From the NCBI RefSeq assembly GCF_017307055.1, contig NZ_JAFLEQ010000016.1:190910-254909 (forward strand): DNA of 64,000 bases, read 5' to 3'. The translations under genes and the position numbers were made by a program. This document shows, piece after piece, positions 1 to 64,000 of the stretch. The number at the start of each line of letters is the position of its first letter. Position 1 is the stretch's first letter. This DNA comes from Corynebacterium mendelii (GTDB taxonomy: Bacteria > Actinomycetota > Actinomycetes > Mycobacteriales > Mycobacteriaceae). Under the pieces are notes generated by a model, which had not been told where the DNA came from, did no database searches, and saw only the letters and a list, made by a program, of their open reading frames with translations.

Positions 1-1
1 C

Positions 2-136
2 CTGGGGGCGCTGAAAGCAACCCACGGAAATCAAAACTACGACCTGCCCGCCGAAGTCGACACCGACTCGGTTTACACGGTGGTGGTGTGGTGCGAACGT
101 TTCCGGTCGGCCTTCGGCGCGGCCCGGCTGGCCTAG
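2..136 (+). CDS. DM13-domain protein, C-terminal fragment
   Basis: Only the last 44 codons are in the window; the frame is open from base 2 to a TAG. The residues show NYDLP, then VVVWCERF, then a final FGAARLA, which is how the DM13 domain usually ends (a short extracytoplasmic domain thought to be linked to redox or electron transfer). In actinobacteria such domains often sit at the C-terminus of lipoproteins or membrane-anchored proteins, but the N-terminus is not visible. The family call rests on about 35 residues, so it is a good guess rather than proof. It points toward the convergent exporter gene on the other strand. Confidence 0.6.
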   Translation: MGALKATHGNQNYDLPAEVDTDSVYTVVVWCERFRSAFGAARLA

Positions 137-280
137 GGGGGTATCCGCGTTGCCACCCCGCGCCGCCGGGGCACCGTGACCCGGGCGGTGCACCCGCGCG
201 CGTCATCCACCCCGGCATGGCTGGGCAGCCCACCGGCGACGCGGCGTCACCCGGTGGTGATCGACAATCTCAGGAGGGTC

Positions 281-1846
281 TTACTCGATGGTGTCTTTCA
301 GTTTTTCCTCGCGGACGAACAGCAGCACCAGCGCGGTAACAAGGGCCACCGGAGATAGGATCGCAAAGATCGGGGCCAGGGCATCGTTGTAGCTGGCGAT
401 AACCGCATGATTGAGGACGGCGGGAAGGCTGTCGACCAGCGACGGGGTGAAGCTGCCGGAAGCCGAGCCGGTGAGCTTTCCCGCCCATACCTGCCCTTCC
501 GGGCCCATCGATGTCAGGGCTGCGGGAAGACGGTCGGCCAAATTGTTGTGCAGATTGCCCACAAACAGTCCACCAACCAGGGCTGTGCCGATTGACGCGC
601 CGATTTGCCGCACGAAATTGTTGGCTGCGGTGGCTGTTCCGACCATCGTGATCGGAAAAGAGTTCTGCACGATCAGGACCAGGATTTGGAAAGACAAGCC
701 GAGTCCGACCCCGAGAACAGCCAGAGCCGCGCCGACTTTGGCAAGTGTTGTGTCGGCCGACAACCTCGACAGGAGAAACAACGAGCCGCAGATCACCAAC
801 AGGCCGGCAACCGGGTACCACCGGTAACGGCCGGTGCGGGTGACCGTCAGGCCGGTGCCGATTGAGACCACTGTCATCGTCAGCATCATCGGGATGAGCA
901 TGAAGCCGGCCTGGGTGGGCGACAGTGAATGCACCATCTGCAAATATGTGGGCATGTAGGCCAGGCATCCGAAAAGGAACACACCGATCATCAGCCCGGC
1001 GAGCGTGGTCAACGCAAAGTTGCGGTTGGCGAACAAACTCAACGGGATCACCGGGTTGTCGGCGTGGGTTTCAGTCAAAATGAACACCGCGCCGGCGACC
1101 GCCGTCAGTCCCATCAGCCCCATGATCACCGGCGAATTCCAGGCGAAGTCGTGTCCGCCCCAGGTGACGGTCAATATCAAGCTGGCGGTGGCGATCGCCA
1201 TGGTCACCATGCCGAGCACATCTGTCGTGCCGCCGGTGGCACGGTCGGGAAGCTTCAGCAAAAGCATGATGCCGAGCAGGGTGATCACGCCCAGCGGGAT
1301 ATTGAGCCAGAGCCCCCAACGCCAGCCGGGACCGTCGGTGAACCAGCCGCCGAGCACCGGCCCCAACACCGACGCCATGGCGAAGGCGGCCCCCATGATG
1401 CCCATGTACTTCCCGCGCTGGCGGGCGGGCACCACATCGGCGGTGATGGCCTGGGAGAGCACCATCATCCCGCCTGCGGCCACCCCTTGCACAGCCCGGG
1501 AGACGATGAGCATCCCCATGCTCTGGGCGAGACCGCCGATGGCAGCCCCCGCCATGAATGTGGCCACCGCGCCCAGGAACAGTTTTTTCCGGCCGACCTG
1601 GTCACCGATCCTGCCGAAGATCGGCAATGCGATGGTTTGGCCCAAAAGATAGGCGGTGATCACCCACGTCATGTGGTTGACCCCGTGGAGTTCCCCCACG
1701 ATGGTCGGCAGTGCGGTGGAAAAAATCATCTGCCCCAGCGAACTCATGAGCATCGACAGGATCAGGGCGGTGAAAACCAGCGGAAGATGGGCGCTGGAAC
1801 TGTCGTGGTCGACCGGGCTACCGGTGCCGGTATGGGTGGCGGTCAT
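281..1846 (-). CDS. MFS multidrug exporter, DHA2 (EmrB/QacA-like) family
   Basis: Protein of 521 residues in the cytoplasmic membrane, predicted to export drugs or other small toxic compounds using the proton gradient. It has the length and the roughly 14 hydrophobic segments of the DHA2 branch. Loop 2-3 carries the MFS signature GRIGDQVGRKK (about residues 77-87), and a proline/glycine-rich motif C-like stretch (GAAFAMASVLGPVLGGW) lies near residue 155. Its start overlaps the stop of the upstream TetR gene by four bases (ATGA), so the two are translated as one unit and the regulator very likely controls the exporter. The substrate cannot be read from the sequence. Confidence 0.9.
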   Translation of the reverse strand: MTATHTGTGSPVDHDSSSAHLPLVFTALILSMLMSSLGQMIFSTALPTIVGELHGVNHMTWVITAYLLGQTIALPIFGRIGDQVGRKKLFLGAVATFMAGAAIGGLAQSMGMLIVSRAVQGVAAGGMMVLSQAITADVVPARQRGKYMGIMGAAFAMASVLGPVLGGWFTDGPGWRWGLWLNIPLGVITLLGIMLLLKLPDRATGGTTDVLGMVTMAIATASLILTVTWGGHDFAWNSPVIMGLMGLTAVAGAVFILTETHADNPVIPLSLFANRNFALTTLAGLMIGVFLFGCLAYMPTYLQMVHSLSPTQAGFMLIPMMLTMTVVSIGTGLTVTRTGRYRWYPVAGLLVICGSLFLLSRLSADTTLAKVGAALAVLGVGLGLSFQILVLIVQNSFPITMVGTATAANNFVRQIGASIGTALVGGLFVGNLHNNLADRLPAALTSMGPEGQVWAGKLTGSASGSFTPSLVDSLPAVLNHAVIASYNDALAPIFAILSPVALVTALVLLFVREEKLKDTIE

Positions 1847-2514
1847 GCTGTGGCACTTCTTTCTGACAGGGTCCGCAGGCGGTCCAGGGCGGCGGTGATC
1901 GAATCAGCCAGTGACTGCGGTGAGCAGTCGGCGGCTTTCATCCAGTCGTGCACACCCATCTGGATGGCTGAACCGGTCAAAAACACCACCGCCTGTGCCT
2001 CCTGCTCCACGGTGTCCGCCAGCAGGCGCTGGTCGGGCCAGGCCCCAAGATATGCCGAGACAGCCCGCGTGACGGAGGTCATGGACTGGAATTTGGCGCT
2101 GAAACGCTGCGCGAAGATCGCCGGGGAGGATTGCATGATGATTTTGCGCCGGCGCAGCAGGATGGCCACCTGGGCGGGGCAGTCCACCGGGCAATCGTCC
2201 CCGGCACCGTCGCTGGTGAAACCGGCGGTCATGCCGATCAGCCGCACCACGGCGCGGGGAAGATCGGGGTGAATCTGTCCGGCGAAGGATTCGATTTCCT
2301 CATCGGTTAATTCCCGGGGCGCATCCCCCAGAATCGCCGACTCCTTGGAATCGACGTAGTTGAAAAACGTGCGGCGGGAAATACCGGCGGCGGCGCAAAT
2401 ATCGTCAACGGTGACCGCGTCGATGCCTTTGTCCATCACCAAGGCTGTGGCACAGTCCTGGATGGCGGTTTTGGTGGCGCGGCGTTTGTGCTCGCGCAAC
2501 GAAGCAGATGACAT
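1843..2514 (-). CDS. TetR-family transcriptional repressor of the exporter
   Basis: I chose the start that gives MSSASLREHK (223 residues); the longer open frame upstream reads through the operator and is not protein-like. The N-terminal 60 residues form a TetR helix-turn-helix, with TKTAIQDCATALV, then VDDICAAAGISRRTFFNYVDSKE. The C-terminal ligand-binding part is typical in length and unrecognisable in detail, as usual. The gene lies directly upstream of, and overlaps, the MFS exporter. A perfect inverted repeat about 30 bases before the start is the likely autoregulatory operator. Expected role: a repressor released by the exported drug. Confidence 0.88.
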   Translation of the reverse strand: MSSASLREHKRRATKTAIQDCATALVMDKGIDAVTVDDICAAAGISRRTFFNYVDSKESAILGDAPRELTDEEIESFAGQIHPDLPRAVVRLIGMTAGFTSDGAGDDCPVDCPAQVAILLRRRKIIMQSSPAIFAQRFSAKFQSMTSVTRAVSAYLGAWPDQRLLADTVEQEAQAVVFLTGSAIQMGVHDWMKAADCSPQSLADSITAALDRLRTLSERSATA

Positions 2515-2543
2515 GGGCAACACGCTACGCCCCAATATGCACC

Positions 2544-2561
2544 CAGTGCAAAAATGCACTG
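2544..2561. promoter_or_regulatory. Palindromic operator, likely for the TetR repressor
   Basis: Perfect inverted repeat CAGTGCA-AAAA-TGCACTG, 30 bases upstream of the tetR start. Size and position fit a TetR operator over the tetR-exporter promoter. Inference from position and symmetry only. Confidence 0.6.
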
Positions 2562-2649
2562 TGTTTACTTCACGGGTGATGGGTTGCCCCGGTGGTCCGC
2601 GGGCCACAGGGCACGGACACCACCTGCGGGATCGGGGGCAGGGGCGGGC

Positions 2650-2698
2650 AAAAAAATAATTCCCGCCCCACCGCACAGATAGTGCGGGAGCGGGAATG
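2650..2698 (-). terminator. Intrinsic terminator of the 2746-3186 gene
   Basis: On the minus strand a long hairpin (outer arms TTCCCGC/GCGGGAA, inner arms CCGCAC/GTGCGG around AGATA) is followed at once by a T-tract, 48 bases past the stop codon of the upstream minus-strand gene. Confidence 0.85.
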
Positions 2699-2745
2699 AA
2701 AGACAGGTCGACTGCGGCATGCGCACACCGCCTGCCCGCGGCGTG

Positions 2746-3186
2746 TCAGCGGCCGGGCAGCGGGGGAAGGTTCACCGGCGGCAGGGTCAGCTGGGAGGAC
2801 AGGGCCTGGCCTGCTTCCCGGGCGCTGCCGGTGTCCAGGGTCGGCACCGGCAACGGCTGCTCGCCGCGGGCAATACGCTCCCGGTTGGTGGCATCGATGA
2901 TGATGCGGGCGTAGGAGAGACTGAAATATGCGACCGCAATCCCGATCAGCACTCCTTTGTAGCCTTTGATCGGGTCGATCATCTTCGACGACAGGCCACG
3001 GGCATTCCAGATCAGTCCCGGCTGGCCCGACGACGGCGCCGACGACAGTCCCGGGGAAGCGTACGGCGGCACATTGGGCTTCAATTCCGGCTCATCGGCG
3101 GCGGCGAGACCGCAGCCAAGCCCCAGGGACAGGGCCGTGGTGGCGGCAACAACAGTTGTGCGGGTGCGGGAGAGGGGACGGACCAC
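2746..3186 (-). CDS. Small exported protein with a C-terminal-half membrane segment, function unknown
   Basis: 146 residues from a GTG start; I preferred it to the longer frame because AGGAG lies 6-11 bases upstream and translation then begins with a clean signal peptide (basic VRPLSRTRT, then a hydrophobic core ending GLAAADEPE). The middle is Pro/Ser-rich. A second hydrophobic stretch (GVLIGIAVAYFSLSYARIIID, about residues 75-95) could anchor the protein. The C-terminus is again Pro/Leu-rich. I do not recognise a family. It is a single-gene unit ended by the terminator at 2650-2698 and lies next to fumC. Confidence 0.7.
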   Translation of the reverse strand: MVRPLSRTRTTVVAATTALSLGLGCGLAAADEPELKPNVPPYASPGLSSAPSSGQPGLIWNARGLSSKMIDPIKGYKGVLIGIAVAYFSLSYARIIIDATNRERIARGEQPLPVPTLDTGSAREAGQALSSQLTLPPVNLPPLPGR

Positions 3187-3513
3187 GGCGAAAAAGCTCC
3201 TAGACGGTGGGGGACCCGGTGGTAGCCCGGGCGGGAAAACGAAAAAAACAGCGGACGGGCCGGTCATCCGGCCTTCCATCCTGTCTATCGGCGGTATGGC
3301 CGGTGCTGTTTCGTCATCCGGGGGATGACACTGGCCGGATGCATCAGGAAAAAATACTACCGGCCCCGGCCGTCCCCGCTGCGATGTGCCACCCCGATCG
3401 GGGATCGGGTACGCGGGCTTGTCGTCACCGCAGGGGACGGCCGGGGCCGGCAGCAGGCAGCCGACTGTGCGCCCGCCGGGGATAAACCCCGGCCGGGTCC
3501 GGCGGGCCTGGTG
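3187..3513. other. Intergenic stretch between the small exported protein and fumC
   Basis: 327 bases without a convincing gene. It should hold the promoter of the minus-strand gene ending at 2746 and the 3' end of the fumC transcript. GC-rich short repeats are present; the clearest is the hairpin at 3475-3493. Confidence 0.5.
3475..3493 (-). terminator. Hairpin after fumC, without T-tract
   Basis: GCCGGGG-ATAAA-CCCCGGC lies 20 bases past the fumC stop. There is no U-tract, so it may be an RNA-stabilising 3' stem or a weak terminator. Confidence 0.4.
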
Positions 3514-4914
3514 TTAGTCGCGGTCAGTGTTGCACATGTCCAGCACATTCAGCCGCTTGTCGAGCTCTTCTTCGGTGAGTTTCTCACCGTCGACAAAACC
3601 CAGGTCGATGACCGTCTGGCGGATGGTCTTCTTTTCCTTCAGCGCGGTCTTGGCGACCTTGGCGGCGGCCTCGTAGCCGATCGCCGAGTTCAGCGGGGTG
3701 ACAATCGACGGCGAGGATTCGGCCAGAGTCTGCATGCGCTCCCGGTTGGGTTCGATGCCGTCGACCAGGCGGGCGGCGAACACTTCGGCGGTGTTGCCCA
3801 GAAGGCGGGCCGATTCGAGGACGTTGCGGGCCATCATGGGGATGAACACGTTGAGTTCAAAAGCACCCTGCGCGCCACCGAAAGCGACAGCCGCATCATT
3901 GCCGATGACCTGGCAGGCCACCTGGGTGGCGGTCTCGCACAGAACCGGGTTGACTTTGCCGGGCATGATCGAGGAACCGGGCTGCAGGTCGGGCAGGTGA
4001 ATCTCACCCAGGCCGGTCAGCGGGCCGGACCCCATCCAGCGGATGTCGTTGGCGATCTTGGTGAAGCTGACGGCGATGGTGCGCATCGCCCCGGAGAATT
4101 CCACCAGGCCGTCGCGGTTGGCCTGCGCCTCAAAGTGGTTGACACACTCGCGCAGCTCGTCCAGGCCGGTGAGTTTTTTCAGCTCCTCGGTGACCTTGGC
4201 GCCGAAATCGGCCGGGGTGTTCAGGCCGGTGCCCACAGCCGTACCGCCGATGGGCAGTTCACCCAGGCGCGGCAGGCAGGCCTCAACCCGCTCGATACCG
4301 GCTTCGATCTGCCGGGCGTAGCCGGAAAATTCCTGGCCGAGGGTCACCGGAACGGCATCCATCAGGTGGGTGCGGCCCGATTTGACGACATCCTCCCACT
4401 CGGCGGCTTTTTTGCTCAGCGACTCATGCAGCTTCTTCAGCCCCGGGATCAGCTGTTTGACGGCGGCTTCGGTGGCGGCGACATGGGTGGCGGTGGGGAA
4501 AGTGTCGTTGGAGGACTGGCCCATGTTGACATGGTCGTTGGGGTGGACCTCAACACCATTGTTCTTCGCGATCGAGGCAATGACCTCGTTGGTGTTCATG
4601 TTCGACGAGGTGCCCGAACCGGTCTGGAAGACATCGATGGGGAACTCTTTGTCGTGCTTGCCGTCGGCAACTTCCTTGGCCGCGGCGATAATCGCGTCGG
4701 CCTGCGTGTCATCGAGCAGACCCCGGTCCTTGTTGACCTGCGCGCAGGCCGCCTTCAACAGGCCCATGGCGCGGATCTGCGCCGATTCCAGCCCCCGGCC
4801 GGAGATCGGGAAGTTCTCCACGGCACGCTGGGTCTGGGCGCGCCACAGGGCGTCTTTGGGCACTTTCACTTCACCCATGGTGTCGTGCTCGATGCGGTAT
4901 TCCTGCTCACTCAT
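3514..4914 (-). CDS. fumC: Fumarate hydratase, class II
   Basis: Interconverts fumarate and L-malate in the TCA cycle; a cytoplasmic homotetramer without an iron-sulfur cluster. The 466-residue length is standard for class II. The start [15 protein letters not shown] matches the corynebacterial protein as I remember it; the longer upstream frame is rejected. Class II signature [10 protein letters not shown] is at residues 313-322, with [10 protein letters not shown] at 98-107 and the SGRTHLMDA substrate region near 179. It is a monocistronic gene downstream of glpX but separated from it by the strong terminator at 5030-5073. Confidence 0.98.
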
Positions 4915-5029
4915 GTACTCATCCACCTCGTATGGATCAATCGGATAGCTGACGGTTGTTTTGTCGGCCGGTCGCCACCGCGGCAGGCACCACGGTGACG
5001 GCAACGAACCTCGTGCCCCAGTATGGCGC

Positions 5030-5073
5030 AAAAAAATCCCCCGCGCCGGGCCATGAAGGCCCGAATCGGGGGA
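5030..5073 (-). terminator. Strong intrinsic terminator downstream of glpX
   Basis: Minus-strand hairpin with TCCCCCG/CGGGGGA outer arms and CGGGCC/GGCCCG inner arms, followed by seven T. It separates glpX from fumC. Confidence 0.93.
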
Positions 5074-5138
5074 GTGTCAGTCACGTCACACCGTCGGCTG
5101 CCCGCCGGGCGGCTGTCCGGCGGGTGGGATCGGCGGCC

Positions 5139-6152
5139 TCAGGGCTGCATCTTCTCAAAATCGTCGACGGAGTATTTCTGCAGCTTTTCCAGCTGGTGGA
5201 CTGATTCGATGAAACGCACGGTGCCCGAGCGTGAACGCATCACCAGCGAACGGGTGATCGCCGAGGTGTCACGGTAGGACACCCCGCGCAGCATATCGCC
5301 GTTGGTGACACCGGTGGCCACGAAGTAGCAGTCATCGGAGTCGACCAGGTCGTTGGTGCCGAGCACGGTGTCCAAATCCAGTCCGGCGTCGATGGCTTTC
5401 TGCCGTTCCTTGTCGTCGGTGGGGTGTAAAATACCCTGGATTTCACCGCCCATGCACTTCATGGCGCAGGCGGTGATCACTCCTTCCGGTGTTCCGCCGA
5501 TACCCATCATGATGTCGACGGAGTTGGTGTCCTGGGCGGCAGCCACGGCACCGGCGACGTCACCGTCACGGATGAGACGGATTTTCGCCCCGGCTTCCCG
5601 GATATCGCGCAGCAGCTGGTCGTGGCGGGGGCGGTCGAGAACCACCACGGTCACATCGTGCACCGGAATCTTCTTGGCCTTGGCCACAACCTCAATATTG
5701 TGCTTGACCGGGGCCTCGATATCGATTTTCCCGGCGGCTTCCGGGCCGACGGCGATCTTTTTCATGTAGAACACCGCCGACGGGTCATACATCGAGTGCC
5801 GGCTGGCGGCGGCCAGAACGGAGATCGCGTTCGGGCGGCCTTCAGCCATCAGGGTGGTGCCGTCAACCGGGTCGACGGCGATATCGACCTCGTTGCCGTA
5901 GCCGTTGCCCACGCGTTCGCCGTTGAACAGCATCGGGGCCTCGTCTTTTTCACCTTCCCCGATGACCACGACACCGCGCATGTTCACCGAGTTGACCAGC
6001 ATGCGCATAGCGTCGACGGCGGCACCGTCGCCCTCGTTCTTCTTGCCGCGGCCAACCCAGCGGCCGGCGCCAAGTGCACCGGCTTCGGTGACGCGCACCA
6101 GTTCAAGGGCGAGGTTACGGTCCGGGAGCTGAAGAGTTCTTAATTCGTTCAT
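5139..6152 (-). CDS. glpX: Fructose-1,6-bisphosphatase, class II (GlpX type)
   Basis: Hydrolyses fructose 1,6-bisphosphate to fructose 6-phosphate, the committed step of gluconeogenesis. 337 residues, normal for GlpX. The metal-site motifs [10 protein letters not shown] (65-74) and VDPVDGTT (93-100) are intact, as are GIGGTPEG and the DRPRH loop. The start MNELRTL has AAGGA eight bases upstream; the open frame continues far upstream to 7832 but that part is antisense to other genes. Its promoter lies in the long divergent region shared with the DUF4245 gene. In Corynebacterium this is usually the only FBPase (from memory). Confidence 0.97.
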
Positions 6153-6767
6153 GGTGGTCCTTAAAAAGAGCGGACAGCCTTTCGTGACAGCGTCTAAACC
6201 GTGCTCACCTTGAGTGTTGGAACAAACGGGTGTGTTTGCCCGGTGCCAACGGTCGGGTGTTTTTCTGTGGAAAATCAACCAACCGGTTGCACCCGAAGGC
6301 CGGGAAACCCAAAAAAACAAGGTGTCACAGTGTGTGGATGGTTCCCGCCGGCCTCGACTGTGGACCGGGCCGACGGAGCAGTTCCATTGTTGCACTTTCC
6401 CCGGGGCTCGGGCGGGTTTTCCCGCCCGGCACCACCGCGGGCTGACCCGGGGCCGCAACGGTTGCCACCGGGGCCGGTGGCAACCTGCCTTCCCCGGCCG
6501 TGCGGGTTTTTGAAATGATGATTGCCCCAAAATCCCCGGCCAGGCAATGCACTGGTGGGCCAACACGCTGAAGACGCGGCGGGTCGGCCGGGCCGCCGGT
6601 GTGCCCGCCGGGCGGTGACGGCCCACCCGGGCCGGGCCGTCACCGCCCCGGGTGTCACACCCGATAGGGTGTGGCCGGGTGTGGTGCGGCGGCCGGACGG
6701 GGGCCGTGGCGGCGGTGACAGGGGCGGGATTGTCGGTTGGGGGACCGGTTTTGCGATACTGGGAGCC
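6153..6767. other. Divergent intergenic region glpX / DUF4245 with three perfect inverted repeats
   Basis: 615 bases with no credible gene. Besides the two divergent promoters it holds three perfect inverted repeats: 6460-6485 (11-base arms, 4-base loop), 6611-6647 (14-base arms, 9-base loop) and 6656-6673 (CACACCC-GATA-GGGTGTG). None is followed by a T-tract. On the right, an extended -10 (TGCGATACT, hexamer 6755-6760) sits seven bases before the DUF4245 GTG. Confidence 0.7.
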
Positions 6768-7391
6768 GTGGCCGAGAAAAAACCCAGAATTTTCCAGGAC
6801 TCCAGGGACATGATCATCTCCCTGGTGGTGTGTTTCGCCGTCATTTTGCTGGCTGTTTCTTTTACCGGGCTGTGTTCCTTCAACCCGCGGCAGACCATCG
6901 AGTCCGGTCCGGTCCGCCCCGTTGACGCGGAGACCATCCTCGGGATGGAAGCCAAGGCCATGCCGTTTCCGGTGCGGCTTCCCGACACGCCCGACGGCTG
7001 GGTGGCCAATGCGGCCCGCCGCACCAATGTTGATGGCGACAGCGCCCCGATCGTCGGCTGGGTCACCGCCAACAAGGCGTACCTGCAGTTTCTGCAGACC
7101 CGCGCCACAGTTGACGCCGTCGTTGACGATTTCGACGATGTTCTGCGCGAGGAAGTCGACCCGGTGGTTGTCGGTGAAGTCACCTGGCGCCGTTTCGTCC
7201 CGGTCGATCAGCCGGTCAAAGACACCATCTACGGGTACAGCAGTGATGAAGTGACCTGGATTGTCACCGGCACCGCCGGCCGGGAGGAATTTAGCCTGCT
7301 GGCGCAAAACATTGCCGCCGCCACCCCGATTGAGGTGGCGCACCCCGCAGCCGACACCCCGGCCGTCACCACCCCGGCACCGGCACCATGA
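6768..7391 (+). CDS. DUF4245 membrane-anchored protein
   Basis: 207 residues. One N-terminal membrane segment ([22 protein letters not shown], about residues 13-34) followed by an extracytoplasmic domain with the DUF4245 pattern: [13 protein letters not shown], then [14 protein letters not shown], and a closing [16 protein letters not shown]. The C-terminal tail is Ala/Thr/Pro-rich. The GTG start lies seven bases after an extended -10 with no Shine-Dalgarno, so the message is probably leaderless. Biochemical role unknown; the gene is a constant neighbour of glpX in corynebacteria (from memory). It overlaps the next gene by four bases. Confidence 0.85.
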
Positions 7392-7717
7392 GACGGCGGA
7401 AAATGACTGGTGCGGCGATCCTTCTGGCCGTCGCCGCGCTGCTGTCGGTGTTTTCCGGGGCGTGGTGGCCCGCCGGGATTCTGGTTGTCGCGGCCGCCGG
7501 TGTATTCGCCCTCGGCTACAGCACCGCCGAGACAAAAGGACCCGCCATTGCCCGCAGCATGCTCGGCAGATCCGGTGGTATCCCCGGGCTGTATGTGCCC
7601 ACCGGTGAGGATGATCCGCATGTGGTGCTGGACAGGCAGCGCCAGGCCCGGCTGGAAGAAATCCGGCGGACAAGCGACGCGGGCGACGACGGGGAACCCG
7701 GCCGCAGCGCAACCTGA
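7388..7717 (+). CDS. Small membrane protein, conserved hypothetical
   Basis: 109 residues. It begins [12 protein letters not shown], has two closely spaced hydrophobic segments (about residues 7-21 and 26-43) and then a hydrophilic tail rich in charged residues ([11 protein letters not shown]). The ATG overlaps the DUF4245 stop (ATGA), so the two are co-translated and probably form one membrane unit. No recognisable enzyme motif. A T-run follows shortly after the stop (7734-7739) but I could not draw a clean stem before it. Confidence 0.75.
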
Positions 7718-7758
7718 ACCGGCGGGCGGGGCATTTTTTCCTAAAACATCTGCTTGAT

Positions 7759-8034
7759 CTACTGTCGGTGGTCGCCGGTGGCAGGGTCGTTGTCGCCGTT
7801 ACCGAGGACCTGTTCGACTTTATGGCGGGCATTGGCCAGGTGCTGCTCGCAGCGGGCCGCCAGTGCTTCGCCGCGCTCCCAGTATTTCAGGGCCTCATCA
7901 AGCCCCATGGAGCCGCGTTCCAGAATGCCGACGGTTTCCACCAGTTCGTCGCGGGCCTGCTCGTAGCTGAGCTTCTCGGTGGGGGTGAAGGCGTTGTCTT
8001 TGGGCTCACCGGAGCCGATCACATCGGGATTCAT
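7759..8034 (-). CDS. xseB: Exodeoxyribonuclease VII small subunit
   Basis: 91 residues, typical of XseB. The helical signature is present: [37 protein letters not shown] is the pairing helix region (about residues 22-58), followed by [17 protein letters not shown]. It joins XseA in multiple copies to form the single-strand-specific exonuclease VII. The gene lies about 100 bases downstream of xseA on the same strand; AAGGA precedes the ATG. Confidence 0.96.
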
Positions 8035-8134
8035 GGGTGGGGTGTCCTTTGATGGTTGTCATGGTGTGCAGTCAACACACCGGCGGGAAAATCAGGGGAA
8101 AGAGAAACGAGGGGAAAAGATCCGGCGTGTCTGC

Positions 8135-9379
8135 TCAATCGGCCGGATGGACCGCAATGGAGGCCGCCTGGATCGAGCCATCGGTGACCCGGATGCGCAG
8201 CTGGCTTCCGGGCGGTGCCTCACCGATGGTGGTGACCACCTGCGGTGCACCATGGTCGCGGGGGAGAACCTGCACCACCGAATAGCCGCGGGCCAGGGTG
8301 GCTGCAGGACCCAGGGCGGCGACCCTGGCCCGCAGGGAAGAGGTTTCCTCCACCGCCTGCCCGATCACCGTGTGCAGGCAGCGCCGGGCGGCGGTGCGGT
8401 TGCGGTCGATGACCTCCTGTTGGGTGTCAATCAGGGAGAGCGGATCAGCCAGCACCGGCCGCTGGCGCAGGGCGGTGATGACATCCTGCTGGGTTGTCAC
8501 CCAGCCCCGCAGCGCCGCGGCGCTGCGGGTGCGGGCCTCGGCGATACGGCGGTGTTCCTCGGCGGCGTCGGGAACAATCTGTTTGGCCGCATCGGTGGGG
8601 GTGGCGGCCCGGATATCGGCCACATCGTCGAGAATCGGCCGGTCGGGTTCGTGGCCGATCGCCGAGACCACGGGGGTGACGGCCGCGGCGACGGCACGCA
8701 CCAGGGGTTCCTCGGAGAAAGGGAGCAGATCCTCGACTGAGCCGCCGCCGCGGGCAATGATGATCACCTCCACTTCCTCGTCGGCGTCAAGGACCCGCAG
8801 CGCATCGACGATCGCCGGGGCCGCGTCGGCACCCTGCACCGGGGTGTTGATCACCCGGAAACACACCTCGGGCCAGCGGTCGGTGGCGATCTGCATGACA
8901 TCGCGTTCAGCGTGGGAGCCGCGACCGGTGATCAAACCGATCACCCCCGGAAGATACGGGGCGTGCTTTTTGCGCCGCGGATCAAACAGACCCTGCCGGG
9001 ACAGCTCGCCGCGCAGCCGGTCGATTTTCGCCTGCAGCGCCCCGATACCGACCGGGCGGATATCACTGACCCACAGCGACAATTCACCACGGCCGACATA
9101 AAACGACGGCTTGCCGTTGACGATCACCCGCTGCCCGCCGGCCAGAAGCGACGGATCGGCGGCCATGAGATTTTTCGGCACCATCATCCTGATCGACGCC
9201 GTCTGGCCGGTATCGCGCAGCGTGGCATACGCCCACTTCCACCCGGCCTGCGATTTGGCCTGGGTGATCTCTCCTTCCACCCACACCGACCCCAACCGGT
9301 CAATCCAGCCTTTGATCTGGTTGTTCAAATATCCGACAGACCACGGGGATTCGACGGTGGGGGCGGCGGATACAGTCAC
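8135..9379 (-). CDS. xseA: Exodeoxyribonuclease VII large subunit
   Basis: 414 residues from GTG, chosen because AAGGAG lies six bases upstream and the sequence then begins as in other XseA proteins ([17 protein letters not shown]). The N-terminal OB-fold (residues about 10-110, [12 protein letters not shown]) is followed by the catalytic domain with [27 protein letters not shown] and [13 protein letters not shown], then a coiled-coil region rich in Arg/Ala and the C-terminal LARGYSVV segment. It cuts single-stranded DNA to oligonucleotides in repair and msDNA turnover. Divergent from ispH. Confidence 0.97.
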
Positions 9380-9680
9380 GACGGCTCCTTGCGATGGTTG
9401 CCGCACATCACGGTGCGGGGGCCGGGAACAACAGCGCCACGAAAAAAAACAACAGGAAACCGCAGTCGGTTCCTCCCCGCCGCCCCGGCCGGTGGGATGG
9501 CATCTTCCCACCACTGTAACCGCCCCCGCCCCGGCGGCGGTACCGCTGTCACCACGACCACGGCCACTTGCAACAGGTTGTCCACAGGCACGTGCCATAA
9601 CCGCAGCGCACCGGAGGTTTTTCAGGCCCCCGGCGGACCACAATCGGGACGGGGATGGGGGCAAACCGGGCGCGGTCGGT

Positions 9681-9686
9681 TAATGT
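9681..9686 (+). promoter_or_regulatory. -10 element of ispH, leaderless start
   Basis: TAATGT ends seven bases before the ispH ATG and there is no Shine-Dalgarno sequence, so transcription probably begins at or next to the start codon. Confidence 0.55.
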
Positions 9687-9693
9687 GTGTGCC

Positions 9694-10671
9694 ATGACCA
9701 GCCCCGAAACTGCCCGCCCCGATGACAAACTGGTGCTGCTGGCCGCCCCCCGCGGCTACTGCGCCGGTGTGGACCGTGCCGTCGAGACAGTCGAACGTGC
9801 CCTCAAGCAGTACGGCGCACCTGTGTATGTGCGCAAAGAAATCGTCCACAACCGCTATGTGGTCGATACTCTCGCCGCCCGGGGGGCCATCTTCGTCGAC
9901 CAGACTTTCGAGGTCCCGGAAGGCGCGCACTGCGTGTTTTCCGCCCACGGTGTCTCCCCGGAAGTGCACCGGGAAGCCAGACAGCTCAGCCTGAACACCC
10001 TCGATGCCACCTGCCCGCTGGTGACCAAAGTCCACAACGAGGTCAAACGTTTCGCCAAACAGGGCTACCAGATTCTGCTGATCGGACACACCGGGCATGA
10101 AGAGGTGGAAGGCACCATGGGCGAGGCCCCGGATGTGGTGCACCTGATCGACAAAAAAGAAGACATCGACAACCTCACCTTCGATGACGGGGAAAAACTG
10201 ATCTGGCTGTCCCAGACCACCCTGTCAGTCGATGAGACCATGACCATGGTCAAGCTCCTGCACGAAAAATTCCCGCAGCTGGAAAACCCGCCCAGCGACG
10301 ACATCTGTTACGCCACCCAGAACCGGCAGGTGGCCGTCAAAGCGATTGCGCAACGCTGCCAGCTGATGATTGTGGTCGGCTCCCAGAACTCCTCGAACTC
10401 CAAACGCCTGGTGGAAGTGGCCCTGCAGCACGGCGCAGACGCCGCCCATTTGATCGACTACGCCAACCAGATCGATGACGCCTGGCTTGACGGGGTCACT
10501 GTGGTGGGTGTGACCTCCGGGGCATCGGTGCCCGAAATCCTGGTCAGGGAAGTTCTGGACTACCTTGACCGGCACGGCTACAGCCGCACCGAGGAAGTCA
10601 CCACCGCCGACGAGAAACTCGTCTTCGCGCTGCCGCGGGCAGTCCGCCCCGCCGACCGCGCCCGCCGCTGA
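9694..10671 (+). CDS. ispH: 4-hydroxy-3-methylbut-2-enyl diphosphate reductase
   Basis: Last enzyme of the MEP isoprenoid pathway: reduces HMBPP to IPP and DMAPP with a [4Fe-4S] cluster. 325 residues from [11 protein letters not shown]; the three cluster cysteines are C23 ([10 protein letters not shown]), C107 ([11 protein letters not shown]) and C205 ([10 protein letters not shown]). The HTGHEE and SQNSSNS active-site segments are intact. The start was chosen at the second in-frame ATG because of the -10 hexamer just upstream and the family N-terminus. The gene is alone on its strand; the hairpin after it has its T-tract on the opposite strand. Confidence 0.97.
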
Positions 10672-10721
10672 CCCGCACACCAGCCCACGGCAGAAAATAC
10701 GGGCAAAACACCACTGCCCGG

Positions 10722-10778
10722 CACAAAGAAAAACCACCCCGCACCCGGGACTGTCAGGCAGTCCCGGACGCGGGGTGG
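10722..10778 (-). terminator. Intrinsic terminator for the DUF6542 gene
   Basis: A long hairpin (CCACCCCGC/GCGGGGTGG outer, CGGGACTG/CAGTCCCG inner) whose T-tract lies on the minus strand. It ends transcripts from the 10957-12081 gene and may also block ispH read-through structurally. Confidence 0.85.
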
Positions 10779-10956
10779 CTGTGCGGGCCGCAACAACAGC
10801 TGCGGCGCCGAGGCAGGGGCACATCCGTCGAAGCTGCGGCACCATCGACCGTCACATCCGGCCGGCACGCAACCAGCCGGTGTCCCGGTTATCCCCGCGG
10901 CGGGCACGGGGGGTGGCGCAACACCGGTATCCGGCAGGGCCGACTGTCCGGGCGGT

Positions 10957-12081
10957 TTACTGCCCGTCGCCGTAGAGATCCTCATCCAGCCAGGAATGTT
11001 TGCGGGCCGGGCGGGGCTGGGGCGCGGAAGCCCGGTGGCGCGGGGTGTTGTCGGCGGGATCAGCGGGCCGGTCGCCCACGCGGGGGGATGCCTGCGGCGG
11101 TTCCGGGCGGCGGTGGCTGCCGGGGCGGCGGGCATGCGTGTCAGGGTCGGGGCGGCCGACCCCCGTCCTCACGTTGCGCGCCGGATAGTCGGTTTCACCG
11201 CGCACCACCGGGCGCACCGGGTAGCGGCGCTGCCGGGCGTCGTGGTCGATCCGCCGCTTATCGCGCGGATCCAGCTTCTGGTGCCGTGGACCGGGCTGGG
11301 TGAACCGGGCCTGCGGAATGCTGCCGTCACCGGGCAGCGGCGGGCCTGCCGGGCGGGGCGCGGTGCGCGGCACCGAACCGCCCGGGGCGGCCGGGCGGCG
11401 GGCCGCCCGTTCCTGGCGGGCGGCGCGTTCCCGGGCCAGCTGCTCCATGGTCTGGAAACGGCGGTCGCGGGCACGGCGCGCATCGGCTGCCGCCGAAGGC
11501 TGCACCGGTTGCGGCGGGGTGCCGGCGGCCGCGCGCACGGGGGCGGTGCGCCGCGCCCGGCGGGCGGTGTCAACGGTGGCGCGGTCACTGCTGGCTCTGC
11601 CGGCCCGGGCCCTGTTGAGCCTGGCGACGGTGGACTGCCAGCGGCTGGTGACCCAGACGTATTTCGCCACCGCCACCAGCACCGCGGACAAGGTGATGAT
11701 GCACAGGGCGGGGAAGAACTGGGCCAGCGGGTACAAGGCGGTGAGCACCTGTGTTTTCGACACCCCGGTGGTATCGCCGATCTCGTAGGCCCGGCCGATG
11801 ATCCCGGCGGCCCACGGGGTGGCGATACCGAACAGGATCGGCACCAGGGCGGTCAGCAGGGTCACTGCCCGGGTTTTGGTGATCAGCACGCAGCCGACGG
11901 CCACACAGCCGAACACGATCGGGTAGGTGGTGGTGATCTGTCCGGCAGAAACGGCCATCCCGGCGGCGGCGATGGTGCCCAGAACAAGAATCACACCCGC
12001 GATCCACGGGGACACCCCGACATCGGCGACGGCCGCGGACGGCCGTGCCTGAGGGGGGCGCTGGGGATCGGAGTGCGTCAC
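10957..12081 (-). CDS. DUF6542-type membrane protein with long basic tail
   Basis: 374 residues. The N-terminal third has four hydrophobic segments (about residues 24-135: GVSPWIAGVILVLGTIAAAG, then IVFGCVAVGCVLITK, then two more), as in the DUF6542 family. The remaining ~240 residues are strongly Arg/Ala/Pro-rich and probably disordered, ending in a compact acidic motif HSWLDEDLYGDGQ. GTG start, with TAAAAT eight bases upstream and no Shine-Dalgarno, so probably leaderless. Position between ispH and rmuC/ychF is the one I remember for corynebacteria. Function unknown; the C-terminal acidic tag after a basic linker suggests protein-protein contact. Confidence 0.8.
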   Translation of the reverse strand: MTHSDPQRPPQARPSAAVADVGVSPWIAGVILVLGTIAAAGMAVSAGQITTTYPIVFGCVAVGCVLITKTRAVTLLTALVPILFGIATPWAAGIIGRAYEIGDTTGVSKTQVLTALYPLAQFFPALCIITLSAVLVAVAKYVWVTSRWQSTVARLNRARAGRASSDRATVDTARRARRTAPVRAAAGTPPQPVQPSAAADARRARDRRFQTMEQLARERAARQERAARRPAAPGGSVPRTAPRPAGPPLPGDGSIPQARFTQPGPRHQKLDPRDKRRIDHDARQRRYPVRPVVRGETDYPARNVRTGVGRPDPDTHARRPGSHRRPEPPQASPRVGDRPADPADNTPRHRASAPQPRPARKHSWLDEDLYGDGQ

Positions 12082-12423
12082 GGGCGGTTATTTTACCGAA
12101 CTGTGGCCTGTGACCACGAACCGACATTCACACCCCATGGAAAACGGATCACACCCCACCCTCTGGTCCAGGCCCGGCAGACACCGCGAAAAACGGTGAT
12201 CACCTGCCTGTTGTCTGTCATGATCACCCCGGCTGAACACCGGTTGCCGCCGGAAAGATTCAGCCCGGCGGGTATCCCACCGGTGCAGCCTGCGGCCGGA
12301 CAGAAGCGGGTGGGTGTCTCGTTCACCGGTGGCAGGCGGGGATGGCAGCGGCCTGTTGTCCCCACGGGGGACAAATAAATGGGGGCGGGAGAAGTGCCGG
12401 CGGGTATCAGAAGACAACCCCCG
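12082..12423. other. Intergenic region rmuC / DUF6542
   Basis: 342 bases without a gene. It contains the DUF6542 promoter (TAAAAT at 12090-12095, minus strand) and a perfect short inverted repeat TTGTCCCC-ACG-GGGGACAA at 12356-12374, about 50 bases past the rmuC stop; no T-tract follows on the minus strand. Confidence 0.55.
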
Positions 12424-13614
12424 CTAGATGTCACCCTCCCCGCCGGTGGGGCGGTCCGTGGTGCCGGGGGCGGTGTCAGCACCGGGGCCTGTCACCGGGA
12501 CGGTGGTCCGGCACACCGGGTCGATGTCCAGCGCGCCCTGCGCGGTGACGGCACCCATGTCCGCCAGCTGCCGGGCTGTGACGGTCAACCGGCTGTCGAT
12601 GGAGGCCGCGGTTTTGTTGAAGGTGTCGACGGTTTTGTTGATTTGTCCCCCCAGCCGGTTGAGATGCCCGGTGACGGTGGCCAGCCGCTTGTACAGCGTG
12701 GTTCCCAGGGCAGCGATCTGTTTGGCCTGTTCGGTCACCGCTTCCTGCCGCCAGGACAGTGCCACTGTTTTCAGCAGCGCCATCAACGTGGTGGGGGTGG
12801 CCAGCACAATGTTTTTCGAAAACGCATCGTCGAGAAGCTCCGGATCCACCGACAGCGCCGCGTCAAGGAAGGGATCGGCGGGGATGAACAGCACCGTGAA
12901 TTCCGGGCTGGGGCTGACAAGCTCCGGGTAGTCGCGGGCGGCCAGGGTGTTGATGTGGCCGCGCAGATGGTTGGCGTGCCGGGTCAGATACGCCCGGTGC
13001 TCTTCCGGGTCGGTGGTGTCCAGGGCATCGAGATAGGCAACCAGCGGGACTTTCGCGTCCACCACAATCGAACGCCCGCCCGCCAGGCGGATGACCATAT
13101 CTGGGCGTTGGGTGTGCCCCTGCCGGGTGGTGGTTGCCTGCTGGTCGAAATCACAGTGTTCGACCATGCCCGCCAATTCGACGACACGGGCAAGCTGCAT
13201 TTCTCCCCACCGTCCCCGGACTGTCGGGGCAGACAGCGCCTGCGCCAATTTCTGGGTGGTATCGCCCAGATGCAACGACACTCGGCCCATGTGGTCGACC
13301 TGCTGGGCCAGCCGGGCGTGGGAACGTGCCCCTTCCAGCTCAAGGTCGGCGATTTTCTGGGTCAACTGCGCCACGGTGGTGCTCAGCGGTTTCAGCGACC
13401 GGTCCACCGCGCCGGTGACACTGCGCTCTGATTGCGCCGCCAGTTCCGCCCGGTCGGCTCTCACTGTCTGGGCCAAAAGATCAGCGGTGCGGTCAACATC
13501 GCGGTCATCGGCCGCCGGGTGGGTGGCCGCCCGGGCAAACCAGCCGCAGGCCACCCCCAGCAGGGCGGAAACAATCACCAGCATGATGACCGCGATCGGG
13601 GAAAGAGTAGTCAT
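12424..13614 (-). CDS. rmuC: DNA recombination protein RmuC family
   Basis: 396 residues from MTTLSPIAVIM. An N-terminal membrane anchor (residues about 5-28) is followed by a coiled coil (about 45-105, RADRAELAAQSERS to IADLELEGARSHARL) and then the PD-(D/E)XK-like nuclease domain typical of RmuC: GRWGEMQLARVVE, then QRPDMVIRLAGGRSIVVDAKVPL (the D...D-x-K core), SPEFTVLFIPADPFLDAAL and NIVLATPTTLMALLKTVA. Thought to limit recombination at inverted repeats; mechanism not well known. Start chosen by the anchor; the 86-codon upstream extension is not protein-like. Confidence 0.93.
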   Translation of the reverse strand: MTTLSPIAVIMLVIVSALLGVACGWFARAATHPAADDRDVDRTADLLAQTVRADRAELAAQSERSVTGAVDRSLKPLSTTVAQLTQKIADLELEGARSHARLAQQVDHMGRVSLHLGDTTQKLAQALSAPTVRGRWGEMQLARVVELAGMVEHCDFDQQATTTRQGHTQRPDMVIRLAGGRSIVVDAKVPLVAYLDALDTTDPEEHRAYLTRHANHLRGHINTLAARDYPELVSPSPEFTVLFIPADPFLDAALSVDPELLDDAFSKNIVLATPTTLMALLKTVALSWRQEAVTEQAKQIAALGTTLYKRLATVTGHLNRLGGQINKTVDTFNKTAASIDSRLTVTARQLADMGAVTAQGALDIDPVCRTTVPVTGPGADTAPGTTDRPTGGEGDI

Positions 13615-13710
13615 GCCGCCCACACTGCCACACAGGCGCCAGATCACTGTCGCCCCGCGGACCCGACGGGCGGGACACAGCAAGGACAACACATAAAAAA
13701 GAAGCTGCCG

Positions 13711-13878
13711 CCCGGGGTCTTTTCCCCGGGACCGTCGGAAAACAAAAGGGACGGATTTTCGGGGAAAACACAGCCGAAAGCGACAGCTGTCTGGTGGTGG
13801 TCCGGACCGGCCGCCGACACCAAAAGACGGGGCAGGCGGGGTCTGGATCATCCGGGGCCGGCCTTGTGGCAAGGCCGG
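13711..13878. repeat. Two GC-rich hairpins between rmuC and metS
   Basis: CCCGGGG-N6-CCCCGGG at 13711-13730 and CCGGCCTTG-TGG-CAAGGCCGG at 13858-13878. The second lies just past the metS stop on the minus strand; the first has a T-rich stretch some nine bases further on in that strand. Together they may end the metP-metS transcript. Confidence 0.45.
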
Positions 13879-13893
13879 GGCGTGATGGCCTAA

Positions 13894-14058
13894 TCAGTCC
13901 TGGTGGCTGATCAGCACATCATCGGTGGCATCCTCGGATTGGCCGAGCACACCGGAGATCTCGTCGGGGTGGCGGCGCAGCGCCAGAATGCTGACCAGCA
14001 GCCCGCCCCAGATGATGACGATGAACAGCACCATCATCATGATTGCGATTCCGCTCAT
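13894..14058 (-). CDS. metS: Methionine/alanine importer small subunit
   Basis: A 54-residue protein: one membrane helix right after the start (MSGIAIMMMVLFIVIIWGG), a short basic turn (LRRHPDE) and an acidic tail. The MSG-N-terminal single-helix layout and its position 21 bases after the NSS-family transporter match MetS, the small partner that MetP needs for methionine and alanine uptake in C. glutamicum. A perfect AAGGAGG precedes the ATG. The gene is too short for standard ORF cut-offs and is easy to miss. Confidence 0.9.
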   Translation of the reverse strand: MSGIAIMMMVLFIVIIWGGLLVSILALRRHPDEISGVLGQSEDATDDVLISHQD

Positions 14059-14079
14059 AGGATCGGTGCCTCCTTTACT

Positions 14080-15690
14080 TTATTTCTGCTCGGCGGCAAA
14101 GCCGGCGTGGCGGGCGGGTTCGTATTTCTGCGGGGTCTCAATGGTGCGGCGCACATCCGGGTCGACACCGAAGTCGGAGCCGGGAGGACCGTCCAGGGAG
14201 ATGCTGCCGCGCCAGGGGACGACCGTCATGGCGAAAGCGACACCGACGATGACCGCCAGCACACCCCAGCCGAACAGGGCCAGCTGCGTCTGGGTGTAGC
14301 CGCCGTAGGGTTCGGAGATCAGCGAGATCAATTCCTGCAGCAGGGTGTAGCCCAACACGATGGTGGTGACGTTGACGACACAGATGCGCCAGATGGTGCC
14401 CACCCGGAAGCTGGACACGGCATTGAGATGCAGGGCCAGTTCATTGATGCGGCGGCAAATCCAGTCGATGCAGATGATCGAGATCAACGCAATGGCGACA
14501 ATACCGATGTTGTTGGTGAACTTGTCCATGATGTCGAGGGTGGCAAGACCCGAGGTGGTGGTGAAGCAGAAAATCGAGATGATCGCCATGACCACGCCAA
14601 CACCGATGGCGGCGGGCTTGCGCTGGAGGTCGAACTTGTCCTTCACACCGGAGACAACAACCTCCAGCAGGGAAAACAGCGAGGTGAAACCGGCCACTGT
14701 CAACGAGCCGAAGAACAGCACACCGAATACCGCGCCCAGGGGCATCTGGGAGATGATCGTCGGGAAGGCGATGAACGCCAGTCCGATACCGGAAGAGACA
14801 ACCTCGTCGACCGGGACATTCTGCTGCATGGACATAAAGCCCAGGGCGGAGAACACACCGATACCGGCCAGGACCTCGAAGGAGGAGTTGGCGAAACCGG
14901 TGACCAGACCGGTGCCGGTGAGGTTGGTGCGCGGCTTGAGGTAGGACGAGTAGGTCAGCATGATGCCGAAGCAGATCGACAGGGAGAAGAAGATCTGGCC
15001 GTAGGCCGCGATCCACACGCCCGGATCCTTCAGGGCGCCCCACTTCGGGGTGAAGAAGGCATCCAGGCCCTGGGCGGCACCGGGAAGCATGACAGCCTGG
15101 ATCACCACAATGATGAACAGGACCGTCAGGATCGGCATGAAGATTTTCGACATTTTGCCGATACCCTCATCGACACCCATCGACAGCACCACGATGCAGA
15201 CAATCCACACCAGGGCGGTGGCCACGGCAATCGCCGGGACAAAGTCGAAGGAGAACACCTGGGCCGAATCGAACTTCAGGAAGTCCTCGAAGAAGTAGGC
15301 GTTGGGGTCATCGCCCCACGCCTGGTTGAAAGACTTGACGGTGTACAGACCCGCCCAGCCGATGATCACCGCGTAGTAGATGGTGATGAAAAAACAGATG
15401 CCGAGCTGGATCCAGCCGATCGGTTCGGCCCACTGTTTGAACCGGCGCATGGCCAGTGGCGCGGAGCCGTTGAAACGGTGTCCCAGCGCGTAGTCGAGAA
15501 ACAGCAGCGGAATACCGGCGGTCAACAGTGCCACCATGTAGGGGAGGAGGAATGCGCCGCCGCCGTTGTCGTAGGCGACATAAGGGAAACGCCAGATATT
15601 GCCCAGGCCCACGGCGGAGCCGATCGCGGCCAAAAGGAACGCGATACGGGTGGAGAATACCTCGCGACGTACGGGAGTCTCAGTTGCCAT
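14080..15690 (-). CDS. metP: Sodium-coupled methionine/alanine importer, NSS family
   Basis: 536 residues, about 12 membrane segments. The neurotransmitter:sodium symporter signature is at the N-terminus (AAIGSAVGLGNIWRFPYVAYDNGGGAF, residues about 21-47), with the unwound helix-1 sodium/substrate site GSAVGLGN. Helix 6 has SLSICFGIMLTYSSY. With MetS directly downstream it is the likely MetPS uptake system for methionine and alanine. The start MATETPV was chosen over a 33-codon extension. I saw no clear McbR-type operator upstream. Confidence 0.93.
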   Translation of the reverse strand: MATETPVRREVFSTRIAFLLAAIGSAVGLGNIWRFPYVAYDNGGGAFLLPYMVALLTAGIPLLFLDYALGHRFNGSAPLAMRRFKQWAEPIGWIQLGICFFITIYYAVIIGWAGLYTVKSFNQAWGDDPNAYFFEDFLKFDSAQVFSFDFVPAIAVATALVWIVCIVVLSMGVDEGIGKMSKIFMPILTVLFIIVVIQAVMLPGAAQGLDAFFTPKWGALKDPGVWIAAYGQIFFSLSICFGIMLTYSSYLKPRTNLTGTGLVTGFANSSFEVLAGIGVFSALGFMSMQQNVPVDEVVSSGIGLAFIAFPTIISQMPLGAVFGVLFFGSLTVAGFTSLFSLLEVVVSGVKDKFDLQRKPAAIGVGVVMAIISIFCFTTTSGLATLDIMDKFTNNIGIVAIALISIICIDWICRRINELALHLNAVSSFRVGTIWRICVVNVTTIVLGYTLLQELISLISEPYGGYTQTQLALFGWGVLAVIVGVAFAMTVVPWRGSISLDGPPGSDFGVDPDVRRTIETPQKYEPARHAGFAAEQK

Positions 15691-16227
15691 GGGCTTTACT
15701 AGACCTTTCCATCGGTAGGTGGGAAGTTGATCGTGTGCACGAAGCCGACGGCACCAGGGTGGGCCGGGGAGTGTTGTACACAGCGTCATTGGAGCCGTAT
15801 GACACGGATCTCACTTAAAGACAGCTAAAGGCTAGCAAATAAGTTTCACACAATGGAACACGCAATCCACTGTCTGGGAAATCATGATCATCTCTTTGTG
15901 TCTCTGTGCTGGGGGTTTGCGGTGAGGTGATGCTGTGGCATCCGGGGGTGGGTGCCATACCCCCGTTTCTATCAGTGGACAGGTTTAGCCCCTCCCGGTG
16001 CACCGCCCGCCACCCGGCTGCACGCCGTCCGGGTGGCCCGTCTGCCGGGCCGTGCAGCAAGCGGACATTATTTATATAGGTAACGGCCTGATCCGGCAGG
16101 CTGTTGTTCGGGCGGATACGCGTGCGCCTTCCCCGGTGCCGGTTCGCCGCAGGGGACAGCCTTCCCCGTCGGGGTAGGGGATCCGGGTCAGCCGCCGGGT
16201 GGACACCGGTTGCTAGGATCAACCCTT
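15691..16227. other. Divergent intergenic region metP / ychF
   Basis: 537 bases without a convincing gene (a 135-codon minus-strand frame at 15815-16222 has no protein character). It holds a strong nested hairpin at 16017-16058 (GCTGCACG/CGTGCAGC outer, GCCCG/CGGGC inner) followed by an A/T-rich TTATTTATATAGG, and at the right end the ychF -10 TAGGAT (16214-16219), eight bases before the GTG. Confidence 0.55.
16214..16219 (+). promoter_or_regulatory. -10 element of ychF, leaderless start
   Basis: TAGGAT followed by eight bases and the GTG start, with no Shine-Dalgarno. The same hexamer and spacing precede the Nudix gene at 26260. Confidence 0.6.
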
Positions 16228-17307
16228 GTGAGCCTTACTCTTGGAATCGTCGGACTGCCCAACGTCGGCAAGTCAACCCTGTTCAATGCACTGACCCGCA
16301 ATGACGTTCTGGCGGCGAACTATCCGTTTGCCACCATCGAACCCAATATCGGAATGGTCGAGCTGCCCGATGCACGGTTGAAACGCCTGGCGGAAATCTT
16401 CAAGTCGGAAAGGATCCTTCCCGCGACCGTGTCGTTCGTCGACATCGCGGGCATTGTCAAGGGTGCTTCCGAAGGTGAGGGGATGGGCAATAAATTCCTC
16501 GCCAATATCCGCGACTCGGATGCCATCTGCCAGGTGGTCCGGGCCTTCGACGATGACGATGTCATCCACGTGGCCGGCAAAGTCGATCCGGAATCGGATA
16601 TGGGGGTCATTGAATCCGAACTGATCTTCGCTGATCTGCAGACCCTGGAAAAAGCGATTCCGCGCCTGGAAAAAGAATCCCGCAAGGACAAAGACAAAAA
16701 GGTCGAGCTGGAAGCCGCCAAGAAGGCGCAGGAAATTCTGGAAGACTCCCGCACCCTGTTCAAAGCCCAGGATGAAATAGATCTGGATGCGCTGAAGGAA
16801 CTGCACCTGATGACGGCCAAGCCGTTCCTTTATGTGTTCAACTCCGATGAAGGGGTGCTCACCGACGAGGACAAAAAGCAGAAGCTCCGTGAGATGGTGG
16901 CTCCGGCCGAAGCTGTGTTCCTGGATGCGAAAACAGAAACCGAGCTTCTTGACCTGGACGAAGACGAAGCAGCCGAGCTTCTTGAATCGGTCGGCCAGCA
17001 CGAGCCGGGCCTGCATTCGCTGGCCAAAGCCGGCTTCGATACTCTCGGACTGCAGACCTATCTGACCGCCGGTCCGAAAGAAGCCCGCGCCTGGACCATC
17101 CACAAGGGCGATACCGCCCCGAAAGCCGCCGGTGTGATCCACACCGACTTTGAACGCGGCTTCATCAAAGCCGAAGTCGTCGCTTTCGACGACCTTGATG
17201 AACTGGGGTCGATGGCCGAAGCCCGCGCCCACGGCAAAGTCCGCCAGGAAGGCAAGGACTATGTCATGGTCGACGGCGATGTCGTCGAATTCAAGTTCAA
17301 CGTCTAG
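16228..17307 (+). CDS. ychF: Redox-regulated ATPase/GTPase YchF (Obg family)
   Basis: 359 residues, standard for YchF. Walker A is GLPNVGKST (residues about 8-16), switch DIAGIVKGASEGEGMGN, and NSDE replaces the usual NKxD of G-proteins, consistent with the ATP preference of this subfamily. A central coiled-coil insertion (EKESRKDKDKKVELEAAKKAQ) and the C-terminal TGS-like domain ending DYVMVDGDVVEFKFNV are present. It binds ribosomes and is linked to stress responses. GTG start with a leaderless-type promoter. Confidence 0.97.
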   Translation: MSLTLGIVGLPNVGKSTLFNALTRNDVLAANYPFATIEPNIGMVELPDARLKRLAEIFKSERILPATVSFVDIAGIVKGASEGEGMGNKFLANIRDSDAICQVVRAFDDDDVIHVAGKVDPESDMGVIESELIFADLQTLEKAIPRLEKESRKDKDKKVELEAAKKAQEILEDSRTLFKAQDEIDLDALKELHLMTAKPFLYVFNSDEGVLTDEDKKQKLREMVAPAEAVFLDAKTETELLDLDEDEAAELLESVGQHEPGLHSLAKAGFDTLGLQTYLTAGPKEARAWTIHKGDTAPKAAGVIHTDFERGFIKAEVVAFDDLDELGSMAEARAHGKVRQEGKDYVMVDGDVVEFKFNV

Positions 17308-18247
17308 TGGAATGACCCCTTAGGGGGAGAATTGAAGACAGCTGATCTTTCCCGGGGTACGCCCCGTTGTGGGCTGCCTCCGGTCAGTTGTCCGCCAATG
17401 CCGGCCACGAGATATTGCCGCACGGTCGGCGAAGCGCGCAGCGCTCGAGCCTCATTAATTCGCTGAGGCTTGTCGCTGCGCGTTGCTTACCAGTCTCGAA
17501 GGGTCTGCGTTCGACGTGGCGGGAACAGCCGTGCCTTCCACGGAAGTTTCTGGCGGCCTCGGTGGCCCACGGCTATGGCGGTGATCAGTACCCCTCCGTT
17601 CAATCTCGGCGGGATAACGACCGATCAGCTGAAAAGGCTTCCCGTTCACACTGCCGCGGGCTGTTACACGGGAGAATTGCCGACCACCGCCCGGTGGCAT
17701 GTTTTTGTCGACAGCCAACCCCTGATGGGGTCTGTGCTGTTGTGGGGGATTGGTTTTCTCGGATGGTTGGGGCACTGGAGCGCCCGGGCCGGATTGGGCG
17801 CGTGCGGGACAAGTCGACCGTAGACGATTGCGTTGCCGTTGTGTGTGGGTACGTCAGCCGCGACTTATGTGATCACCCAGCCGGACACCACACCGGCACA
17901 CCGGCCGGTGGCCGATGGTGTCCCCCTCAACCAGCCGCTGGCACGGGTGTCACCGTCGGTCTGGTGCGGGTTCCGGTGGTGTGGGTCTGGGAATTTTGAA
18001 GTCGGGCGGTGATGTGCCGGACGCCGATCTCCTGCAACACATGCATTCTGGTGGCGTTGCTGGCGGAGATGGATGTATTCGCTTTTGTTGTTGCTTCCCC
18101 TCGTCTGGTTATCCCCGGTAAGTGAGGCGGGGCGGGGAAGTCATATGTGACGGATCGACACGGGGTGCCGACGGGATCTGCAAGCCATCACGCGGCTCAC
18201 AGTCAGATGACAACCCGGCCCAACAACAGGACCGGGTTGTCGGCGAT
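17308..18247. other. Long region after ychF without an intact gene
   Basis: About 940 bases between ychF and the CsoR-family terminator. Composition is less GC-skewed than coding neighbours. No frame gives a recognisable protein. The best candidate is the interrupted frame reported separately at 17575-18012. A small CCCC-TTA-GGGG stem follows the ychF stop at about 17316-17326. Confidence 0.5.
17575..18012 (+). pseudogene. Possible decayed reading frame with an internal stop
   Basis: From ATG 17575 a protein-like frame runs 82 codons (HTAAGCYTGELPTTARWH, then a hydrophobic stretch MGSVLLWGIGFLGWLGHW) to TAG at 17821, and the same frame continues without a start for 62 codons that also look protein-like (SAATYVITQPDTTPAHRPV) to TGA at 18010. 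This could be an old gene split by a stop codon. I recognise no family, and chance is not excluded. Confidence 0.25.
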
Positions 18248-18272
18248 GAAAAACCCGGTCGATCGGCCGGGT
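18248..18272 (-). terminator. Intrinsic terminator of the CsoR-family gene
   Basis: Minus-strand ACCCGG-N8-CCGGGT stem followed by five T, about 18 bases past the stop at 18290. Confidence 0.8.
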
Positions 18273-18289
18273 GTCGGCAAGGGAGTCAC

Positions 18290-18565
18290 TTACGCGAGGG
18301 ACAGGAAAATCTTCTGCAGCTGCTCCGACTCCTCGGGATGGTTTTCCGGGTCTTTTGCGCAGTTGCGCATGGCCGCGAGCAGCATCGCGAAAGTTGCGCG
18401 GTTGACGGCTTTATCAGCGGCAACCATCTGCGGGAGAATGTCCAGACAAGCGTCACCTTCATCGATCTGTCGGATAACGGCCTCCAGTTGGCCGCGGGCA
18501 CGCGACAGCCGGTTCCGAACGGCTCTCTTGCTCTCGTCATCGAGAAACAGCGTGTAGTCACTCAT
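18290..18565 (-). CDS. CsoR/FrmR-family (DUF156) repressor, CstR-like cysteine pair
   Basis: 91 residues, all-helical. The DUF156 core is RLSRARGQLEAVIRQIDEGDACLDIL. The family's ligand positions, taken by alignment in my head to M. tuberculosis CsoR (C36, H61, C65), fall on C40, A65 and C69: both cysteines are kept but the copper-ligand histidine is alanine. That Cys-x-Cys pattern is what persulfide sensors of the CstR type show, so a sulfide/persulfide or other thiol-reactive signal is more likely than copper. The gene stands alone with its own terminator and has no rhodanese, CopZ or P-type ATPase beside it. ATG start with GAGGGAG upstream. Confidence 0.85.
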   Translation of the reverse strand: MSDYTLFLDDESKRAVRNRLSRARGQLEAVIRQIDEGDACLDILPQMVAADKAVNRATFAMLLAAMRNCAKDPENHPEESEQLQKIFLSLA

Positions 18566-19799
18566 ACGTACAAGACTCCCTCAACACGTTGCCCAGCACC
18601 AAACCCGGTTCATTCCGGGAATGGCTGGAAACTCGGGTCATGCGGGAAAGGTGCCACGGGGACCGTGATCCCGGGCACCGGCTGCCGCCGGGGTGATGGT
18701 GCAACAGACATTGATTGCTATAGGGTGGCGGAATTTATGGTGGCAGATCGCACCCCGTTAACCGGTGGCGGCGGCGGAGCCTGCTATTTCCCCACGTTAA
18801 TACGTGTCTAAAAACATACGGGGTGGGTCGTTTCCGGTCCGGTCCGGCCGCGGCAGGGGGTGCGGGCAACTCTGGGGCGCAGGCGAAGCCGGGAAGATGA
18901 AATGAAACCGGGACAACAGCGAATCCGTATACCGTGACTGGTATGGGCGGTGTGCGTAACGGATTCTTCAATACCGTAGCTGTTCGGGGTTGACTCCTGG
19001 GGGAGCGGTGTCGGCGGTGCGGGGTCCGTCCGGGTGGGGTGGGGTGATTCCTGCGGCGCCGGGGTTTCGCATAATGCCAGCTCGTGGCTTCCGATGTGGG
19101 GTCACCACGGCGGGGAAAAGGGGGCGGGGTGTGGTGGCAGGCGTCAAAAGTGGTTCAAATGTGGGATACGGGGGAGTGGTGTCTCCCCCTGGCTTCAGTG
19201 ATGGTGATGGGGGGCGGGCATGGGTAAAGGTGTGATACTGAACACAGCAATGAAGGGGTGTGAGGTGCCTGGGCGACACCCCCGTGGGGTATCGAACTGG
19301 TCATATCCGGGCGCTGCGCGGCCATGGTGCATACCCCTTTTGCAGGGGTGATGACGGGCGGTCGCGGAGGGGTGGAATGAACAACGGTTCAGTTTTCCGG
19401 TGTATGCAGCGCTTGCTTTATTAATTAATGCCTCCATAAGGGTGTAAACTTTCGGCGGGTGTGCACCCTTCTATAGGTGGGTGTTTGCCGGAGGGGGTAC
19501 CGGCAACTGCGGGCTGCCCGTGTGGTGTGGCGTCGGTAAAAAGGGCTTTTGCGTTGGTGGATGCCGGTTGTGGTGGTGGCGTGGGTCGGCGGGTTCACAC
19601 CATGGGTGATAGCCGCCACTTAATTAAAAGCGTTCGTGTGATAGGTTTGACCGTGGCGGTTGGCGCCGACAGTCCCCAAGGGGGCGATCCCGTGACCAAC
19701 AAACGCCTCTCAGTGGCCCGTGTACCGGGGCCGCGACCCCAAGCTTTTTTGACTGAACGAACAATCCCTTATTTCCAAAGAAAGGCCCGGTGAACAGTC
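18566..19799. other. 1.2-kb non-coding stretch upstream of ahpC
   Basis: No frame on either strand looks like a protein: candidates are Pro/Gly/Arg-rich shadows. Features seen: a G-rich segment on the plus strand (about 18990-19260), a GGGGGAG-N6-CTCCCCC hairpin at 19170-19189, an A/T-rich patch TTTATTAATTAATG near 19417-19430, and a stem AAGGGTG/CACCCTT at about 19437-19471. A second A/T-rich TTAATTAAAAG lies at 19620. The ahpC promoter must be in the right part; GAAAGG precedes its ATG. No oxyR gene is present. Confidence 0.55.
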
Positions 19800-20363
19800 A
19801 TGTCCATCATCAACACCCAGGCACCGCGGTGGTTCGGAACCGCCTACCACAACGGTGATTTCGTCGAGGTGACCTCCGGTGACTACGAGGGCCACTGGTA
19901 CGTCGTGTTCTTCTACCCGGCCGACTTCACCTTCGTCTGCCCCACCGAACTCGAGGATCTCGCCGAGCACTACGACGAACTGCAGAAGCTCGATGTGAAT
20001 GTGTTCTCCGTCTCCACCGACAAGCACTTCACCCACAAGGCGTGGCACGAGTCGTCTGAGCGCATCGGGAAAATCCGTTTCCCCATGGTCGGCGACCCCA
20101 CCACCGAAATCTCCGAGGCCTTTGGTGTTCTCCGCGAAGGTGAAGGCGCCTCCGACCGCGCCACCTTCCTCATTGACCCGGATGGTGTCATCCAGTTCGT
20201 GGAAATGACCAGTGAGGGTGTCGGCCGCAACGCCAGCGAACTGGTCCGCAAGATCAAAGCCGCCCAGTATGTGCGCAACCACCCCGGTGAAGTGTGCCCG
20301 GCCAAGTGGGAAGAGGGCGAAGATACCCTGACCCCGTCCTTCGATCTGTCGGGCAAGCTGTAG
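19800..20363 (+). CDS. ahpC: Alkyl hydroperoxide reductase peroxidatic subunit
   Basis: 187 residues, typical 2-Cys peroxiredoxin. Reduces H2O2, organic peroxides and peroxynitrite. Peroxidatic cysteine C47 is in ADFTFVCPTE; resolving cysteine C166 is in GEVCPAKW. The catalytic Arg/Thr environment (FYPADFTF) is intact. It is followed 69 bases later by ahpF, its dedicated reductase, so the pair is self-contained. This enterobacterial/firmicute-style AhpC-AhpF pair differs from the AhpC-AhpD pair of mycobacteria. Confidence 0.98.
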   Translation: MSIINTQAPRWFGTAYHNGDFVEVTSGDYEGHWYVVFFYPADFTFVCPTELEDLAEHYDELQKLDVNVFSVSTDKHFTHKAWHESSERIGKIRFPMVGDPTTEISEAFGVLREGEGASDRATFLIDPDGVIQFVEMTSEGVGRNASELVRKIKAAQYVRNHPGEVCPAKWEEGEDTLTPSFDLSGKL

Positions 20364-20432
20364 AAAAACACCGCTGTCCCGTCCCAGATGACCGACCGAG
20401 ATAAATCCGCTTTGAAAAGGTGACCGATAACC

Positions 20433-21992
20433 GTGGCTGTTTTGACCGATGATCTGAAAAAGCAGATCGAATCCCTCATGCCCCTGCTGAAAAGGGACGT
20501 GGTCTTGTCCGCATCCCTCGGCGATGATGAGCGCAGCGGCAAAATGCGTGAGCTTTTAACCTCAGTGGCGGGGATGTCGGAGAAAATTTCCTTCGACGAG
20601 CACACTGATGCCCACACCCCGTCGTTTTTGGTGACCAGTCCCGGCACCGGTATCTCCATCCGGTTCGCCGGTTTGCCGCTGGGCCACGAATTCGCCAGTT
20701 TCATGCTGGCGCTGGTCCAGGCCGGCGGCCACCCGCCGAAAGTCGATGACGCCACCAGGCAGGCCATCGAAGGCATTGACCGGGAGCTTGAATTCGTCAC
20801 CTACATGTCGCTGTCGTGCCAGAACTGCCCCGAGGTGGTGCAGTCGCTGAACATTATGGCGGTGCTCAACCCGAAGATCCGTCACACCGCCATCGAGGGT
20901 GGCGCCTTCCAGGACGAAGTGGATGCCAAAGGCATTAAATCCGTGCCGTCGGTGTGGCTCAACGGTGAGGAATTCGGCTCCGGCCGGATGGGTGTGGCCG
21001 ATATCGTCGGCAAGATTGATTCCGGTGCAGCCGCGAAATCGGCGGCCCGCTTCAAAGACCAGGATCCCTTCGACGTGCTGGTCGCCGGTGCCGGTCCCGC
21101 CGGTGTGGCGGCAGCCGTCTACGCGGCCCGCAAAGGCCTGCGGGTGGGCATGGTCGGTGAACGCGTCGGCGGACAGGTCCTTGATACCGCGGCGATTGAA
21201 AACCTGATCGCCCTTCCCCATACCGAAGGGCCGAATCTCGGGGATTCGCTGCGCCAGTCCGCCGAGCAGGCCGGTGTCATTGTCATGGAGCCGCTGGAGA
21301 TTATCTCCATGTCGGACAAAGACGCCGACGGCCACATCTCTCTTACCTGCGCGGCCGATGTGGTGCTGACCACCAGAACCCTGGTGCTGGCCACCGGTGC
21401 GGCCTACCGCAGCCTGGGTGTTCCCGGTGAAGAGGAATACCGCACCAGGGGCGTGACCTTCTGCCCGCACTGTGACGGGCCGCTGTTCAAGGGGCAGGAT
21501 GTCGCTGTCATCGGCGGCGGCAACTCCGGTGTGGAAGCCGCCATCGACCTGGCCGGCATCACCGGCAAGGTCTCTGTGGTGGAGTTTCTGCCGGAATGCC
21601 GGGCGGACAAGGTTCTCATGGATGCCGCGGCCAAGACCGGCAACATCGACTTTTTCACCAACTCCGCGGTGAAAGAAATCGCCGGCGACGGCAAAGAGGT
21701 CACCGGCATCGTCTACACCGACCGGGAGACCGGGGAAGACAAGACCATCGACGTGAAGGGCGTATTCGTCCAGATTGGTCTGATCCCGCGCACCGATTGG
21801 CTGAAAAACTCCCCGGTTGAGCTGACCGACCGTGGTGAGGTGACCATCGACGGCCGTGGCGCCACCAACGTGGAGGGCGTGTTCGCCGCCGGTGACTGTG
21901 CCACCACCCCGTACAAGCAGATCGTCACCGCCATCGGGTCCGGTGCCACAGCGGCGCTGTCGGCCTACGAATACATCGCTTTGGGCAGGTAA
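20433..21992 (+). CDS. ahpF: Alkyl hydroperoxide reductase subunit F
   Basis: 519 residues. Transfers electrons from NADH through FAD and two disulfides to AhpC. The N-terminal domain has tandem thioredoxin-like folds with the CQNC motif (C129, C132); the thioredoxin-reductase-like part has the FAD site VAGAGPAGVAAA (about 216), the redox motif CPHC (about 346-349), the NAD site IGGGNSGVEAA and the C-terminal FAAGDCATTPYKQ. All redox cysteines are kept. AAAGGTGACCG lies just before the GTG. Confidence 0.98.
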   Translation: MAVLTDDLKKQIESLMPLLKRDVVLSASLGDDERSGKMRELLTSVAGMSEKISFDEHTDAHTPSFLVTSPGTGISIRFAGLPLGHEFASFMLALVQAGGHPPKVDDATRQAIEGIDRELEFVTYMSLSCQNCPEVVQSLNIMAVLNPKIRHTAIEGGAFQDEVDAKGIKSVPSVWLNGEEFGSGRMGVADIVGKIDSGAAAKSAARFKDQDPFDVLVAGAGPAGVAAAVYAARKGLRVGMVGERVGGQVLDTAAIENLIALPHTEGPNLGDSLRQSAEQAGVIVMEPLEIISMSDKDADGHISLTCAADVVLTTRTLVLATGAAYRSLGVPGEEEYRTRGVTFCPHCDGPLFKGQDVAVIGGGNSGVEAAIDLAGITGKVSVVEFLPECRADKVLMDAAAKTGNIDFFTNSAVKEIAGDGKEVTGIVYTDRETGEDKTIDVKGVFVQIGLIPRTDWLKNSPVELTDRGEVTIDGRGATNVEGVFAAGDCATTPYKQIVTAIGSGATAALSAYEYIALGR

Positions 21993-22039
21993 AACACCAC
22001 CGCCCGGCAGCGGGAAAAACAACAGGCGACAAAAACCCT

Positions 22040-22089
22040 CCACCGGTTCTTGTCGGGTGCACCAAACCCGGCAAGAGCCGGTGGTTTTT
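22040..22089. terminator. Bidirectional intrinsic terminator between ahpF and the patatin gene
   Basis: Long hairpin with CCACCGG/CCGGTGG ends and an inner TTCTTG/CAAGAG plus CGGGT/ACCCG, flanked by five A on the left and five T on the right, so it can stop both the ahpCF transcript and the convergent patatin transcript. Confidence 0.92.
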
Positions 22090-22247
22090 GTCTGTTGCTT
22101 CACCTACGTCTGTCACCTGTCACCGTCCCGCTGTCGGCCGGCACGGGTGCGGCAGCAGCGCACCGGACGCTTCCGGCGGAAAAAGGATGCCGCCACTGGG
22201 GTCGGTCAAGAAGGCGGGAAAGGTGCAAAAACGTGGCGCGGACCCTG

Positions 22248-23156
22248 CTAGACCGTGGCGTTTTTTTCGAGGAAGTCCCTGATCAACGGCCATTCGCGGT
22301 CGGATTGTTCGACACCGCTGTCGAAGGAGTGTTTCAGTTTCGTCAGGTTCAGTTCGGTGTTGGTGATCGGCATCTCGTCGGGGTAGTAGACGTAGGCGTG
22401 CCCGGTGCGTTCCAGCGGGATCAGTGAACGGCGGACCCTGTTGTAGCGTTTGGGCCAGTCGATAAACGCTTCGGCGGCCAACGGATAGTTGCGCAGCACC
22501 TGTTTGATCATCCAGCTGTTTTTCAGCGGCGACTTGATGTAGTCCCGCGGTTGGGAGCACACCACCAAAAACCGGGTGAACCCGTCGGCCCGGGCGGCAT
22601 CAACGGCAATACCGGCGTCGGGTCCCAGCGCCCCGTCGAAGTAGGCCAACCCGTCGATGACGGTTTCGGGCATGAGACCCGGCATTGTCGATGAAGCGCG
22701 CACCCGGGTGGTCAAATCTCTGGCGCTGGTGATCTCTTCCCGGCCCCACCACACCGGTTGCGCGGTATCGGCCCGGGTGGCGCCGATTTTCACCGGCGTC
22801 GGATTGGTGAAAAAAGCGTCGAAATCGTAAGAATAGTTGCCGCTGAGCGGTGCGGTTTCGTAGATGTACTCCGCATCAAAATAGCCGCGGCCCTGCAAAA
22901 ACGGCCACCAGCCGGCGCCTTTGCGGTCAGAGGCGAAGTCCAGAAAACAGCTTCTGATCCGCTCCCGGTCGCCGGTGAGGAAATTCACCGCCTGCGCCGC
23001 TCCTGCCGAGATTCCGCCGACCCAGCCGAAACTGACATGTTCGCCGACGAGTTTGTCGATCAGTGCCGCAGTGTGGGCGCACCGCATGCCGCCGCCCTCG
23101 ATGACCAGGGCGACCGAGCCGGCATGCAGGCTTGACGGGCGGAAAGAATGGTTCAT
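22248..23156 (-). CDS. Patatin-like phospholipase family protein
   Basis: 302 residues, cytoplasmic by sequence (no signal peptide). The Ser-Asp dyad of patatins is complete: oxyanion hole EGGGMR (20-25), nucleophile elbow GGISAG with S50, and D174 in FDGA. Likely hydrolyses acyl esters of phospholipids or related lipids; the substrate is unknown. The type resembles the YjjU/RssA-like bacterial group with the N-terminal glycine loop. Not clearly in an operon: 87 bases separate it from the DUF808 gene upstream on the same strand. Confidence 0.92.
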   Translation of the reverse strand: MNHSFRPSSLHAGSVALVIEGGGMRCAHTAALIDKLVGEHVSFGWVGGISAGAAQAVNFLTGDRERIRSCFLDFASDRKGAGWWPFLQGRGYFDAEYIYETAPLSGNYSYDFDAFFTNPTPVKIGATRADTAQPVWWGREEITSARDLTTRVRASSTMPGLMPETVIDGLAYFDGALGPDAGIAVDAARADGFTRFLVVCSQPRDYIKSPLKNSWMIKQVLRNYPLAAEAFIDWPKRYNRVRRSLIPLERTGHAYVYYPDEMPITNTELNLTKLKHSFDSGVEQSDREWPLIRDFLEKNATV

Positions 23157-23243
23157 GGGGACACCAATGGCAAATGAGGTGGATGCAGGGGGTTTACCGG
23201 CGCGCTGTCCGGGCGGGGATCCGGCCCGGTGCTTTGGGGGTGT

Positions 23244-24182
23244 CTAGCGCGGATGGTTGGCGCTGGTGCGGCGCACCGCCGCCACCACCGCGACGATGAC
23301 CACACCCCAGGCAAGTCCCGCGACCATGGAAAAACCGGTCTCGGTCAACCAGGCAGCCAGCCCGCCGATTCCCGGGATGGTGCCGGCGGTGTGCGCCAGA
23401 TGGTGCACGACGGTAACCGGTGCAGCCCAGAAAAGTTCACCGACACCGACGAGCATGATGTGCCCGCCGACCCACAGCATGGCAAATGTGCCGATCACGG
23501 CGATGGCGTTGAGGATCTTCGGCATGCCGTCGACCATGGCCAGGCCGATCTTTTTCGACTGTTTGCTTGGGCGTTTGGCCAGTCTCAATCCGATGTCGTC
23601 GATTTTGACCAGCAGTCCCACCGCCCCGTAGACCAGGGCGGTCATGGCGACCGCGACCACCGCCAGAACCGACAAGCGGGTGGTGAAAGGCTGGTCGGCG
23701 ACTTCGTTGAGGGAGATCACCATGATTTCGGCGGACAAAATCAGGTCGGTGGTCACCGCCCCGCGCACCAGCTGGTCTTCGGACTGGGCGCCTTTTTCTG
23801 CCGCGGTGGCCTGCTCATGGTGGCCGGCGCCGACCATCTCGAGAAACTTCTCCGCCCCCTCGAAACTCAGATAGGTTCCGCCGATCATCAGCAGCGGTGT
23901 CAACGCCCACGGGGCGATCCAGCTGAGCAGCAGGGCGAGGGGAAGGATGATGACGAGTTTGTTGAACAACGATCCCTTGGTGATCCGCCAGATGATCGGC
24001 AGCTCCCGTTTCGGGCTGACCCCGCGCACAAACCGGGGTGTGACAGCCGCATCGTCAACAACCACACCGGCTGCTTTGGCGCTGGTGCGTCCGGCGGCCG
24101 CGGCCACATCATCGACCTGGGCGGCGGCTTTTCTGGCGATCAGGGCCACATCGTCGAGCAGCGCCGCCAATCCGCCGGCCAT
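23244..24182 (-). CDS. DUF808 family inner-membrane protein (YedI-like)
   Basis: 312 residues from MAGGLAALLDDVALIARK, the standard DUF808 N-terminus; a longer 27-codon extension was rejected. Contains the family features VVVDDAAVTPRFVRGVSPKRELPIIWRI (about residues 40-67) and 6-8 hydrophobic segments, with GLLMIGGTYL-like and EGAEK motifs before the central loop. Function not known. It lies divergent to the dehydrogenase at 24418. Confidence 0.93.
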   Translation of the reverse strand: MAGGLAALLDDVALIARKAAAQVDDVAAAAGRTSAKAAGVVVDDAAVTPRFVRGVSPKRELPIIWRITKGSLFNKLVIILPLALLLSWIAPWALTPLLMIGGTYLSFEGAEKFLEMVGAGHHEQATAAEKGAQSEDQLVRGAVTTDLILSAEIMVISLNEVADQPFTTRLSVLAVVAVAMTALVYGAVGLLVKIDDIGLRLAKRPSKQSKKIGLAMVDGMPKILNAIAVIGTFAMLWVGGHIMLVGVGELFWAAPVTVVHHLAHTAGTIPGIGGLAAWLTETGFSMVAGLAWGVVIVAVVAAVRRTSANHPR

Positions 24183-24417
24183 TAGCGGACCACCGCAGAC
24201 ATTGTGTTCGTCATCTCCATGGCATCCAGTATCGCACGGGCGACACCCGCCGGGTGCGGGCACGTCCTAGAGTGGAAGCCGCACACCGCCCAATCCTCCG
24301 GTGCAACCCAGTCGATACCCCGCCATACCGGTTGTGGTGTTGTCTGTGCCGCGGGCAGGGCGGGATGCCACGAAAAGAAAACCACGAATATCTATGTTTT
24401 AAGGAGCCGCCACCGCC

Positions 24418-25407
24418 ATGGCTGGAACCCACGTCAATAAACTGGTCGTCATCGGTGTCGGGCACGTCGGCAGCTATGTGCTGGCCGATGGCGCGGCCTC
24501 GGGGCTGTTCGGGGAGATCATCACCATTGACACCGACAGCGGTGTCGCCCATGGTGAAGCCCTCGACCAGTTCCAGGCCACCGGGGTGCCCACCCGCACC
24601 AACACCACGATCCGGGCGGGCGGTTACGCCGACTGCGCCGACGCCGACATTGTCATCATTGCCGCCGGGCCGTCGATGGTGCCCGACCCGGACAATCCCA
24701 CCGGCCAGCCGGACCGGGCCGCCCTGTCGGCCACCAATGCCGCGGTCATCCGGGAAGTGATGGGCAATCTGTCGGCTGTCACCCGTGATCCGGTGGTCAT
24801 TGTCATCACCAACCCCTGCGACACCATGTCCTATATTGCCGCCACCGAATTCGGCTTCGCGCCGGGACGGGTCTTCGGCACCGGAACCATGCTGGATTCG
24901 GCCCGCATGCGGCGTCTGATCGCTTCCCGGCATGACATTGACCCGAAGTCTGTGGCCGGTTTCATGATCGGCGAGCACGGTTTGTCCGCGGTTCCGGCGC
25001 TCAGCTGTGTGCGGGTGGCCGGTTTCCGCAACGACCAGCTGGGGGAAGCTTTCGGCGGGAGGCCCTACGAAGTCCGGGAACTGGCCGACGATGTCGTCGA
25101 TGCCGCCTACCAGGTGTTCAATGCCAAAGGCTGGACCAATGCCGGGGTCGCCCAGTCGGCGATCGCCATGGCCCGGGCTGTGCTGCTGGACGAAAACAGT
25201 GTCCACCCGGCGGCCATGCCGCTCGACGGTGAATACGGCATCGACGATGTGGCCCTGTCACTTCCCTGTGTCATCGGCCGCACCGGTGCCACCCGGCGGG
25301 TTGCCCCGCCGCTGGATGACACCGAGCACGCCATGCTCATGGCATCGGCTGACGCGATCCGGCAGGCGATGAAAGACGCGCAGGCCGGTGCTTTCCGTCG
25401 CCGGTAG
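24418..25407 (+). CDS. L-2-hydroxyacid dehydrogenase (L-2-hydroxyisocaproate dehydrogenase-like, LDH/MDH superfamily)
   Basis: 329 residues. NAD site GVGHVG at 13-18; catalytic NPCD, DSARMRR (substrate Arg and Asp) and GEHGLSAVP with the catalytic histidine. The mobile substrate loop reads PDPDNPTGQPDRAAL instead of the LDH loop with KPGETR, and is longer. That DNPTG loop, the TGTMLDSARMRR segment and the GEHG-L/N pattern resemble lactobacillal L-2-hydroxyisocaproate dehydrogenase, so branched or larger 2-oxoacids are more likely than pyruvate. AAGGAG lies 11 bases before ATG. Plain L-lactate dehydrogenase is the alternative. Confidence 0.85.
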   Translation: MAGTHVNKLVVIGVGHVGSYVLADGAASGLFGEIITIDTDSGVAHGEALDQFQATGVPTRTNTTIRAGGYADCADADIVIIAAGPSMVPDPDNPTGQPDRAALSATNAAVIREVMGNLSAVTRDPVVIVITNPCDTMSYIAATEFGFAPGRVFGTGTMLDSARMRRLIASRHDIDPKSVAGFMIGEHGLSAVPALSCVRVAGFRNDQLGEAFGGRPYEVRELADDVVDAAYQVFNAKGWTNAGVAQSAIAMARAVLLDENSVHPAAMPLDGEYGIDDVALSLPCVIGRTGATRRVAPPLDDTEHAMLMASADAIRQAMKDAQAGAFRRR

Positions 25408-25423
25408 CGCACTGAAACGACCG

Positions 25424-25456
25424 CCGCACCATCTGCTTTCACGGCAGATGGTGCGG
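25424..25456. terminator. Perfect 13-bp hairpin between convergent genes
   Basis: CCGCACCATCTGC and GCAGATGGTGCGG around a seven-base loop, centred between the stops of the dehydrogenase and the DUF4232 lipoprotein. No T-tract; probably a shared bidirectional terminator or 3' protective stem. Confidence 0.6.
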
Positions 25457-25464
25457 TGCGTGGA

Positions 25465-26073
25465 TCAGCCGGGGTTGACTGCGCCGGTGAAAAGAAAAGG
25501 TGTTGACGGATCGGCGCAGGCGGCACCGGTGGCCGGAAGCGACAACGATCCGGTGTCGTTGGGCGGATAAATTTTGATGAACGCCACCGTGTCCACCGGC
25601 TGGCAGACCGTGGGGTCAAATATCCGGGCATTGGACATGCGCATGTGGAAGTGGGCTGATTGACCGGTGTCCAGGCGCACCGACTCCGGCTGCAGCGCGC
25701 CCTCCCGCTCCGCGGCCGCACCCAGCTGGTTGCCGCCGGCATCAGTGACGGAGACTCCCGGATAGCCGTACATGGTGCAGGCGGGGCCGCGGTTGGTCAA
25801 CCGGACAGTCCGCATGACCGATCCGGCGCCGGATTGTGTCGAGTCGATGGTTCCGTCGATATTTCCGGCCCGGCAGGTCGGGGCGTCACCGCCGGCCGGC
25901 TGCGGGGTTTCCCGCACCCCGGGGGCGGTGCCACTTGTTGTCTGGTACTCGGTGACCGAAGCCGGTGACTGGACACTCGCCTGGTCCGCGCTGCAGGAGA
26001 TGCAGGCAACTCCCGCAGCCACCAGTACGGCGACCGGTAACCGGTGCACGACAATACGGTGGATGACATCCAT
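25465..26073 (-). CDS. DUF4232-domain exported protein, probably a lipoprotein
   Basis: 202 residues from MDVIHRIVVHRL. A basic N-region and hydrophobic core end in GVACISCSADQ, a plausible lipobox (cysteine after GVA or CIS). A Ser/Thr/Pro linker leads to the DUF4232 domain: RTVRLTNRGPACTMYGYPGVSVTDAGG, then GALQPESVRLDTGQSAHFHM, and a C-terminal ACADPSTPF. In mycobacteria and corynebacteria such proteins are cell-envelope lipoproteins of unknown role. A longer 56-codon frame upstream overlaps the Nudix promoter and was rejected. Confidence 0.85.
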   Translation of the reverse strand: MDVIHRIVVHRLPVAVLVAAGVACISCSADQASVQSPASVTEYQTTSGTAPGVRETPQPAGGDAPTCRAGNIDGTIDSTQSGAGSVMRTVRLTNRGPACTMYGYPGVSVTDAGGNQLGAAAEREGALQPESVRLDTGQSAHFHMRMSNARIFDPTVCQPVDTVAFIKIYPPNDTGSLSLPATGAACADPSTPFLFTGAVNPG

Positions 26074-26245
26074 GGCAGTGATGTTATCGGAACAGCCCCT
26101 GGGGCAACCGGCCGGAAGCCGTGGTAGCCGCCAAACCGTTATGCGGCTGAAACCGGCCCGTATTCCCGGGTTGCCGCAACCTGCCGCACGACCCTCCCCG
26201 GTCCAGGTCGCAAGGGACAGCGGCGTGGCAACCGGCACCACGCTC

Positions 26246-26251
26246 TAGGAT
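26246..26251 (+). promoter_or_regulatory. -10 element of the Nudix gene, leaderless start
   Basis: TAGGAT, then eight bases, then GTG, identical in hexamer and spacing to the ychF start. Confidence 0.6.
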
Positions 26252-26259
26252 GACAAACT

Positions 26260-26769
26260 GTGACTGACCAACCGCTGCCGGACACCATTGAGGTTGCAGC
26301 CGTGGTGGCCCTGGACGCCCGGGGCCGGATCCTGTCGGTGCGCAAGACGCACACCGGCTATTTCCTGCTTCCCGGCGGTAAACCGGAACCCGGTGAAAAG
26401 CCCCGCGACACTGCCGCGAGAGAGCTGGCGGAAGAAACCGGCATCACCGCCCGGGCCGGTGATCTGAGCTACTCCGGCCGCTTTTCAGCCCCCGCCGCCA
26501 ATGAACCCGGCTGCACCGTCGAGTGCGAGCTGTTTGTGCTTTCACGGCCGATCGACGGCGATGAGGTGGCTGTGGACCGGGAAATTGCCGAAGCCCGGTT
26601 TTTCCGCCCCGACTCCACCGACCCGGTGCTTGCCCCGCTGTCACGGGAAGTGATCTTTCCCGCCCTGGCCGCCACAGCTCCCGGCCCGTCGGCGGCAGTG
26701 CCACAACCGGTCGGGAATCAACGGGTAACCGTCGACACAAGTCCACCTGAACCGGCACCCGGCCGGTGA
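26260..26769 (+). CDS. Nudix hydrolase
   Basis: 169 residues. The Nudix box is complete at residues 40-62: G40, E46, then RELAEETGI with R54, E55, E58, E59 and G61. It sits after TGYFLLPGG, the common entry of MutT/NUDIX phosphohydrolases acting on nucleoside diphosphate-linked substrates. A 35-residue Pro/Ala tail follows the fold (after about 137). GTG start with a leaderless-type promoter. Substrate unknown. Confidence 0.93.
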   Translation: MTDQPLPDTIEVAAVVALDARGRILSVRKTHTGYFLLPGGKPEPGEKPRDTAARELAEETGITARAGDLSYSGRFSAPAANEPGCTVECELFVLSRPIDGDEVAVDREIAEARFFRPDSTDPVLAPLSREVIFPALAATAPGPSAAVPQPVGNQRVTVDTSPPEPAPGR

Positions 26770-27518
26770 ATGCGGCATAATCCCCCGGCCGGTGGGTGGG
26801 ACAGGCATGGCCGGGGCGGGGTGATGTGTGTCTGCGGGGGTGGTGTGGGGGAGGCTTACGGGATCACCCCCGCAGCAGGGCAATCTTTGGTGACACTAAC
26901 CCGCCGGATAAACGGCAGGATAGTGGGCTGGTCCATCCGGTGTGCGGCATGTCAAACACACAGGTTCGCCCGGGGTGGACCGGATGGTCTTTGATGGGCG
27001 GGTTTTGTCAGGCCGGAGCGGGCTACAAGCATGCTCCCTGTTCATTGATTGGTATTGCCGAAACTGGGAATTGGGTAACAATTTGGCCACGTTCTGAGGG
27101 TCCGTAAATGGGGATTCTGGAAACGTGGTGGTCAGGGGGTGCTGAACATCTGTTGGGTGGGGGATTCGTGATTCCCGCCACGTATCCAACTTAAAAAATA
27201 CGCCCCTCACAGTTAGACTCTCGTTAACTGTCCGTGAACAGGTGACCGGTCCCACCGGGTTGGTCATGTCGCTGGCGGTAACTGAACATACAACGGTCCC
27301 GGGGGCTTGAGACCACCGGACACCCTCCCGTTATGGGAGTGCCACCCCGCCCATCGGGCGGGGTCCGGTGTGGTGACGGCCCGGCTGTTTTTCCGTGATT
27401 TTGTCGCGGAAGAGACTTCCGGAATGTCCGCCCACCGGTGGTTGCACATCACCCATGACACGTTTTTTCCACTCCCCGCGGTACCGTCCATTTTCAATAC
27501 CAGGAGACAACAATCCAT
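26770..27518. other. Structured 750-base region upstream of oppA
   Basis: No gene. Three perfect inverted repeats: CTGCGGGGGTG/CACCCCCGCAG at 26832-26875, CCATCCGGT/ACCGGATGG at 26933-26987, and ACAGTTA/TAACTGT at 27209-27231. The last overlaps TAGACT (27214-27219), a possible -10 for the opp operon. An A-rich TTAAAAAATA lies just upstream. AGGAG at about 27502 serves oppA. Confidence 0.55.
27209..27231. promoter_or_regulatory. Inverted repeat overlapping a possible opp promoter
   Basis: ACAGTTA-N9-TAACTGT, with the -10-like TAGACT inside the repeat. It could be an operator for the opp operon; the regulator is not in the window. Confidence 0.4.
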
Positions 27519-29126
27519 ATGAAGTTCACCAAGACCCTCGCGGTCGTCAGCGCCACCGGTCTGGCGCTCGGCCTGGCCGCATGCTCCGGCTCGGATGACA
27601 CAGCCACTGATTCCTCCGCCGGGGAAAGCAGCAGCGGCAACGCTATTGTGACCGCCTGGGGTTCCGAACCGCAGAACCCGCTGAATCCGCAGAACACCAA
27701 CGAAACCGGTGGCGGACGCATCATTGACTCCGTTTTCGCCGGCCTGGTCTACTATGACGCAGACGGCAAGGTCCACAACGAGATGGCCGAGTCCATCGAG
27801 CCTTCCGAGGGCAACAAAGTCTTCACCATCAAAATCAAAGACGGCATGAAGTTCGCCGACGGTACCGCGGTGGATTCCGACAGCTTCATCGACGCCTGGA
27901 ACTACGCGGTCGAAAACGCTCTGCTGAGCAACTACTTCTTCGAGCCGATCGAGGGCTACAACGACGGCGGCGAGAAGCTGACCGGTCTTGAGAAAGTCGA
28001 TGACCTGACTTTCAAGGTCACCCTGACCCAGCCGGAAGCCGACTTCCCGTTGCGCTTGGGCTACTCGGCCTTCTACCCGCTGCCCAAGGTCGCTTTCGAG
28101 GACATGGACGCCTTCGGTGAAAAACCGGTCGGCAACGGCATGTACAAGGTCAGTGACTGGCAGCACAACAAGTCGCTGAAGGTGGTTCCCAACGAGAACT
28201 ACACCGGCGTGCGCAAGGTCGCCAACGACGGTGTCGAGTTCGTCTTCTACTCCAAGCCGGATGCCGCCTACACCGCCCTGCAGTCGGGCAACCTGGACAT
28301 CATCGACACGATCCCGGATTCGGCTCTGTCGACCTTCCGTGATGAACTCGGTGACCGGGCCATCAACCAGCCGTCGGCGATCTTCCAGTCGTTCACCATC
28401 CCGGAAAAGATCGAGCACTTCAACGGCGAAGAGGGCAACCTGCGCCGCCAGGCCCTGTCCATGGCCATCAACCGCCCGCTGATCTGTGAAAAGATCTTCC
28501 AGGACACCCGCACCCCCGCCACCGACTTCACCTCCCCGGTCATTGCCGGACACTCCGACAGCCTGACCGGTGCCGAGGTTCTCGAGTACAACCCGGACAA
28601 GGCCAAGGAACTGTGGGCCAAGGCTGATGCCATCAGCCCGTGGAGCGGTGAGTTCACCATCGCCTACAACGCCGACGGTGGCCACCAGGGTTGGGTCGAT
28701 GCCGCGGCCAACGACATCAAGAACACTCTTGACATCGATGCCCACGGCAAGGCGTACCCGGACTTCAAGTCCCTGCGTGACGAGGTGACCAACCGGACGA
28801 TCACCGGTGCTTTCCGTACCGGCTGGCAGGCCGACTACCCGGCCCTGGCCAACTTCCTCGGCCCGCTGTACGGCACCGGTGCCGGTTCCAACGACGGCGA
28901 CTACTCCAACGAGGCGTTCGACGCCAAGCTCGAGCAGGGTGCCGGAGCCAGCGATCTGGACAGCTCGATCAAGACCTACAACGAGGCGCAGGAAATCCTG
29001 CTCGAGGACCTGCCGGCCATCCCGCTGTGGTACTCGAATGTCACCGGCGGCTACGGTGAGTCGGTGTCCAACGTCAAGTTCGGCTGGAACTCTGTCCCGC
29101 TGTACTACATGGTGGAAAAGAAGTAA
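27519..29126 (+). CDS. oppA: Oligopeptide ABC transporter, substrate-binding lipoprotein
   Basis: 535 residues, family 5 extracellular solute-binding protein. Signal peptide with lipobox LGLAACSGS (Cys about residue 22) and a Ser/Asp-rich linker; then the mature domain (NAIVTAWGSEPQNPLNPQNT) and family-5 landmarks KFADGTAVDSDSFIDAW and LRRQALSMAINR. It closes with AQEILLEDLPAIPLWY. First gene of a four-gene importer operon; likely binds peptides at the outer face of the membrane. AGGAG lies 12 bases before the ATG. Confidence 0.96.
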   Translation: MKFTKTLAVVSATGLALGLAACSGSDDTATDSSAGESSSGNAIVTAWGSEPQNPLNPQNTNETGGGRIIDSVFAGLVYYDADGKVHNEMAESIEPSEGNKVFTIKIKDGMKFADGTAVDSDSFIDAWNYAVENALLSNYFFEPIEGYNDGGEKLTGLEKVDDLTFKVTLTQPEADFPLRLGYSAFYPLPKVAFEDMDAFGEKPVGNGMYKVSDWQHNKSLKVVPNENYTGVRKVANDGVEFVFYSKPDAAYTALQSGNLDIIDTIPDSALSTFRDELGDRAINQPSAIFQSFTIPEKIEHFNGEEGNLRRQALSMAINRPLICEKIFQDTRTPATDFTSPVIAGHSDSLTGAEVLEYNPDKAKELWAKADAISPWSGEFTIAYNADGGHQGWVDAAANDIKNTLDIDAHGKAYPDFKSLRDEVTNRTITGAFRTGWQADYPALANFLGPLYGTGAGSNDGDYSNEAFDAKLEQGAGASDLDSSIKTYNEAQEILLEDLPAIPLWYSNVTGGYGESVSNVKFGWNSVPLYYMVEKK

Positions 29127-29453
29127 CCGCTTCCTTTTTCAACAACCACCACCGCCCGCCGGCCTGGGGCACAACCCCCGGCGGGACAGACCCGGTCCCC
29201 GCGGGGACCGGGTCGGTTCGGGTGGGGGCGGGCGCCATCCGGCCCCCGCGGTGCCGGAGCTTGTCTGCGTGCCGGGACGCCCAACGGTTGATCGTGTGTG
29301 TAAACCCCCTTACCCCCGGGTCCGCCTTTTCCCGCGGTTTGTGCAATTTTTCCCTATTTTTTTCATAGACTTTTTTCGGTCGATGGCTGTTTTCTCTCCA
29401 GCCCCGGCCCCGGATTTTTTTAAGCCCCCGACGCCGATAAGGACTTTCTGACC
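29127..29453. other. oppA-oppB intergenic region with stem-loop
   Basis: 327 bases inside the operon. The perfect hairpin at 29189-29214 comes first, then T-rich sequence (about 29340-29400) with no stem next to it, then AAGGA before oppB. Confidence 0.6.
29189..29214 (+). terminator. Strong stem-loop after oppA, partial terminator or 3' stabiliser
   Basis: GACCCGGTCCC-CGCG-GGGACCGGGTC, a perfect 11-bp stem 62 bases past the oppA stop with no T-tract. Stems of this kind after binding-protein genes are known to raise oppA mRNA above that of the permease genes. Confidence 0.65.
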
Positions 29454-30380
29454 ATGCTGCGCTATGTCGGGCGTCGTCTGCTCCAGATGATTCCAGTGTT
29501 TTTCGGAGCGACGTTTCTCATCTACGCCCTCGTCTTCCTGATGCCCGGTGACCCGGTGCAGGCCCTCGGCGGTGACCGGGGTCTCACTGAAGCGGCCGCC
29601 GCCCGCATCAGGGCCGAATACAATCTCGACAAACCGTTCATCATCCAGTACCTGCTGTATCTGAAAGGTGTGGCCACGCTCGACTTCGGCACCACCTTCT
29701 CCCACCAGCCGGTGCGGGAGGTGATGGCTGGGGCATTCCCGGTGACCATCAAACTGGCCTTTATGGCCCTGATCTTCGAGGCCGTGTTCGGCGTGGCATT
29801 CGGTGTGCTCGCGGGCGTCCGCCGGGGCGGTTTCTTCGACTCCACCGTGCTGGTGATGTCCCTGGTCGTCATCGCCGTCCCGTCATTTGTCATCGGTTTC
29901 GTCTTCCAGTTTTTCGTCGGTCTGAAATGGCAGCTGCTCCCGGCAACAGTCGGCCCGCATGAAAGTTTCGAGAAACTGCTCATGCCGGCCATTGTGCTGG
30001 GCGCGGTGTCGTTTGCCTACGTGCTGCGGCTGACCCGGCAGTCGGTCAGTGAGAACCTCACCGCCGACTATGTGCGCACCGCCCGGGCCAAAGGTTTGGG
30101 CGGCACCCAGGTGATGAGCCGGCATGTCCTGCGTAACTCCCTGATTCCGGTCACCACTTTCCTGGGGGCCGATCTCGGGGCGTTGATGACCGGCGCGATC
30201 GTCACCGAAGGCATTTTCGGCATCAACGGTGTCGGCGGCACCATGTACCAGGCGATCATCAAGGGCGAGCCGTCGACGGTGGTCAGTTTCACCACCGTGC
30301 TGGTGATCGTCTACATTGTCGCCAACCTGCTCGTTGACCTGCTCTACGCTGTCCTGGACCCGAGGATCCGCTATGCCTGA
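29454..30380 (+). CDS. oppB: Oligopeptide ABC transporter permease, OppB type
   Basis: 308 residues, six membrane segments. N-terminus MLRYVGRRLLQMIPVFFGATFLIY is the standard OppB/DppB opening, with FLMPGDPVQ after helix 1. The ATPase-contact EAA loop is ADYVRTARAKGLGGTQVMSRHVLRN (about residues 200-225). The C-terminus DLLYAVLDPRIRYA is also typical. It overlaps oppC by eight bases. Confidence 0.96.
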   Translation: MLRYVGRRLLQMIPVFFGATFLIYALVFLMPGDPVQALGGDRGLTEAAAARIRAEYNLDKPFIIQYLLYLKGVATLDFGTTFSHQPVREVMAGAFPVTIKLAFMALIFEAVFGVAFGVLAGVRRGGFFDSTVLVMSLVVIAVPSFVIGFVFQFFVGLKWQLLPATVGPHESFEKLLMPAIVLGAVSFAYVLRLTRQSVSENLTADYVRTARAKGLGGTQVMSRHVLRNSLIPVTTFLGADLGALMTGAIVTEGIFGINGVGGTMYQAIIKGEPSTVVSFTTVLVIVYIVANLLVDLLYAVLDPRIRYA

Positions 30381-31374
30381 GACACACACATTCGACAAGG
30401 ACAACACTTCTCCGGCTGCAGGCCTCGGCCCCGACGGGGAGCTTCCCGGCCAGCACCGCTATGTGGCGGCCACAGATGAAACAGGCCTGGGGGCCGTGGA
30501 CGCGGTCGCCGATGAATCCGCGCCCCGGGGCGTATGGGGCGAAGCCTGGTTGCAGCTGCGCAAACGGCCACTGTTTTGGGTCTCCGGGGCGATGATCGCG
30601 CTGGCGGTGGCCCTGGCCGCCTTCCCGCAGCTGTTTACCTCCGTCGATCCGACGCACTGTGAACTGATCCAGTCCCTGGAGCCGCCGAGCAAGGGCCATC
30701 CCTTCGGATTCGACCGGCAGGGCTGTGACATCTACGCCCGCACCATCTACGGGGCGCGGGCCTCGGTGACAGTCGGTGTGCTCTCCACACTGATGGTGAC
30801 CATTCTCGGCACCATCATCGGCTCCCTGGCAGGTTTTCTGGGCGGCTGGGTTGATGCCATCAACTCGCGTCTGACCGATATTTTCTTCGCCATCCCGCTG
30901 GTTCTGGCCGCCATCGTTGTCATGCAGATGTTCAAGGACCACCGCAACCTGATCACCGTGGTCGTTGTGCTCGGCGTATTCGGCTGGACCTCGATTGCCC
31001 GCATCACCCGCGGCGCGGTGTTGAGCGTGAAAAACGAGGAATTCGTCACCGCCGCCCGCGCGGTGGGGGCCTCCCGCTTCCGTATGCTGGCCAGCCATAT
31101 TCTGCCCAATGCGGCAGCCCCGATCATCGTCTACGCCACCGTGGCACTGGGTACCTTCATCGTTGCCGAAGCCACCCTGTCGTTCCTCGGTATCGGGCTT
31201 CCGCCCACCATCGTCAGCTGGGGCGGCGACATCTCCAAGGCGCAGGCGTCCCTGCGTACTGCCCCCATGGTCCTGTTCTACCCCGCAACCGCACTGGCGC
31301 TGACTGTGCTGTCATTCATCATGATGGGTGACGCCGTGCGCGACGCCCTTGATCCGAAGGCGAGGAAACGTTAA
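30373..31374 (+). CDS. oppC: Oligopeptide ABC transporter permease, OppC type
   Basis: 333 residues from MPETHTFDKD. A 60-residue hydrophilic N-terminal extension comes before the first membrane segment (WVSGAMIALAVALAAF). Typical OppC features follow: HPFGFDRQGCDIYARTIYGARASVTVG, and the EAA loop EEFVTAARAVGASRFRMLASHILPN. The C-terminus reads MGDAVRDALDPKARKR. The stop TAA is directly followed by the GTG of oppDF. Confidence 0.96.
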   Translation: MPETHTFDKDNTSPAAGLGPDGELPGQHRYVAATDETGLGAVDAVADESAPRGVWGEAWLQLRKRPLFWVSGAMIALAVALAAFPQLFTSVDPTHCELIQSLEPPSKGHPFGFDRQGCDIYARTIYGARASVTVGVLSTLMVTILGTIIGSLAGFLGGWVDAINSRLTDIFFAIPLVLAAIVVMQMFKDHRNLITVVVVLGVFGWTSIARITRGAVLSVKNEEFVTAARAVGASRFRMLASHILPNAAAPIIVYATVALGTFIVAEATLSFLGIGLPPTIVSWGGDISKAQASLRTAPMVLFYPATALALTVLSFIMMGDAVRDALDPKARKR

Positions 31375-33105
31375 GTGTCCGAGCAGACAACCACCCCCGG
31401 CCCCGACCGCAGTCAGCGTAAACACGGCACCGATCCGCTGCTTGAGCTGAAGAATCTGTGCGTGTCGTTTACCTCCACCACCGGCACCGTGGAAGCTGTC
31501 CGCGATGTGAACCTGACCGTCTACCCCGGACAGTCGGTGGCCATCGTCGGTGAGTCCGGCTCCGGTAAATCCACCACCGCCATGGCGGTGATCGGTCTTT
31601 TGCCCGGTACCGGGAAAGTCACCGGCGGCCAGATTCTTTTCGAGGGCCAGGACATCACGAATCTCAAAGAAAAAGAGATGGTGGGTTACCGGGGTTCGAA
31701 AATCGGCCTGGTTCCCCAGGATCCGATGAGCAACCTCAACCCGGTGTGGCGTATCGGCACCCAGATCAAAGAGTCGCTGAAAGCCAACAACATCGTCAAA
31801 GGCTCCGAGGCCGACCAGCGGGTGGCCGAGCTGCTCAGCGAAGCCGGTCTTCCCGATGCGGAGCGCCGCGCCAAGCAGTACCCGCACGAATTTTCCGGTG
31901 GTATGCGCCAGCGGGCTTTGATCGGTATGGGGCTGGCGGCCCGCCCGCAGCTGCTGATCGCCGATGAGCCGACCTCCGCGCTGGATGTGACGGTGCAGAA
32001 ACAGATCCTCGACCACCTGGATGGCCTGACCGAGGAACTGGGGACCGCGGTGTTGTTCATCACCCACGATCTGGGGCTTGCGGCGGAGCGTGCCGAACAT
32101 CTGGTGGTCATGCACCGCGGCCGGGTCGTCGAATCCGGCAATTCGCTCGATATTTTGCGCGCCCCCCAGCACCCCTACACCAAACGTCTGGTCAAAGCCG
32201 CCCCGTCACTGGCTTCGGCCCGCATCCAATCCGCGCAGCAAAAAGGCGTGGAAACCTCCGAACTGCTCACCCACCGCAGCCTGGAAGGCCGCGAGGAGGT
32301 CATCCGTGTCGAGGATTTGACCCGGGTGTTTGATATCCGCGGGGCCAAAGGCGACAAAAAGAAACTCGTCGCCGTCGACCATGTCAGTTTCGGGTTGAAA
32401 AAAGGCACCACACTGGCGCTGGTGGGTGAATCCGGCTCCGGTAAATCCACCGTGGCGAATATGATCCTCAACCTGCTCGACCCCACCGAAGGCAAGGTGT
32501 ACTACAAAGGCACCGACCTGTCGACGCTGGGAAACAAAGAGCTGTTCGAGATGCGCCGCAAACTGCAGGTCGTCTTCCAGAACCCCTATGGTTCCCTGGA
32601 CCCGATGTACTCGATTTTCCGCTGCATCGAAGAACCCCTCCGGGTGCACAAGGTCGGCAACAAAAAGCAGCGCGAGCAACGCGTGGGTGAACTGCTGGAC
32701 ATGGTGGCCATGCCCCGGTCGACCATGCGGCGTTTCCCCAATGAGCTGTCCGGCGGCCAGCGCCAGCGCATCGCGGTGGCCCGGGCACTGGCATTGAACC
32801 CGGAAGTGATTGTGCTCGACGAGGCGGTGTCCGCCCTGGACGTGCTGGTGCAGAACCAGATTCTGCAGCTGCTGGCCGACCTGCAGGAACGGCTCGATTT
32901 GAGCTACCTGTTCATCACCCACGACCTGGCGGTGGTCCGGCAGACCGCCGACGAGATCGTGGTGATGCAAAACGGCAAACTCGTCGAACACAACACCGCC
33001 GACAAGCTGTTCGCCAACCCGCAGCAGGACTACACCCGGACCCTCATCGAATCGGTGCCCGGCCTGGGTATCGAACTGGGTACCGGCGAAGGTCTCGACG
33101 GCTAG
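31375..33105 (+). CDS. oppDF: Oligopeptide ABC transporter, fused ATPase (OppD-OppF)
   Basis: 576 residues containing two ABC ATPase domains in one chain. Domain 1: Walker A GESGSGKST (59-67), signature FSGGMRQR, Walker B LLIADEPTSALD. Domain 2: Walker A GESGSGKST (about 350), signature LSGGQRQR, Walker B VIVLDEAVSALD. Each half carries the oligopeptide-type extension ending in HPYTKRLV and QDYTRTLIES. The fusion drives peptide import through OppBC. GTG start abuts the oppC stop, so it is translationally coupled. Confidence 0.96.
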   Translation: MSEQTTTPGPDRSQRKHGTDPLLELKNLCVSFTSTTGTVEAVRDVNLTVYPGQSVAIVGESGSGKSTTAMAVIGLLPGTGKVTGGQILFEGQDITNLKEKEMVGYRGSKIGLVPQDPMSNLNPVWRIGTQIKESLKANNIVKGSEADQRVAELLSEAGLPDAERRAKQYPHEFSGGMRQRALIGMGLAARPQLLIADEPTSALDVTVQKQILDHLDGLTEELGTAVLFITHDLGLAAERAEHLVVMHRGRVVESGNSLDILRAPQHPYTKRLVKAAPSLASARIQSAQQKGVETSELLTHRSLEGREEVIRVEDLTRVFDIRGAKGDKKKLVAVDHVSFGLKKGTTLALVGESGSGKSTVANMILNLLDPTEGKVYYKGTDLSTLGNKELFEMRRKLQVVFQNPYGSLDPMYSIFRCIEEPLRVHKVGNKKQREQRVGELLDMVAMPRSTMRRFPNELSGGQRQRIAVARALALNPEVIVLDEAVSALDVLVQNQILQLLADLQERLDLSYLFITHDLAVVRQTADEIVVMQNGKLVEHNTADKLFANPQQDYTRTLIESVPGLGIELGTGEGLDG

Positions 33106-33122
33106 ACGATCCGCCTCTGCGC

Positions 33123-33150
33123 GGCAGGACCGGAACACACCGGCCCTGCC
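33123..33150 (+). terminator. Hairpin after oppDF
   Basis: GGCAGG/CCTGCC with CCGG/CCGG inside (one bulge on each side), 17 bases past the oppDF stop. T-rich CTCTTTTA follows about 20 bases later. Probably ends the opp operon, not a textbook terminator. Confidence 0.5.
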
Positions 33151-33209
33151 GGCGGCAGGTGACCACCCGCCCTCTTTTACGTGGCTGTGTCAGCACAAGC
33201 GACAAAAAA

Positions 33210-33237
33210 GGGGGCGGGTTTTTGCTGTCCCGCCCCC
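33210..33237 (-). terminator. Hairpin with T-tract on the minus strand, no minus-strand gene served
   Basis: Perfect GGGGGCGGG/CCCGCCCCC stem around a ten-base loop. The six-base T-tract is on the minus strand, although both flanking operons run plus. It could stop antisense transcription or be a relic. Confidence 0.5.
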
Positions 33238-33449
33238 GGTATCCGTGGATGTGGTCCGGGGGCAGTGTGTCCGGTGGATGCGGTCGCGGCGGGCCTTCCG
33301 CCGTCCGGCGCCCCGTTCGGGCGGGGCGGCCAGGTCGGTTGCCTGTGCGGCAGGGGGAAACCGCCGGGGAAGTTAGGGTGTGTATAGTTGTGTCGTCCCA
33401 CGGGAGTTCGGGCCAGTCGGGCCGGTGACGGTGTACGCACATACTGCGC

Positions 33450-33636
33450 GCACCGGGTCACCGGCTGTACGGAGCCACCGGGCTGAGACACCGCCAAGGC
33501 CGCCACGGGGTTGGTTTTTCCGCGCATCCGCCTTTTCTTTTTTAAAAGCACGCCGCGCCGGTTGAGCCAGCACACAGGCGATGGTCGCGGTGACCGTAAC
33601 CACCTGATCCGGGTAATGCCGGCGCTAGGGAGAGAG
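33450..33636 (+). ncRNA. TPP riboswitch (THI element) with enlarged P3 loop
   Basis: Two conserved halves are clear: GCTGAGA at 33482-33488 (pyrimidine-binding helix), and CCTGATCC-GGGTAATGCCGGCG-CTAGGGA at 33603-33631 (pyrophosphate side). P3 is CACCGC/GCGGTG, but about 85 bases separate its arms, far more than in compact TPP elements. The 5' limit is approximate because the P1 arm is not obvious. It ends 15 bases before ykoE, where it can mask the GAAGG ribosome binding site, so translational control by thiamine pyrophosphate is likely. Confidence 0.92.
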
Positions 33637-33651
33637 AAGGTTTATTTCCCC

Positions 33652-34296
33652 ATGACTCACACGCAGGACAACACTGCTTCCACACCGGCGGATTCCGCCG
33701 CACCCTCATCTGCCCCCACCTTCACCTGGACGGTTGCCGATATTCTCATCTGCACCGTCCTCGGCCTGGTCTGCGGGCTGGTGTTCTGGCTCTACAACGG
33801 CCCCGGCGGCGCGTGGTGGGAGGCGTTCAACGCCATCACCCCGGGGCTGGCGGGGCTGACCGTCGGCCCGTGGCTGTTCGCCGGGCCGCTGGGTGGTCTG
33901 GTCATCCGCAAGCCGGGTGCCGCCATCTACTGCGAGGTCATCGCCGCCTGCCTGTCGGCCGCCCTGGGCAACCAGTGGGGACTGCCCACGGTCTACTCCG
34001 GGATCGCCCAGGGGCTGGGCGCGGAAATTATTTTGGCGGTCTTTTTGTACAAGCGCTTCGGCCTGCCGGTGGCGGTGCTGTCCGGTGCCGGTGCCGGTGT
34101 GGGTGCCTGGGTGCTGGAATTTTTCCGCGGCAACGCCGCCAAAGGCATCGAGTTCAATACCGTCTACCTGGTGTCGCTGATCATCTCCGGGGCCGTGATC
34201 GCCGGTGTGGCCGTCTACTTCATGGTCAAAGCCCTGGTGCAGACCGGTGCGCTGGATAAAGTCCGGGCCGGGCGCGCCAACCGGCAGCGGGTCTAG
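33652..34296 (+). CDS. ykoE: Thiamine-type ECF transporter, substrate-binding S component (YkoE family)
   Basis: 214 residues. A hydrophilic Ser/Thr/Ala N-terminal arm (1-25) precedes five or six membrane segments. The YkoE landmarks are VFWLYNGPGGAWWEAFNAITPGLAGLTVGPW, then GPLGGLVIRKPGAAIYCEVIAA and GNQWGLPTVYSGIAQGLGAE. It binds thiamine or its hydroxymethylpyrimidine part in the membrane and hands it to the ECF module encoded by the next two genes. Start ATG 33652 lies just after the TPP riboswitch; the longer frame would run through the riboswitch. Confidence 0.94.
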   Translation: MTHTQDNTASTPADSAAPSSAPTFTWTVADILICTVLGLVCGLVFWLYNGPGGAWWEAFNAITPGLAGLTVGPWLFAGPLGGLVIRKPGAAIYCEVIAACLSAALGNQWGLPTVYSGIAQGLGAEIILAVFLYKRFGLPVAVLSGAGAGVGAWVLEFFRGNAAKGIEFNTVYLVSLIISGAVIAGVAVYFMVKALVQTGALDKVRAGRANRQRV

Positions 34297-34472
34297 GACG
34301 CACGGGAGCACGCAGCGACGACAAGACAGCCATCGGGTCGGCCGATCAGATGGCTGTCTTTTTTCTTCACCCCGGCCCGGTCTTTCCAACAACGACCCCG
34401 GAACCGATTTTCTTATCCCCGCTCCCGTGCGCGGTACAGGGGCAGGCACAACACGCACACAAAGGTTTTCCC

Positions 34473-36023
34473 GTGACACCCATCCCCGGACACAGTGACT
34501 CCCCGCCCGCCGGCGGAGCACCCATCCACGCCTCCGGCTACGGCTGGCGGCACGGCAGCCGCATCAATCCGACCCTGGACAATGTCAGTTTCACCGTTGA
34601 ACCGGGGGAGAAGGTGCTGCTGCTGGGGGAGTCGGGGGCCGGGAAATCCACCCTCATGGCCGCGATCGCCGGGGTGCTGGGAAGTGACGAGGACGGCGAT
34701 GCCACCGGCACCCTGACTGTCGGCGGGATCGATCCGCGGCACACCAAAGGAGTGGCGGGTCTGGTGCTGCAGGACCCGGATTCGCAGGTGATCTCCTCCC
34801 GGGTGGGCGATGATGTGGTGTTCGGCTGCGAGAACCTGGGTGTTGACCGCGAGACCATGTGGGCCAGGGCGCGCTGGGCGCTGGATGTGGTGGGACTCGA
34901 ACTGCCGCTGGACCATGACACCGCGAAACTGTCGGGCGGGCAGAAACAGCGCCTGGCACTGGCCGGGGTTCTGGCGATGGGGGCGAAAGTCATCCTGCTC
35001 GATGAGCCGACCGCCAACCTGGATCCGGAGGGTGTCGACGAGGTCCGCCGGGCGGTCATCGATGCCGTCAACCGCACCGGTGCAACCCTGGTGGTCGTCG
35101 AACACCGGGTCGGTATCTGGGCCGATGATGTTGATACCGCCATTGTTTTGGGCACCGGGGAGCGCGGCATCATCGCCCACGGCCCGGTCCGGCACGTCAT
35201 CGACACCCAAGGCGCCCGGCTGGCCCGCCAGGGGGTGTGGATACCCGGTATCACCCCCCAGCTGCCGGCGGCCCGCCCGGTCGACACCCCGGTCACCGAC
35301 GATAATGCAGTGCTTGGTGGCCAAGAACTGGTGGTCGGCTGGAACATGGACGAGCCGGTGTCCCCGCCACGCAACGTGAGCATTCCCGCCGGGGCCTCAA
35401 CTGTGATCACCGGCGACAACGGGGCCGGCAAAACCACCCTGGCGTTGACCCTGGCCGGTTTGCTGGCGCCGCTGGACGGGCGTGTGGTGGCAAGCCCCGC
35501 ACTGTCCCACGGAACCGGAAGCAGCAGCCCGCATGACTGGTCCTCCCGGCAGCTGGCCGGCCGCATCGGGGTGGTGTTCCAGGATCCGGAACACCAGTTC
35601 GTGGCGCGGACCGTAAGAGAAGAACTGGAGCTGGGGCCGAAAATCATCGGCGGGGCGGACCGGCGCAGCCTGACAGACCGGATTCTCGGGCGGCACAGCA
35701 CCGGTGAACTCGACGAAAAAGACCGCGACAGAATCGACGAGCTTCTGGCCCGGCTGCGTCTTGACCACCTGGCCAAAGCCAACCCGTTCACCCTGTCCGG
35801 CGGGCAGAAAAGACGCCTGTCGGTGGCCACCGCGCTTGTCACCGCCCCGCGGGTACTGGTGCTTGACGAACCGACCTTCGGACAGGACCGCCGCACCTTC
35901 ACCGAACTGGTGGTGCTGCTGCGGGAGCTGACCGACCAGGGGGTGTCGCTGATTTCTGTCACCCACGACCATCTGTACGCCGATGCCCTCGGCGACTACC
36001 GACTGGAGATCACCGCCCGATGA
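34473..36023 (+). CDS. ykoD: ECF transporter ATPase, duplicated (YkoD type)
   Basis: 516 residues with two ABC ATPase domains. Domain 1: GESGAGKST, signature LSGGQKQR, Walker B VILLDEPTANLD. Domain 2: GDNGAGKTT, signature LSGGQKRR, Walker B VLVLDEPTFGQD. Both Q-loops read FQDPE/LQDPD followed by Q, the ECF pattern. GTG start chosen because AAAGG lies seven bases upstream. Its stop overlaps ykoC by four bases (ATGA). It powers thiamine (or HMP) uptake with YkoE and YkoC. Confidence 0.94.
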   Translation: MTPIPGHSDSPPAGGAPIHASGYGWRHGSRINPTLDNVSFTVEPGEKVLLLGESGAGKSTLMAAIAGVLGSDEDGDATGTLTVGGIDPRHTKGVAGLVLQDPDSQVISSRVGDDVVFGCENLGVDRETMWARARWALDVVGLELPLDHDTAKLSGGQKQRLALAGVLAMGAKVILLDEPTANLDPEGVDEVRRAVIDAVNRTGATLVVVEHRVGIWADDVDTAIVLGTGERGIIAHGPVRHVIDTQGARLARQGVWIPGITPQLPAARPVDTPVTDDNAVLGGQELVVGWNMDEPVSPPRNVSIPAGASTVITGDNGAGKTTLALTLAGLLAPLDGRVVASPALSHGTGSSSPHDWSSRQLAGRIGVVFQDPEHQFVARTVREELELGPKIIGGADRRSLTDRILGRHSTGELDEKDRDRIDELLARLRLDHLAKANPFTLSGGQKRRLSVATALVTAPRVLVLDEPTFGQDRRTFTELVVLLRELTDQGVSLISVTHDHLYADALGDYRLEITAR

Positions 36024-36877
36024 ACAGTCACATCCGCCCGGCTGACCCGCACGGGGCGACAGCACCGGCCACCGTCATCCCGCCGCACGCCCGGGAAAAC
36101 ACCCCGCGCAGATCAGAAGGCTTCAACCTGCTTGACGGCACCAACCCGGTGGCCCGTATCGCCGCCCTGGCGATTTTCACCACCCCGCTGTTCATCTCCA
36201 TTGATCTGGTCAGCGCCACCGTGGCCGTCGGTTTTACCGTCCTGTTCGCCTGGCTGTGCCGCACCCCGGTCAAAGAATTGCTCTACCGCGGGATACCCAT
36301 CTTCATCGCCCTGCCTTTTTCCGGTCTCTCCATGGCGCTCTACGGCCGCCCGGAGGGCACCAGCTATTTCCGGTGGGGCTGGATCCATGTCACCGACAAT
36401 TCACTTGTCCTGGCCGCGGCCATTATGATCCGCATCCTGGCGGTGGCGTTTCCGGCCATTATTTTCCTGAGACATATGGACCCGGCAGACCTGGGTGATG
36501 GCCTGGCGCAGGTGGCGAAACTGCCGAACCGGTTCGTCATCGGGGCGGTGGCCGCCTTCCGGCTGGGTACCCTGTTTACCCGGGACTGGAAAGCACTGGG
36601 ACGCTCCCGCCGCTCCCGGGGACTGTCCGACGATGGTGCCCTGGTGCGTTTTTCCGGAATGTTTTTCGCCCTGTTGGTGGTGGCGTTGCGGCGCGGCGGC
36701 AAACTTGCCACCGCCATGGAAGCCCGCGGTTTCGGCGCGCCGGGACAGCGCAGCTTCGCCCGCATATCCCGGCTGCACGGCCGTGACTGGCTGCTGATGT
36801 TTTTGGCTGCAACCGCCGCTGCCGTTTCCATCGGGGTGGCTGTGGCCACCGGCTACTTCAAGTTTCTGGGAGTGTGA
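36020..36877 (+). CDS. ykoC: ECF transporter transmembrane coupling protein (YkoC/EcfT)
   Basis: 285 residues, five to six membrane segments. The two EcfT coupling-helix motifs are visible as SRRSRGLSDD (about residues 196-205) and MEARGFGAPGQR (about 234-245), each carrying the ARG/SRG core that contacts the ATPases. It links the S component to YkoD. Translationally coupled to ykoD. Confidence 0.93.
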   Translation: MNSHIRPADPHGATAPATVIPPHARENTPRRSEGFNLLDGTNPVARIAALAIFTTPLFISIDLVSATVAVGFTVLFAWLCRTPVKELLYRGIPIFIALPFSGLSMALYGRPEGTSYFRWGWIHVTDNSLVLAAAIMIRILAVAFPAIIFLRHMDPADLGDGLAQVAKLPNRFVIGAVAAFRLGTLFTRDWKALGRSRRSRGLSDDGALVRFSGMFFALLVVALRRGGKLATAMEARGFGAPGQRSFARISRLHGRDWLLMFLAATAAAVSIGVAVATGYFKFLGV

Positions 36878-36887
36878 GTTTTTTTCC

Positions 36888-37493
36888 ATGTCCTCTACTG
36901 ACGCCACCAGCGGTGGCAGCCGACAGCCCGACCCGTCCACCGCGCGGGTTGAAGTTACTGCGGATAACGCGGTGGACTTTATCGCCGATACTGTTGCCAC
37001 CCGCCGCAGGAACAGCCCATCGGTGCCGGTGACAGTGCTCATTGACGGCCGCTCCGGGGCCGGTAAAACCACCCTGGCCAACCGCCTGGGCCGACAAACC
37101 GGTATCACCGTCATCCACATGGATGACTTCTATCCCGGCTGGGCCGGGCTGACAGCCGGATCCGGGATGATTGCCCGGCAGATCCTCAACCGGCACGACC
37201 CCCACTTCATCCGGTGGGACTGGATGAGGGACTGCCCCGGTGGGCGGGTGGATCTTGATCCGGCAGCCGACCTGGTGGTGGAAGGCTCCGGGGCGCTGAC
37301 CCCGGCCACGGTCACGGCGGCCGCTGCCAGGGGAGAAGTAGTTACTGTGCGGGTGACAGCCGACGACACGGTGCGGGCCACCCGCGCGCTCAGCCGGGAC
37401 CCGGGCTACCAGCCCTACTGGGATATGTGGGCCGCCCAGGAAGACATCCACCTGGCCACAAGCCCCGTTGAAGAGATCACCGTCGACAACTAA
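36888..37493 (+). CDS. Uridine kinase-like P-loop protein in the thiamine operon
   Basis: 201 residues. Walker A GRSGAGKT (54-61) is followed by HMDDFYPGWAGL (77-88), the substrate-loop signature of the uridine kinase/phosphoribulokinase fold. Further landmarks are WDWMRDCPGG and an acidic LVVEGSGAL (Walker B-like, about 129-137). The first 45 residues are a low-complexity extension. It starts ten bases after ykoC and so should be under the same riboswitch. A kinase acting on a thiamine precursor would make sense but nothing in the sequence proves it; a general nucleoside kinase is equally possible. Confidence 0.8.
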   Translation: MSSTDATSGGSRQPDPSTARVEVTADNAVDFIADTVATRRRNSPSVPVTVLIDGRSGAGKTTLANRLGRQTGITVIHMDDFYPGWAGLTAGSGMIARQILNRHDPHFIRWDWMRDCPGGRVDLDPAADLVVEGSGALTPATVTAAAARGEVVTVRVTADDTVRATRALSRDPGYQPYWDMWAAQEDIHLATSPVEEITVDN

Positions 37494-37516
37494 CCCACCC
37501 TGTTTCTTTCACTTCA

Positions 37517-37540
37517 CCCCACCCCGGGCAGGGGGTGGGG
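37517..37540. terminator. Hairpin between the thiamine operon and the convergent protease gene
   Basis: CCCCACCCC-N6-GGGGTGGGG, perfect nine-base arms, 24 bases past the kinase stop. No T-tract on either strand. Confidence 0.55.
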
Positions 37541-37612
37541 CGGTCGTTGCTGCTCACACGTGGGTGGCGGTGCCGCGCAAAACAGCGCCGACAGGACTGG
37601 CCGGCAGCCGCG

Positions 37613-38470
37613 TCAGCTGCTCAAACCCGGAATGTAGGGAAGCCCGGGGATCATCCGGCGCAGCGTGTCGCCCAGGGTCGGCGGAGCCGGCTGCGGGGCG
37701 TAGGTGGGGAACTTCTCGGCGTCAACCAGCGGGGCCGGCTGGCCGATGGGGCCTGGAACAGGGGCACCGGAGTGGCGGCGAATCCAGTCGAGGTATTCGG
37801 CCACCGGCACATACCAGCCGATGGTTCCCTCCACGGAATTGTTGTCCCCGGCATTGCTCATGGAGGCGATACCGGCCAGCTGGCCGTCGATGAACAGCGG
37901 GCCACCGGAATCACCCCGCTGGATCAGCCCACCCTTGATGAAGGTTTCGATCAAAACGGCATCCGGCTCCGGGGACGGAACATGGACAACGCGCCGCTGC
38001 ACCTCAGCGGTGGCCTGCTGGACCGGCATGAACGGGGTGTTGACCGCCCCGCCCCAGCCGATGATGGTTCCTGTCATCCCCTGGGCCAGATGCACCCCGG
38101 AGATCGGGACCGTCGGCATGCGGGACGGCTCGTAGAGCTTGACCAGGGCCAAATCGACGCTCGGGTGCAAAATCACCGATTTTGCCTGGTGGGCTTCGCC
38201 GAAATGCTGGCCCCCGATGGAGATGAACGACCGGTTGCCCTGCCCGATGCAGTGCTTCGCCGTCAGCAGTGTGTCCGGGGTGATCAAGGTGGCGGTACAG
38301 CTCATATTGCCGATGGCGATATGCGCCGAGGAATCGGCCATCGGTCCGGGAACCGCATTGGTGGCCTTGATCAGGGCACCCGCCGGGGCGGCGCCGAGAC
38401 CTGCTGCCACAGCCAGGGCCGTGCCCGCGGCAGCGATCCGGTAGCGCGTCTTATCGGAAAAACTCAACAT
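37613..38470 (-). CDS. Secreted trypsin-like serine protease
   Basis: 285 residues. Signal peptide (RYRIAAAGTALAVAAGLGAAPAGA, residues 9-32). The chymotrypsin-fold triad is complete: H73 in TAKHC, D106 in VDLAL and S188 in RGDSGGP. Cysteines C58 and C74 can form the His-loop disulfide. A Pro-rich tail (about 240-285) follows the catalytic domain. Start chosen at MLSFSDKTRY, with AAGG upstream; the longer frame lacks a signal. Likely acts in the envelope or medium; target unknown. Confidence 0.92.
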   Translation of the reverse strand: MLSFSDKTRYRIAAAGTALAVAAGLGAAPAGALIKATNAVPGPMADSSAHIAIGNMSCTATLITPDTLLTAKHCIGQGNRSFISIGGQHFGEAHQAKSVILHPSVDLALVKLYEPSRMPTVPISGVHLAQGMTGTIIGWGGAVNTPFMPVQQATAEVQRRVVHVPSPEPDAVLIETFIKGGLIQRGDSGGPLFIDGQLAGIASMSNAGDNNSVEGTIGWYVPVAEYLDWIRRHSGAPVPGPIGQPAPLVDAEKFPTYAPQPAPPTLGDTLRRMIPGLPYIPGLSS

Positions 38471-38776
38471 CAGTAAGGTGCCTTCACAATGAAAAAAACA
38501 AACGGAAAAAACAAATGGGTGCCGCCCACGCCGACCCCGGCCGGGCACCGGGGTGTCTACGCCTGTACATAGCGCTTGTCACCCGGGATGCTACTTACTG
38601 CAGGTCGGCACCGTGGCATGCCGGCCGCAGACAGTGGCGCCCGGGTGGCCGGTCAGGAACAACAGTGAAAAAACACAACACCAGGCACACCTGTCACACA
38701 AGCCATCACGTGCATCATGTGCAACACTACCCTGTCGGGGCCGGTGGCTTCCACCGTGAAAAAACTCCGGTGGTCT
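38471..38776. other. Intergenic region protease / formate-nitrite channel
   Basis: 306 bases, both flanking genes on the minus strand. It must contain the protease promoter. I see nothing else definite apart from a CATCACGTGCATCATGTGCA near-repeat at about 38704-38723. Confidence 0.4.
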
Positions 38777-39604
38777 CTACTTCTCGTTCCGGTGGCCACC
38801 TGTGCTGCTGGCAGTGGTTACCGCCCGGGAATTCAACAGCCCCTTGAAGCGGGCGAAGCGGAAGAAACTGACCAGCAGCAGCCCGCCGATGAGGTTGGCC
38901 AGCGCCACCCACCAGACAAAAGCCAGCCAGCTGATCACGGTGATCGATTCCGCCCCGGCGAATAAGCCGCCGAAAATGAACAGGGTGTCCAGCACCGAGT
39001 GGATGATGCCGGTTGCCGACAGCAAAAACCCGCCGATGGCGCTGGCGATGATCTTCGGGGTGGTTTCTTTGCCGTGCTGGTGCATCCTGGTCACCAGGGT
39101 CAAAATCATCCCGCCCAGTGCAGCCCGGACGAAGTATTCCGGTTCCGGGCTCATGTGCGCGTAGTGGAGTGCTTTGTCGATCAGATAGCTGTGCATGTCC
39201 GGGTAGCCGACCGCCAGCAGCCACATGATGATCGCCGCACCGATGACATTGCCGGCAAAGGTCAAAGCCCAGAAAGCAAGCAGCGACCGGCCGGGCATTT
39301 TGCCTGCCACCACTGCTGTGACCGGCACCAGGAAACCCTCGGTGAAAAGCTCTGAACCGGCCAGGAAAATAATGACCAGACCGATGGCGAAGGCCATCGA
39401 CCCGAGCATCGCAGACCCGGTGGCCTCATAGACGGAGTATTCGGCCAAAAGTCCCACACCGATTTCCAACGACCCCATAATCCCGGTGAGAAGCAGCACC
39501 AGCGGGGGCCTGGACAGGCGGGTGACTCCCTCATTGAGTTGCTGGGCCGCGGACGCCGAGATTTCCTCGTCGACAACCGGTGCCGTGGACTTGTTTTCGG
39601 TCAT
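38777..39604 (-). CDS. Formate/nitrite transporter (FNT) family channel
   Basis: 275 residues, six membrane segments. Landmarks: GIMGSLEIGVGLLAEY, then FLAGSELFTEGFLVPVTAVVAGKM (the FNT repeat with the selectivity loop), FWALTFAGNVIGAAI, and HSVLDTLFIFGGLFAG. The family forms pentameric channels for formate, nitrite, hydrosulfide or acetate. The usual pore-loop residues are not fully canonical here, so the substrate is left open. ATG with AGGA six bases upstream. Confidence 0.88.
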   Translation of the reverse strand: MTENKSTAPVVDEEISASAAQQLNEGVTRLSRPPLVLLLTGIMGSLEIGVGLLAEYSVYEATGSAMLGSMAFAIGLVIIFLAGSELFTEGFLVPVTAVVAGKMPGRSLLAFWALTFAGNVIGAAIIMWLLAVGYPDMHSYLIDKALHYAHMSPEPEYFVRAALGGMILTLVTRMHQHGKETTPKIIASAIGGFLLSATGIIHSVLDTLFIFGGLFAGAESITVISWLAFVWWVALANLIGGLLLVSFFRFARFKGLLNSRAVTTASSTGGHRNEK

Positions 39605-39770
39605 GGTCCTGATCTTTCCCGTCCTGCTGGTGGAGCACGCATCACGGAGTTTTTGGCTTTTTACTGGTCACCGCGCACCGTACGGTCTCGCCCGGGCAAA
39701 GGGGGCGATTGTGTGTGTCACTGCCGCGCGGATGCACTGCGGGGATTGTAGACCCGGTGGCGGCCGATGG

Positions 39771-39841
39771 TTAAAAAAGAAATACTGCAGCACCCACCGG
39801 GCCGGGTTTGCCACCTGACAGCGCAGCCCGGCCCGTGGGTG
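39771..39841 (-). terminator. Intrinsic terminator of the histidine phosphatase gene
   Basis: A long stem (CACCCA plus CGGGCCGGG against CCCGGCCCG plus TGGGTG, one bulged base) with a minus-strand T-tract starting about eight bases after it. Confidence 0.8.
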
Positions 39842-39867
39842 GGGGAGAACACCAGACCCGCAGGTTT

Positions 39868-41955
39868 TTAGAGTCCGATGAAGGAAGCGGCAATCCCGTA
39901 GCGGCCAAGCAGTGCGATGAGCAGCCTGAGGAAGGGGGCAACCACAGCCTGGACCGCGGGCAGGTTGATCACACCCATCTCAATCAGGGAGGGGACGGCC
40001 GCCAAAGGAACCAGGCTTGCCGCAAGTGCAGCAGGTGCTGCCACCGCAGCAGTCTTCAGTCCCGCCTGAAGATCAGATTCGGGTTTCGGCGCTCGGGTGA
40101 TGACAACCGGGGCCGGGGTGGCGGTGACAGTGGATGTCAGCGGTGCGGGTTCATGGGTGACGGTCACTGTCGGGGCAGGTTGCTTGACTGTTTCAGTCTC
40201 CGTCTTGGTGGCCGGTGTCACGGTGGTGGTTGTGGTCTCCGTGACGCACTGCTTGACCATAACCGGAACCTTCAGGTGGCGCACGACATTGTTGTCCAAT
40301 GTGACAGCGATTTTCTGCACTGTGCCGCCGGGCTTGGAGGTGTCGGCGGGCTCAGTGATGACCGGGGTGCTGCCGTGCGGCAGCCCCGTGACACCCTGTG
40401 CGGCGGCTACTGTCTCGCCGGTGCACACCGAGACCTGTTCGGTTGCGACAACCGGTGTCCAGATTTCGTTCGGGCGGGCATCAGCATGGTCGGATGTCCC
40501 GTCCAACGGCAGGCAGGCCTGGAGTTCTTCCAGGGTGTAGAAGTGCGACCCGTCGGCGATGGGCAGGCACTTTTTGCCGAAGAAGGTTTCCTTCTCGTTG
40601 AGCAGCATGCGCACCAGGATGATACCCGCCTCGTTGGTGAATGCGTCCCACTGGATGTTGGAGGCCATCGGCACCGCAACCGACGAGTTCCAGCCGTTGT
40701 CCGGGGTGTACACCTCGCCGGGGGCGGTGGGGAACCAGGTCTCGGGGGTTTGCAGGATCGACTGCACCGGGCCGATGGTTTCGCCGTGGGTGAAGTAGAA
40801 CCTGCCCTTGATGTCGCTTTGGCCGGTGGTGGATTGTTTGACATCGGTCAAAAGCTGGGTGACCAGCGGCTCGTAGATTCGGTAGCCGTCTGTCGAGGTT
40901 GCGCGGCCGGGGCCGAAGGTATAGAAGCTTTTCGCGTCGTCGATCAGCCTGAATTGTTTGGCTGTCTCGTTGCTGAACAGTTGCGCGAAACTCCAGGATG
41001 AGGGGGCTTTTTTGTTCATCGACGACAAGCGTGAATAGCCGTCGGCACCGTGCAGATCCTCGGCCAGGTGGCGGATCTCGCGTTCATCCATGGTATCGAC
41101 GTAGTCTTCGCTGAGCACCTTCAGCGCGACGTGTCTGGCGGCCTGTTTGACCGCATCGGAGGTTTTGATCCTGTCGTAGGCGGTTGTCCGGTCGGGAAGC
41201 TTCCGGGCGCGGTGGTAGGCCTCGTAGCCTGCCGCGTTCTCGTTTTTGTACATGACCATCAGCGTCGAACGCCACGAAAGATCGTTGGTGTCTCCCTCGT
41301 AAACGTGCGGGTCGACGTGCACGTGTCGGGAGGTGTAGCCCATGGCATCGTCCAGGTTGCGGTTGGCTTTGTGCAGGCCTTTGGCGAAGTTGATGCCCGA
41401 CAGCTGCGAGCGGCCCTTCGGGGAGGAATACCACTGCAGGGTGTTTTCTTTGTTTACCTGCGCGACCTTTTCGTAGAAGTCCTGGTTTCTGGTGTAATTG
41501 CGTTTGGCGATGTCCTGCCATTCACGTTTGCCCAGTTCGGTCAGGGTGCCGGTAGCGCCGGAATCCGGTGGCTCCAGCTTGTCGTCGGCCGGCATACTGT
41601 CGGTGATCTCGGTTAACTTCCGGGTGTCCTCGCGGACCTGGCGGCCCAGGTCGGTGACATTGGCCGGGTCGGCTTTCTCGGCCTTGTCGATGACCTTGAT
41701 GATTGAGTTGTAGTGTTTGGTTTTCACGTTGGTGCGGGAGCCGTGGCGCCCGAGCAGCGTGGTGTAGGCCATCGTAAACCCGGCCGGCGGCTGGGAGACA
41801 TCCTCCGGCTGGCCTTGGGGAATGTAGTACTGGGCGAATCCGTACTGGGGATCATCGGGGGTGGTGTCGGCTGTTGCCCGGGGAACGGCCACACCGGCGG
41901 TGCACAGCGCCAGCGCGGACACCGTGGCTGCGACAGAACGCGAAAACGTGTTCAT
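39868..41955 (-). CDS. Exported histidine-acid phosphatase (inositol polyphosphate phosphatase/phytase-like) with C-terminal anchor
   Basis: 695 residues. N-terminal signal peptide (SVAATVSALALCTAGVAVPRATA). Branch-2 histidine phosphatase motifs: LLGRHGSRT with R70-H71-G72 and the proton-donor motif HGE (H390-E392) in YFTHGETIGP. The spacing and the N-terminal HG-loop resemble bacterial MINPP/phytase-type enzymes, so phosphate release from inositol phosphates or other phosphoesters outside the cell is likely. After about 560 the sequence becomes a Thr/Pro-rich stalk, then a hydrophobic C-terminus (about 645-690), suggesting membrane anchoring. No PhoR box was recognised. Confidence 0.85.
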   Translation of the reverse strand: MNTFSRSVAATVSALALCTAGVAVPRATADTTPDDPQYGFAQYYIPQGQPEDVSQPPAGFTMAYTTLLGRHGSRTNVKTKHYNSIIKVIDKAEKADPANVTDLGRQVREDTRKLTEITDSMPADDKLEPPDSGATGTLTELGKREWQDIAKRNYTRNQDFYEKVAQVNKENTLQWYSSPKGRSQLSGINFAKGLHKANRNLDDAMGYTSRHVHVDPHVYEGDTNDLSWRSTLMVMYKNENAAGYEAYHRARKLPDRTTAYDRIKTSDAVKQAARHVALKVLSEDYVDTMDEREIRHLAEDLHGADGYSRLSSMNKKAPSSWSFAQLFSNETAKQFRLIDDAKSFYTFGPGRATSTDGYRIYEPLVTQLLTDVKQSTTGQSDIKGRFYFTHGETIGPVQSILQTPETWFPTAPGEVYTPDNGWNSSVAVPMASNIQWDAFTNEAGIILVRMLLNEKETFFGKKCLPIADGSHFYTLEELQACLPLDGTSDHADARPNEIWTPVVATEQVSVCTGETVAAAQGVTGLPHGSTPVITEPADTSKPGGTVQKIAVTLDNNVVRHLKVPVMVKQCVTETTTTTVTPATKTETETVKQPAPTVTVTHEPAPLTSTVTATPAPVVITRAPKPESDLQAGLKTAAVAAPAALAASLVPLAAVPSLIEMGVINLPAVQAVVAPFLRLLIALLGRYGIAASFIGL

Positions 41956-42506
41956 TAAAAAAGCTCCGGCAGAAGGTGGGGGGAAGGATCAAAGGGGGAA
42001 AGCGGAAAAAACCGCCGCCGTGGCGTCGATCAATGCCCGCGACAGGTGTTCCACCGGTAACTGTTGTCCGGTGTGGTCATCGACAACAGCGTTGTCGAAG
42101 AAAATTCACCAACTGTTGAAGTGGCGGGAGCGTGCGTTGCCGTGTGTTTTCCCGGCCGTTACCGACGCATGTGTCTGCGGGGGCCGGAAAAGACAAACAA
42201 CCTCCCACCGGCATCTGCTGCCGTGGTGGGCATCCGGAGAATGCATGTTGTCCCCGCCCCAGGCTGCGGCCATGACGGTGCGGGGATGGTGCGCGATGAA
42301 AAACATGGGGGAGCTTTGGTGATGACACAACTGCACCCCGGGTCATCCGGCGGGCCTGCCCGCAAAAAGAGGCGGGAACACAGGCCGGATGTTTCCGGGG
42401 TGGGGACGGTGGTGCACCAGTTATTGTCTTGCGGGCCAACACCACTGGCGCGGGTGGGCTGCCGCGGGAAAAGCCCGGTGGGGCCGGGTCAAGGTGGAAG
42501 TGTGGT
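41956..42506. other. Intergenic region between the phosphatase and DUF402 genes
   Basis: 551 bases, no credible frame. It holds the phosphatase promoter on the left and the DUF402 3' end on the right, with a weak minus-strand terminator at 42469-42488 (CCCGG/CCGGG stem then CTTTT). Confidence 0.5.
42469..42488 (-). terminator. Weak intrinsic terminator after the DUF402 gene
   Basis: Minus-strand CCCGG-N5-CCGGG followed by CTTTT, about 20 bases past the stop at 42507. Confidence 0.5.
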
Positions 42507-43049
42507 TCAGTGACCCACCGGGGCGAAGACGAGGCTGTCGGGATCGGCCCAGGACAAATCGATGCCTTTGGTGGCCAGCCAGCGCATGGCATCATCACCG
42601 TGGCGGGTGATGCCCTCAACGGCGGCGAGGGTGGCGTCGATGGCTGCTTCCGCATCATCGGCGGTGATCAGGCCCGCCGAGGTGGCCGCCGATAGTTCGT
42701 CGATGTCGAGGACCTCGATCGGCTCGCCGGTGATGTTGACCAAATCGACATACAAATCCCTGGTCGACCACACTGCGCCGTCCCGGTTTATCTGGACGAC
42801 ATCGATGTAGTAGTCCTGCCGGGTGTCGACACCGTCACGGAAGTGGAAAATATTCGCCCGCAGCCCGAGATCCGGCAGAAGCCACGATTCCAGGTAGCCG
42901 AATTTCGGGTGGTCGGCCTGCCGGGCCATGTACAGGCCGAAATCGGTGATGGTGTACGTGTCGACCCGGCGGGTAAAACCCTTCGGGTCAATATTCGTCT
43001 TCGTCGAGGTGTCGAAGGACTCCTGTTTGACGGGATGCAGATCAGTCAT
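42507..43049 (-). CDS. DUF402 domain protein
   Basis: 180 residues from MTDLHPVKQ. DUF402 pattern: NIFHFRDGVDTRQDYYIDVVQINRDGAVWSTRDLYVDLVNITGEP with the conserved YYIDVV and DLYVDLV strands and the acidic cluster EVLDIDEL. Members include nucleoside di/triphosphate phosphatases with an all-beta barrel and divalent metal at such acidic clusters, so a phosphatase role is possible. No membrane segment. Start chosen over a 50-codon extension rich in His/Arg. Confidence 0.88.
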   Translation of the reverse strand: MTDLHPVKQESFDTSTKTNIDPKGFTRRVDTYTITDFGLYMARQADHPKFGYLESWLLPDLGLRANIFHFRDGVDTRQDYYIDVVQINRDGAVWSTRDLYVDLVNITGEPIEVLDIDELSAATSAGLITADDAEAAIDATLAAVEGITRHGDDAMRWLATKGIDLSWADPDSLVFAPVGH

Positions 43050-43225
43050 CGTATGTCTTTCATCCGTGGGGCTGGTTGTGCTGTCGCAGCGTCGGTGCCA
43101 CCGGTGCACCCGCAACGGGTGTGTGAATGGATGGAGTTGTGTGTGAAAAAATCTTCGGTTGTGGGTTCGCCCCCACCAGGCGGCTGTCACTTTCTCCATC
43201 GCCGCCCGGTGGGGCCGGTATTACG

Positions 43226-43942
43226 TCACCGGACCGTGAAAAATCCCACAGTCGGTAAGAATCTGCAGGTGAACTGGGATTGGTCGGAGGTTGTGGTCAC
43301 TGCTCCCTGCAGCAGCGCCACCACCGGGCCGGATCCGGTGTCGGCCAGTCCGTTGAGTGTCGCCGGGCCGTCCGGGTTGATGGAGTTGTAGGTCAAACGC
43401 GTGGTGCCGCTGCGGAAGCTGGCCAGATTGACCCAGGTGACTTCCATGGGCTCTGGCTGCGTGGCAGTCGCGGTGCCGGTTCCCAGGGCGGTGAACACGA
43501 AAGCGGTGTGCCCGGCCGGAACCCCGGGAAGCGGCAGATCGGCAGGTCCGGGAACCGCGATGGCTGTGCCCACCGACCGCAGGCTGCCGCCGATACAGTT
43601 GTCGGCCACACTCGGCCAGCCGAACTGTGCGAACCGCGGGGCATTGTCCGGAAGAGGGACACCGGGGGTGCCGGAGCCTTCGAAAAAACCGGCGGCGGCT
43701 TCCAGCATCCCGCTGACCCGGTCAGACAATGCCGGTGCCCGGGATGCCACCCGCATGGCTTCGATGACCTGCGGGGTGGGCCGTCCCAGCGGATCGACCA
43801 GTGGGCCGCCGGTGAGGGGCGACGATATCGCCGCCGGGGACGGCAGCTGCCCGAGGGGTGGTGGGGCGGCGGCAGCGGTCGCGGCACCGGCGAGAACAGA
43901 CAGTGCCGCGGCTATCGCCGAAAAAACCAGACGGTGTCGCAC
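43226..43942 (-). CDS. Exported protein of unknown function
   Basis: 238 residues. Clean signal peptide (RLVFSAIAAALSVLAGAATAAAA, cut near residue 26), then a Pro-rich segment and a predicted beta-rich C-terminal half (AFVFTALGTGTATATQPEPMEVTWVNL ... QFTCRFLPTVGFFTVR). C116 and C227, approximately, could pair. GTG start with AAAGGA ten bases before it. The type, secreted and about 240 residues, is common in corynebacteria near typA (from memory). I do not recognise a domain. Confidence 0.75.
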   Translation of the reverse strand: MRHRLVFSAIAAALSVLAGAATAAAAPPPLGQLPSPAAISSPLTGGPLVDPLGRPTPQVIEAMRVASRAPALSDRVSGMLEAAAGFFEGSGTPGVPLPDNAPRFAQFGWPSVADNCIGGSLRSVGTAIAVPGPADLPLPGVPAGHTAFVFTALGTGTATATQPEPMEVTWVNLASFRSGTTRLTYNSINPDGPATLNGLADTGSGPVVALLQGAVTTTSDQSQFTCRFLPTVGFFTVR

Positions 43943-44596
43943 GAAAATGGGGTCCTTTGTCCAAAAAATCGGGGATGGGCGTCAACGGGGCGGGGCAGTG
44001 GGAAAACACCGGCCGCCGGGTGGCCGGTGGCAGGTAGTGCACGGTGAATGCACAGCTGCCACACAGGCCACTTTAGTTCATTTCAGTAACAACCCGGAAG
44101 TTTTTTCTTGCAACTTCCTCCACCTGCCGTCTGCCCCGGGCGGGTGACAGGTGGCTGGAGGGGCTGTTCTGCCCGGTATGTCGCTTCAGTATCACGGTAG
44201 TGTTACAAAACGGTCGCGATAAGGGGTGTGGCGGGGTGGGACAGGCAGTGGAGGCCGCGCCCCGCAGCGGCCGCCCCGGTGGCCGCGCAGCAGGGGTGGG
44301 GTGGCTTCGAATCTGAGGGTTGCCGGCTGGCGGGTGGGTTTTATCACCGTCAGCGGGTACTCTGGTCCACCGGCTGTGGCAGCAGGCCAGCTGACCTGTG
44401 CCATACCTGCCGTCGCCGTGCCGGAAAAGTTCTTTTCCCCAGTCGGCGGCCGCTGTCGGCTGCACCGTGTAAACAGAGTTGCCGGCGCCGGCTCTTTTGA
44501 AAAACCATCAGCCATCCATTTTTTCTTTCAAGCCCCCCACCGGCGCCATGTGCCCGGTAGGTGCCGGGGCTTTGTCCAGGAGTTTAGATCTACACC
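43943..44596. other. Divergent intergenic region exported protein / typA
   Basis: 654 bases, no credible gene. Two adjacent inverted repeats lie at 44096-44118 (GGAAGTT-N9-AACTTCC) and 44120-44154 (CCACCTG/CAGGTGG). The right part is GC-rich; AGGAG and TTTAGATC precede the typA GTG. Confidence 0.5.
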
Positions 44597-46507
44597 GTGT
44601 CCCACCCCGAGTTCCGCAATGTCGCCATCGTCGCCCACGTCGACCACGGCAAAACCACCCTTGTTGACGCCATGCTGCGTCAGTCCGGTGCCTTCGATTC
44701 CCACACTGAACCCGTTGACCGGGTGATGGACTCCGGTGACCTGGAGAAGGAAAAAGGCATCACCATTCTGGCCAAAAACACCGCCATCCACCGCAAGGGC
44801 CTGGCCAAAGACGGCCGGGATCTGATCATCAACGTCATCGACACCCCCGGCCACGCCGATTTCGGCGGTGAGGTCGAACGCGCCCTGTCCATGGTCGACG
44901 GTGTGGTGCTGTTGGTGGATGCCTCCGAAGGGCCGCTGCCGCAGACCCGTTTCGTTTTGGGTAAAGCCCTGGAAGCGAAAATGCCGGTGATCATTGTGGT
45001 CAACAAGACCGACCGGCCCGATGCCCGCATCGACGAAGTCGTTGAGGAATCCCAGGATCTGCTCCTGGAGCTGGCCTCCACCCTGGAAGACCCGGACGCC
45101 CAGGCCGCCGCCGAACATCTGCTTGACCTGCCGGTGCTGTATGCCACCGGCCGTGACGGCAAAGCGTCGACGACAAACCCCGGTAACGGCAACGTGCCCG
45201 ACACCGAGGATCTGCAGGCCCTGTTCGACGTGCTCTACGACGTCATCCCCGAACCCGCCTCCGATCCGGACGGCGCGCTGCAGGCCCACGTCACCAACCT
45301 TGACTCCTCGTCCTTCCTGGGCCGTATCGCCCTGGTTCGGGTGTATGCCGGAACACTGAAAAAAGGCCAGCAGGTCGCCTGGATCCACTACGACGACGAG
45401 GGCAACCAGCACACCAAAACCGCGAAAATCGCGGAGCTTCTGCGTACCGAGGGCGTGGAGCGGGTTCCCGCCCAGGAAATCATTGCCGGTGATATTGCGG
45501 CGATCTCCGGTATCGACGAGATCATGATCGGTGACACTCTGGCTGATCCGGACAACCCGCAGGCCCTGCCGCGGATCACCGTCGATGAACCGGCGATTGC
45601 CATGACCATCGGGGTCAATACCTCCCCGATGGCCGGTCGCGGCGGCGGCAAGAAACTCACCGCTCGGTTGGTCAAAGCCCGCCTGGACCAGGAACTGATC
45701 GGCAACGTCTCGATCAAGGTGCTGCCCACTGAGCGACCCGACGCCTGGGAAGTGCAGGGCCGCGGCGAGATGGCGCTGTCGGTGCTGGTGGAAACCATGC
45801 GCCGCGAGGGCTTCGAGCTGACCGTCGGTAAACCGCAGGTGGTCACCCGCACCATCGACGGTAAAATCCACGAACCCTACGAACACATGGTCATCGATAT
45901 CCCCTCCGAGCACCAGGGTGCGGTCACCCAGCTGATGGCGGCGCGGAAAGGCACCATGCTGTCGATGGACACCACCGGCAGTGACTGGGTGCGCATGGAG
46001 TACCGGGTTCCCGCCCGCGGCCTGATCGGTTTCCGCACCACCTTCATGACCGAAACCCGTGGCACCGGTATCGCCAACCACTACTCCGACGGCTACGACC
46101 TGTGGGCCGGGGAGATCAAGGACCGGGCCACCGGCTCCCTGGTGGCTGACCGCACCGGGCAGATCACCGCCTACGCCCTGCAGCAGCTGGCCGACCGCGG
46201 ATCGTTTTTCGTCGAACCCGGACACCAGGCCTATGAGGGCATGGTTGTCGGCGCGAACAACCGCGACGAAGACATGGACATCAACATCACCCGGGAAAAG
46301 AAACTGACCAATATGCGTTCGGCCACCGCCGACGCCACGGTCACCCTGGCCAAAGCCAAGGTGCTTTCGCTGGAAGAAGCCATGGAATTTTGTGGCAAGG
46401 ACGAATGCGTTGAGGTCACCCCGGACATTATCCGGGTGCGCAAAGTGATCCTGTCCGCCTCCGAGCGCGGCCGTGCCCGGGCACGCGAAAAGCAGCGCAA
46501 CAGCTAA
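44597..46507 (+). CDS. typA: Ribosome-associated GTPase TypA/BipA
   Basis: 636 residues, slightly over the usual 610-615. G1 AHVDHGKT (13-20), switch II DTPGHADF, G4 NKTD and the EF-G-like domains III and V (SVLVETMRREGFELTVGKPQVV; GLIGFRTTFMTETRGTG) plus the BipA-specific C-terminus with CVEVTPDIIRVRK. Acts in late 50S assembly and stress adaptation. GTG start: AGGAG lies 13 bases away and TAGATC six bases away, so either a leadered or a leaderless start is possible. Confidence 0.97.
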   Translation: MSHPEFRNVAIVAHVDHGKTTLVDAMLRQSGAFDSHTEPVDRVMDSGDLEKEKGITILAKNTAIHRKGLAKDGRDLIINVIDTPGHADFGGEVERALSMVDGVVLLVDASEGPLPQTRFVLGKALEAKMPVIIVVNKTDRPDARIDEVVEESQDLLLELASTLEDPDAQAAAEHLLDLPVLYATGRDGKASTTNPGNGNVPDTEDLQALFDVLYDVIPEPASDPDGALQAHVTNLDSSSFLGRIALVRVYAGTLKKGQQVAWIHYDDEGNQHTKTAKIAELLRTEGVERVPAQEIIAGDIAAISGIDEIMIGDTLADPDNPQALPRITVDEPAIAMTIGVNTSPMAGRGGGKKLTARLVKARLDQELIGNVSIKVLPTERPDAWEVQGRGEMALSVLVETMRREGFELTVGKPQVVTRTIDGKIHEPYEHMVIDIPSEHQGAVTQLMAARKGTMLSMDTTGSDWVRMEYRVPARGLIGFRTTFMTETRGTGIANHYSDGYDLWAGEIKDRATGSLVADRTGQITAYALQQLADRGSFFVEPGHQAYEGMVVGANNRDEDMDINITREKKLTNMRSATADATVTLAKAKVLSLEEAMEFCGKDECVEVTPDIIRVRKVILSASERGRARAREKQRNS

Positions 46508-46523
46508 ATTCAGCAGCACAAAA

Positions 46524-46558
46524 CGGGGCGGGGAGACAACATGTGTTTCCCCGCCCCG
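46524..46558. terminator. Hairpin after typA
   Basis: CGGGGCGGGGA/TCCCCGCCCCG, perfect 11-bp stem with a 13-base loop, 16 bases past the typA stop. T-tract only on the minus strand. Confidence 0.55.
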
Positions 46559-46657
46559 GCCGTGCCTGTCAGGTCCGCCCGGGAAAGTACGGGGTGTTTT
46601 TCCCCTACCATCACAGCGTCCGCCCCCGGCGGTGGTGAGGCGGTAACATTTTCACCC

Positions 46658-48763
46658 GTGAACACCCGTCGCCTGCCCGTCGTGCCCACCGGCCTTGTCA
46701 GTGCCGCCGCGGTGGCGGTCCTGGTGTGCGGCTGCTCCACCCCGGAGCTTCCCCTGGTGGAGGACACCAGCCCAACCCCGGAACCGACTGTGGTGACCAC
46801 CACGACCAGCACACCGGTGGCGGTATCCGGTGGCACGATCACCATCGGCATTGATCCGCTCACCGCCGGCTTCAACCCGCACCTGGCCGGTAACCGCACC
46901 GAATTCGTCGTCGGCCTGGCTGATCTGGTGCTGCCCAGTCCCTTTGTCGGCGGGCGCATGGACACCGATCTGCTGGTGTCCGCGGAACAGGTCGCCCCCC
47001 GGCCGGGGGTGGCCCAGTCGGTGCGCTACATCCTCAATCCGCAGGCCCAATGGTCGGATGGAACACCTGTGACCGGCAGTGATTTCATCTACCTGTGGCG
47101 GGGGATCACCGCCAGCCCGGATGCGGTGGGCAGTGCCGCCTACCGGGCGATCCAGTCGATTTCCACCAGCGACGGCGGGCTGACCGTCACCGTCGACTTC
47201 GCCCACCGCATCGCCCGCTGGCAGGAACTGTTCAATCATCTTCTGCCCAGTCACCTGCTGCCGCAGTCACCGTCGCAGTTCGGGCTGGTACTGGCCGACG
47301 GGATACCCGCCTCGGCGGGGCGCTACACGGTCTCCTCCGTCGACCGGTTGCGTGGCAATGTGACCGTCAACCGCAACGACCGTTTCTGGGGGGAGCTTCC
47401 CGCCACCACCGACACCCTGAACTTTGTGGAAATCCGGGACGCCACCACCGCGGCATCAATGCTGCGGGCCGGCCAGATGTCGGCGGCTGACCTGACCCCG
47501 GGGCACACCACAGCTGAGGAACTGGAATTGATCGGCGGCACCACGGTGGCCACCGCCCGCGGCATCGGCATGCAGCTGAACCTGTCGCTGTCGGTGACCT
47601 CCCCCGTGCTATCCGATGCCGGGCTGCGCCGGGCGGTGACAGAACTGATCGACGCCGACCAGGTTGCCCGCCTGGCCACCGGGCGCACCACCATGCTTTC
47701 CCGCCCGGCCGATCCCTTCGGCGGCCCGCCCGCAGAACCTTCCGGCAACGACCCGGACGTGCCGGTCGATACCACCGGCCCGCAGCCCACCGTCAGCCCT
47801 GCTGAAACCACCGGGCACCGGGCCGGGGACTCACCACCGGAAAAAACACCCGGGGAATCCCCCGCGGTGACCGGGCTTCGGCTGCCGATCAACGACAACA
47901 GCAATCCCACTGCGCAGCTGGTGCACCGGGCGGTGGAGGCCGCCGGTCGTCCGCTGGTTATTGCCGCGGAAGCCACTGACGATACCGCCACCGCGGCAGC
48001 CAGCATCATCGTCGACCAGCTGGCCCGGGCCGGGGTTGCGGCCACGGTGGTGCGCGCCACCGCTGATACCGCCACCGGCCAGTTGCTTCCCACCGGCGAT
48101 GCCGACGGATACGTCAGCTGGCAGCCGGTGGCCGACAGCCCGAATCTGCTGGCTGACCGCTACCTGTGCCCAGGCCCCTCGGTGGAAGACGCGGTCCAGG
48201 TGTCCCCGTCGTCGACTGCCGCAACCCTCGGTGTGACACCCACCGGTGCCACCACCACAACAACCGGCAGTGGCGCACCGGCCACCACCGCCACAGCCAC
48301 CAACCGGCCGACGGTGACCGGATCTGCCGCAACTACCCCGCCGGCCACCGGGACACCAGCGACGGTGTCTGCCGGCAGTAGCACTGGTGTCGGTTTACCG
48401 TCAGCCGATCCGTCCGCCCGGCCCGGCGGCGGGCGCGGCCGTCAGGCCGCGGGCGCGCACCCGCGGGCCGGGAATCTGTCCGGGTTGTGTGATCCGGCGA
48501 TGGACCGGGAGATTTCGACGATGCTCGCCGGATCATCCAGTTTCGCCCGGCTGCGGGAGAAAGCACGCCAAATCGAAGCGGAACAAGTACTCACCGTAGC
48601 GCTGGTGGCCGATACCCGCCTGTGGGTGAAATCCGGCGATATTGTCGGCATGGATCCGTTCCCGCCGCTGGGCGATACCCTGCTGGCCACCGCGGCCCGC
48701 TGGACCACCACACAACCGGAGCAACAACCGTCGGTTTTCCCCGTTCCCGGCAACGAGCAGTAG
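46658..48763 (+). CDS. lpqW: LpqW-type monomeric lipoprotein, family 5 solute-binding fold
   Basis: 701 residues from a leaderless-type GTG (TAACAT eight bases upstream). Signal peptide with lipobox ending VCGCS (about residues 22-26). The body is a family-5 binding-protein fold: PLTAGFNPHLAGNR, then YILNPQAQWSDGTPVTGSDFIYLW and VNRNDRFWGELP. The order typA - this gene - mshB and then fdxC - dapC matches the mycobacterial typA-lpqW-mshB order; LpqW and its corynebacterial ortholog influence lipomannan/lipoarabinomannan synthesis. Two low-complexity Pro/Thr/Ser/Gly insertions (about residues 350-405 and 525-600) interrupt the fold. Confidence 0.85.
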   Translation: MNTRRLPVVPTGLVSAAAVAVLVCGCSTPELPLVEDTSPTPEPTVVTTTTSTPVAVSGGTITIGIDPLTAGFNPHLAGNRTEFVVGLADLVLPSPFVGGRMDTDLLVSAEQVAPRPGVAQSVRYILNPQAQWSDGTPVTGSDFIYLWRGITASPDAVGSAAYRAIQSISTSDGGLTVTVDFAHRIARWQELFNHLLPSHLLPQSPSQFGLVLADGIPASAGRYTVSSVDRLRGNVTVNRNDRFWGELPATTDTLNFVEIRDATTAASMLRAGQMSAADLTPGHTTAEELELIGGTTVATARGIGMQLNLSLSVTSPVLSDAGLRRAVTELIDADQVARLATGRTTMLSRPADPFGGPPAEPSGNDPDVPVDTTGPQPTVSPAETTGHRAGDSPPEKTPGESPAVTGLRLPINDNSNPTAQLVHRAVEAAGRPLVIAAEATDDTATAAASIIVDQLARAGVAATVVRATADTATGQLLPTGDADGYVSWQPVADSPNLLADRYLCPGPSVEDAVQVSPSSTAATLGVTPTGATTTTTGSGAPATTATATNRPTVTGSAATTPPATGTPATVSAGSSTGVGLPSADPSARPGGGRGRQAAGAHPRAGNLSGLCDPAMDREISTMLAGSSSFARLREKARQIEAEQVLTVALVADTRLWVKSGDIVGMDPFPPLGDTLLATAARWTTTQPEQQPSVFPVPGNEQ

Positions 48764-48986
48764 GCGCCACACACTGCGCAGCGGGGCCACCGGTTGCTGT
48801 CCCGGCCCGGCGTATACCCTGGAGAAAACAGACCGTCGGCCGCGCGGCCAACCGGCGGGGCAGCCGGGCGGGCCGCGGGGTCACAACATACGACACCCAT
48901 CTCCTGTTTTGCCCCGCGGCGGGCGAATCCCGTCCGTGACAACACAACTTCCAAGAAACCACCAGAGACCAAAAGGATATTTCCCG

Positions 48987-49955
48987 GTGAGACCGATCAG
49001 CACGAAATATGCGGGACTGAAAGTCGTGGCCGTGCACGCGCACCCCGACGATGAGGCGATCTGGACCGGCGGGCTGCTGGCCGATCTGGCCCGCCACGGC
49101 GCCCATGTCACTGTTGTCACCTGCACTCTGGGTGAACAGGGTGAGGTCATCGGCGACACCTTCGCCGGGTTGGACAGTCACCATGCCGACCAGCTCGGTG
49201 GTTTCCGTATCGGGGAGCTGTCCGCATCCCTGGCCGCACTGAATGCGCGGGGACGGTTTTTGGGCTACGCCGGCAAATACCGGGACTCCGGGATGGCGGG
49301 GGATCCGGCGGGGGAGCACCCGCGGGCTTTTATCCGCCACCGCGAGGAAGCGGAAGCCGACCTGGCGGCGGTCATGGCCGACATCGACCCGCAGCTGGTT
49401 GTCACCTACGAAGCTGACGGCGGCTACGGGCACCCGGACCACAAACAGGCCCATGCCATCACCGCCGCGGTCATTGCGGCGGAAAACACACACACCACCC
49501 CCCGCCGTCTTGTCTGTTGTGTCACCGACCATGACAGCCTGGCCCGTGGGCTGGACGCGATCACCACGATTCCGCCCGGCTGGCGCCGCGCGGCCGACGG
49601 GGAACTCGCCTGCCATCATCTTGACCGCCGGCCCGCCGGGGAAGTGGTGGCGGTCCACCTGGATGCCGCAGCCCGCCACGCCAAACAAGCGGCGATGAAA
49701 GCCCACGCCACCCAACTGTGGATCGCCGACGGGTCACTCACCCCCACCAATCCGCGGGCTGCCTGCGCCACAATCGGTGATTTCTCCGCCGCATCCGGGG
49801 TGTTCGCCCTGTCCAATCTCATCGCCCAGCCGCTGCTGAACGTCGAACACTACAGCTGCCATCCGGCGGGCCTGGCATATCCGGCCGGGGCCACCCATCC
49901 GGCCGACGGTCTTGTCGGTGGCCTGTCGGGGAAAGAAGGTCAGTGCCGTGGCTGA
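48987..49955 (+). CDS. mshB: N-acetyl-1-D-myo-inositol-2-amino-2-deoxy-alpha-D-glucopyranoside deacetylase (mycothiol synthesis)
   Basis: 322 residues from GTG; AAAGGA lies about nine bases upstream. The LmbE/PIG-L zinc motif AHPDDE is at 18-23, with the third ligand region GYGHPDHKQAH near 148-158. TCTLGEQGEVIGD (about 43-55) is characteristic of MshB. It removes the acetyl group of GlcNAc-Ins, the second dedicated step toward mycothiol, the actinobacterial thiol buffer. It overlaps the next gene by eight bases. Confidence 0.95.
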   Translation: MRPISTKYAGLKVVAVHAHPDDEAIWTGGLLADLARHGAHVTVVTCTLGEQGEVIGDTFAGLDSHHADQLGGFRIGELSASLAALNARGRFLGYAGKYRDSGMAGDPAGEHPRAFIRHREEAEADLAAVMADIDPQLVVTYEADGGYGHPDHKQAHAITAAVIAAENTHTTPRRLVCCVTDHDSLARGLDAITTIPPGWRRAADGELACHHLDRRPAGEVVAVHLDAAARHAKQAAMKAHATQLWIADGSLTPTNPRAACATIGDFSAASGVFALSNLIAQPLLNVEHYSCHPAGLAYPAGATHPADGLVGGLSGKEGQCRG

Positions 49956-50379
49956 ACACCGCAGGGCTCGGGAAGAAACCACCGCCAAGCCGGTGCGCAT
50001 TCCCCGCCAGCCGACCTCCCGCGGGGAAGCGGCCCTGGGGCTGGTGTGGCTGTCCATCGGCTCGCTGATGTCGGTGCTGATGGAAATCGTCTACCTGACT
50101 GCCCGGCTGCCGCTGCCGGGGGGTCATTCGGTCGTTTTTCCGGTGGCCATTGTGGTTGCGTTCGCCCTCAACCTGGCTATCAGCCGCACGGCGCTGTTGT
50201 GGACCCCGGTGACGGCGATCGCCGCGATTCCGGTGGGGGTGTGGCTGGCCGGCTACTTTTTGTTCGCCCTGGCCCCCGCCCTGGGCGGGCACATCCACAT
50301 GTTCGGCGATCTGCGGTCGGTTCTGCTGTTGATGTGCGGGGTGGCGGGCGGCTGTTTTCCGTTGTGGACGCCCAAGTGA
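49948..50379 (+). CDS. Small conserved membrane protein downstream of mshB
   Basis: 143 residues from GTG, overlapping the mshB stop. A basic N-terminal arm (RRAREETTAKPVRIPRQ) is followed by four hydrophobic segments, each 18-22 residues, ending FPLWTPK. This matches the small membrane protein that follows mshB in mycobacteria and corynebacteria (from memory). Function unknown; translational coupling suggests a related role. Confidence 0.78.
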   Translation: MAEHRRAREETTAKPVRIPRQPTSRGEAALGLVWLSIGSLMSVLMEIVYLTARLPLPGGHSVVFPVAIVVAFALNLAISRTALLWTPVTAIAAIPVGVWLAGYFLFALAPALGGHIHMFGDLRSVLLLMCGVAGGCFPLWTPK

Positions 50380-50669
50380 CACAATGGGGGGGAATATTTT
50401 TTCCCGCCCTTGCCCAACCGGCCCGGCCCCCACGGCGCCAGCCCGCGCCCGGGGACAGCTGAGCTGGGTGGTTCACCCCGCCCACACCATGCGGCCACCG
50501 GTTGCCCACCAGGTGCGGGCACCGTTTTTTCAAAAAAAGAACAGTATTTTTCCGGCCCCGGCCACCCGCACAACCGCCGCAAGAGATACCGGCCGCCTGA
50601 TCCGGGTGCCACCCCACCCGGGCCGGGCAGAACCCGTGACCGCCCACCGACGACGATTGTTTTCAACCT

Positions 50670-50993
50670 ATGACCTATGTGATTGCACAGCCCTGCGTCG
50701 ACATCATGGACAAAGCCTGCGTCGAGGAATGCCCCGTCGACTGTATCTACGAAGGCAAACGCTCCCTGTACATCCACCCGGATGAATGCGTGGACTGCGG
50801 TGCCTGCGAACCCGTCTGCCCGACCGAGGCGATTTTCTACGAAGACGATGTGCCCGACGAGTGGATCGACTACAACGACGCCAATGCGGCGTTTTTCGAT
50901 GTGCTCGGCTCTCCCGGCGGCGCCGCCCGGCTCGGGCCGCAGGACTTCGATCCGGCGTTCGTCGCGGAGCTGCCGCCGCAGAACCAGGAGTAG
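50670..50993 (+). CDS. fdxC: Seven-iron ferredoxin
   Basis: 107 residues. The cluster ligands are C9, C17 and C21 ([14 protein letters not shown]) and the [12 protein letters not shown] motif; the C-x7-C spacing at the N-terminus is that of a [3Fe-4S] plus [4Fe-4S] ferredoxin. C-terminal part [13 protein letters not shown] is common in actinobacterial FdxA/FdxC. It carries electrons in the cytoplasm. GATTGT lies nine bases before the ATG. Adjacent to dapC, as in mycobacteria (fdxC-dapC). Confidence 0.95.
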
Positions 50994-51056
50994 GGGCACC
51001 GGGAAAACGCCCCTGGGGTGATCCCCGGCGGGCCGGGGATGGTAGAAACAACTGCT

Positions 51057-52181
51057 ATGAGCCACCCACCCAGGACACCAGCCGGCGCGAACCTTCCCGA
51101 TTTTCCGTGGGACACCATCGCGGAGGCGAAAAAAACCGCCGCCGCCCACCCGGACGGCCTGATCAACCTGTCGGTGGGCACCCCGGTCGATGAAGTGTCC
51201 CCGATCATCCAGCTGGCGGTGGCCGAAGCCGCCGGTTTTCCCGGATACCCCACCACCCACGGCACCGATGCGCTGCGCGACGCCATAGTCAACCACTGCC
51301 GCAGCCGCTACAACATGGTCGGCTGCACCACCGATGCGGTCCTGCCTGTCATCGGCACCAAGGAACTCATCGCCGGGCTGCCGAGTCTTCTGGGGATCGG
51401 TGCCGGGCACACGGTGGTCATCCCGGAGATCGCCTACCCCACCTACGAGGTGTCGGCCATCATGTCCGGGGCACGGTGCGTGCGGGCCGATTCCCTGACC
51501 CAGCTGGGTCCCTCCTCGCCGACCCTGATGTTCATCAACTCGCCCGGCAACCCGACCGGCAAAGTCCTGGGCGTCAACCACCTGAAAAAAGTCGTCGACT
51601 TCGCCCGGGAACGCGACTGTATCGTCGCCGCCGACGAATGCTACATCGGACTGGGCTGGAACAAGGACAATCCGCCGGTGTCGATCCTGGACGAGGAAGT
51701 CTGCGGCGGGGACACCCGCAATCTGCTGGCAATCCATTCACTGTCGAAGTCGTCGAACCTGGCCAGCTACCGGGCCGGCTGGCTGATGGGTGACGGGAGC
51801 CTGATCGGTGAACTGCTGGCGGTGCGCAAGCACACCGGCTTCATGGTTCCGTGGCTGGTGCAGCAGGCCATGATTGCCGCCCTGAACAACCCCGACCAGG
51901 AAAAACTGCAGTACCTGCGGTACGCGGCACGCCGTGAGATGCTTGTCGCTGCCCTGACGGAGGCCGGGTTTCGAATCGACAACTCCGAGGCGGGACTGTA
52001 CCTGTGGGCCACCCGCGGGGAGGACTGCCGGAAAACATTGGACTGGTTTGCTTCCCTGGGGATTCTGGTCGCCCCCGGCGACTTCTACGGCCCGAGGGGC
52101 ACCAACCATGTGCGTATCGCCCTGACCGGCACCGACCAGCAGTGCGAACAAGCCGGATGGCGTATCGTCCGCGCCGCCTGA
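51057..52181 (+). CDS. dapC: N-succinyldiaminopimelate aminotransferase
   Basis: 374 residues, fold-type I PLP enzyme. The cofactor lysine is K231 in HSLSKSSNLASYRAGW; NSPGNPTGK (161-169) and ADECYIGL form the rest of the PLP pocket. It makes N-succinyl-LL-diaminopimelate in the succinylase branch of lysine and cell-wall synthesis. Start chosen at MSHPPRTPAG; TAGAAA eight bases upstream is a weak leaderless-type -10. The stop TGA abuts the stop of the convergent kinase gene with no gap. Confidence 0.94.
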   Translation: MSHPPRTPAGANLPDFPWDTIAEAKKTAAAHPDGLINLSVGTPVDEVSPIIQLAVAEAAGFPGYPTTHGTDALRDAIVNHCRSRYNMVGCTTDAVLPVIGTKELIAGLPSLLGIGAGHTVVIPEIAYPTYEVSAIMSGARCVRADSLTQLGPSSPTLMFINSPGNPTGKVLGVNHLKKVVDFARERDCIVAADECYIGLGWNKDNPPVSILDEEVCGGDTRNLLAIHSLSKSSNLASYRAGWLMGDGSLIGELLAVRKHTGFMVPWLVQQAMIAALNNPDQEKLQYLRYAARREMLVAALTEAGFRIDNSEAGLYLWATRGEDCRKTLDWFASLGILVAPGDFYGPRGTNHVRIALTGTDQQCEQAGWRIVRAA

Positions 52182-54530
52182 TCAGTCGACAACAATCAGT
52201 TCCGGTTCGCCGTCACCGGCCAGAAGAATCGAACCGGTGCGGCGCCGTCCGACGGGCATCAACCGGATGGTGGCCTCCCCGCGGTCAAGACCCGACACCG
52301 CCCGGGCCGCGGTACGCACCAGCTCCGCGACCTGGGGGTTCTCGCGCGGATCGTCGGTGTCGCCGGGGCCGCGCACAACCGGGGACCGGTCATCCAAAAG
52401 CCGGACCACACAGCCGCGGTCCCGGGCGAACCACACGGCTTCCGTCAACCCCGGATCCCGCAGCGCCGGGGAGCGGATCGAATCCCGCAGCCGGGCTTCC
52501 AGCAGCCGGGCGTTGGCCCGCCTGACCTCGTCGTCGAGTCCATCGTCGAGACACTGATCGACCAGCCCGCTCAACCAGCCCTGCACCCGCCGCACATGGT
52601 GCGATGAGGCCGCGGAACTGGTCAGCCGGGCCACTTTTTTGCGCATCGCTTCCTCGGTTGCCGGCAGTGCTGCGGTCGCCTGGTCGATCAGCAGCGGAAA
52701 CAGACAGGCGGCGATAATCGGCGGCAGGAACTGCAGTGCCCACGGCGGGCTGCCGTGATCGGCCAAACCCACCAGCGTCAGCGCCGTCGGCGCCTGCAGG
52801 GCGGCGATGGCGAACAGCAGCGCCGCCACCGGGCGGCGCCGCATCCCCATCAGCACCCCAATCACCTGGATGCTCTGGAACCACCAGTTGTACGGCCACG
52901 CAAACGGCGGAAAATCCGTCACCGCCGCCCCGCAGCAGCTGGCCACCACCAGGGCTGTGCCGGCCACAGCAGTCGGTGCCGCCGCCAGCCGGTTGGTGGA
53001 GCCGGCCACCACCGCGCCCGCGCCGACCGCCACCGCAGCGGCCGCCGCCCACCAGACATCCGGCACAGCCTGCACCGAACCGCTGGAGTGAATGGCCAGC
53101 CCGGTGAAAGTGGCCGCCACCCCCACCCCGGTCCACGGGCTGTGGGTGAACTGGGTGCCGCCGAGCCGGCGGCGGATCGCCTCCGGGCCGTCGAACATCC
53201 CGGCGCCGCCCGCTTGTCCGACCTGGCCCGCCCGGTCGGCCGGATCCATCACCAGGGTGACTGTCACCCCGTCGCCGGGGCGGGTCGTCACCGTCGCGCC
53301 GCAGCCGGGCACCATGCGGGAATGCTCCAGAATCGTCAACCGCACCCCCGCCCGGTCGTGGCTGACCCGGTGCAGATCAAAACCGGGCCCGTCATCACAC
53401 AACTGCAGTGTGACCACAGGTGCGGCGCCGCCGTCCCGGGCCGGGTCGGCGGCGGGCTCCAGCCGGACAATCAGCCGGCGCCCGGCCCCTGGGGCGTGGC
53501 GCACACTGTTGCCTGCCGCCTCCGCCAGGGCGTCGGCGAAAACCGCCAGCACCGTGCCGGGCAGGCTGCACCCGGAAACCCGCTCGTCAACCACACAGTC
53601 GATCTCCGTGTCCGGCGCCCGGGTGCGCACCGTCCGCACCCAGGTGTCAACCGCCCCGGCCACCGGCACCCGGGCGGCCGGCTGGTGGTCGGCACTGTCG
53701 ATGACAGCCCGGAAATCAGCGGCAGACGGGTTGCCGGTGCCGCGCCACAGTGACCTCAACAGGCTGAGCACATGGTCGTGGACGAAACTCAGGAACAACG
53801 AATCCGCCCGGGTGACCGCCGCCGACGACTCTGATTGGGCCAGCTCCCGGGCGGCCAGCCGGGCATGCCGGTCCAGGATCCGTCCCGCATGTCCGGAAAA
53901 CGCGGCAACCACAATGAACGGCATACTCACCATCCAGGAGTGGGCGGCCGACAGCAGCGCAACAACCGCCGTGTCGGCACCATTGGTGACAGCCCCATCC
54001 ACCCCAATGACCGCTGCCGCCACCACAATCGCCATCCTGGGCGGGCTGACCAGGGCAAAAACCACCAGCGGATAGCCGCAGAAGTCCCCCATCTTCAACG
54101 GCTCGAAGACATTGTCCCCGAACACAAGGATGCTCACCGGCTGAAACAGGCTCACCACCGCGAAAAGAGTCCCCACAACCCGGCCCACCAGCTGCCCGGC
54201 CCGCGCGCCCGGTATCAGCGCCGCCCCCACCAGTGCAGCCGCTCCAGCAGCCATGGCCGCCAACGCGACCGCCGACGGCCATTCCGGGTGACCGGCCGCA
54301 AAAGAAGCAGCCACATTCGACAGCGCCCGGGACACCAGCAGCGTCACCAGCCACACCATGCCGCACACACCACTGGCGATATGCACCACCACCGTGCCTG
54401 CATGACCGGTGCGGGCAAGCTCCCCGATCAGCGGATCGGTGCCGCCGCCGTCACCACGGGCCGGTGACTCGGCGAAAAAACCGGCATCCGTCGGCCGCCA
54501 CCGGGCCGGCCGCAGCCGCGAATCACCCAT
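52182..54530 (-). CDS. Sensor histidine kinase with two membrane blocks
   Basis: 782 residues from MGDSRLRPARW, sharing eight bases with the response regulator gene. Layout: about five or six membrane segments (45-215), a DesK/NarL-type dimerisation segment with the likely phospho-acceptor H251 (FVHDHVLSLLR), then an HATPase domain with N341 (EAAGNSVRHA) and CDDGPGF (378-384). A second membrane block follows (about 470-620, GVGVAATFTGLAIHSS to FLPPIIAACLFPLLI). The C-terminal domain (about 620-782, with EARLRDSIRSPALRD) has no second HATPase motif. The partner regulator is LuxR-type. The signal is unknown. Confidence 0.88.
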   Translation of the reverse strand: MGDSRLRPARWRPTDAGFFAESPARGDGGGTDPLIGELARTGHAGTVVVHIASGVCGMVWLVTLLVSRALSNVAASFAAGHPEWPSAVALAAMAAGAAALVGAALIPGARAGQLVGRVVGTLFAVVSLFQPVSILVFGDNVFEPLKMGDFCGYPLVVFALVSPPRMAIVVAAAVIGVDGAVTNGADTAVVALLSAAHSWMVSMPFIVVAAFSGHAGRILDRHARLAARELAQSESSAAVTRADSLFLSFVHDHVLSLLRSLWRGTGNPSAADFRAVIDSADHQPAARVPVAGAVDTWVRTVRTRAPDTEIDCVVDERVSGCSLPGTVLAVFADALAEAAGNSVRHAPGAGRRLIVRLEPAADPARDGGAAPVVTLQLCDDGPGFDLHRVSHDRAGVRLTILEHSRMVPGCGATVTTRPGDGVTVTLVMDPADRAGQVGQAGGAGMFDGPEAIRRRLGGTQFTHSPWTGVGVAATFTGLAIHSSGSVQAVPDVWWAAAAAVAVGAGAVVAGSTNRLAAAPTAVAGTALVVASCCGAAVTDFPPFAWPYNWWFQSIQVIGVLMGMRRRPVAALLFAIAALQAPTALTLVGLADHGSPPWALQFLPPIIAACLFPLLIDQATAALPATEEAMRKKVARLTSSAASSHHVRRVQGWLSGLVDQCLDDGLDDEVRRANARLLEARLRDSIRSPALRDPGLTEAVWFARDRGCVVRLLDDRSPVVRGPGDTDDPRENPQVAELVRTAARAVSGLDRGEATIRLMPVGRRRTGSILLAGDGEPELIVVD

Positions 54531-55176
54531 CGCCGGGGCCTTTGATGAAACCGTCTTCCATGCCGCGGCGCAGCAAATCCACTTTGGTGTAGGCGGGGCG
54601 GCCGGCGGCCGCATACTTCGCCCGAATCCGGTCGACATGATCCTGCACCGTGGTTTTCGCCAACCCCAACAGTGTCGCTACCCGTTTCGCCGGCTCACCC
54701 ATGGCGTAAAGCTCCAGAATGTCGCGCTGCCGGTCGGTCAAATCCACCTGGCCGGTCAACGGATCCGAATCAATCAGTGACGCCCAATCAGCGGTGGCGT
54801 AGGTCGCCCCCGTGGCCGCATGGGCAATGGCATCCACCAATTCGGTATCCGGCGCCGCCTTGTTGACCAGGCCGTGTACCCCGGCAGCCAGGGCACGCCT
54901 GATCAGATACGGCGAATCGAGGGCCGAAAACACCAGTGCCGCCGCGCCAGCAGCCTTGATGGCACTGACATTGTCGAAAGGATCCGAGCCATCGGCCAGC
55001 CGCAAATCCACCAGCACCACTGCCGGGGTGCTGGACAAGCCGGCAAACAAGTCCACGACGGTGCCCGCACAAGCCACCAGCTGTATTTCCGGGTGCGGGG
55101 CCAGCATCGCCGACAGACCCGCCAGCGAAACCGCATGGTCATCGACTGCGGCAACCGTCAACGTTCCGGTGCTCAT
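54523..55176 (-). CDS. NarL/LuxR-type response regulator
   Basis: 217 residues. Receiver domain: acidic D12-D13, phospho-acceptor D57 (VLVDLRLADG), K110-like in LVNKAAPD. C-terminal LuxR helix-turn-helix: LTDRQRDILELYAMGEPAKRVATLLGLAKTTVQDHVDRIRAKY (about 150-193). Start at MSTGTLTVAAVDDH with GAAGGG upstream. It is first in the operon with the kinase and probably activates its own target promoter, not identified here. Confidence 0.93.
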   Translation of the reverse strand: MSTGTLTVAAVDDHAVSLAGLSAMLAPHPEIQLVACAGTVVDLFAGLSSTPAVVLVDLRLADGSDPFDNVSAIKAAGAAALVFSALDSPYLIRRALAAGVHGLVNKAAPDTELVDAIAHAATGATYATADWASLIDSDPLTGQVDLTDRQRDILELYAMGEPAKRVATLLGLAKTTVQDHVDRIRAKYAAAGRPAYTKVDLLRRGMEDGFIKGPGDG

Positions 55177-55372
55177 GGGCACACCCTTCACATATTACGA
55201 ATTTTTCCCGGTCCGACGGCCGCCGGATAGGCCGCACCAGCCGCCTGCCACCCAACGTAGCAATCCGGTGCAGGGCAGCGCAGCGGAAAGCACATTGAAT
55301 ACCTTCAACGATAATACATCGGATCTGCAGCTGGTGCTGCCCCGGTACTACCTGGCAGCCGGTGGTTTCGAC

Positions 55373-55378
55373 TAGGTT
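55373..55378 (+). promoter_or_regulatory. -10 element of the pseudouridine synthase gene, leaderless start
   Basis: TAGGTT followed by eight bases and ATG at 55387, with no Shine-Dalgarno. Confidence 0.5.
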
Positions 55379-55386
55379 TGTCAACC

Positions 55387-56262
55387 ATGTGCCATCCACC
55401 ACTTGCAGCCGTCGACGGCATCTCGCCCAGGCGGGTAGTGCTCACCGGCGCCGTGCCGGATGACGGTATCCGCTACGTGGCCGGCCGCGCCGGGGACAGC
55501 CCCTATGCCCCGGGAACCGTGCTGGCGCCGAACACCCCTCTGCAGCGGCCGCAGCCCGCCTGGTTCCAGCCTGTCTGTCCCCCGGAGCGTGAGATTCCGT
55601 TCACCCACACCATTGTCGCCGAAACAGACGAACTGCTCATCGCCGACAAACCCCCTTTTCTGCCCACCACCCCCAACGGGCGGCTGATAAGAAACACCCT
55701 GCTGACCAGGCTGCGCATTGAAACCGGCAACCCGCACCTGGTGTGCTGCCACCGGCTTGACCGTCTGACCAGCGGATTGGTGGTGTGCGCGAAAAACCCG
55801 GACAACCGGTCGATGTGGCAGAACCTCTTCCGTGACCGGCGGGTGGAAAAAACCTACACGGCCATCACCAGCGCCGATCTGCCCGGTGCCATCGGCACCA
55901 GCTGGCAGACCATCACCCTGCCGCTGCGTAAAATCCGCGGAGCCCGGGCCGTGACCGTCGAGCCGACCGGAACCCCGACCATTACTGCCGTGCGGCGGAC
56001 CGGCGACCACACCGTTGAGCTTCGCCCGCGCACCGGTTTCACCCACCAGCTGCGGGTGGTGATGAACCATCTGGGAATGCCGGTCACCGGTGACGACACC
56101 TACCCGCGGGACAAAGGACTGGATCTGTACGATTTCCGCACCCCGCTGGCACTGGTGGCCCAAACCCTCAGCATGCCCGACCCCATCGGCGGCACAACGC
56201 TGTCGTTTACCTCCCGCCGGGACCCGGCAAACCCCCTCGTCTGCCCTCCGAATGTGAGATAG
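55387..56262 (+). CDS. RluA-family pseudouridine synthase
   Basis: 291 residues. The RluA catalytic motif is CHRLDRLTSGLVV with catalytic D125; ADKPPFLPTTPNG precedes it and KTYTAI plus RTGFTHQLRVVMNHLGMPVTGDDTYP follow. It lacks a recognisable S4 domain; the first 70 residues (RRVVLTGAVPDD, PPEREIPF) are a variant N-terminus. It isomerises uridine in rRNA or tRNA; which site is unknown. The TTG upstream at 55378 would be an alternative start, but it overlaps the -10. Confidence 0.93.
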   Translation: MCHPPLAAVDGISPRRVVLTGAVPDDGIRYVAGRAGDSPYAPGTVLAPNTPLQRPQPAWFQPVCPPEREIPFTHTIVAETDELLIADKPPFLPTTPNGRLIRNTLLTRLRIETGNPHLVCCHRLDRLTSGLVVCAKNPDNRSMWQNLFRDRRVEKTYTAITSADLPGAIGTSWQTITLPLRKIRGARAVTVEPTGTPTITAVRRTGDHTVELRPRTGFTHQLRVVMNHLGMPVTGDDTYPRDKGLDLYDFRTPLALVAQTLSMPDPIGGTTLSFTSRRDPANPLVCPPNVR

Positions 56263-56329
56263 CGCATATTCCCACCGGAAAAAGCGGGGCACAACCCAGA
56301 CCTTTTGTCGTTCACGGCGGCCGGTGAAC

Positions 56330-56335
56330 TAGAAT
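56330..56335 (+). promoter_or_regulatory. -10 element upstream of the GtrA-family gene
   Basis: TAGAAT, about 40 bases before the GTG start, giving a short leader with AAGAG before the start. Confidence 0.5.
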
Positions 56336-56376
56336 CGTCGAATTGTTTCCCCGCCCGACAACCGTCAAGAGAAACC

Positions 56377-56910
56377 GTGACCCGTCAACCATCGGCCGCA
56401 TCGCACCTTGCGTGGCAACGGCACAACTTCCGCCAGTTCCTCAAATTCGGCATCGTCGGCGGCTCCGGCACTATCGTGAACCTGCTCATGGTGGTGGTGT
56501 GCAACAAGGTTGGCTCCGGCTTCGGGGTGCACGAACAGGATGCTTTCGTCAACCTGTTGGGAACCGCCTACAACATCCGCTACCACCACGTGTTTTTCAC
56601 CATTGCTTTCCTGGTGGCCAACACCTGGAACTACCAGCTCAACCGGATGTGGACCTTCCGCGGCAACCGTCGCGGATGGTGGCGGGAATTCTTCCCCTTC
56701 CTGCTTACCGGCATCGGGGCACTGATGGTCTCACTGGTGGTGATGACCCTGCTGATGAACCCCAACTCGCCGCTGGCGTTACCGGCCGATGTTTTCGACG
56801 ATTCCACCGGCTTCCGCACCAAGCTGTACTGGGCGTCGCTGATTGCGATCGCGGTGGCCACCCCGGTGAACTTCATCGTCAACAAGCTGTGGACCTTCCG
56901 GGCCAAATAA
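56377..56910 (+). CDS. GtrA-family membrane protein
   Basis: 177 residues from GTG with AAGAG upstream. Four membrane segments with GtrA landmarks: RQFLKFGIVGGSGTIVNLLMV, ANTWNYQLNRMWTFRGNRR (the N-x3-N-R-x-W-T-F signature) and a second copy-like VNFIVNKLWTFRAK at the C-terminus. The family flips or helps transfer polyprenyl-phosphate sugars in cell-wall polysaccharide synthesis. There is no glycosyltransferase gene beside it. Confidence 0.93.
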   Translation: MTRQPSAASHLAWQRHNFRQFLKFGIVGGSGTIVNLLMVVVCNKVGSGFGVHEQDAFVNLLGTAYNIRYHHVFFTIAFLVANTWNYQLNRMWTFRGNRRGWWREFFPFLLTGIGALMVSLVVMTLLMNPNSPLALPADVFDDSTGFRTKLYWASLIAIAVATPVNFIVNKLWTFRAK

Positions 56911-56933
56911 CCGGCAGAAGAAGGCCGCCCGGC

Positions 56934-56990
56934 CCGCCGCTGACAGCGGGTTTTAAAAAACGGCCCGATAATCCGGCCCGGGGGGGCCGG
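56934..56990. terminator. Terminator-like stems between gtrA-type and convergent genes
   Basis: Plus strand: CCGC-TGACA-GCGG then GTTTT (56937-56954). Minus strand: a CCGGCCC/GGGCCGG stem (about 56972-56990), whose T-tract (six T) lies about 12 bases on. Both are modest. Confidence 0.5.
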
Positions 56991-56996
56991 GGTGGG

Positions 56997-57470
56997 TCAG
57001 TCATCCAGTCGGCTGTTGAGCCGGGCCGTGTCTTTACGGTTGTTGCGCGCGGTGATGTACGGTGCCAACAACAGCACCCCGACGATTCCGGCAATGGACC
57101 CGACCAGCAGCCCGCCACCGAAACTGTCGGTCGGATTGGCGCGGAACATGCCGACCATCCAGAAGGCGACCACCACGACCGCGGCGGCAATCAGTACCGG
57201 AGAATAGTGTTTCGCCTGCACCTTCGGCCGGGCTGTGTGCTGTTTCAGCCACTGGTTTCCGGCCAATGAACCAGCCAGCGGTGCAAGCACCACGATGACA
57301 ATCAACGGCACCGATTCGGGAACAAACCAGGTCACGACAGCGGCGGTCACATACACCGCCAGAGTTTGCACCTGGGTGTTGATAGCCATGGAACGGTAGT
57401 ACATGGCCTGCTGGTATTCGTCGTCCATGAGGGCGTCGATGCGGGCGAGTTCCCGGTCGAAAAGTTTCAT
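56997..57470 (-). CDS. Small membrane protein paired with an HTH regulator
   Basis: 157 residues. A charged N-terminus (MKLFDRELARIDALMDDEYQQ, about 1-21) is followed by four hydrophobic segments (about 35-52, 56-72, 90-108, 119-137) and a basic/acidic tail (RNNRKDTARLNSRLDD). I recognise no named family, but the arrangement (XRE-type regulator directly upstream, four-helix membrane protein downstream) is frequent in Gram-positive bacteria. Function unknown. Confidence 0.78.
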   Translation of the reverse strand: MKLFDRELARIDALMDDEYQQAMYYRSMAINTQVQTLAVYVTAAVVTWFVPESVPLIVIVVLAPLAGSLAGNQWLKQHTARPKVQAKHYSPVLIAAAVVVVAFWMVGMFRANPTDSFGGGLLVGSIAGIVGVLLLAPYITARNNRKDTARLNSRLDD

Positions 57471-57521
57471 TGTTTTCTCCTTGCGTCAGTTCAATTCGTG
57501 GTTTGCGGTTGCTGTGCGCTG

Positions 57522-57752
57522 TCATCCGGCAGGGTTGAGCCGGTCCTGGTCGTCGCCGAAAACTTCCTCGACGCTCGCGCCCAGAATCCGGCACACATCC
57601 AATGCCAGATGCACCGACGGTGAATAGTTGCCGCGTTCGATATTGGCGATTGTCTGCCGGGACACCCCGGCTTTCTCGGCGAGTTCCGCCTGCGATATAT
57701 CCCGCCAGCGGCGCAGTTTCCGCACCATGTTCGGCCGTGGTTCGGTTCCCAT
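57522..57752 (-). CDS. Small XRE/Cro-type HTH regulator (YozG-like)
   Basis: 76 residues, essentially only a helix-turn-helix: RKLRRWRDISQAELAEKAGVSRQTIANIERGNYSPSVHLALDVCRILGASVEEVFG. This compact type usually controls its own small operon. It lies 51 bases upstream of the membrane protein and has a strong consensus promoter with an overlapping perfect palindrome. AAAGGAGG precedes the ATG. Confidence 0.92.
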   Translation of the reverse strand: MGTEPRPNMVRKLRRWRDISQAELAEKAGVSRQTIANIERGNYSPSVHLALDVCRILGASVEEVFGDDQDRLNPAG

Positions 57753-57797
57753 GGGGAGGGGCCTCCTTTAGGCATCTGCCTGTTTGCCTTGTAAAAA

Positions 57798-57815
57798 TGT
57801 CAAATAAACTTGACA
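57798..57815. promoter_or_regulatory. Operator palindrome for the HTH regulator
   Basis: TGTCAA-ATAAAC-TTGACA, a perfect inverted repeat placed over the expected transcription start of the HTH operon. An imperfect second copy (CTTGTCA-TCA-TGTCAAG) is at 57834-57850. Confidence 0.65.
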
Positions 57816-57821
57816 GTCCTA

Positions 57822-57850
57822 AATGTAAATAATACTTGTCATCATGTCAA
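57822..57850 (-). promoter_or_regulatory. Consensus-like promoter of the HTH operon
   Basis: Minus strand: TTGACA (57850-57845), 17-base spacer, TACATT (57827-57822). Unusually good -35/-10 match for this genome, with operators over both the -35 and the start. Confidence 0.7.
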
Positions 57851-57893
57851 GGGTATGCTCGTTTTCCTGTTGTTCACCCTGTGTGCGGCAACA

Positions 57894-57923
57894 GAAAAAA
57901 CGGCCCACCGGATGGTGGACCGT
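57894..57923 (-). terminator. Intrinsic terminator of the permease gene
   Basis: Minus-strand ACGGTCCACC-ATCC-GGTGGGCCGT stem followed by six T, 34 bases past the stop at 57958. Confidence 0.92.
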
Positions 57924-57957
57924 TGATGCACCCCGTCGATGCGCGGGAAAAACTCTT

Positions 57958-59382
57958 CTAGCTCACCCGTGGGGTTTCTCCGGGAAGAAGAGCCTTGGCC
58001 AGCGGGTCGACACCGCGGAATTTCGCATTGGCGAAAGCAGCCGCAGTCAAAATCACCATCATGGCTGCGCCGGCAGCCAACTGGGCGCGGGCCGACGCAT
58101 CGAAAAGCATCAGCACCGCCAGACCCGCCAGCACCGCCAGTGTCGCCCACGACAGGTACGGCCAGGCCCACACCTTGACCGGCAGCGCCGAGACCGATTC
58201 CAGACGGCGGCGCAGCTTCAACTCACTGATGGTGATGAAAGTCCACACGATCAGCAGCGAGCCGCCGGCCGCATTGAGCATGAACCCCAGCAGCCAGCCG
58301 GTGTTGAGGTAGTTCAACCCCACCATGATCACCGACAACACAATCGACAGGGTGATCGCGGTGGTGGGTACCCCACGATCGTTGGTGGCGGTGAACACCT
58401 TCGGGGCGTCGCCGCGCCGGGCCAGTGAATGCATCATGCGGGAAGAAGCGTAGATCTGGGCATTGAAGGCGCTGAGCAGTGCCAGCACGATAACCAGTTC
58501 CATGAACCCGGCCACCCCGGGGATACCGGCCAATTCCATCACCCGGGCGAAGGGTGATTCCTCCGCCGAATGGGCGGCACCGACCACCGAATAGGGAAGC
58601 AGGAACGTAATTACCAGCACGCTTCCCAGATAGAAAACAGAAATACGGGTGATGGTGGTGCGCACCGCGTTGATCAGTGAATGTTTCGGATCATCGGATT
58701 CGGCGGCGGCAATGGCCACGACTTCAATGCCACCGAAAGCGAACGCCACCGCCAGCATGCCTGCCGCCACACCGGGCAGCCCGTTGGGCATGAAACCGTC
58801 CCCGAGGAAAATACTGGTGCCCACATAGTCGTGGCCGGGGAGAACACCGAAGATCAGCAGCACGCCGAGGATCAAAAACCCGATGAGCACGGCGACTTTG
58901 ACGGCGGCGAACCAGAATTCGAATTCGCCGAAGGCCCGCACCCGGGCCAGGTTGATCACGCCGAACACCACCACAAACACCAGGGCGGGAATCCAGGCGG
59001 GAACACCGATCCAGCCGGAAATGATGCCTGCTGCGCCGGTCATCTCTGCGCCGAGGACCGCCACTGTTGCCAGCCAGTAGATCCAGCCCTGGGTGAAACC
59101 AGCCCACCGGCCGATGCCCAGTTCCGCGTATTCGGAGAAGCTGCCCGAAGCAGGCACCACGGTGCCCATCTCCCCGAGCATCCGCATCACCATCACCGCA
59201 ATGGTTCCGGCGGCAATGTAGGCGAGAAGAACAGCCGGACCCGCGGCATTGATGCCCACGCCCGTTCCGAGGAACAGACCGGCACCGATGGTCGATCCGA
59301 GCCCCATCATGGTCAGGTGCCGGACTTTGAGTCCGCTGCCCAATGTCTGTCGGGGGAGTTGTGTGTCAGGTGGAGGTGTCAT
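57958..59382 (-). CDS. Amino-acid permease, APC superfamily (AAT type)
   Basis: 474 residues, 12 membrane segments. The AAT signature is at the start: LKVRHLTMMGLGSTIGAGLFLGTGVGINAAGPAVLLAY, with the GSTIGAGLF unwound-helix motif; helix 3 has MLGEMGTVVPASGSFSEYAELGIGRWAGFTQGWIYW. It imports an amino acid by proton symport; aromatic, GABA or branched substrates are all possible. Monocistronic, with its own terminator. Confidence 0.93.
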   Translation of the reverse strand: MTPPPDTQLPRQTLGSGLKVRHLTMMGLGSTIGAGLFLGTGVGINAAGPAVLLAYIAAGTIAVMVMRMLGEMGTVVPASGSFSEYAELGIGRWAGFTQGWIYWLATVAVLGAEMTGAAGIISGWIGVPAWIPALVFVVVFGVINLARVRAFGEFEFWFAAVKVAVLIGFLILGVLLIFGVLPGHDYVGTSIFLGDGFMPNGLPGVAAGMLAVAFAFGGIEVVAIAAAESDDPKHSLINAVRTTITRISVFYLGSVLVITFLLPYSVVGAAHSAEESPFARVMELAGIPGVAGFMELVIVLALLSAFNAQIYASSRMMHSLARRGDAPKVFTATNDRGVPTTAITLSIVLSVIMVGLNYLNTGWLLGFMLNAAGGSLLIVWTFITISELKLRRRLESVSALPVKVWAWPYLSWATLAVLAGLAVLMLFDASARAQLAAGAAMMVILTAAAFANAKFRGVDPLAKALLPGETPRVS

Positions 59383-59563
59383 GGAAAGGAATTCAGTCCT
59401 GAAAAGACGTCGGTGGGATGAATGGGAAACTGGGCGGTCCAGCGGGACAACTGGTGTGGAGCCAGCTGATTGCGCCCGCAGGAAAGTGTAGAACTCTTAG
59501 TTCGCCAACCCTCACCCCGGGGAGTGCTGTCAGTAACCGGAGACGACACAGACACCACCCGGT

Positions 59564-62518
59564 TCAGCGGTGACGGGAATGCGGATGGGGTTCATCCGTG
59601 GTCACCGGGCCAATTCGCAGAGCCGGGTGCCCGGGTTGTGTCTGGTTATCGTCGTCACCGCCGTTGCCGTTGTGGTTGTGTGTGCGGTGGTTGGCGAGGA
59701 GTTCGTGGATGTGGTGTTTGTTGCGGTTTTTTTCGGCGGCGGTGCCGACGAGTTCGAGGGGGTCGGTGCGCCACATGTTTGTGGGTGTGCGGAGTGCGTT
59801 GATGAGGTGTTCGCGGTTGGGTTTGTGGGCGAGTTGGTCGGTGACGTAGTCGATGATTTCGATGGCGAGTGAGTCGCAGATGACTTCGGTGTAGCCGGGG
59901 ACGGTGAGGGTGTCGTGGTCGATGGTGTCAAGGGTTTTGATGGTGTTGCTCTTGTAGCCGATGGTGTGGGCCAGGCGCATGAGTTTCGCGAGTCGGATGA
60001 TGTGGCCGATTCCGTCGGTGACGTCGAATCCGAGGTTGCGTGCGAGGGCGGGGGCGTAGATGGTGCTGGGGACCAGTGGGAGGGGGTAGTTGGACGCGAG
60101 GGCGATGCCTTCGGGTGTGGGGATGGGTGTGTTGTCGTTGTCGCCGAGGGGGCGGGTGTAGCGGCCGTGTCCTTTCATGGGGCGGGTGCGGTAGTTGCTG
60201 GCGAGCAGGATGTTGATGATTTCGGTGGGGTGGCCGAGGGCGACGCCGGGTTGGGTGTCGGCGTCGAGAGGATCGATGGTGGTGCCGTTGTCGGTGTCGG
60301 TGGCGTAGCCGCAGGTGTAGATCCAGGTGCCGTCGGCGATTTCGTCGGCGGTGTAGATGCCGTCGTCGGCGGGTGCGCAGTTGAGGGTTTCGGGTGTGTT
60401 GGCGTAGTCGATGATTTCGTCGATGGTGTCGACGATGAGGGTGGCGTGGGGGAGGTGTTTTTGGGGTTTCCGGGTGGTGGTTTGGTGGTGTTTCAGGCCC
60501 GAGAGGATGCCGGGTGTGTGTCCGAGGGCTTTTTCCGAGGCGCGGTAGGACAGGTGGGCGATCTCGGGGACGCGGATGCCGTGGATGGTGGTGGGCCGGG
60601 TGTTGCGAAGGTCTTTGATCGCGGAGATCAGGCAGCGGGCGGACAGGGGCAGCCGGTGGTAGGCGAATGCTTGGCCGGCGGGGGTGAATTCTTTCTCGAT
60701 GTCCATGGTGTAGAGGTAGCCGCCGGTTTTATCGCGGGCGAGTGCCATTAGTTGCATGCCGCCTGGGGTGGTGGCGGTATCGGGGTAGTCGCTGTCGTCG
60801 TCGATACCGAGGTAGTCTTTCGTCGCTTCGCCGAGGATGTGTGCGGTGCGGCGGCGGCTGAGCTTTGCCGGGGTGTAGAAGCCCTGGGTGACCAGGACGT
60901 CGCGTCCGATGGGGGCGTAGGCGAAGCCGTCGGTGGTGTGTTCGGGGAACACGGCGGATTCGACGAGGAGGCCCTTGTGGTCGAGTCCCCAGGTGGATGC
61001 GGGGCGGTCGTATTTTTCGGGTGTGCACCGGTCGGTGGCGATGAAGGTGTTGATGCCGGTGGTGTGGAACAGCAGAACTTTCGGGTTGGTGCGGGGGACA
61101 GTGATGAGCATGGTGTGGTTGGTGAGTTTCTGGTGGCAGGTTTCACAGACCGGGATGAGGTTGTCGATGTCTGTCAGTCCGCCGCGTTGCCATTCAAAGA
61201 TGTGGTGGATTTGCAGGAAAGACCGGTTGGGGCAGTAGGGGACCGCGCATTTCCCGCCGTAGAAGTAGTTGAGGACTTCGATTTGCCGGTCGCTGGCGGT
61301 GCGTTGGGTGCGGCCGAGGTACAGATCGCCGGGTTTGGTGCCGTCGGTTTCCAGGGTCCGGTAGTTGGAGTTGATGAGCATGTGCATCCGGTCGGCGGGC
61401 CGGAGATCGGTTCCGTGGGTATGGACACGACCGTCAGCGCGGACAGTGACCGCCATTTGCGCGCCCGGGGCGTGTTTGGTGCGGCTGGAAAATCCTTTTC
61501 CCGTTAACGCGACATCGAGCAGGTGCGCGAACGCCGGCAACGTGTTGGCTTGTGAGGGTTGGCCGAACCGTGACACGTGACGGGTCACAACCGATGCCAG
61601 CATTGTTTGTTCACAGACCTTGCGCACCAAACGCTTCAACCGCACAACCTCACCACCATCAACAAACCCGCCCGCAGCAGCATCAGCATCAGCATCAGCA
61701 GACGTGCCAACGCACATCACCGCAGCTCGTGGTTTTTTCCCACTTGACGCCTGGACGGTGGTGTCGCCGCTGGTGTTGGCGGTGGTGTCGGTGACGGGGG
61801 TTGTTTCGATGGCGTTGACGATGGCAGTGGCGGTGGTGGTGAGTTTGTCGTGGTCGATGGTTTCTGCCAGGGGGTGGGCGTGGTTGGTGTTGTCGTCCAG
61901 TGCTTGGGCGAGGTCGCCGGTTTGGAGTGCCTCGTGGAGGATTTTTTGTGCTTGTCCGGCTTCGATTTCGGCCATTTTCAGCAGGGCGTTGAGCTTCATG
62001 GCGGTCATGGGGTCCAGGCGTGCGTGGATGGTCATGACACCGGTTTGTTTGTTGGTGCTGGTTTTCAGGAAGTAGCGATGGTCGGGTTTGGGTTTGTTGA
62101 TGGGGTCGATGCCGGTGAGTTCTTCTTTCATGCCGGTGACTGTCAGTCGGGAGGCGAGGGTGCAGAATTCGGCGTCCGAGAGTGCACCGTCGTGGAGTTT
62201 CATTTGTTCGACGTGTGCGGTGGTGAATTTTCCGTCGAGGTAGTTCACGCAGATCAGTTCGTGTTCGAGGAGGTAGCGGCCGATGGACATGGCGCGGTAG
62301 GCCCAGTTACGGCTGCGGTCGAAAGCGGACATCAGGTAGTCGGCCAGGTCACTGCAGCCGATGCGTTTGTGGGCGTGGCGTACCGCCATCACTCCCATGG
62401 TCACGATTGCGCGGCATTCGTAGTGGGCATAGCAGTGCATGGATTCCTGCAGGGTGCGCAGAACCTCGTTGTCATTCATCGCTACGACGTTGTCGATGAA
62501 TTTTTTTCCGTTCGGCAT
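59564..62518 (-). CDS. DUF222 / HNH endonuclease-type protein with ~500-residue C-terminal extension
   Basis: 984 residues from MPNGKKFIDN (AGGGGG upstream). The first part is a DUF222 (13E12-repeat-type) domain, about residues 20-260: SRNWAYRAMSIGRYLLEHELI ... HARLDPMTAMKLNALLKMAE. A complete HNH motif follows at 424-462 (C424/C429, H438-H439, N453, C458/C461-H462). Typical DUF222-HNH proteins stop near 400-550; here about 500 more residues follow that resemble nothing I know. Codon choice and strand bias (Thr/Asn/His-rich, many ACC/ACA/CAC) differ from neighbours. Probably part of a mobile or multicopy family. Confidence 0.85.
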   Translation of the reverse strand: MPNGKKFIDNVVAMNDNEVLRTLQESMHCYAHYECRAIVTMGVMAVRHAHKRIGCSDLADYLMSAFDRSRNWAYRAMSIGRYLLEHELICVNYLDGKFTTAHVEQMKLHDGALSDAEFCTLASRLTVTGMKEELTGIDPINKPKPDHRYFLKTSTNKQTGVMTIHARLDPMTAMKLNALLKMAEIEAGQAQKILHEALQTGDLAQALDDNTNHAHPLAETIDHDKLTTTATAIVNAIETTPVTDTTANTSGDTTVQASSGKKPRAAVMCVGTSADADADAAAGGFVDGGEVVRLKRLVRKVCEQTMLASVVTRHVSRFGQPSQANTLPAFAHLLDVALTGKGFSSRTKHAPGAQMAVTVRADGRVHTHGTDLRPADRMHMLINSNYRTLETDGTKPGDLYLGRTQRTASDRQIEVLNYFYGGKCAVPYCPNRSFLQIHHIFEWQRGGLTDIDNLIPVCETCHQKLTNHTMLITVPRTNPKVLLFHTTGINTFIATDRCTPEKYDRPASTWGLDHKGLLVESAVFPEHTTDGFAYAPIGRDVLVTQGFYTPAKLSRRRTAHILGEATKDYLGIDDDSDYPDTATTPGGMQLMALARDKTGGYLYTMDIEKEFTPAGQAFAYHRLPLSARCLISAIKDLRNTRPTTIHGIRVPEIAHLSYRASEKALGHTPGILSGLKHHQTTTRKPQKHLPHATLIVDTIDEIIDYANTPETLNCAPADDGIYTADEIADGTWIYTCGYATDTDNGTTIDPLDADTQPGVALGHPTEIINILLASNYRTRPMKGHGRYTRPLGDNDNTPIPTPEGIALASNYPLPLVPSTIYAPALARNLGFDVTDGIGHIIRLAKLMRLAHTIGYKSNTIKTLDTIDHDTLTVPGYTEVICDSLAIEIIDYVTDQLAHKPNREHLINALRTPTNMWRTDPLELVGTAAEKNRNKHHIHELLANHRTHNHNGNGGDDDNQTQPGHPALRIGPVTTDEPHPHSRHR

Positions 62519-62954
62519 GGCGGATGATCCCCCTTGGACTAACAAATGTGTGCTGGTATGTGTCGCCTGTATGTGTCCCCGGGGGCCGCGGTCCCCTGTT
62601 TTTCCGCGGCCTCACCGGTTCAGGCGTATCGGGTGGCAACTGTTTTTTGTTGCTGTCCTACCTGTCAACCTACAACATGATTAGATACTGTGTTCGATGT
62701 TCGAATTCTTCAGCCGTTATTTTTGTCCGAACATATTCGGCGTTTCTGCCGCTCGTTGCGGTGATCTGGGCTTATAGTTTCGAAGATTTGTAAATGCTGT
62801 TGGGGCACCATTTCGGGGTGTCAAGTGCAACTTGATACCTGGTGGAAATGTCGGCTGTGTGGGTCTGATGTTCGAATAGAAAAAATCTCGCGGAATCGAA
62901 CGCAATAAAAACACGCCCCACCCGGCGCAGGGGCTTCATGGCGGTGTGTCCGGC

Positions 62955-63000
62955 CTGTTGGAAAATCCTCAACTGTGTGTGTTTTCTCAACGTTTGACTT
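62955..63000 (+). repeat. Short dispersed repeat, copy R1
   Basis: Core AATCCTCAACTGTG and CTCAACGTTTGACTT. Four or five differences from R3, including a one-base insertion near the left end; lacks the CTTTTCCTG extension seen in R2 and R3. Confidence 0.85.
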
Positions 63001-63215
63001 CCCCGAGAGGGTATTTCCTGTCACCGGCAGCCAGCACCATGTGTTGGGGCACTGATCGGGGACGGCAACCATACGGGTAGCGGGAACAGATCGATGTCAG
63101 CGACCGGACGTGGCGGCGTCACCGAGTTGTAGCCCGGGTGGATTGAGCTGAGCTGTGGTGGCGTGCTCGTTTGCTGCGGGGCCAACCACACATTGGCTCA
63201 GTGATGGGGCACGCC

Positions 63216-63269
63216 CTGTCGAGAATCCTCAACTGTGCGTATTTTCCCAACGTTTGACTTCTTTTCCTG
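63216..63269 (+). repeat. Short dispersed repeat, copy R2
   Basis: 54 bases with only two differences from R3; contains AATCCTCAACTGTG and CCCAACGTTTGACTT, extended by CTTTTCCTG. Confidence 0.9.
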
Positions 63270-63422
63270 GTGTTTTTCCGTAGATCCCGCCTGCGGGCGT
63301 TCAAGGTCGCGCGCGGAGGCCGGGTCGGGCCGAATGCTTTTCGACTGTTCGGTTGGACATGCCGGTGTCATACGGCTACTGCCCGGGGCGCAGTCAAGCC
63401 GGTTTCACCGGGGTGGTGGGGT

Positions 63423-63476
63423 CTGTCGGGAATCCTCAACTGTGCGTGTTTTCCCAACGTTTGACTTCTTTTCCTG
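63423..63476 (+). repeat. Short dispersed repeat, copy R3
   Basis: 54 bases, 52 identical to R2. Starts 207 bases after the start of R2, which itself starts 261 bases after R1; the sequence between copies is unrelated. Confidence 0.9.
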
Positions 63477-63587
63477 CGATTTTGGGTGTTTCGTAGTTTT
63501 TGGTGGGGACTTGGACGGGCGTTGATTGTTTTCCTCAACTAGTGGGCAGTAGCGGGGGCTCGTTGGTGGGTTTGCCGATGGGGCACA

Positions 63588-63593
63588 TAGAGT
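63588..63593 (+). promoter_or_regulatory. -10 element of the EIIC-like gene, leaderless start
   Basis: TAGAGT followed by eight bases and ATG at 63602, with no Shine-Dalgarno. Confidence 0.5.
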
Positions 63594-63601
63594 TTTCCAC
63601 C

Positions 63602-64000
63602 ATGACCGACCAGACGCCGTCCACTGCCAGCCAGCCGCAGCCTGCGGAGGATGTGATCCGCGGCCAACAGGCCCGTGATCCCCACCGTAAAACCGAGTTG
63701 AAAGCCACACACGGTATCGAACTCGGGGGACCGGGGGCCTTCACCATGAAAGTCCTCAACGGTATTGCGATTGCGGTGGTGGTGTCGCTGGCGCCGACCG
63801 CACTGCTGGGTTTCCTGCTGAAGGCCATGCTCCCTGTTTTTCCGCAGGGGGCTGCCCTGATTGAGTTGACGTCCCTGGCGGCGACCACCATGCCCGTGCT
63901 GATCGGTGTGTTCATTGCCATGCAGTTCAAGCTCACGCCCATTCAGACGGGTTCTGTGGCTATTGCGGCGGTTGCTGGTTCTGGGATCGCGAAACTCGAT
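63602..64000 (+). CDS. PTS EIIC-like membrane protein (PTS_EIIC_2 type), N-terminal part
   Basis: 133 codons to the window edge. A 45-residue hydrophilic arm leads to GPGAFTMKVLNGIAIAVVVSLAPTALLGFLLKAMLP, the opening of the EIIC_2 family, then TMPVLIGVFIAMQFKLTPIQTGSVAIAAVAGSG. These are membrane proteins resembling the sugar-transporting EIIC of phosphotransferase systems, often without linked EIIA/EIIB. The substrate is unknown. The rest of the gene lies beyond the window. Confidence 0.75.
   Translation, partial: MTDQTPSTASQPQPAEDVIRGQQARDPHRKTELKATHGIELGGPGAFTMKVLNGIAIAVVVSLAPTALLGFLLKAMLPVFPQGAALIELTSLAATTMPVLIGVFIAMQFKLTPIQTGSVAIAAVAGSGIAKLD

Follow-up and report, generated by a model that had tools for sequence, protein, structure and literature searches.

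Short sequences repeated in near-identical form within intergenic DNA are known from several bacterial systems. Clustered operator or enhancer sites stand side by side in a gap near a gene start, REP-like elements are dispersed among intergenic regions, CRISPR arrays combine direct repeats with short, regular and unrelated spacers, and multi-copy small-RNA families such as LhrC share a short repeated core and pyrimidine-rich stretches. The window considered here (the whole stretch of 64,000 nucleotides of Corynebacterium mendelii DNA that was analysed) holds three AT-rich direct repeats of 38-54 bases, R1, R2 and R3, all in a single intergenic gap. They resemble a CRISPR array in being direct repeats with unrelated spacers and differ from one in having just three copies and spacers that are neither regular nor short (R1-R2, 63002-63215, 214 bases; R2-R3, 63270-63422, 153 bases); as to spacing, then, the sequence-only reading was right that they are not CRISPR. 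Judged from their sequence and setting, we give a probability of roughly 0.4 to R1-R3 being a lineage-specific cluster of cis-acting DNA sites, probably serving the EIIC-type gene that follows.

R1 lies at 62956-63001 on the plus strand and its core, 62964-63001, is the same as R3 (63423-63476, plus strand) at 36 of 38 positions. R2 (63216-63269, plus strand) matches R3 at 52 of 54 positions on alignment, as had been claimed. R1 and R2 agree at 35 of the 38 core positions and the likeness of R1 drops off on either side of the core. The distances from start to start are 260 bases (R1 to R2) and 207 bases (R2 to R3), so that of the earlier figures of about 261 and 207 the second stands and the first is amended. 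AACGTT and TTGACTT, described as neighbours in each copy, are found together in all three and overlap by one base. Ungapped comparison of the 1,083-base gap with itself reaches a top score of 46, and none of 200 dinucleotide shuffles exceeded 13, which upholds the claim of three near-identical copies in the same orientation. Across 77 kb of contiguous source sequence, a scan for direct-repeat pairs within 1.5 kb scoring at least 20 returned one further pair (score 23, distance 876). A weight matrix built from the three copies scores them at 66-75 and nothing else in the 77 kb, on either strand, above 4.8. The copies have a GC content of 39.1, 44.4 and 48.1%, against 63.6% in the R1-R2 spacer and 65.4% in the R2-R3 spacer; since the copies share descent, this dip is one observation and not three. 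The two spacers are dissimilar, and once the repeats are cut out the units resemble one another no more than unrelated stretches do (99, 102 and 237 of 400 null segments give an equal or better score), in agreement with the earlier description of unrelated sequence between the copies. No inverted repeat or palindrome was found within the copies. Of the 15 occurrences of GGGGCAC, a motif picked post hoc, in the 64 kb window, four fall within the gap on its plus strand (62802, 63046, 63206 and 63580).

The gap is bounded by two divergent genes. On the minus strand, 59564-62518 encodes an HNH protein of 984 residues (PF01844, E 1.7e-9), with its ATG at 62518 and 437 bases between that ATG and R1. 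On the plus strand, the gene for a PTS_EIIC_2 membrane protein (PF13303, E 1.8e-83) has its ATG at 63602, 125 bases after R3, and is the first gene downstream of R3; it occupies 63602-64000 and extends beyond the window end, to a total of 389 residues. Terminator-like hairpins, overlapping and adjacent, lie on the minus strand at 62888-62932, between R1 and the HNH gene. The region has five such hairpins on both strands against 2.4 +/- 1.6 expected, a weak excess, and three of the five belong to this minus-strand group; they hint, weakly, that the HNH gene would be parted from any minus-strand transcription crossing R1. A scan of the region for one promoter type, sigma-70-like, gave none (0 against 0.6 expected). 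The stretch upstream of the HNH gene carries, on the minus strand, the short inverted repeats TTCGAACATCGAA (62693-62705), CCGAATATGTTCGG (62727-62740) and TCAAGTTGCACTTGA (62821-62835), all three possible operators of that gene. Also outside the repeats, the minus strand of 62519-62955 gave the one notable fold in the set that included the spacers and units, somewhat more stable than shuffles (z-score -2.17, 4 of 200 shuffles as good).

The repeat is confined to this gap. With up to three mismatches allowed, the 34-base core is found in the source genome at no place besides these three, both halves of the core lead again to these three places alone, and the 34-base core is absent from all 241 congeners (242 genomes of the genus including the source). 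Collections from outside the genus may omit the source genome or one very near to it. Among the GTDB contigs, where the source genome has possibly been left out, a 28-base pattern, 22 of its bases fixed, is nowhere matched exactly; four patterns have no match among viral contigs, and BLASTN of the region against plasmids and phages gave no repeat copy. The many BLAST matches at E 0.03-2 are chance matches of 14-33 bases, and a literature search found nothing on this repeat. The sequence-only reading had proposed a functional repeat family. With three copies in the source genome, 0 of 241 congeners and none in the other collections, the repeat was found here only and the idea of a family falls by that reading's own criterion, so a candidate is struck from the list whichever reading of the copies holds; the copies are more likely to be a small element of local control, or left over from a duplication, than a new repeat family. 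As the core is limited to three places in the source genome, the HNH paralogue of that genome is without a copy. A fourth, older copy near 62705 was considered and rejected (matrix score -1.3, spacing 259, with alignments placing no core there). When the unit preceding R1 was compared with the three units, 19, 204 and 5 of 400 null segments scored as high.

We propose that a DNA-binding protein would recognise the three AT-rich sites of 38-54 bases side by side. Lying ahead of the EIIC-type gene in one orientation, the sites would most likely adjust the transcription of that gene, with the divergent HNH gene as a second candidate target. Retention of the core by selection, its binding by a protein and the identity of the gene served are all three points that we infer. 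Several observations favour such sites: (i) near-identity is confined to the repeats and the spacers do not align; (ii) AT-rich copies stand amid GC-rich spacers; (iii) the three copies run in the same direction in one gap between divergent genes, with none elsewhere in the genome; (iv) the gap has neither gene-like codon usage in the seven ORFs that were scored nor an RNA family. In addition, weak traces in the flanks (left of R1-R3, right of R2-R3) would fit decayed flanks around a kept core. Against such sites, the repeat has no copy in the relatives searched from which conservation over time could be shown, a core of 38 bases with hardly any variation is long for a single operator, the spacings of 260 and 207 have no common phase, the region lacks a sigma-70-like promoter, no residual similarity is left without the cores, and the remaining flank comparisons are not significant. 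The earlier suggestion of a DNA or RNA function survives in its first half, a role at the level of DNA still being the most likely reading; the small-RNA family is unsupported.

The main rival reading, conceivable if on balance somewhat improbable, is that the copies are functionless and that a short segment was simply copied twice at short range by a slip of replication or repair (template switching). This would agree with a repeat found here only, with no conserved structure or coding signal, and with an identity that stops sharply at points differing between R1 and R2/R3, like copy events of unequal length. Three copies of 38-54 bases in the same direction and without neighbouring sequence would, however, require repeated short copying, and the weak flank similarity in some comparisons points instead to longer old units. 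These comparisons used anchored gapped extension past the core at two gap costs, with 1000 real segments of similar GC as the null. For R2-R3, 6 null segments scored as high as the right flank at both gap costs, and 49 and 5 as high as the left. The left flank of R1-R3 was equalled by 15 and 2, and that of R1-R2 by 82 and 91; the right flanks of R1-R2 (686 and 1000) and R1-R3 (241 and 389) are not significant. Against simple shuffles (n=200) the corresponding counts were 2 on the right and 19 on the left for R2-R3, 0 on the left and 18 on the right for R1-R3, and 4 on the left and 124 on the right for R1-R2. A degraded tandem duplication of 210-260 bases was rejected, the significance that gapped extension reaches in some comparisons being absent once the cores are removed. 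A plain tandem duplication had been denied from the outset, and correctly, as the core-removed spacers are no more alike than unrelated sequence. Either old units have lost all likeness outside the core, a pattern that would imply selection, or only short segments were copied, in which case no function is needed.

That each copy encodes a small RNA or an RNA leader element is improbable. The plus strand of the copies has C/U-rich stretches, and on the minus strand a weak hairpin can be drawn in all three. Set against this, an Rfam search of 62400-63800 gave nothing at E values of 1 or below, the folds of the copies do not go beyond those of shuffles (z -1.07 to 0.67 for 100 bases, -1.69 to 0.61 for 47 bases), and promoter-like sites are lacking; the spacers and units fold with z-scores of -1.08 to 0.30. 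With no Rfam match, ordinary fold z-scores and no sigma-70-like promoter, the small-RNA family of the sequence-only reading is not borne out.

We think it slightly less probable still that, in the NPQLCVFSQRLTS frame of the plus strand, the copies are ORFs for short peptides or what remains of a duplicated coding tail. The peptide noted earlier on the minus strand (KSNVGKxRTVEDS) is present in the three copies as described. The accompanying statement that differences change amino acids holds in that minus frame and fails in the NPQLCVFSQRLTS frame, where each of the three core differences falls on a third codon position and is synonymous, and where the frame is open through each copy. Silent core differences alone are weak evidence, because chance would put three changes in the same codon phase 1 time in 9. 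Beyond the core, one R2-R3 difference alters an amino acid in the NPQLCVFSQRLTS frame. Hand-placed gaps whose lengths are multiples of three bring R2 and R3 to the same TAG, and R1 continues past the stop. The codon scores of the NPQLCVFSQRLTS frames (-0.25, -0.35 and -0.19 per codon) are all below the 5th percentile of gene windows, which is -0.134 with a median of 0.39 (EIIC, 0.30), on a training set of 35 ORFs selected for length, some of them possibly false. None of the seven ORFs scored in the gap has gene-like codon usage, the best, at -0.127, being just over that percentile. The NPQLCVFSQRLTS-frame peptide has no convincing relative in the 241 congeners (best E 0.14), plasmids or phages.

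The direct repeats bound GC-rich spacers as mobile-element ends, recombination sites or a cassette array might, the first of these also entertained in the sequence-only reading; such an origin is very doubtful given copies that have no inverted repeats and are found nowhere else, viral contigs, plasmids and phages included. Least probable of all is that R1-R3 are target sites of the adjoining orphan 984-residue HNH protein, which would then bind or cut a private site array and so control its own gene or EIIC.

Relatives of EIIC occur in 45 of the 241 congeners, five of them weak or partial, with a top identity of 62%, and none of these 45 has the repeat upstream of the gene. A direct repeat scoring at least 18 is present in 4 of 31 fetched congener EIIC loci (L040, L083, L085 and L093); only L040 has it before the EIIC gene, in a sequence unrelated to R1-R3. 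The two 35-base copies in L040 (749-783 and 1208-1242) are 91% identical and the first lies within an inverted repeat with 36-base arms. The source genome encodes a single paralogue of the HNH protein, with 41% identity (contig C9, locus L046, 1333-4305, minus strand), and both proteins are about 985 residues long. Scoring three candidates per genome, we found HNH matches in 186 of the 241 congeners and, among the matches listed, none that extends past residue 539 of 984; no HNH relative was confirmed in the GTDB contigs. The HNH proteins have no match to Pfam DUF222 at E up to 1. The C-terminal half of these proteins of about 985 residues looks like an orphan domain.

Congener HNH genes have repeats of their own. 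A repeated palindrome lies at most 300 bases upstream in 11 of 29 congener HNH loci against 0 of 104 control ORFs, a count based on the longest ORF, which for L056 and L075 at least lies on the wrong strand. The palindrome classes just upstream of these genes (L047-L075) are CTCCGCANTGCGGAG, TTCCGC-GCGGAA types, ATTCTGCGGCCGCAGAAT and GTGCGCAGCTGCGCAC. Of 16 congener genomes, partly picked because the palindrome had already been seen there, 10 carry CTATGCN3-4GCATAG, with 1-21 copies each that lie in intergenic clusters (L136-L155 and others; reversed control 0), such as the 12 copies in about 620 bases of L136 (5294-5912). It is a REP-like dispersed intergenic element. In 20 fetched cluster regions an HNH gene adjoins in 7 and is absent in 13, as judged with an HMM made from just 5 of 29 sequences. 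Palindromes as an HNH-specific partner were rejected: one class is dispersed, 13 of 20 cluster regions are without HNH, and R1-R3 are not palindromic. Direct repeats occur in 8 of 16 gaps of 150-1500 bases upstream of HNH against 9 of 57 other gaps, and in regions chosen by HNH alone (n=20) in 3 of 9 against 0 of 31, those three loci having been known beforehand; a preference of direct repeats for gaps upstream of HNH is suggestive only. SOS boxes upstream of HNH, scanned for with a LexA box consensus, were also rejected (32 window matches against 25.7 +/- 4.9 expected).

If R1-R3 are real operators they would offer an entry to the regulation of PTS_EIIC_2-type proteins in the genus; as neutral copies they would instead illustrate the local origin of short direct repeats without a mobile element. 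Compared with small-RNA families of the LhrC type, they share a short repeated core and pyrimidine-rich stretches and are without a stable conserved fold, a promoter or a terminator for each copy. With REP-like and other dispersed repeats they have in common that they are intergenic and near-identical; they differ in being restricted to one gap and in not being palindromic. Clustered operator or enhancer sites usually have a shorter core than R1-R3, where no known regulator or promoter was found, and it is these sites that R1-R3 resemble as AT-rich copies running in the same direction in a gap near the start of a gene.
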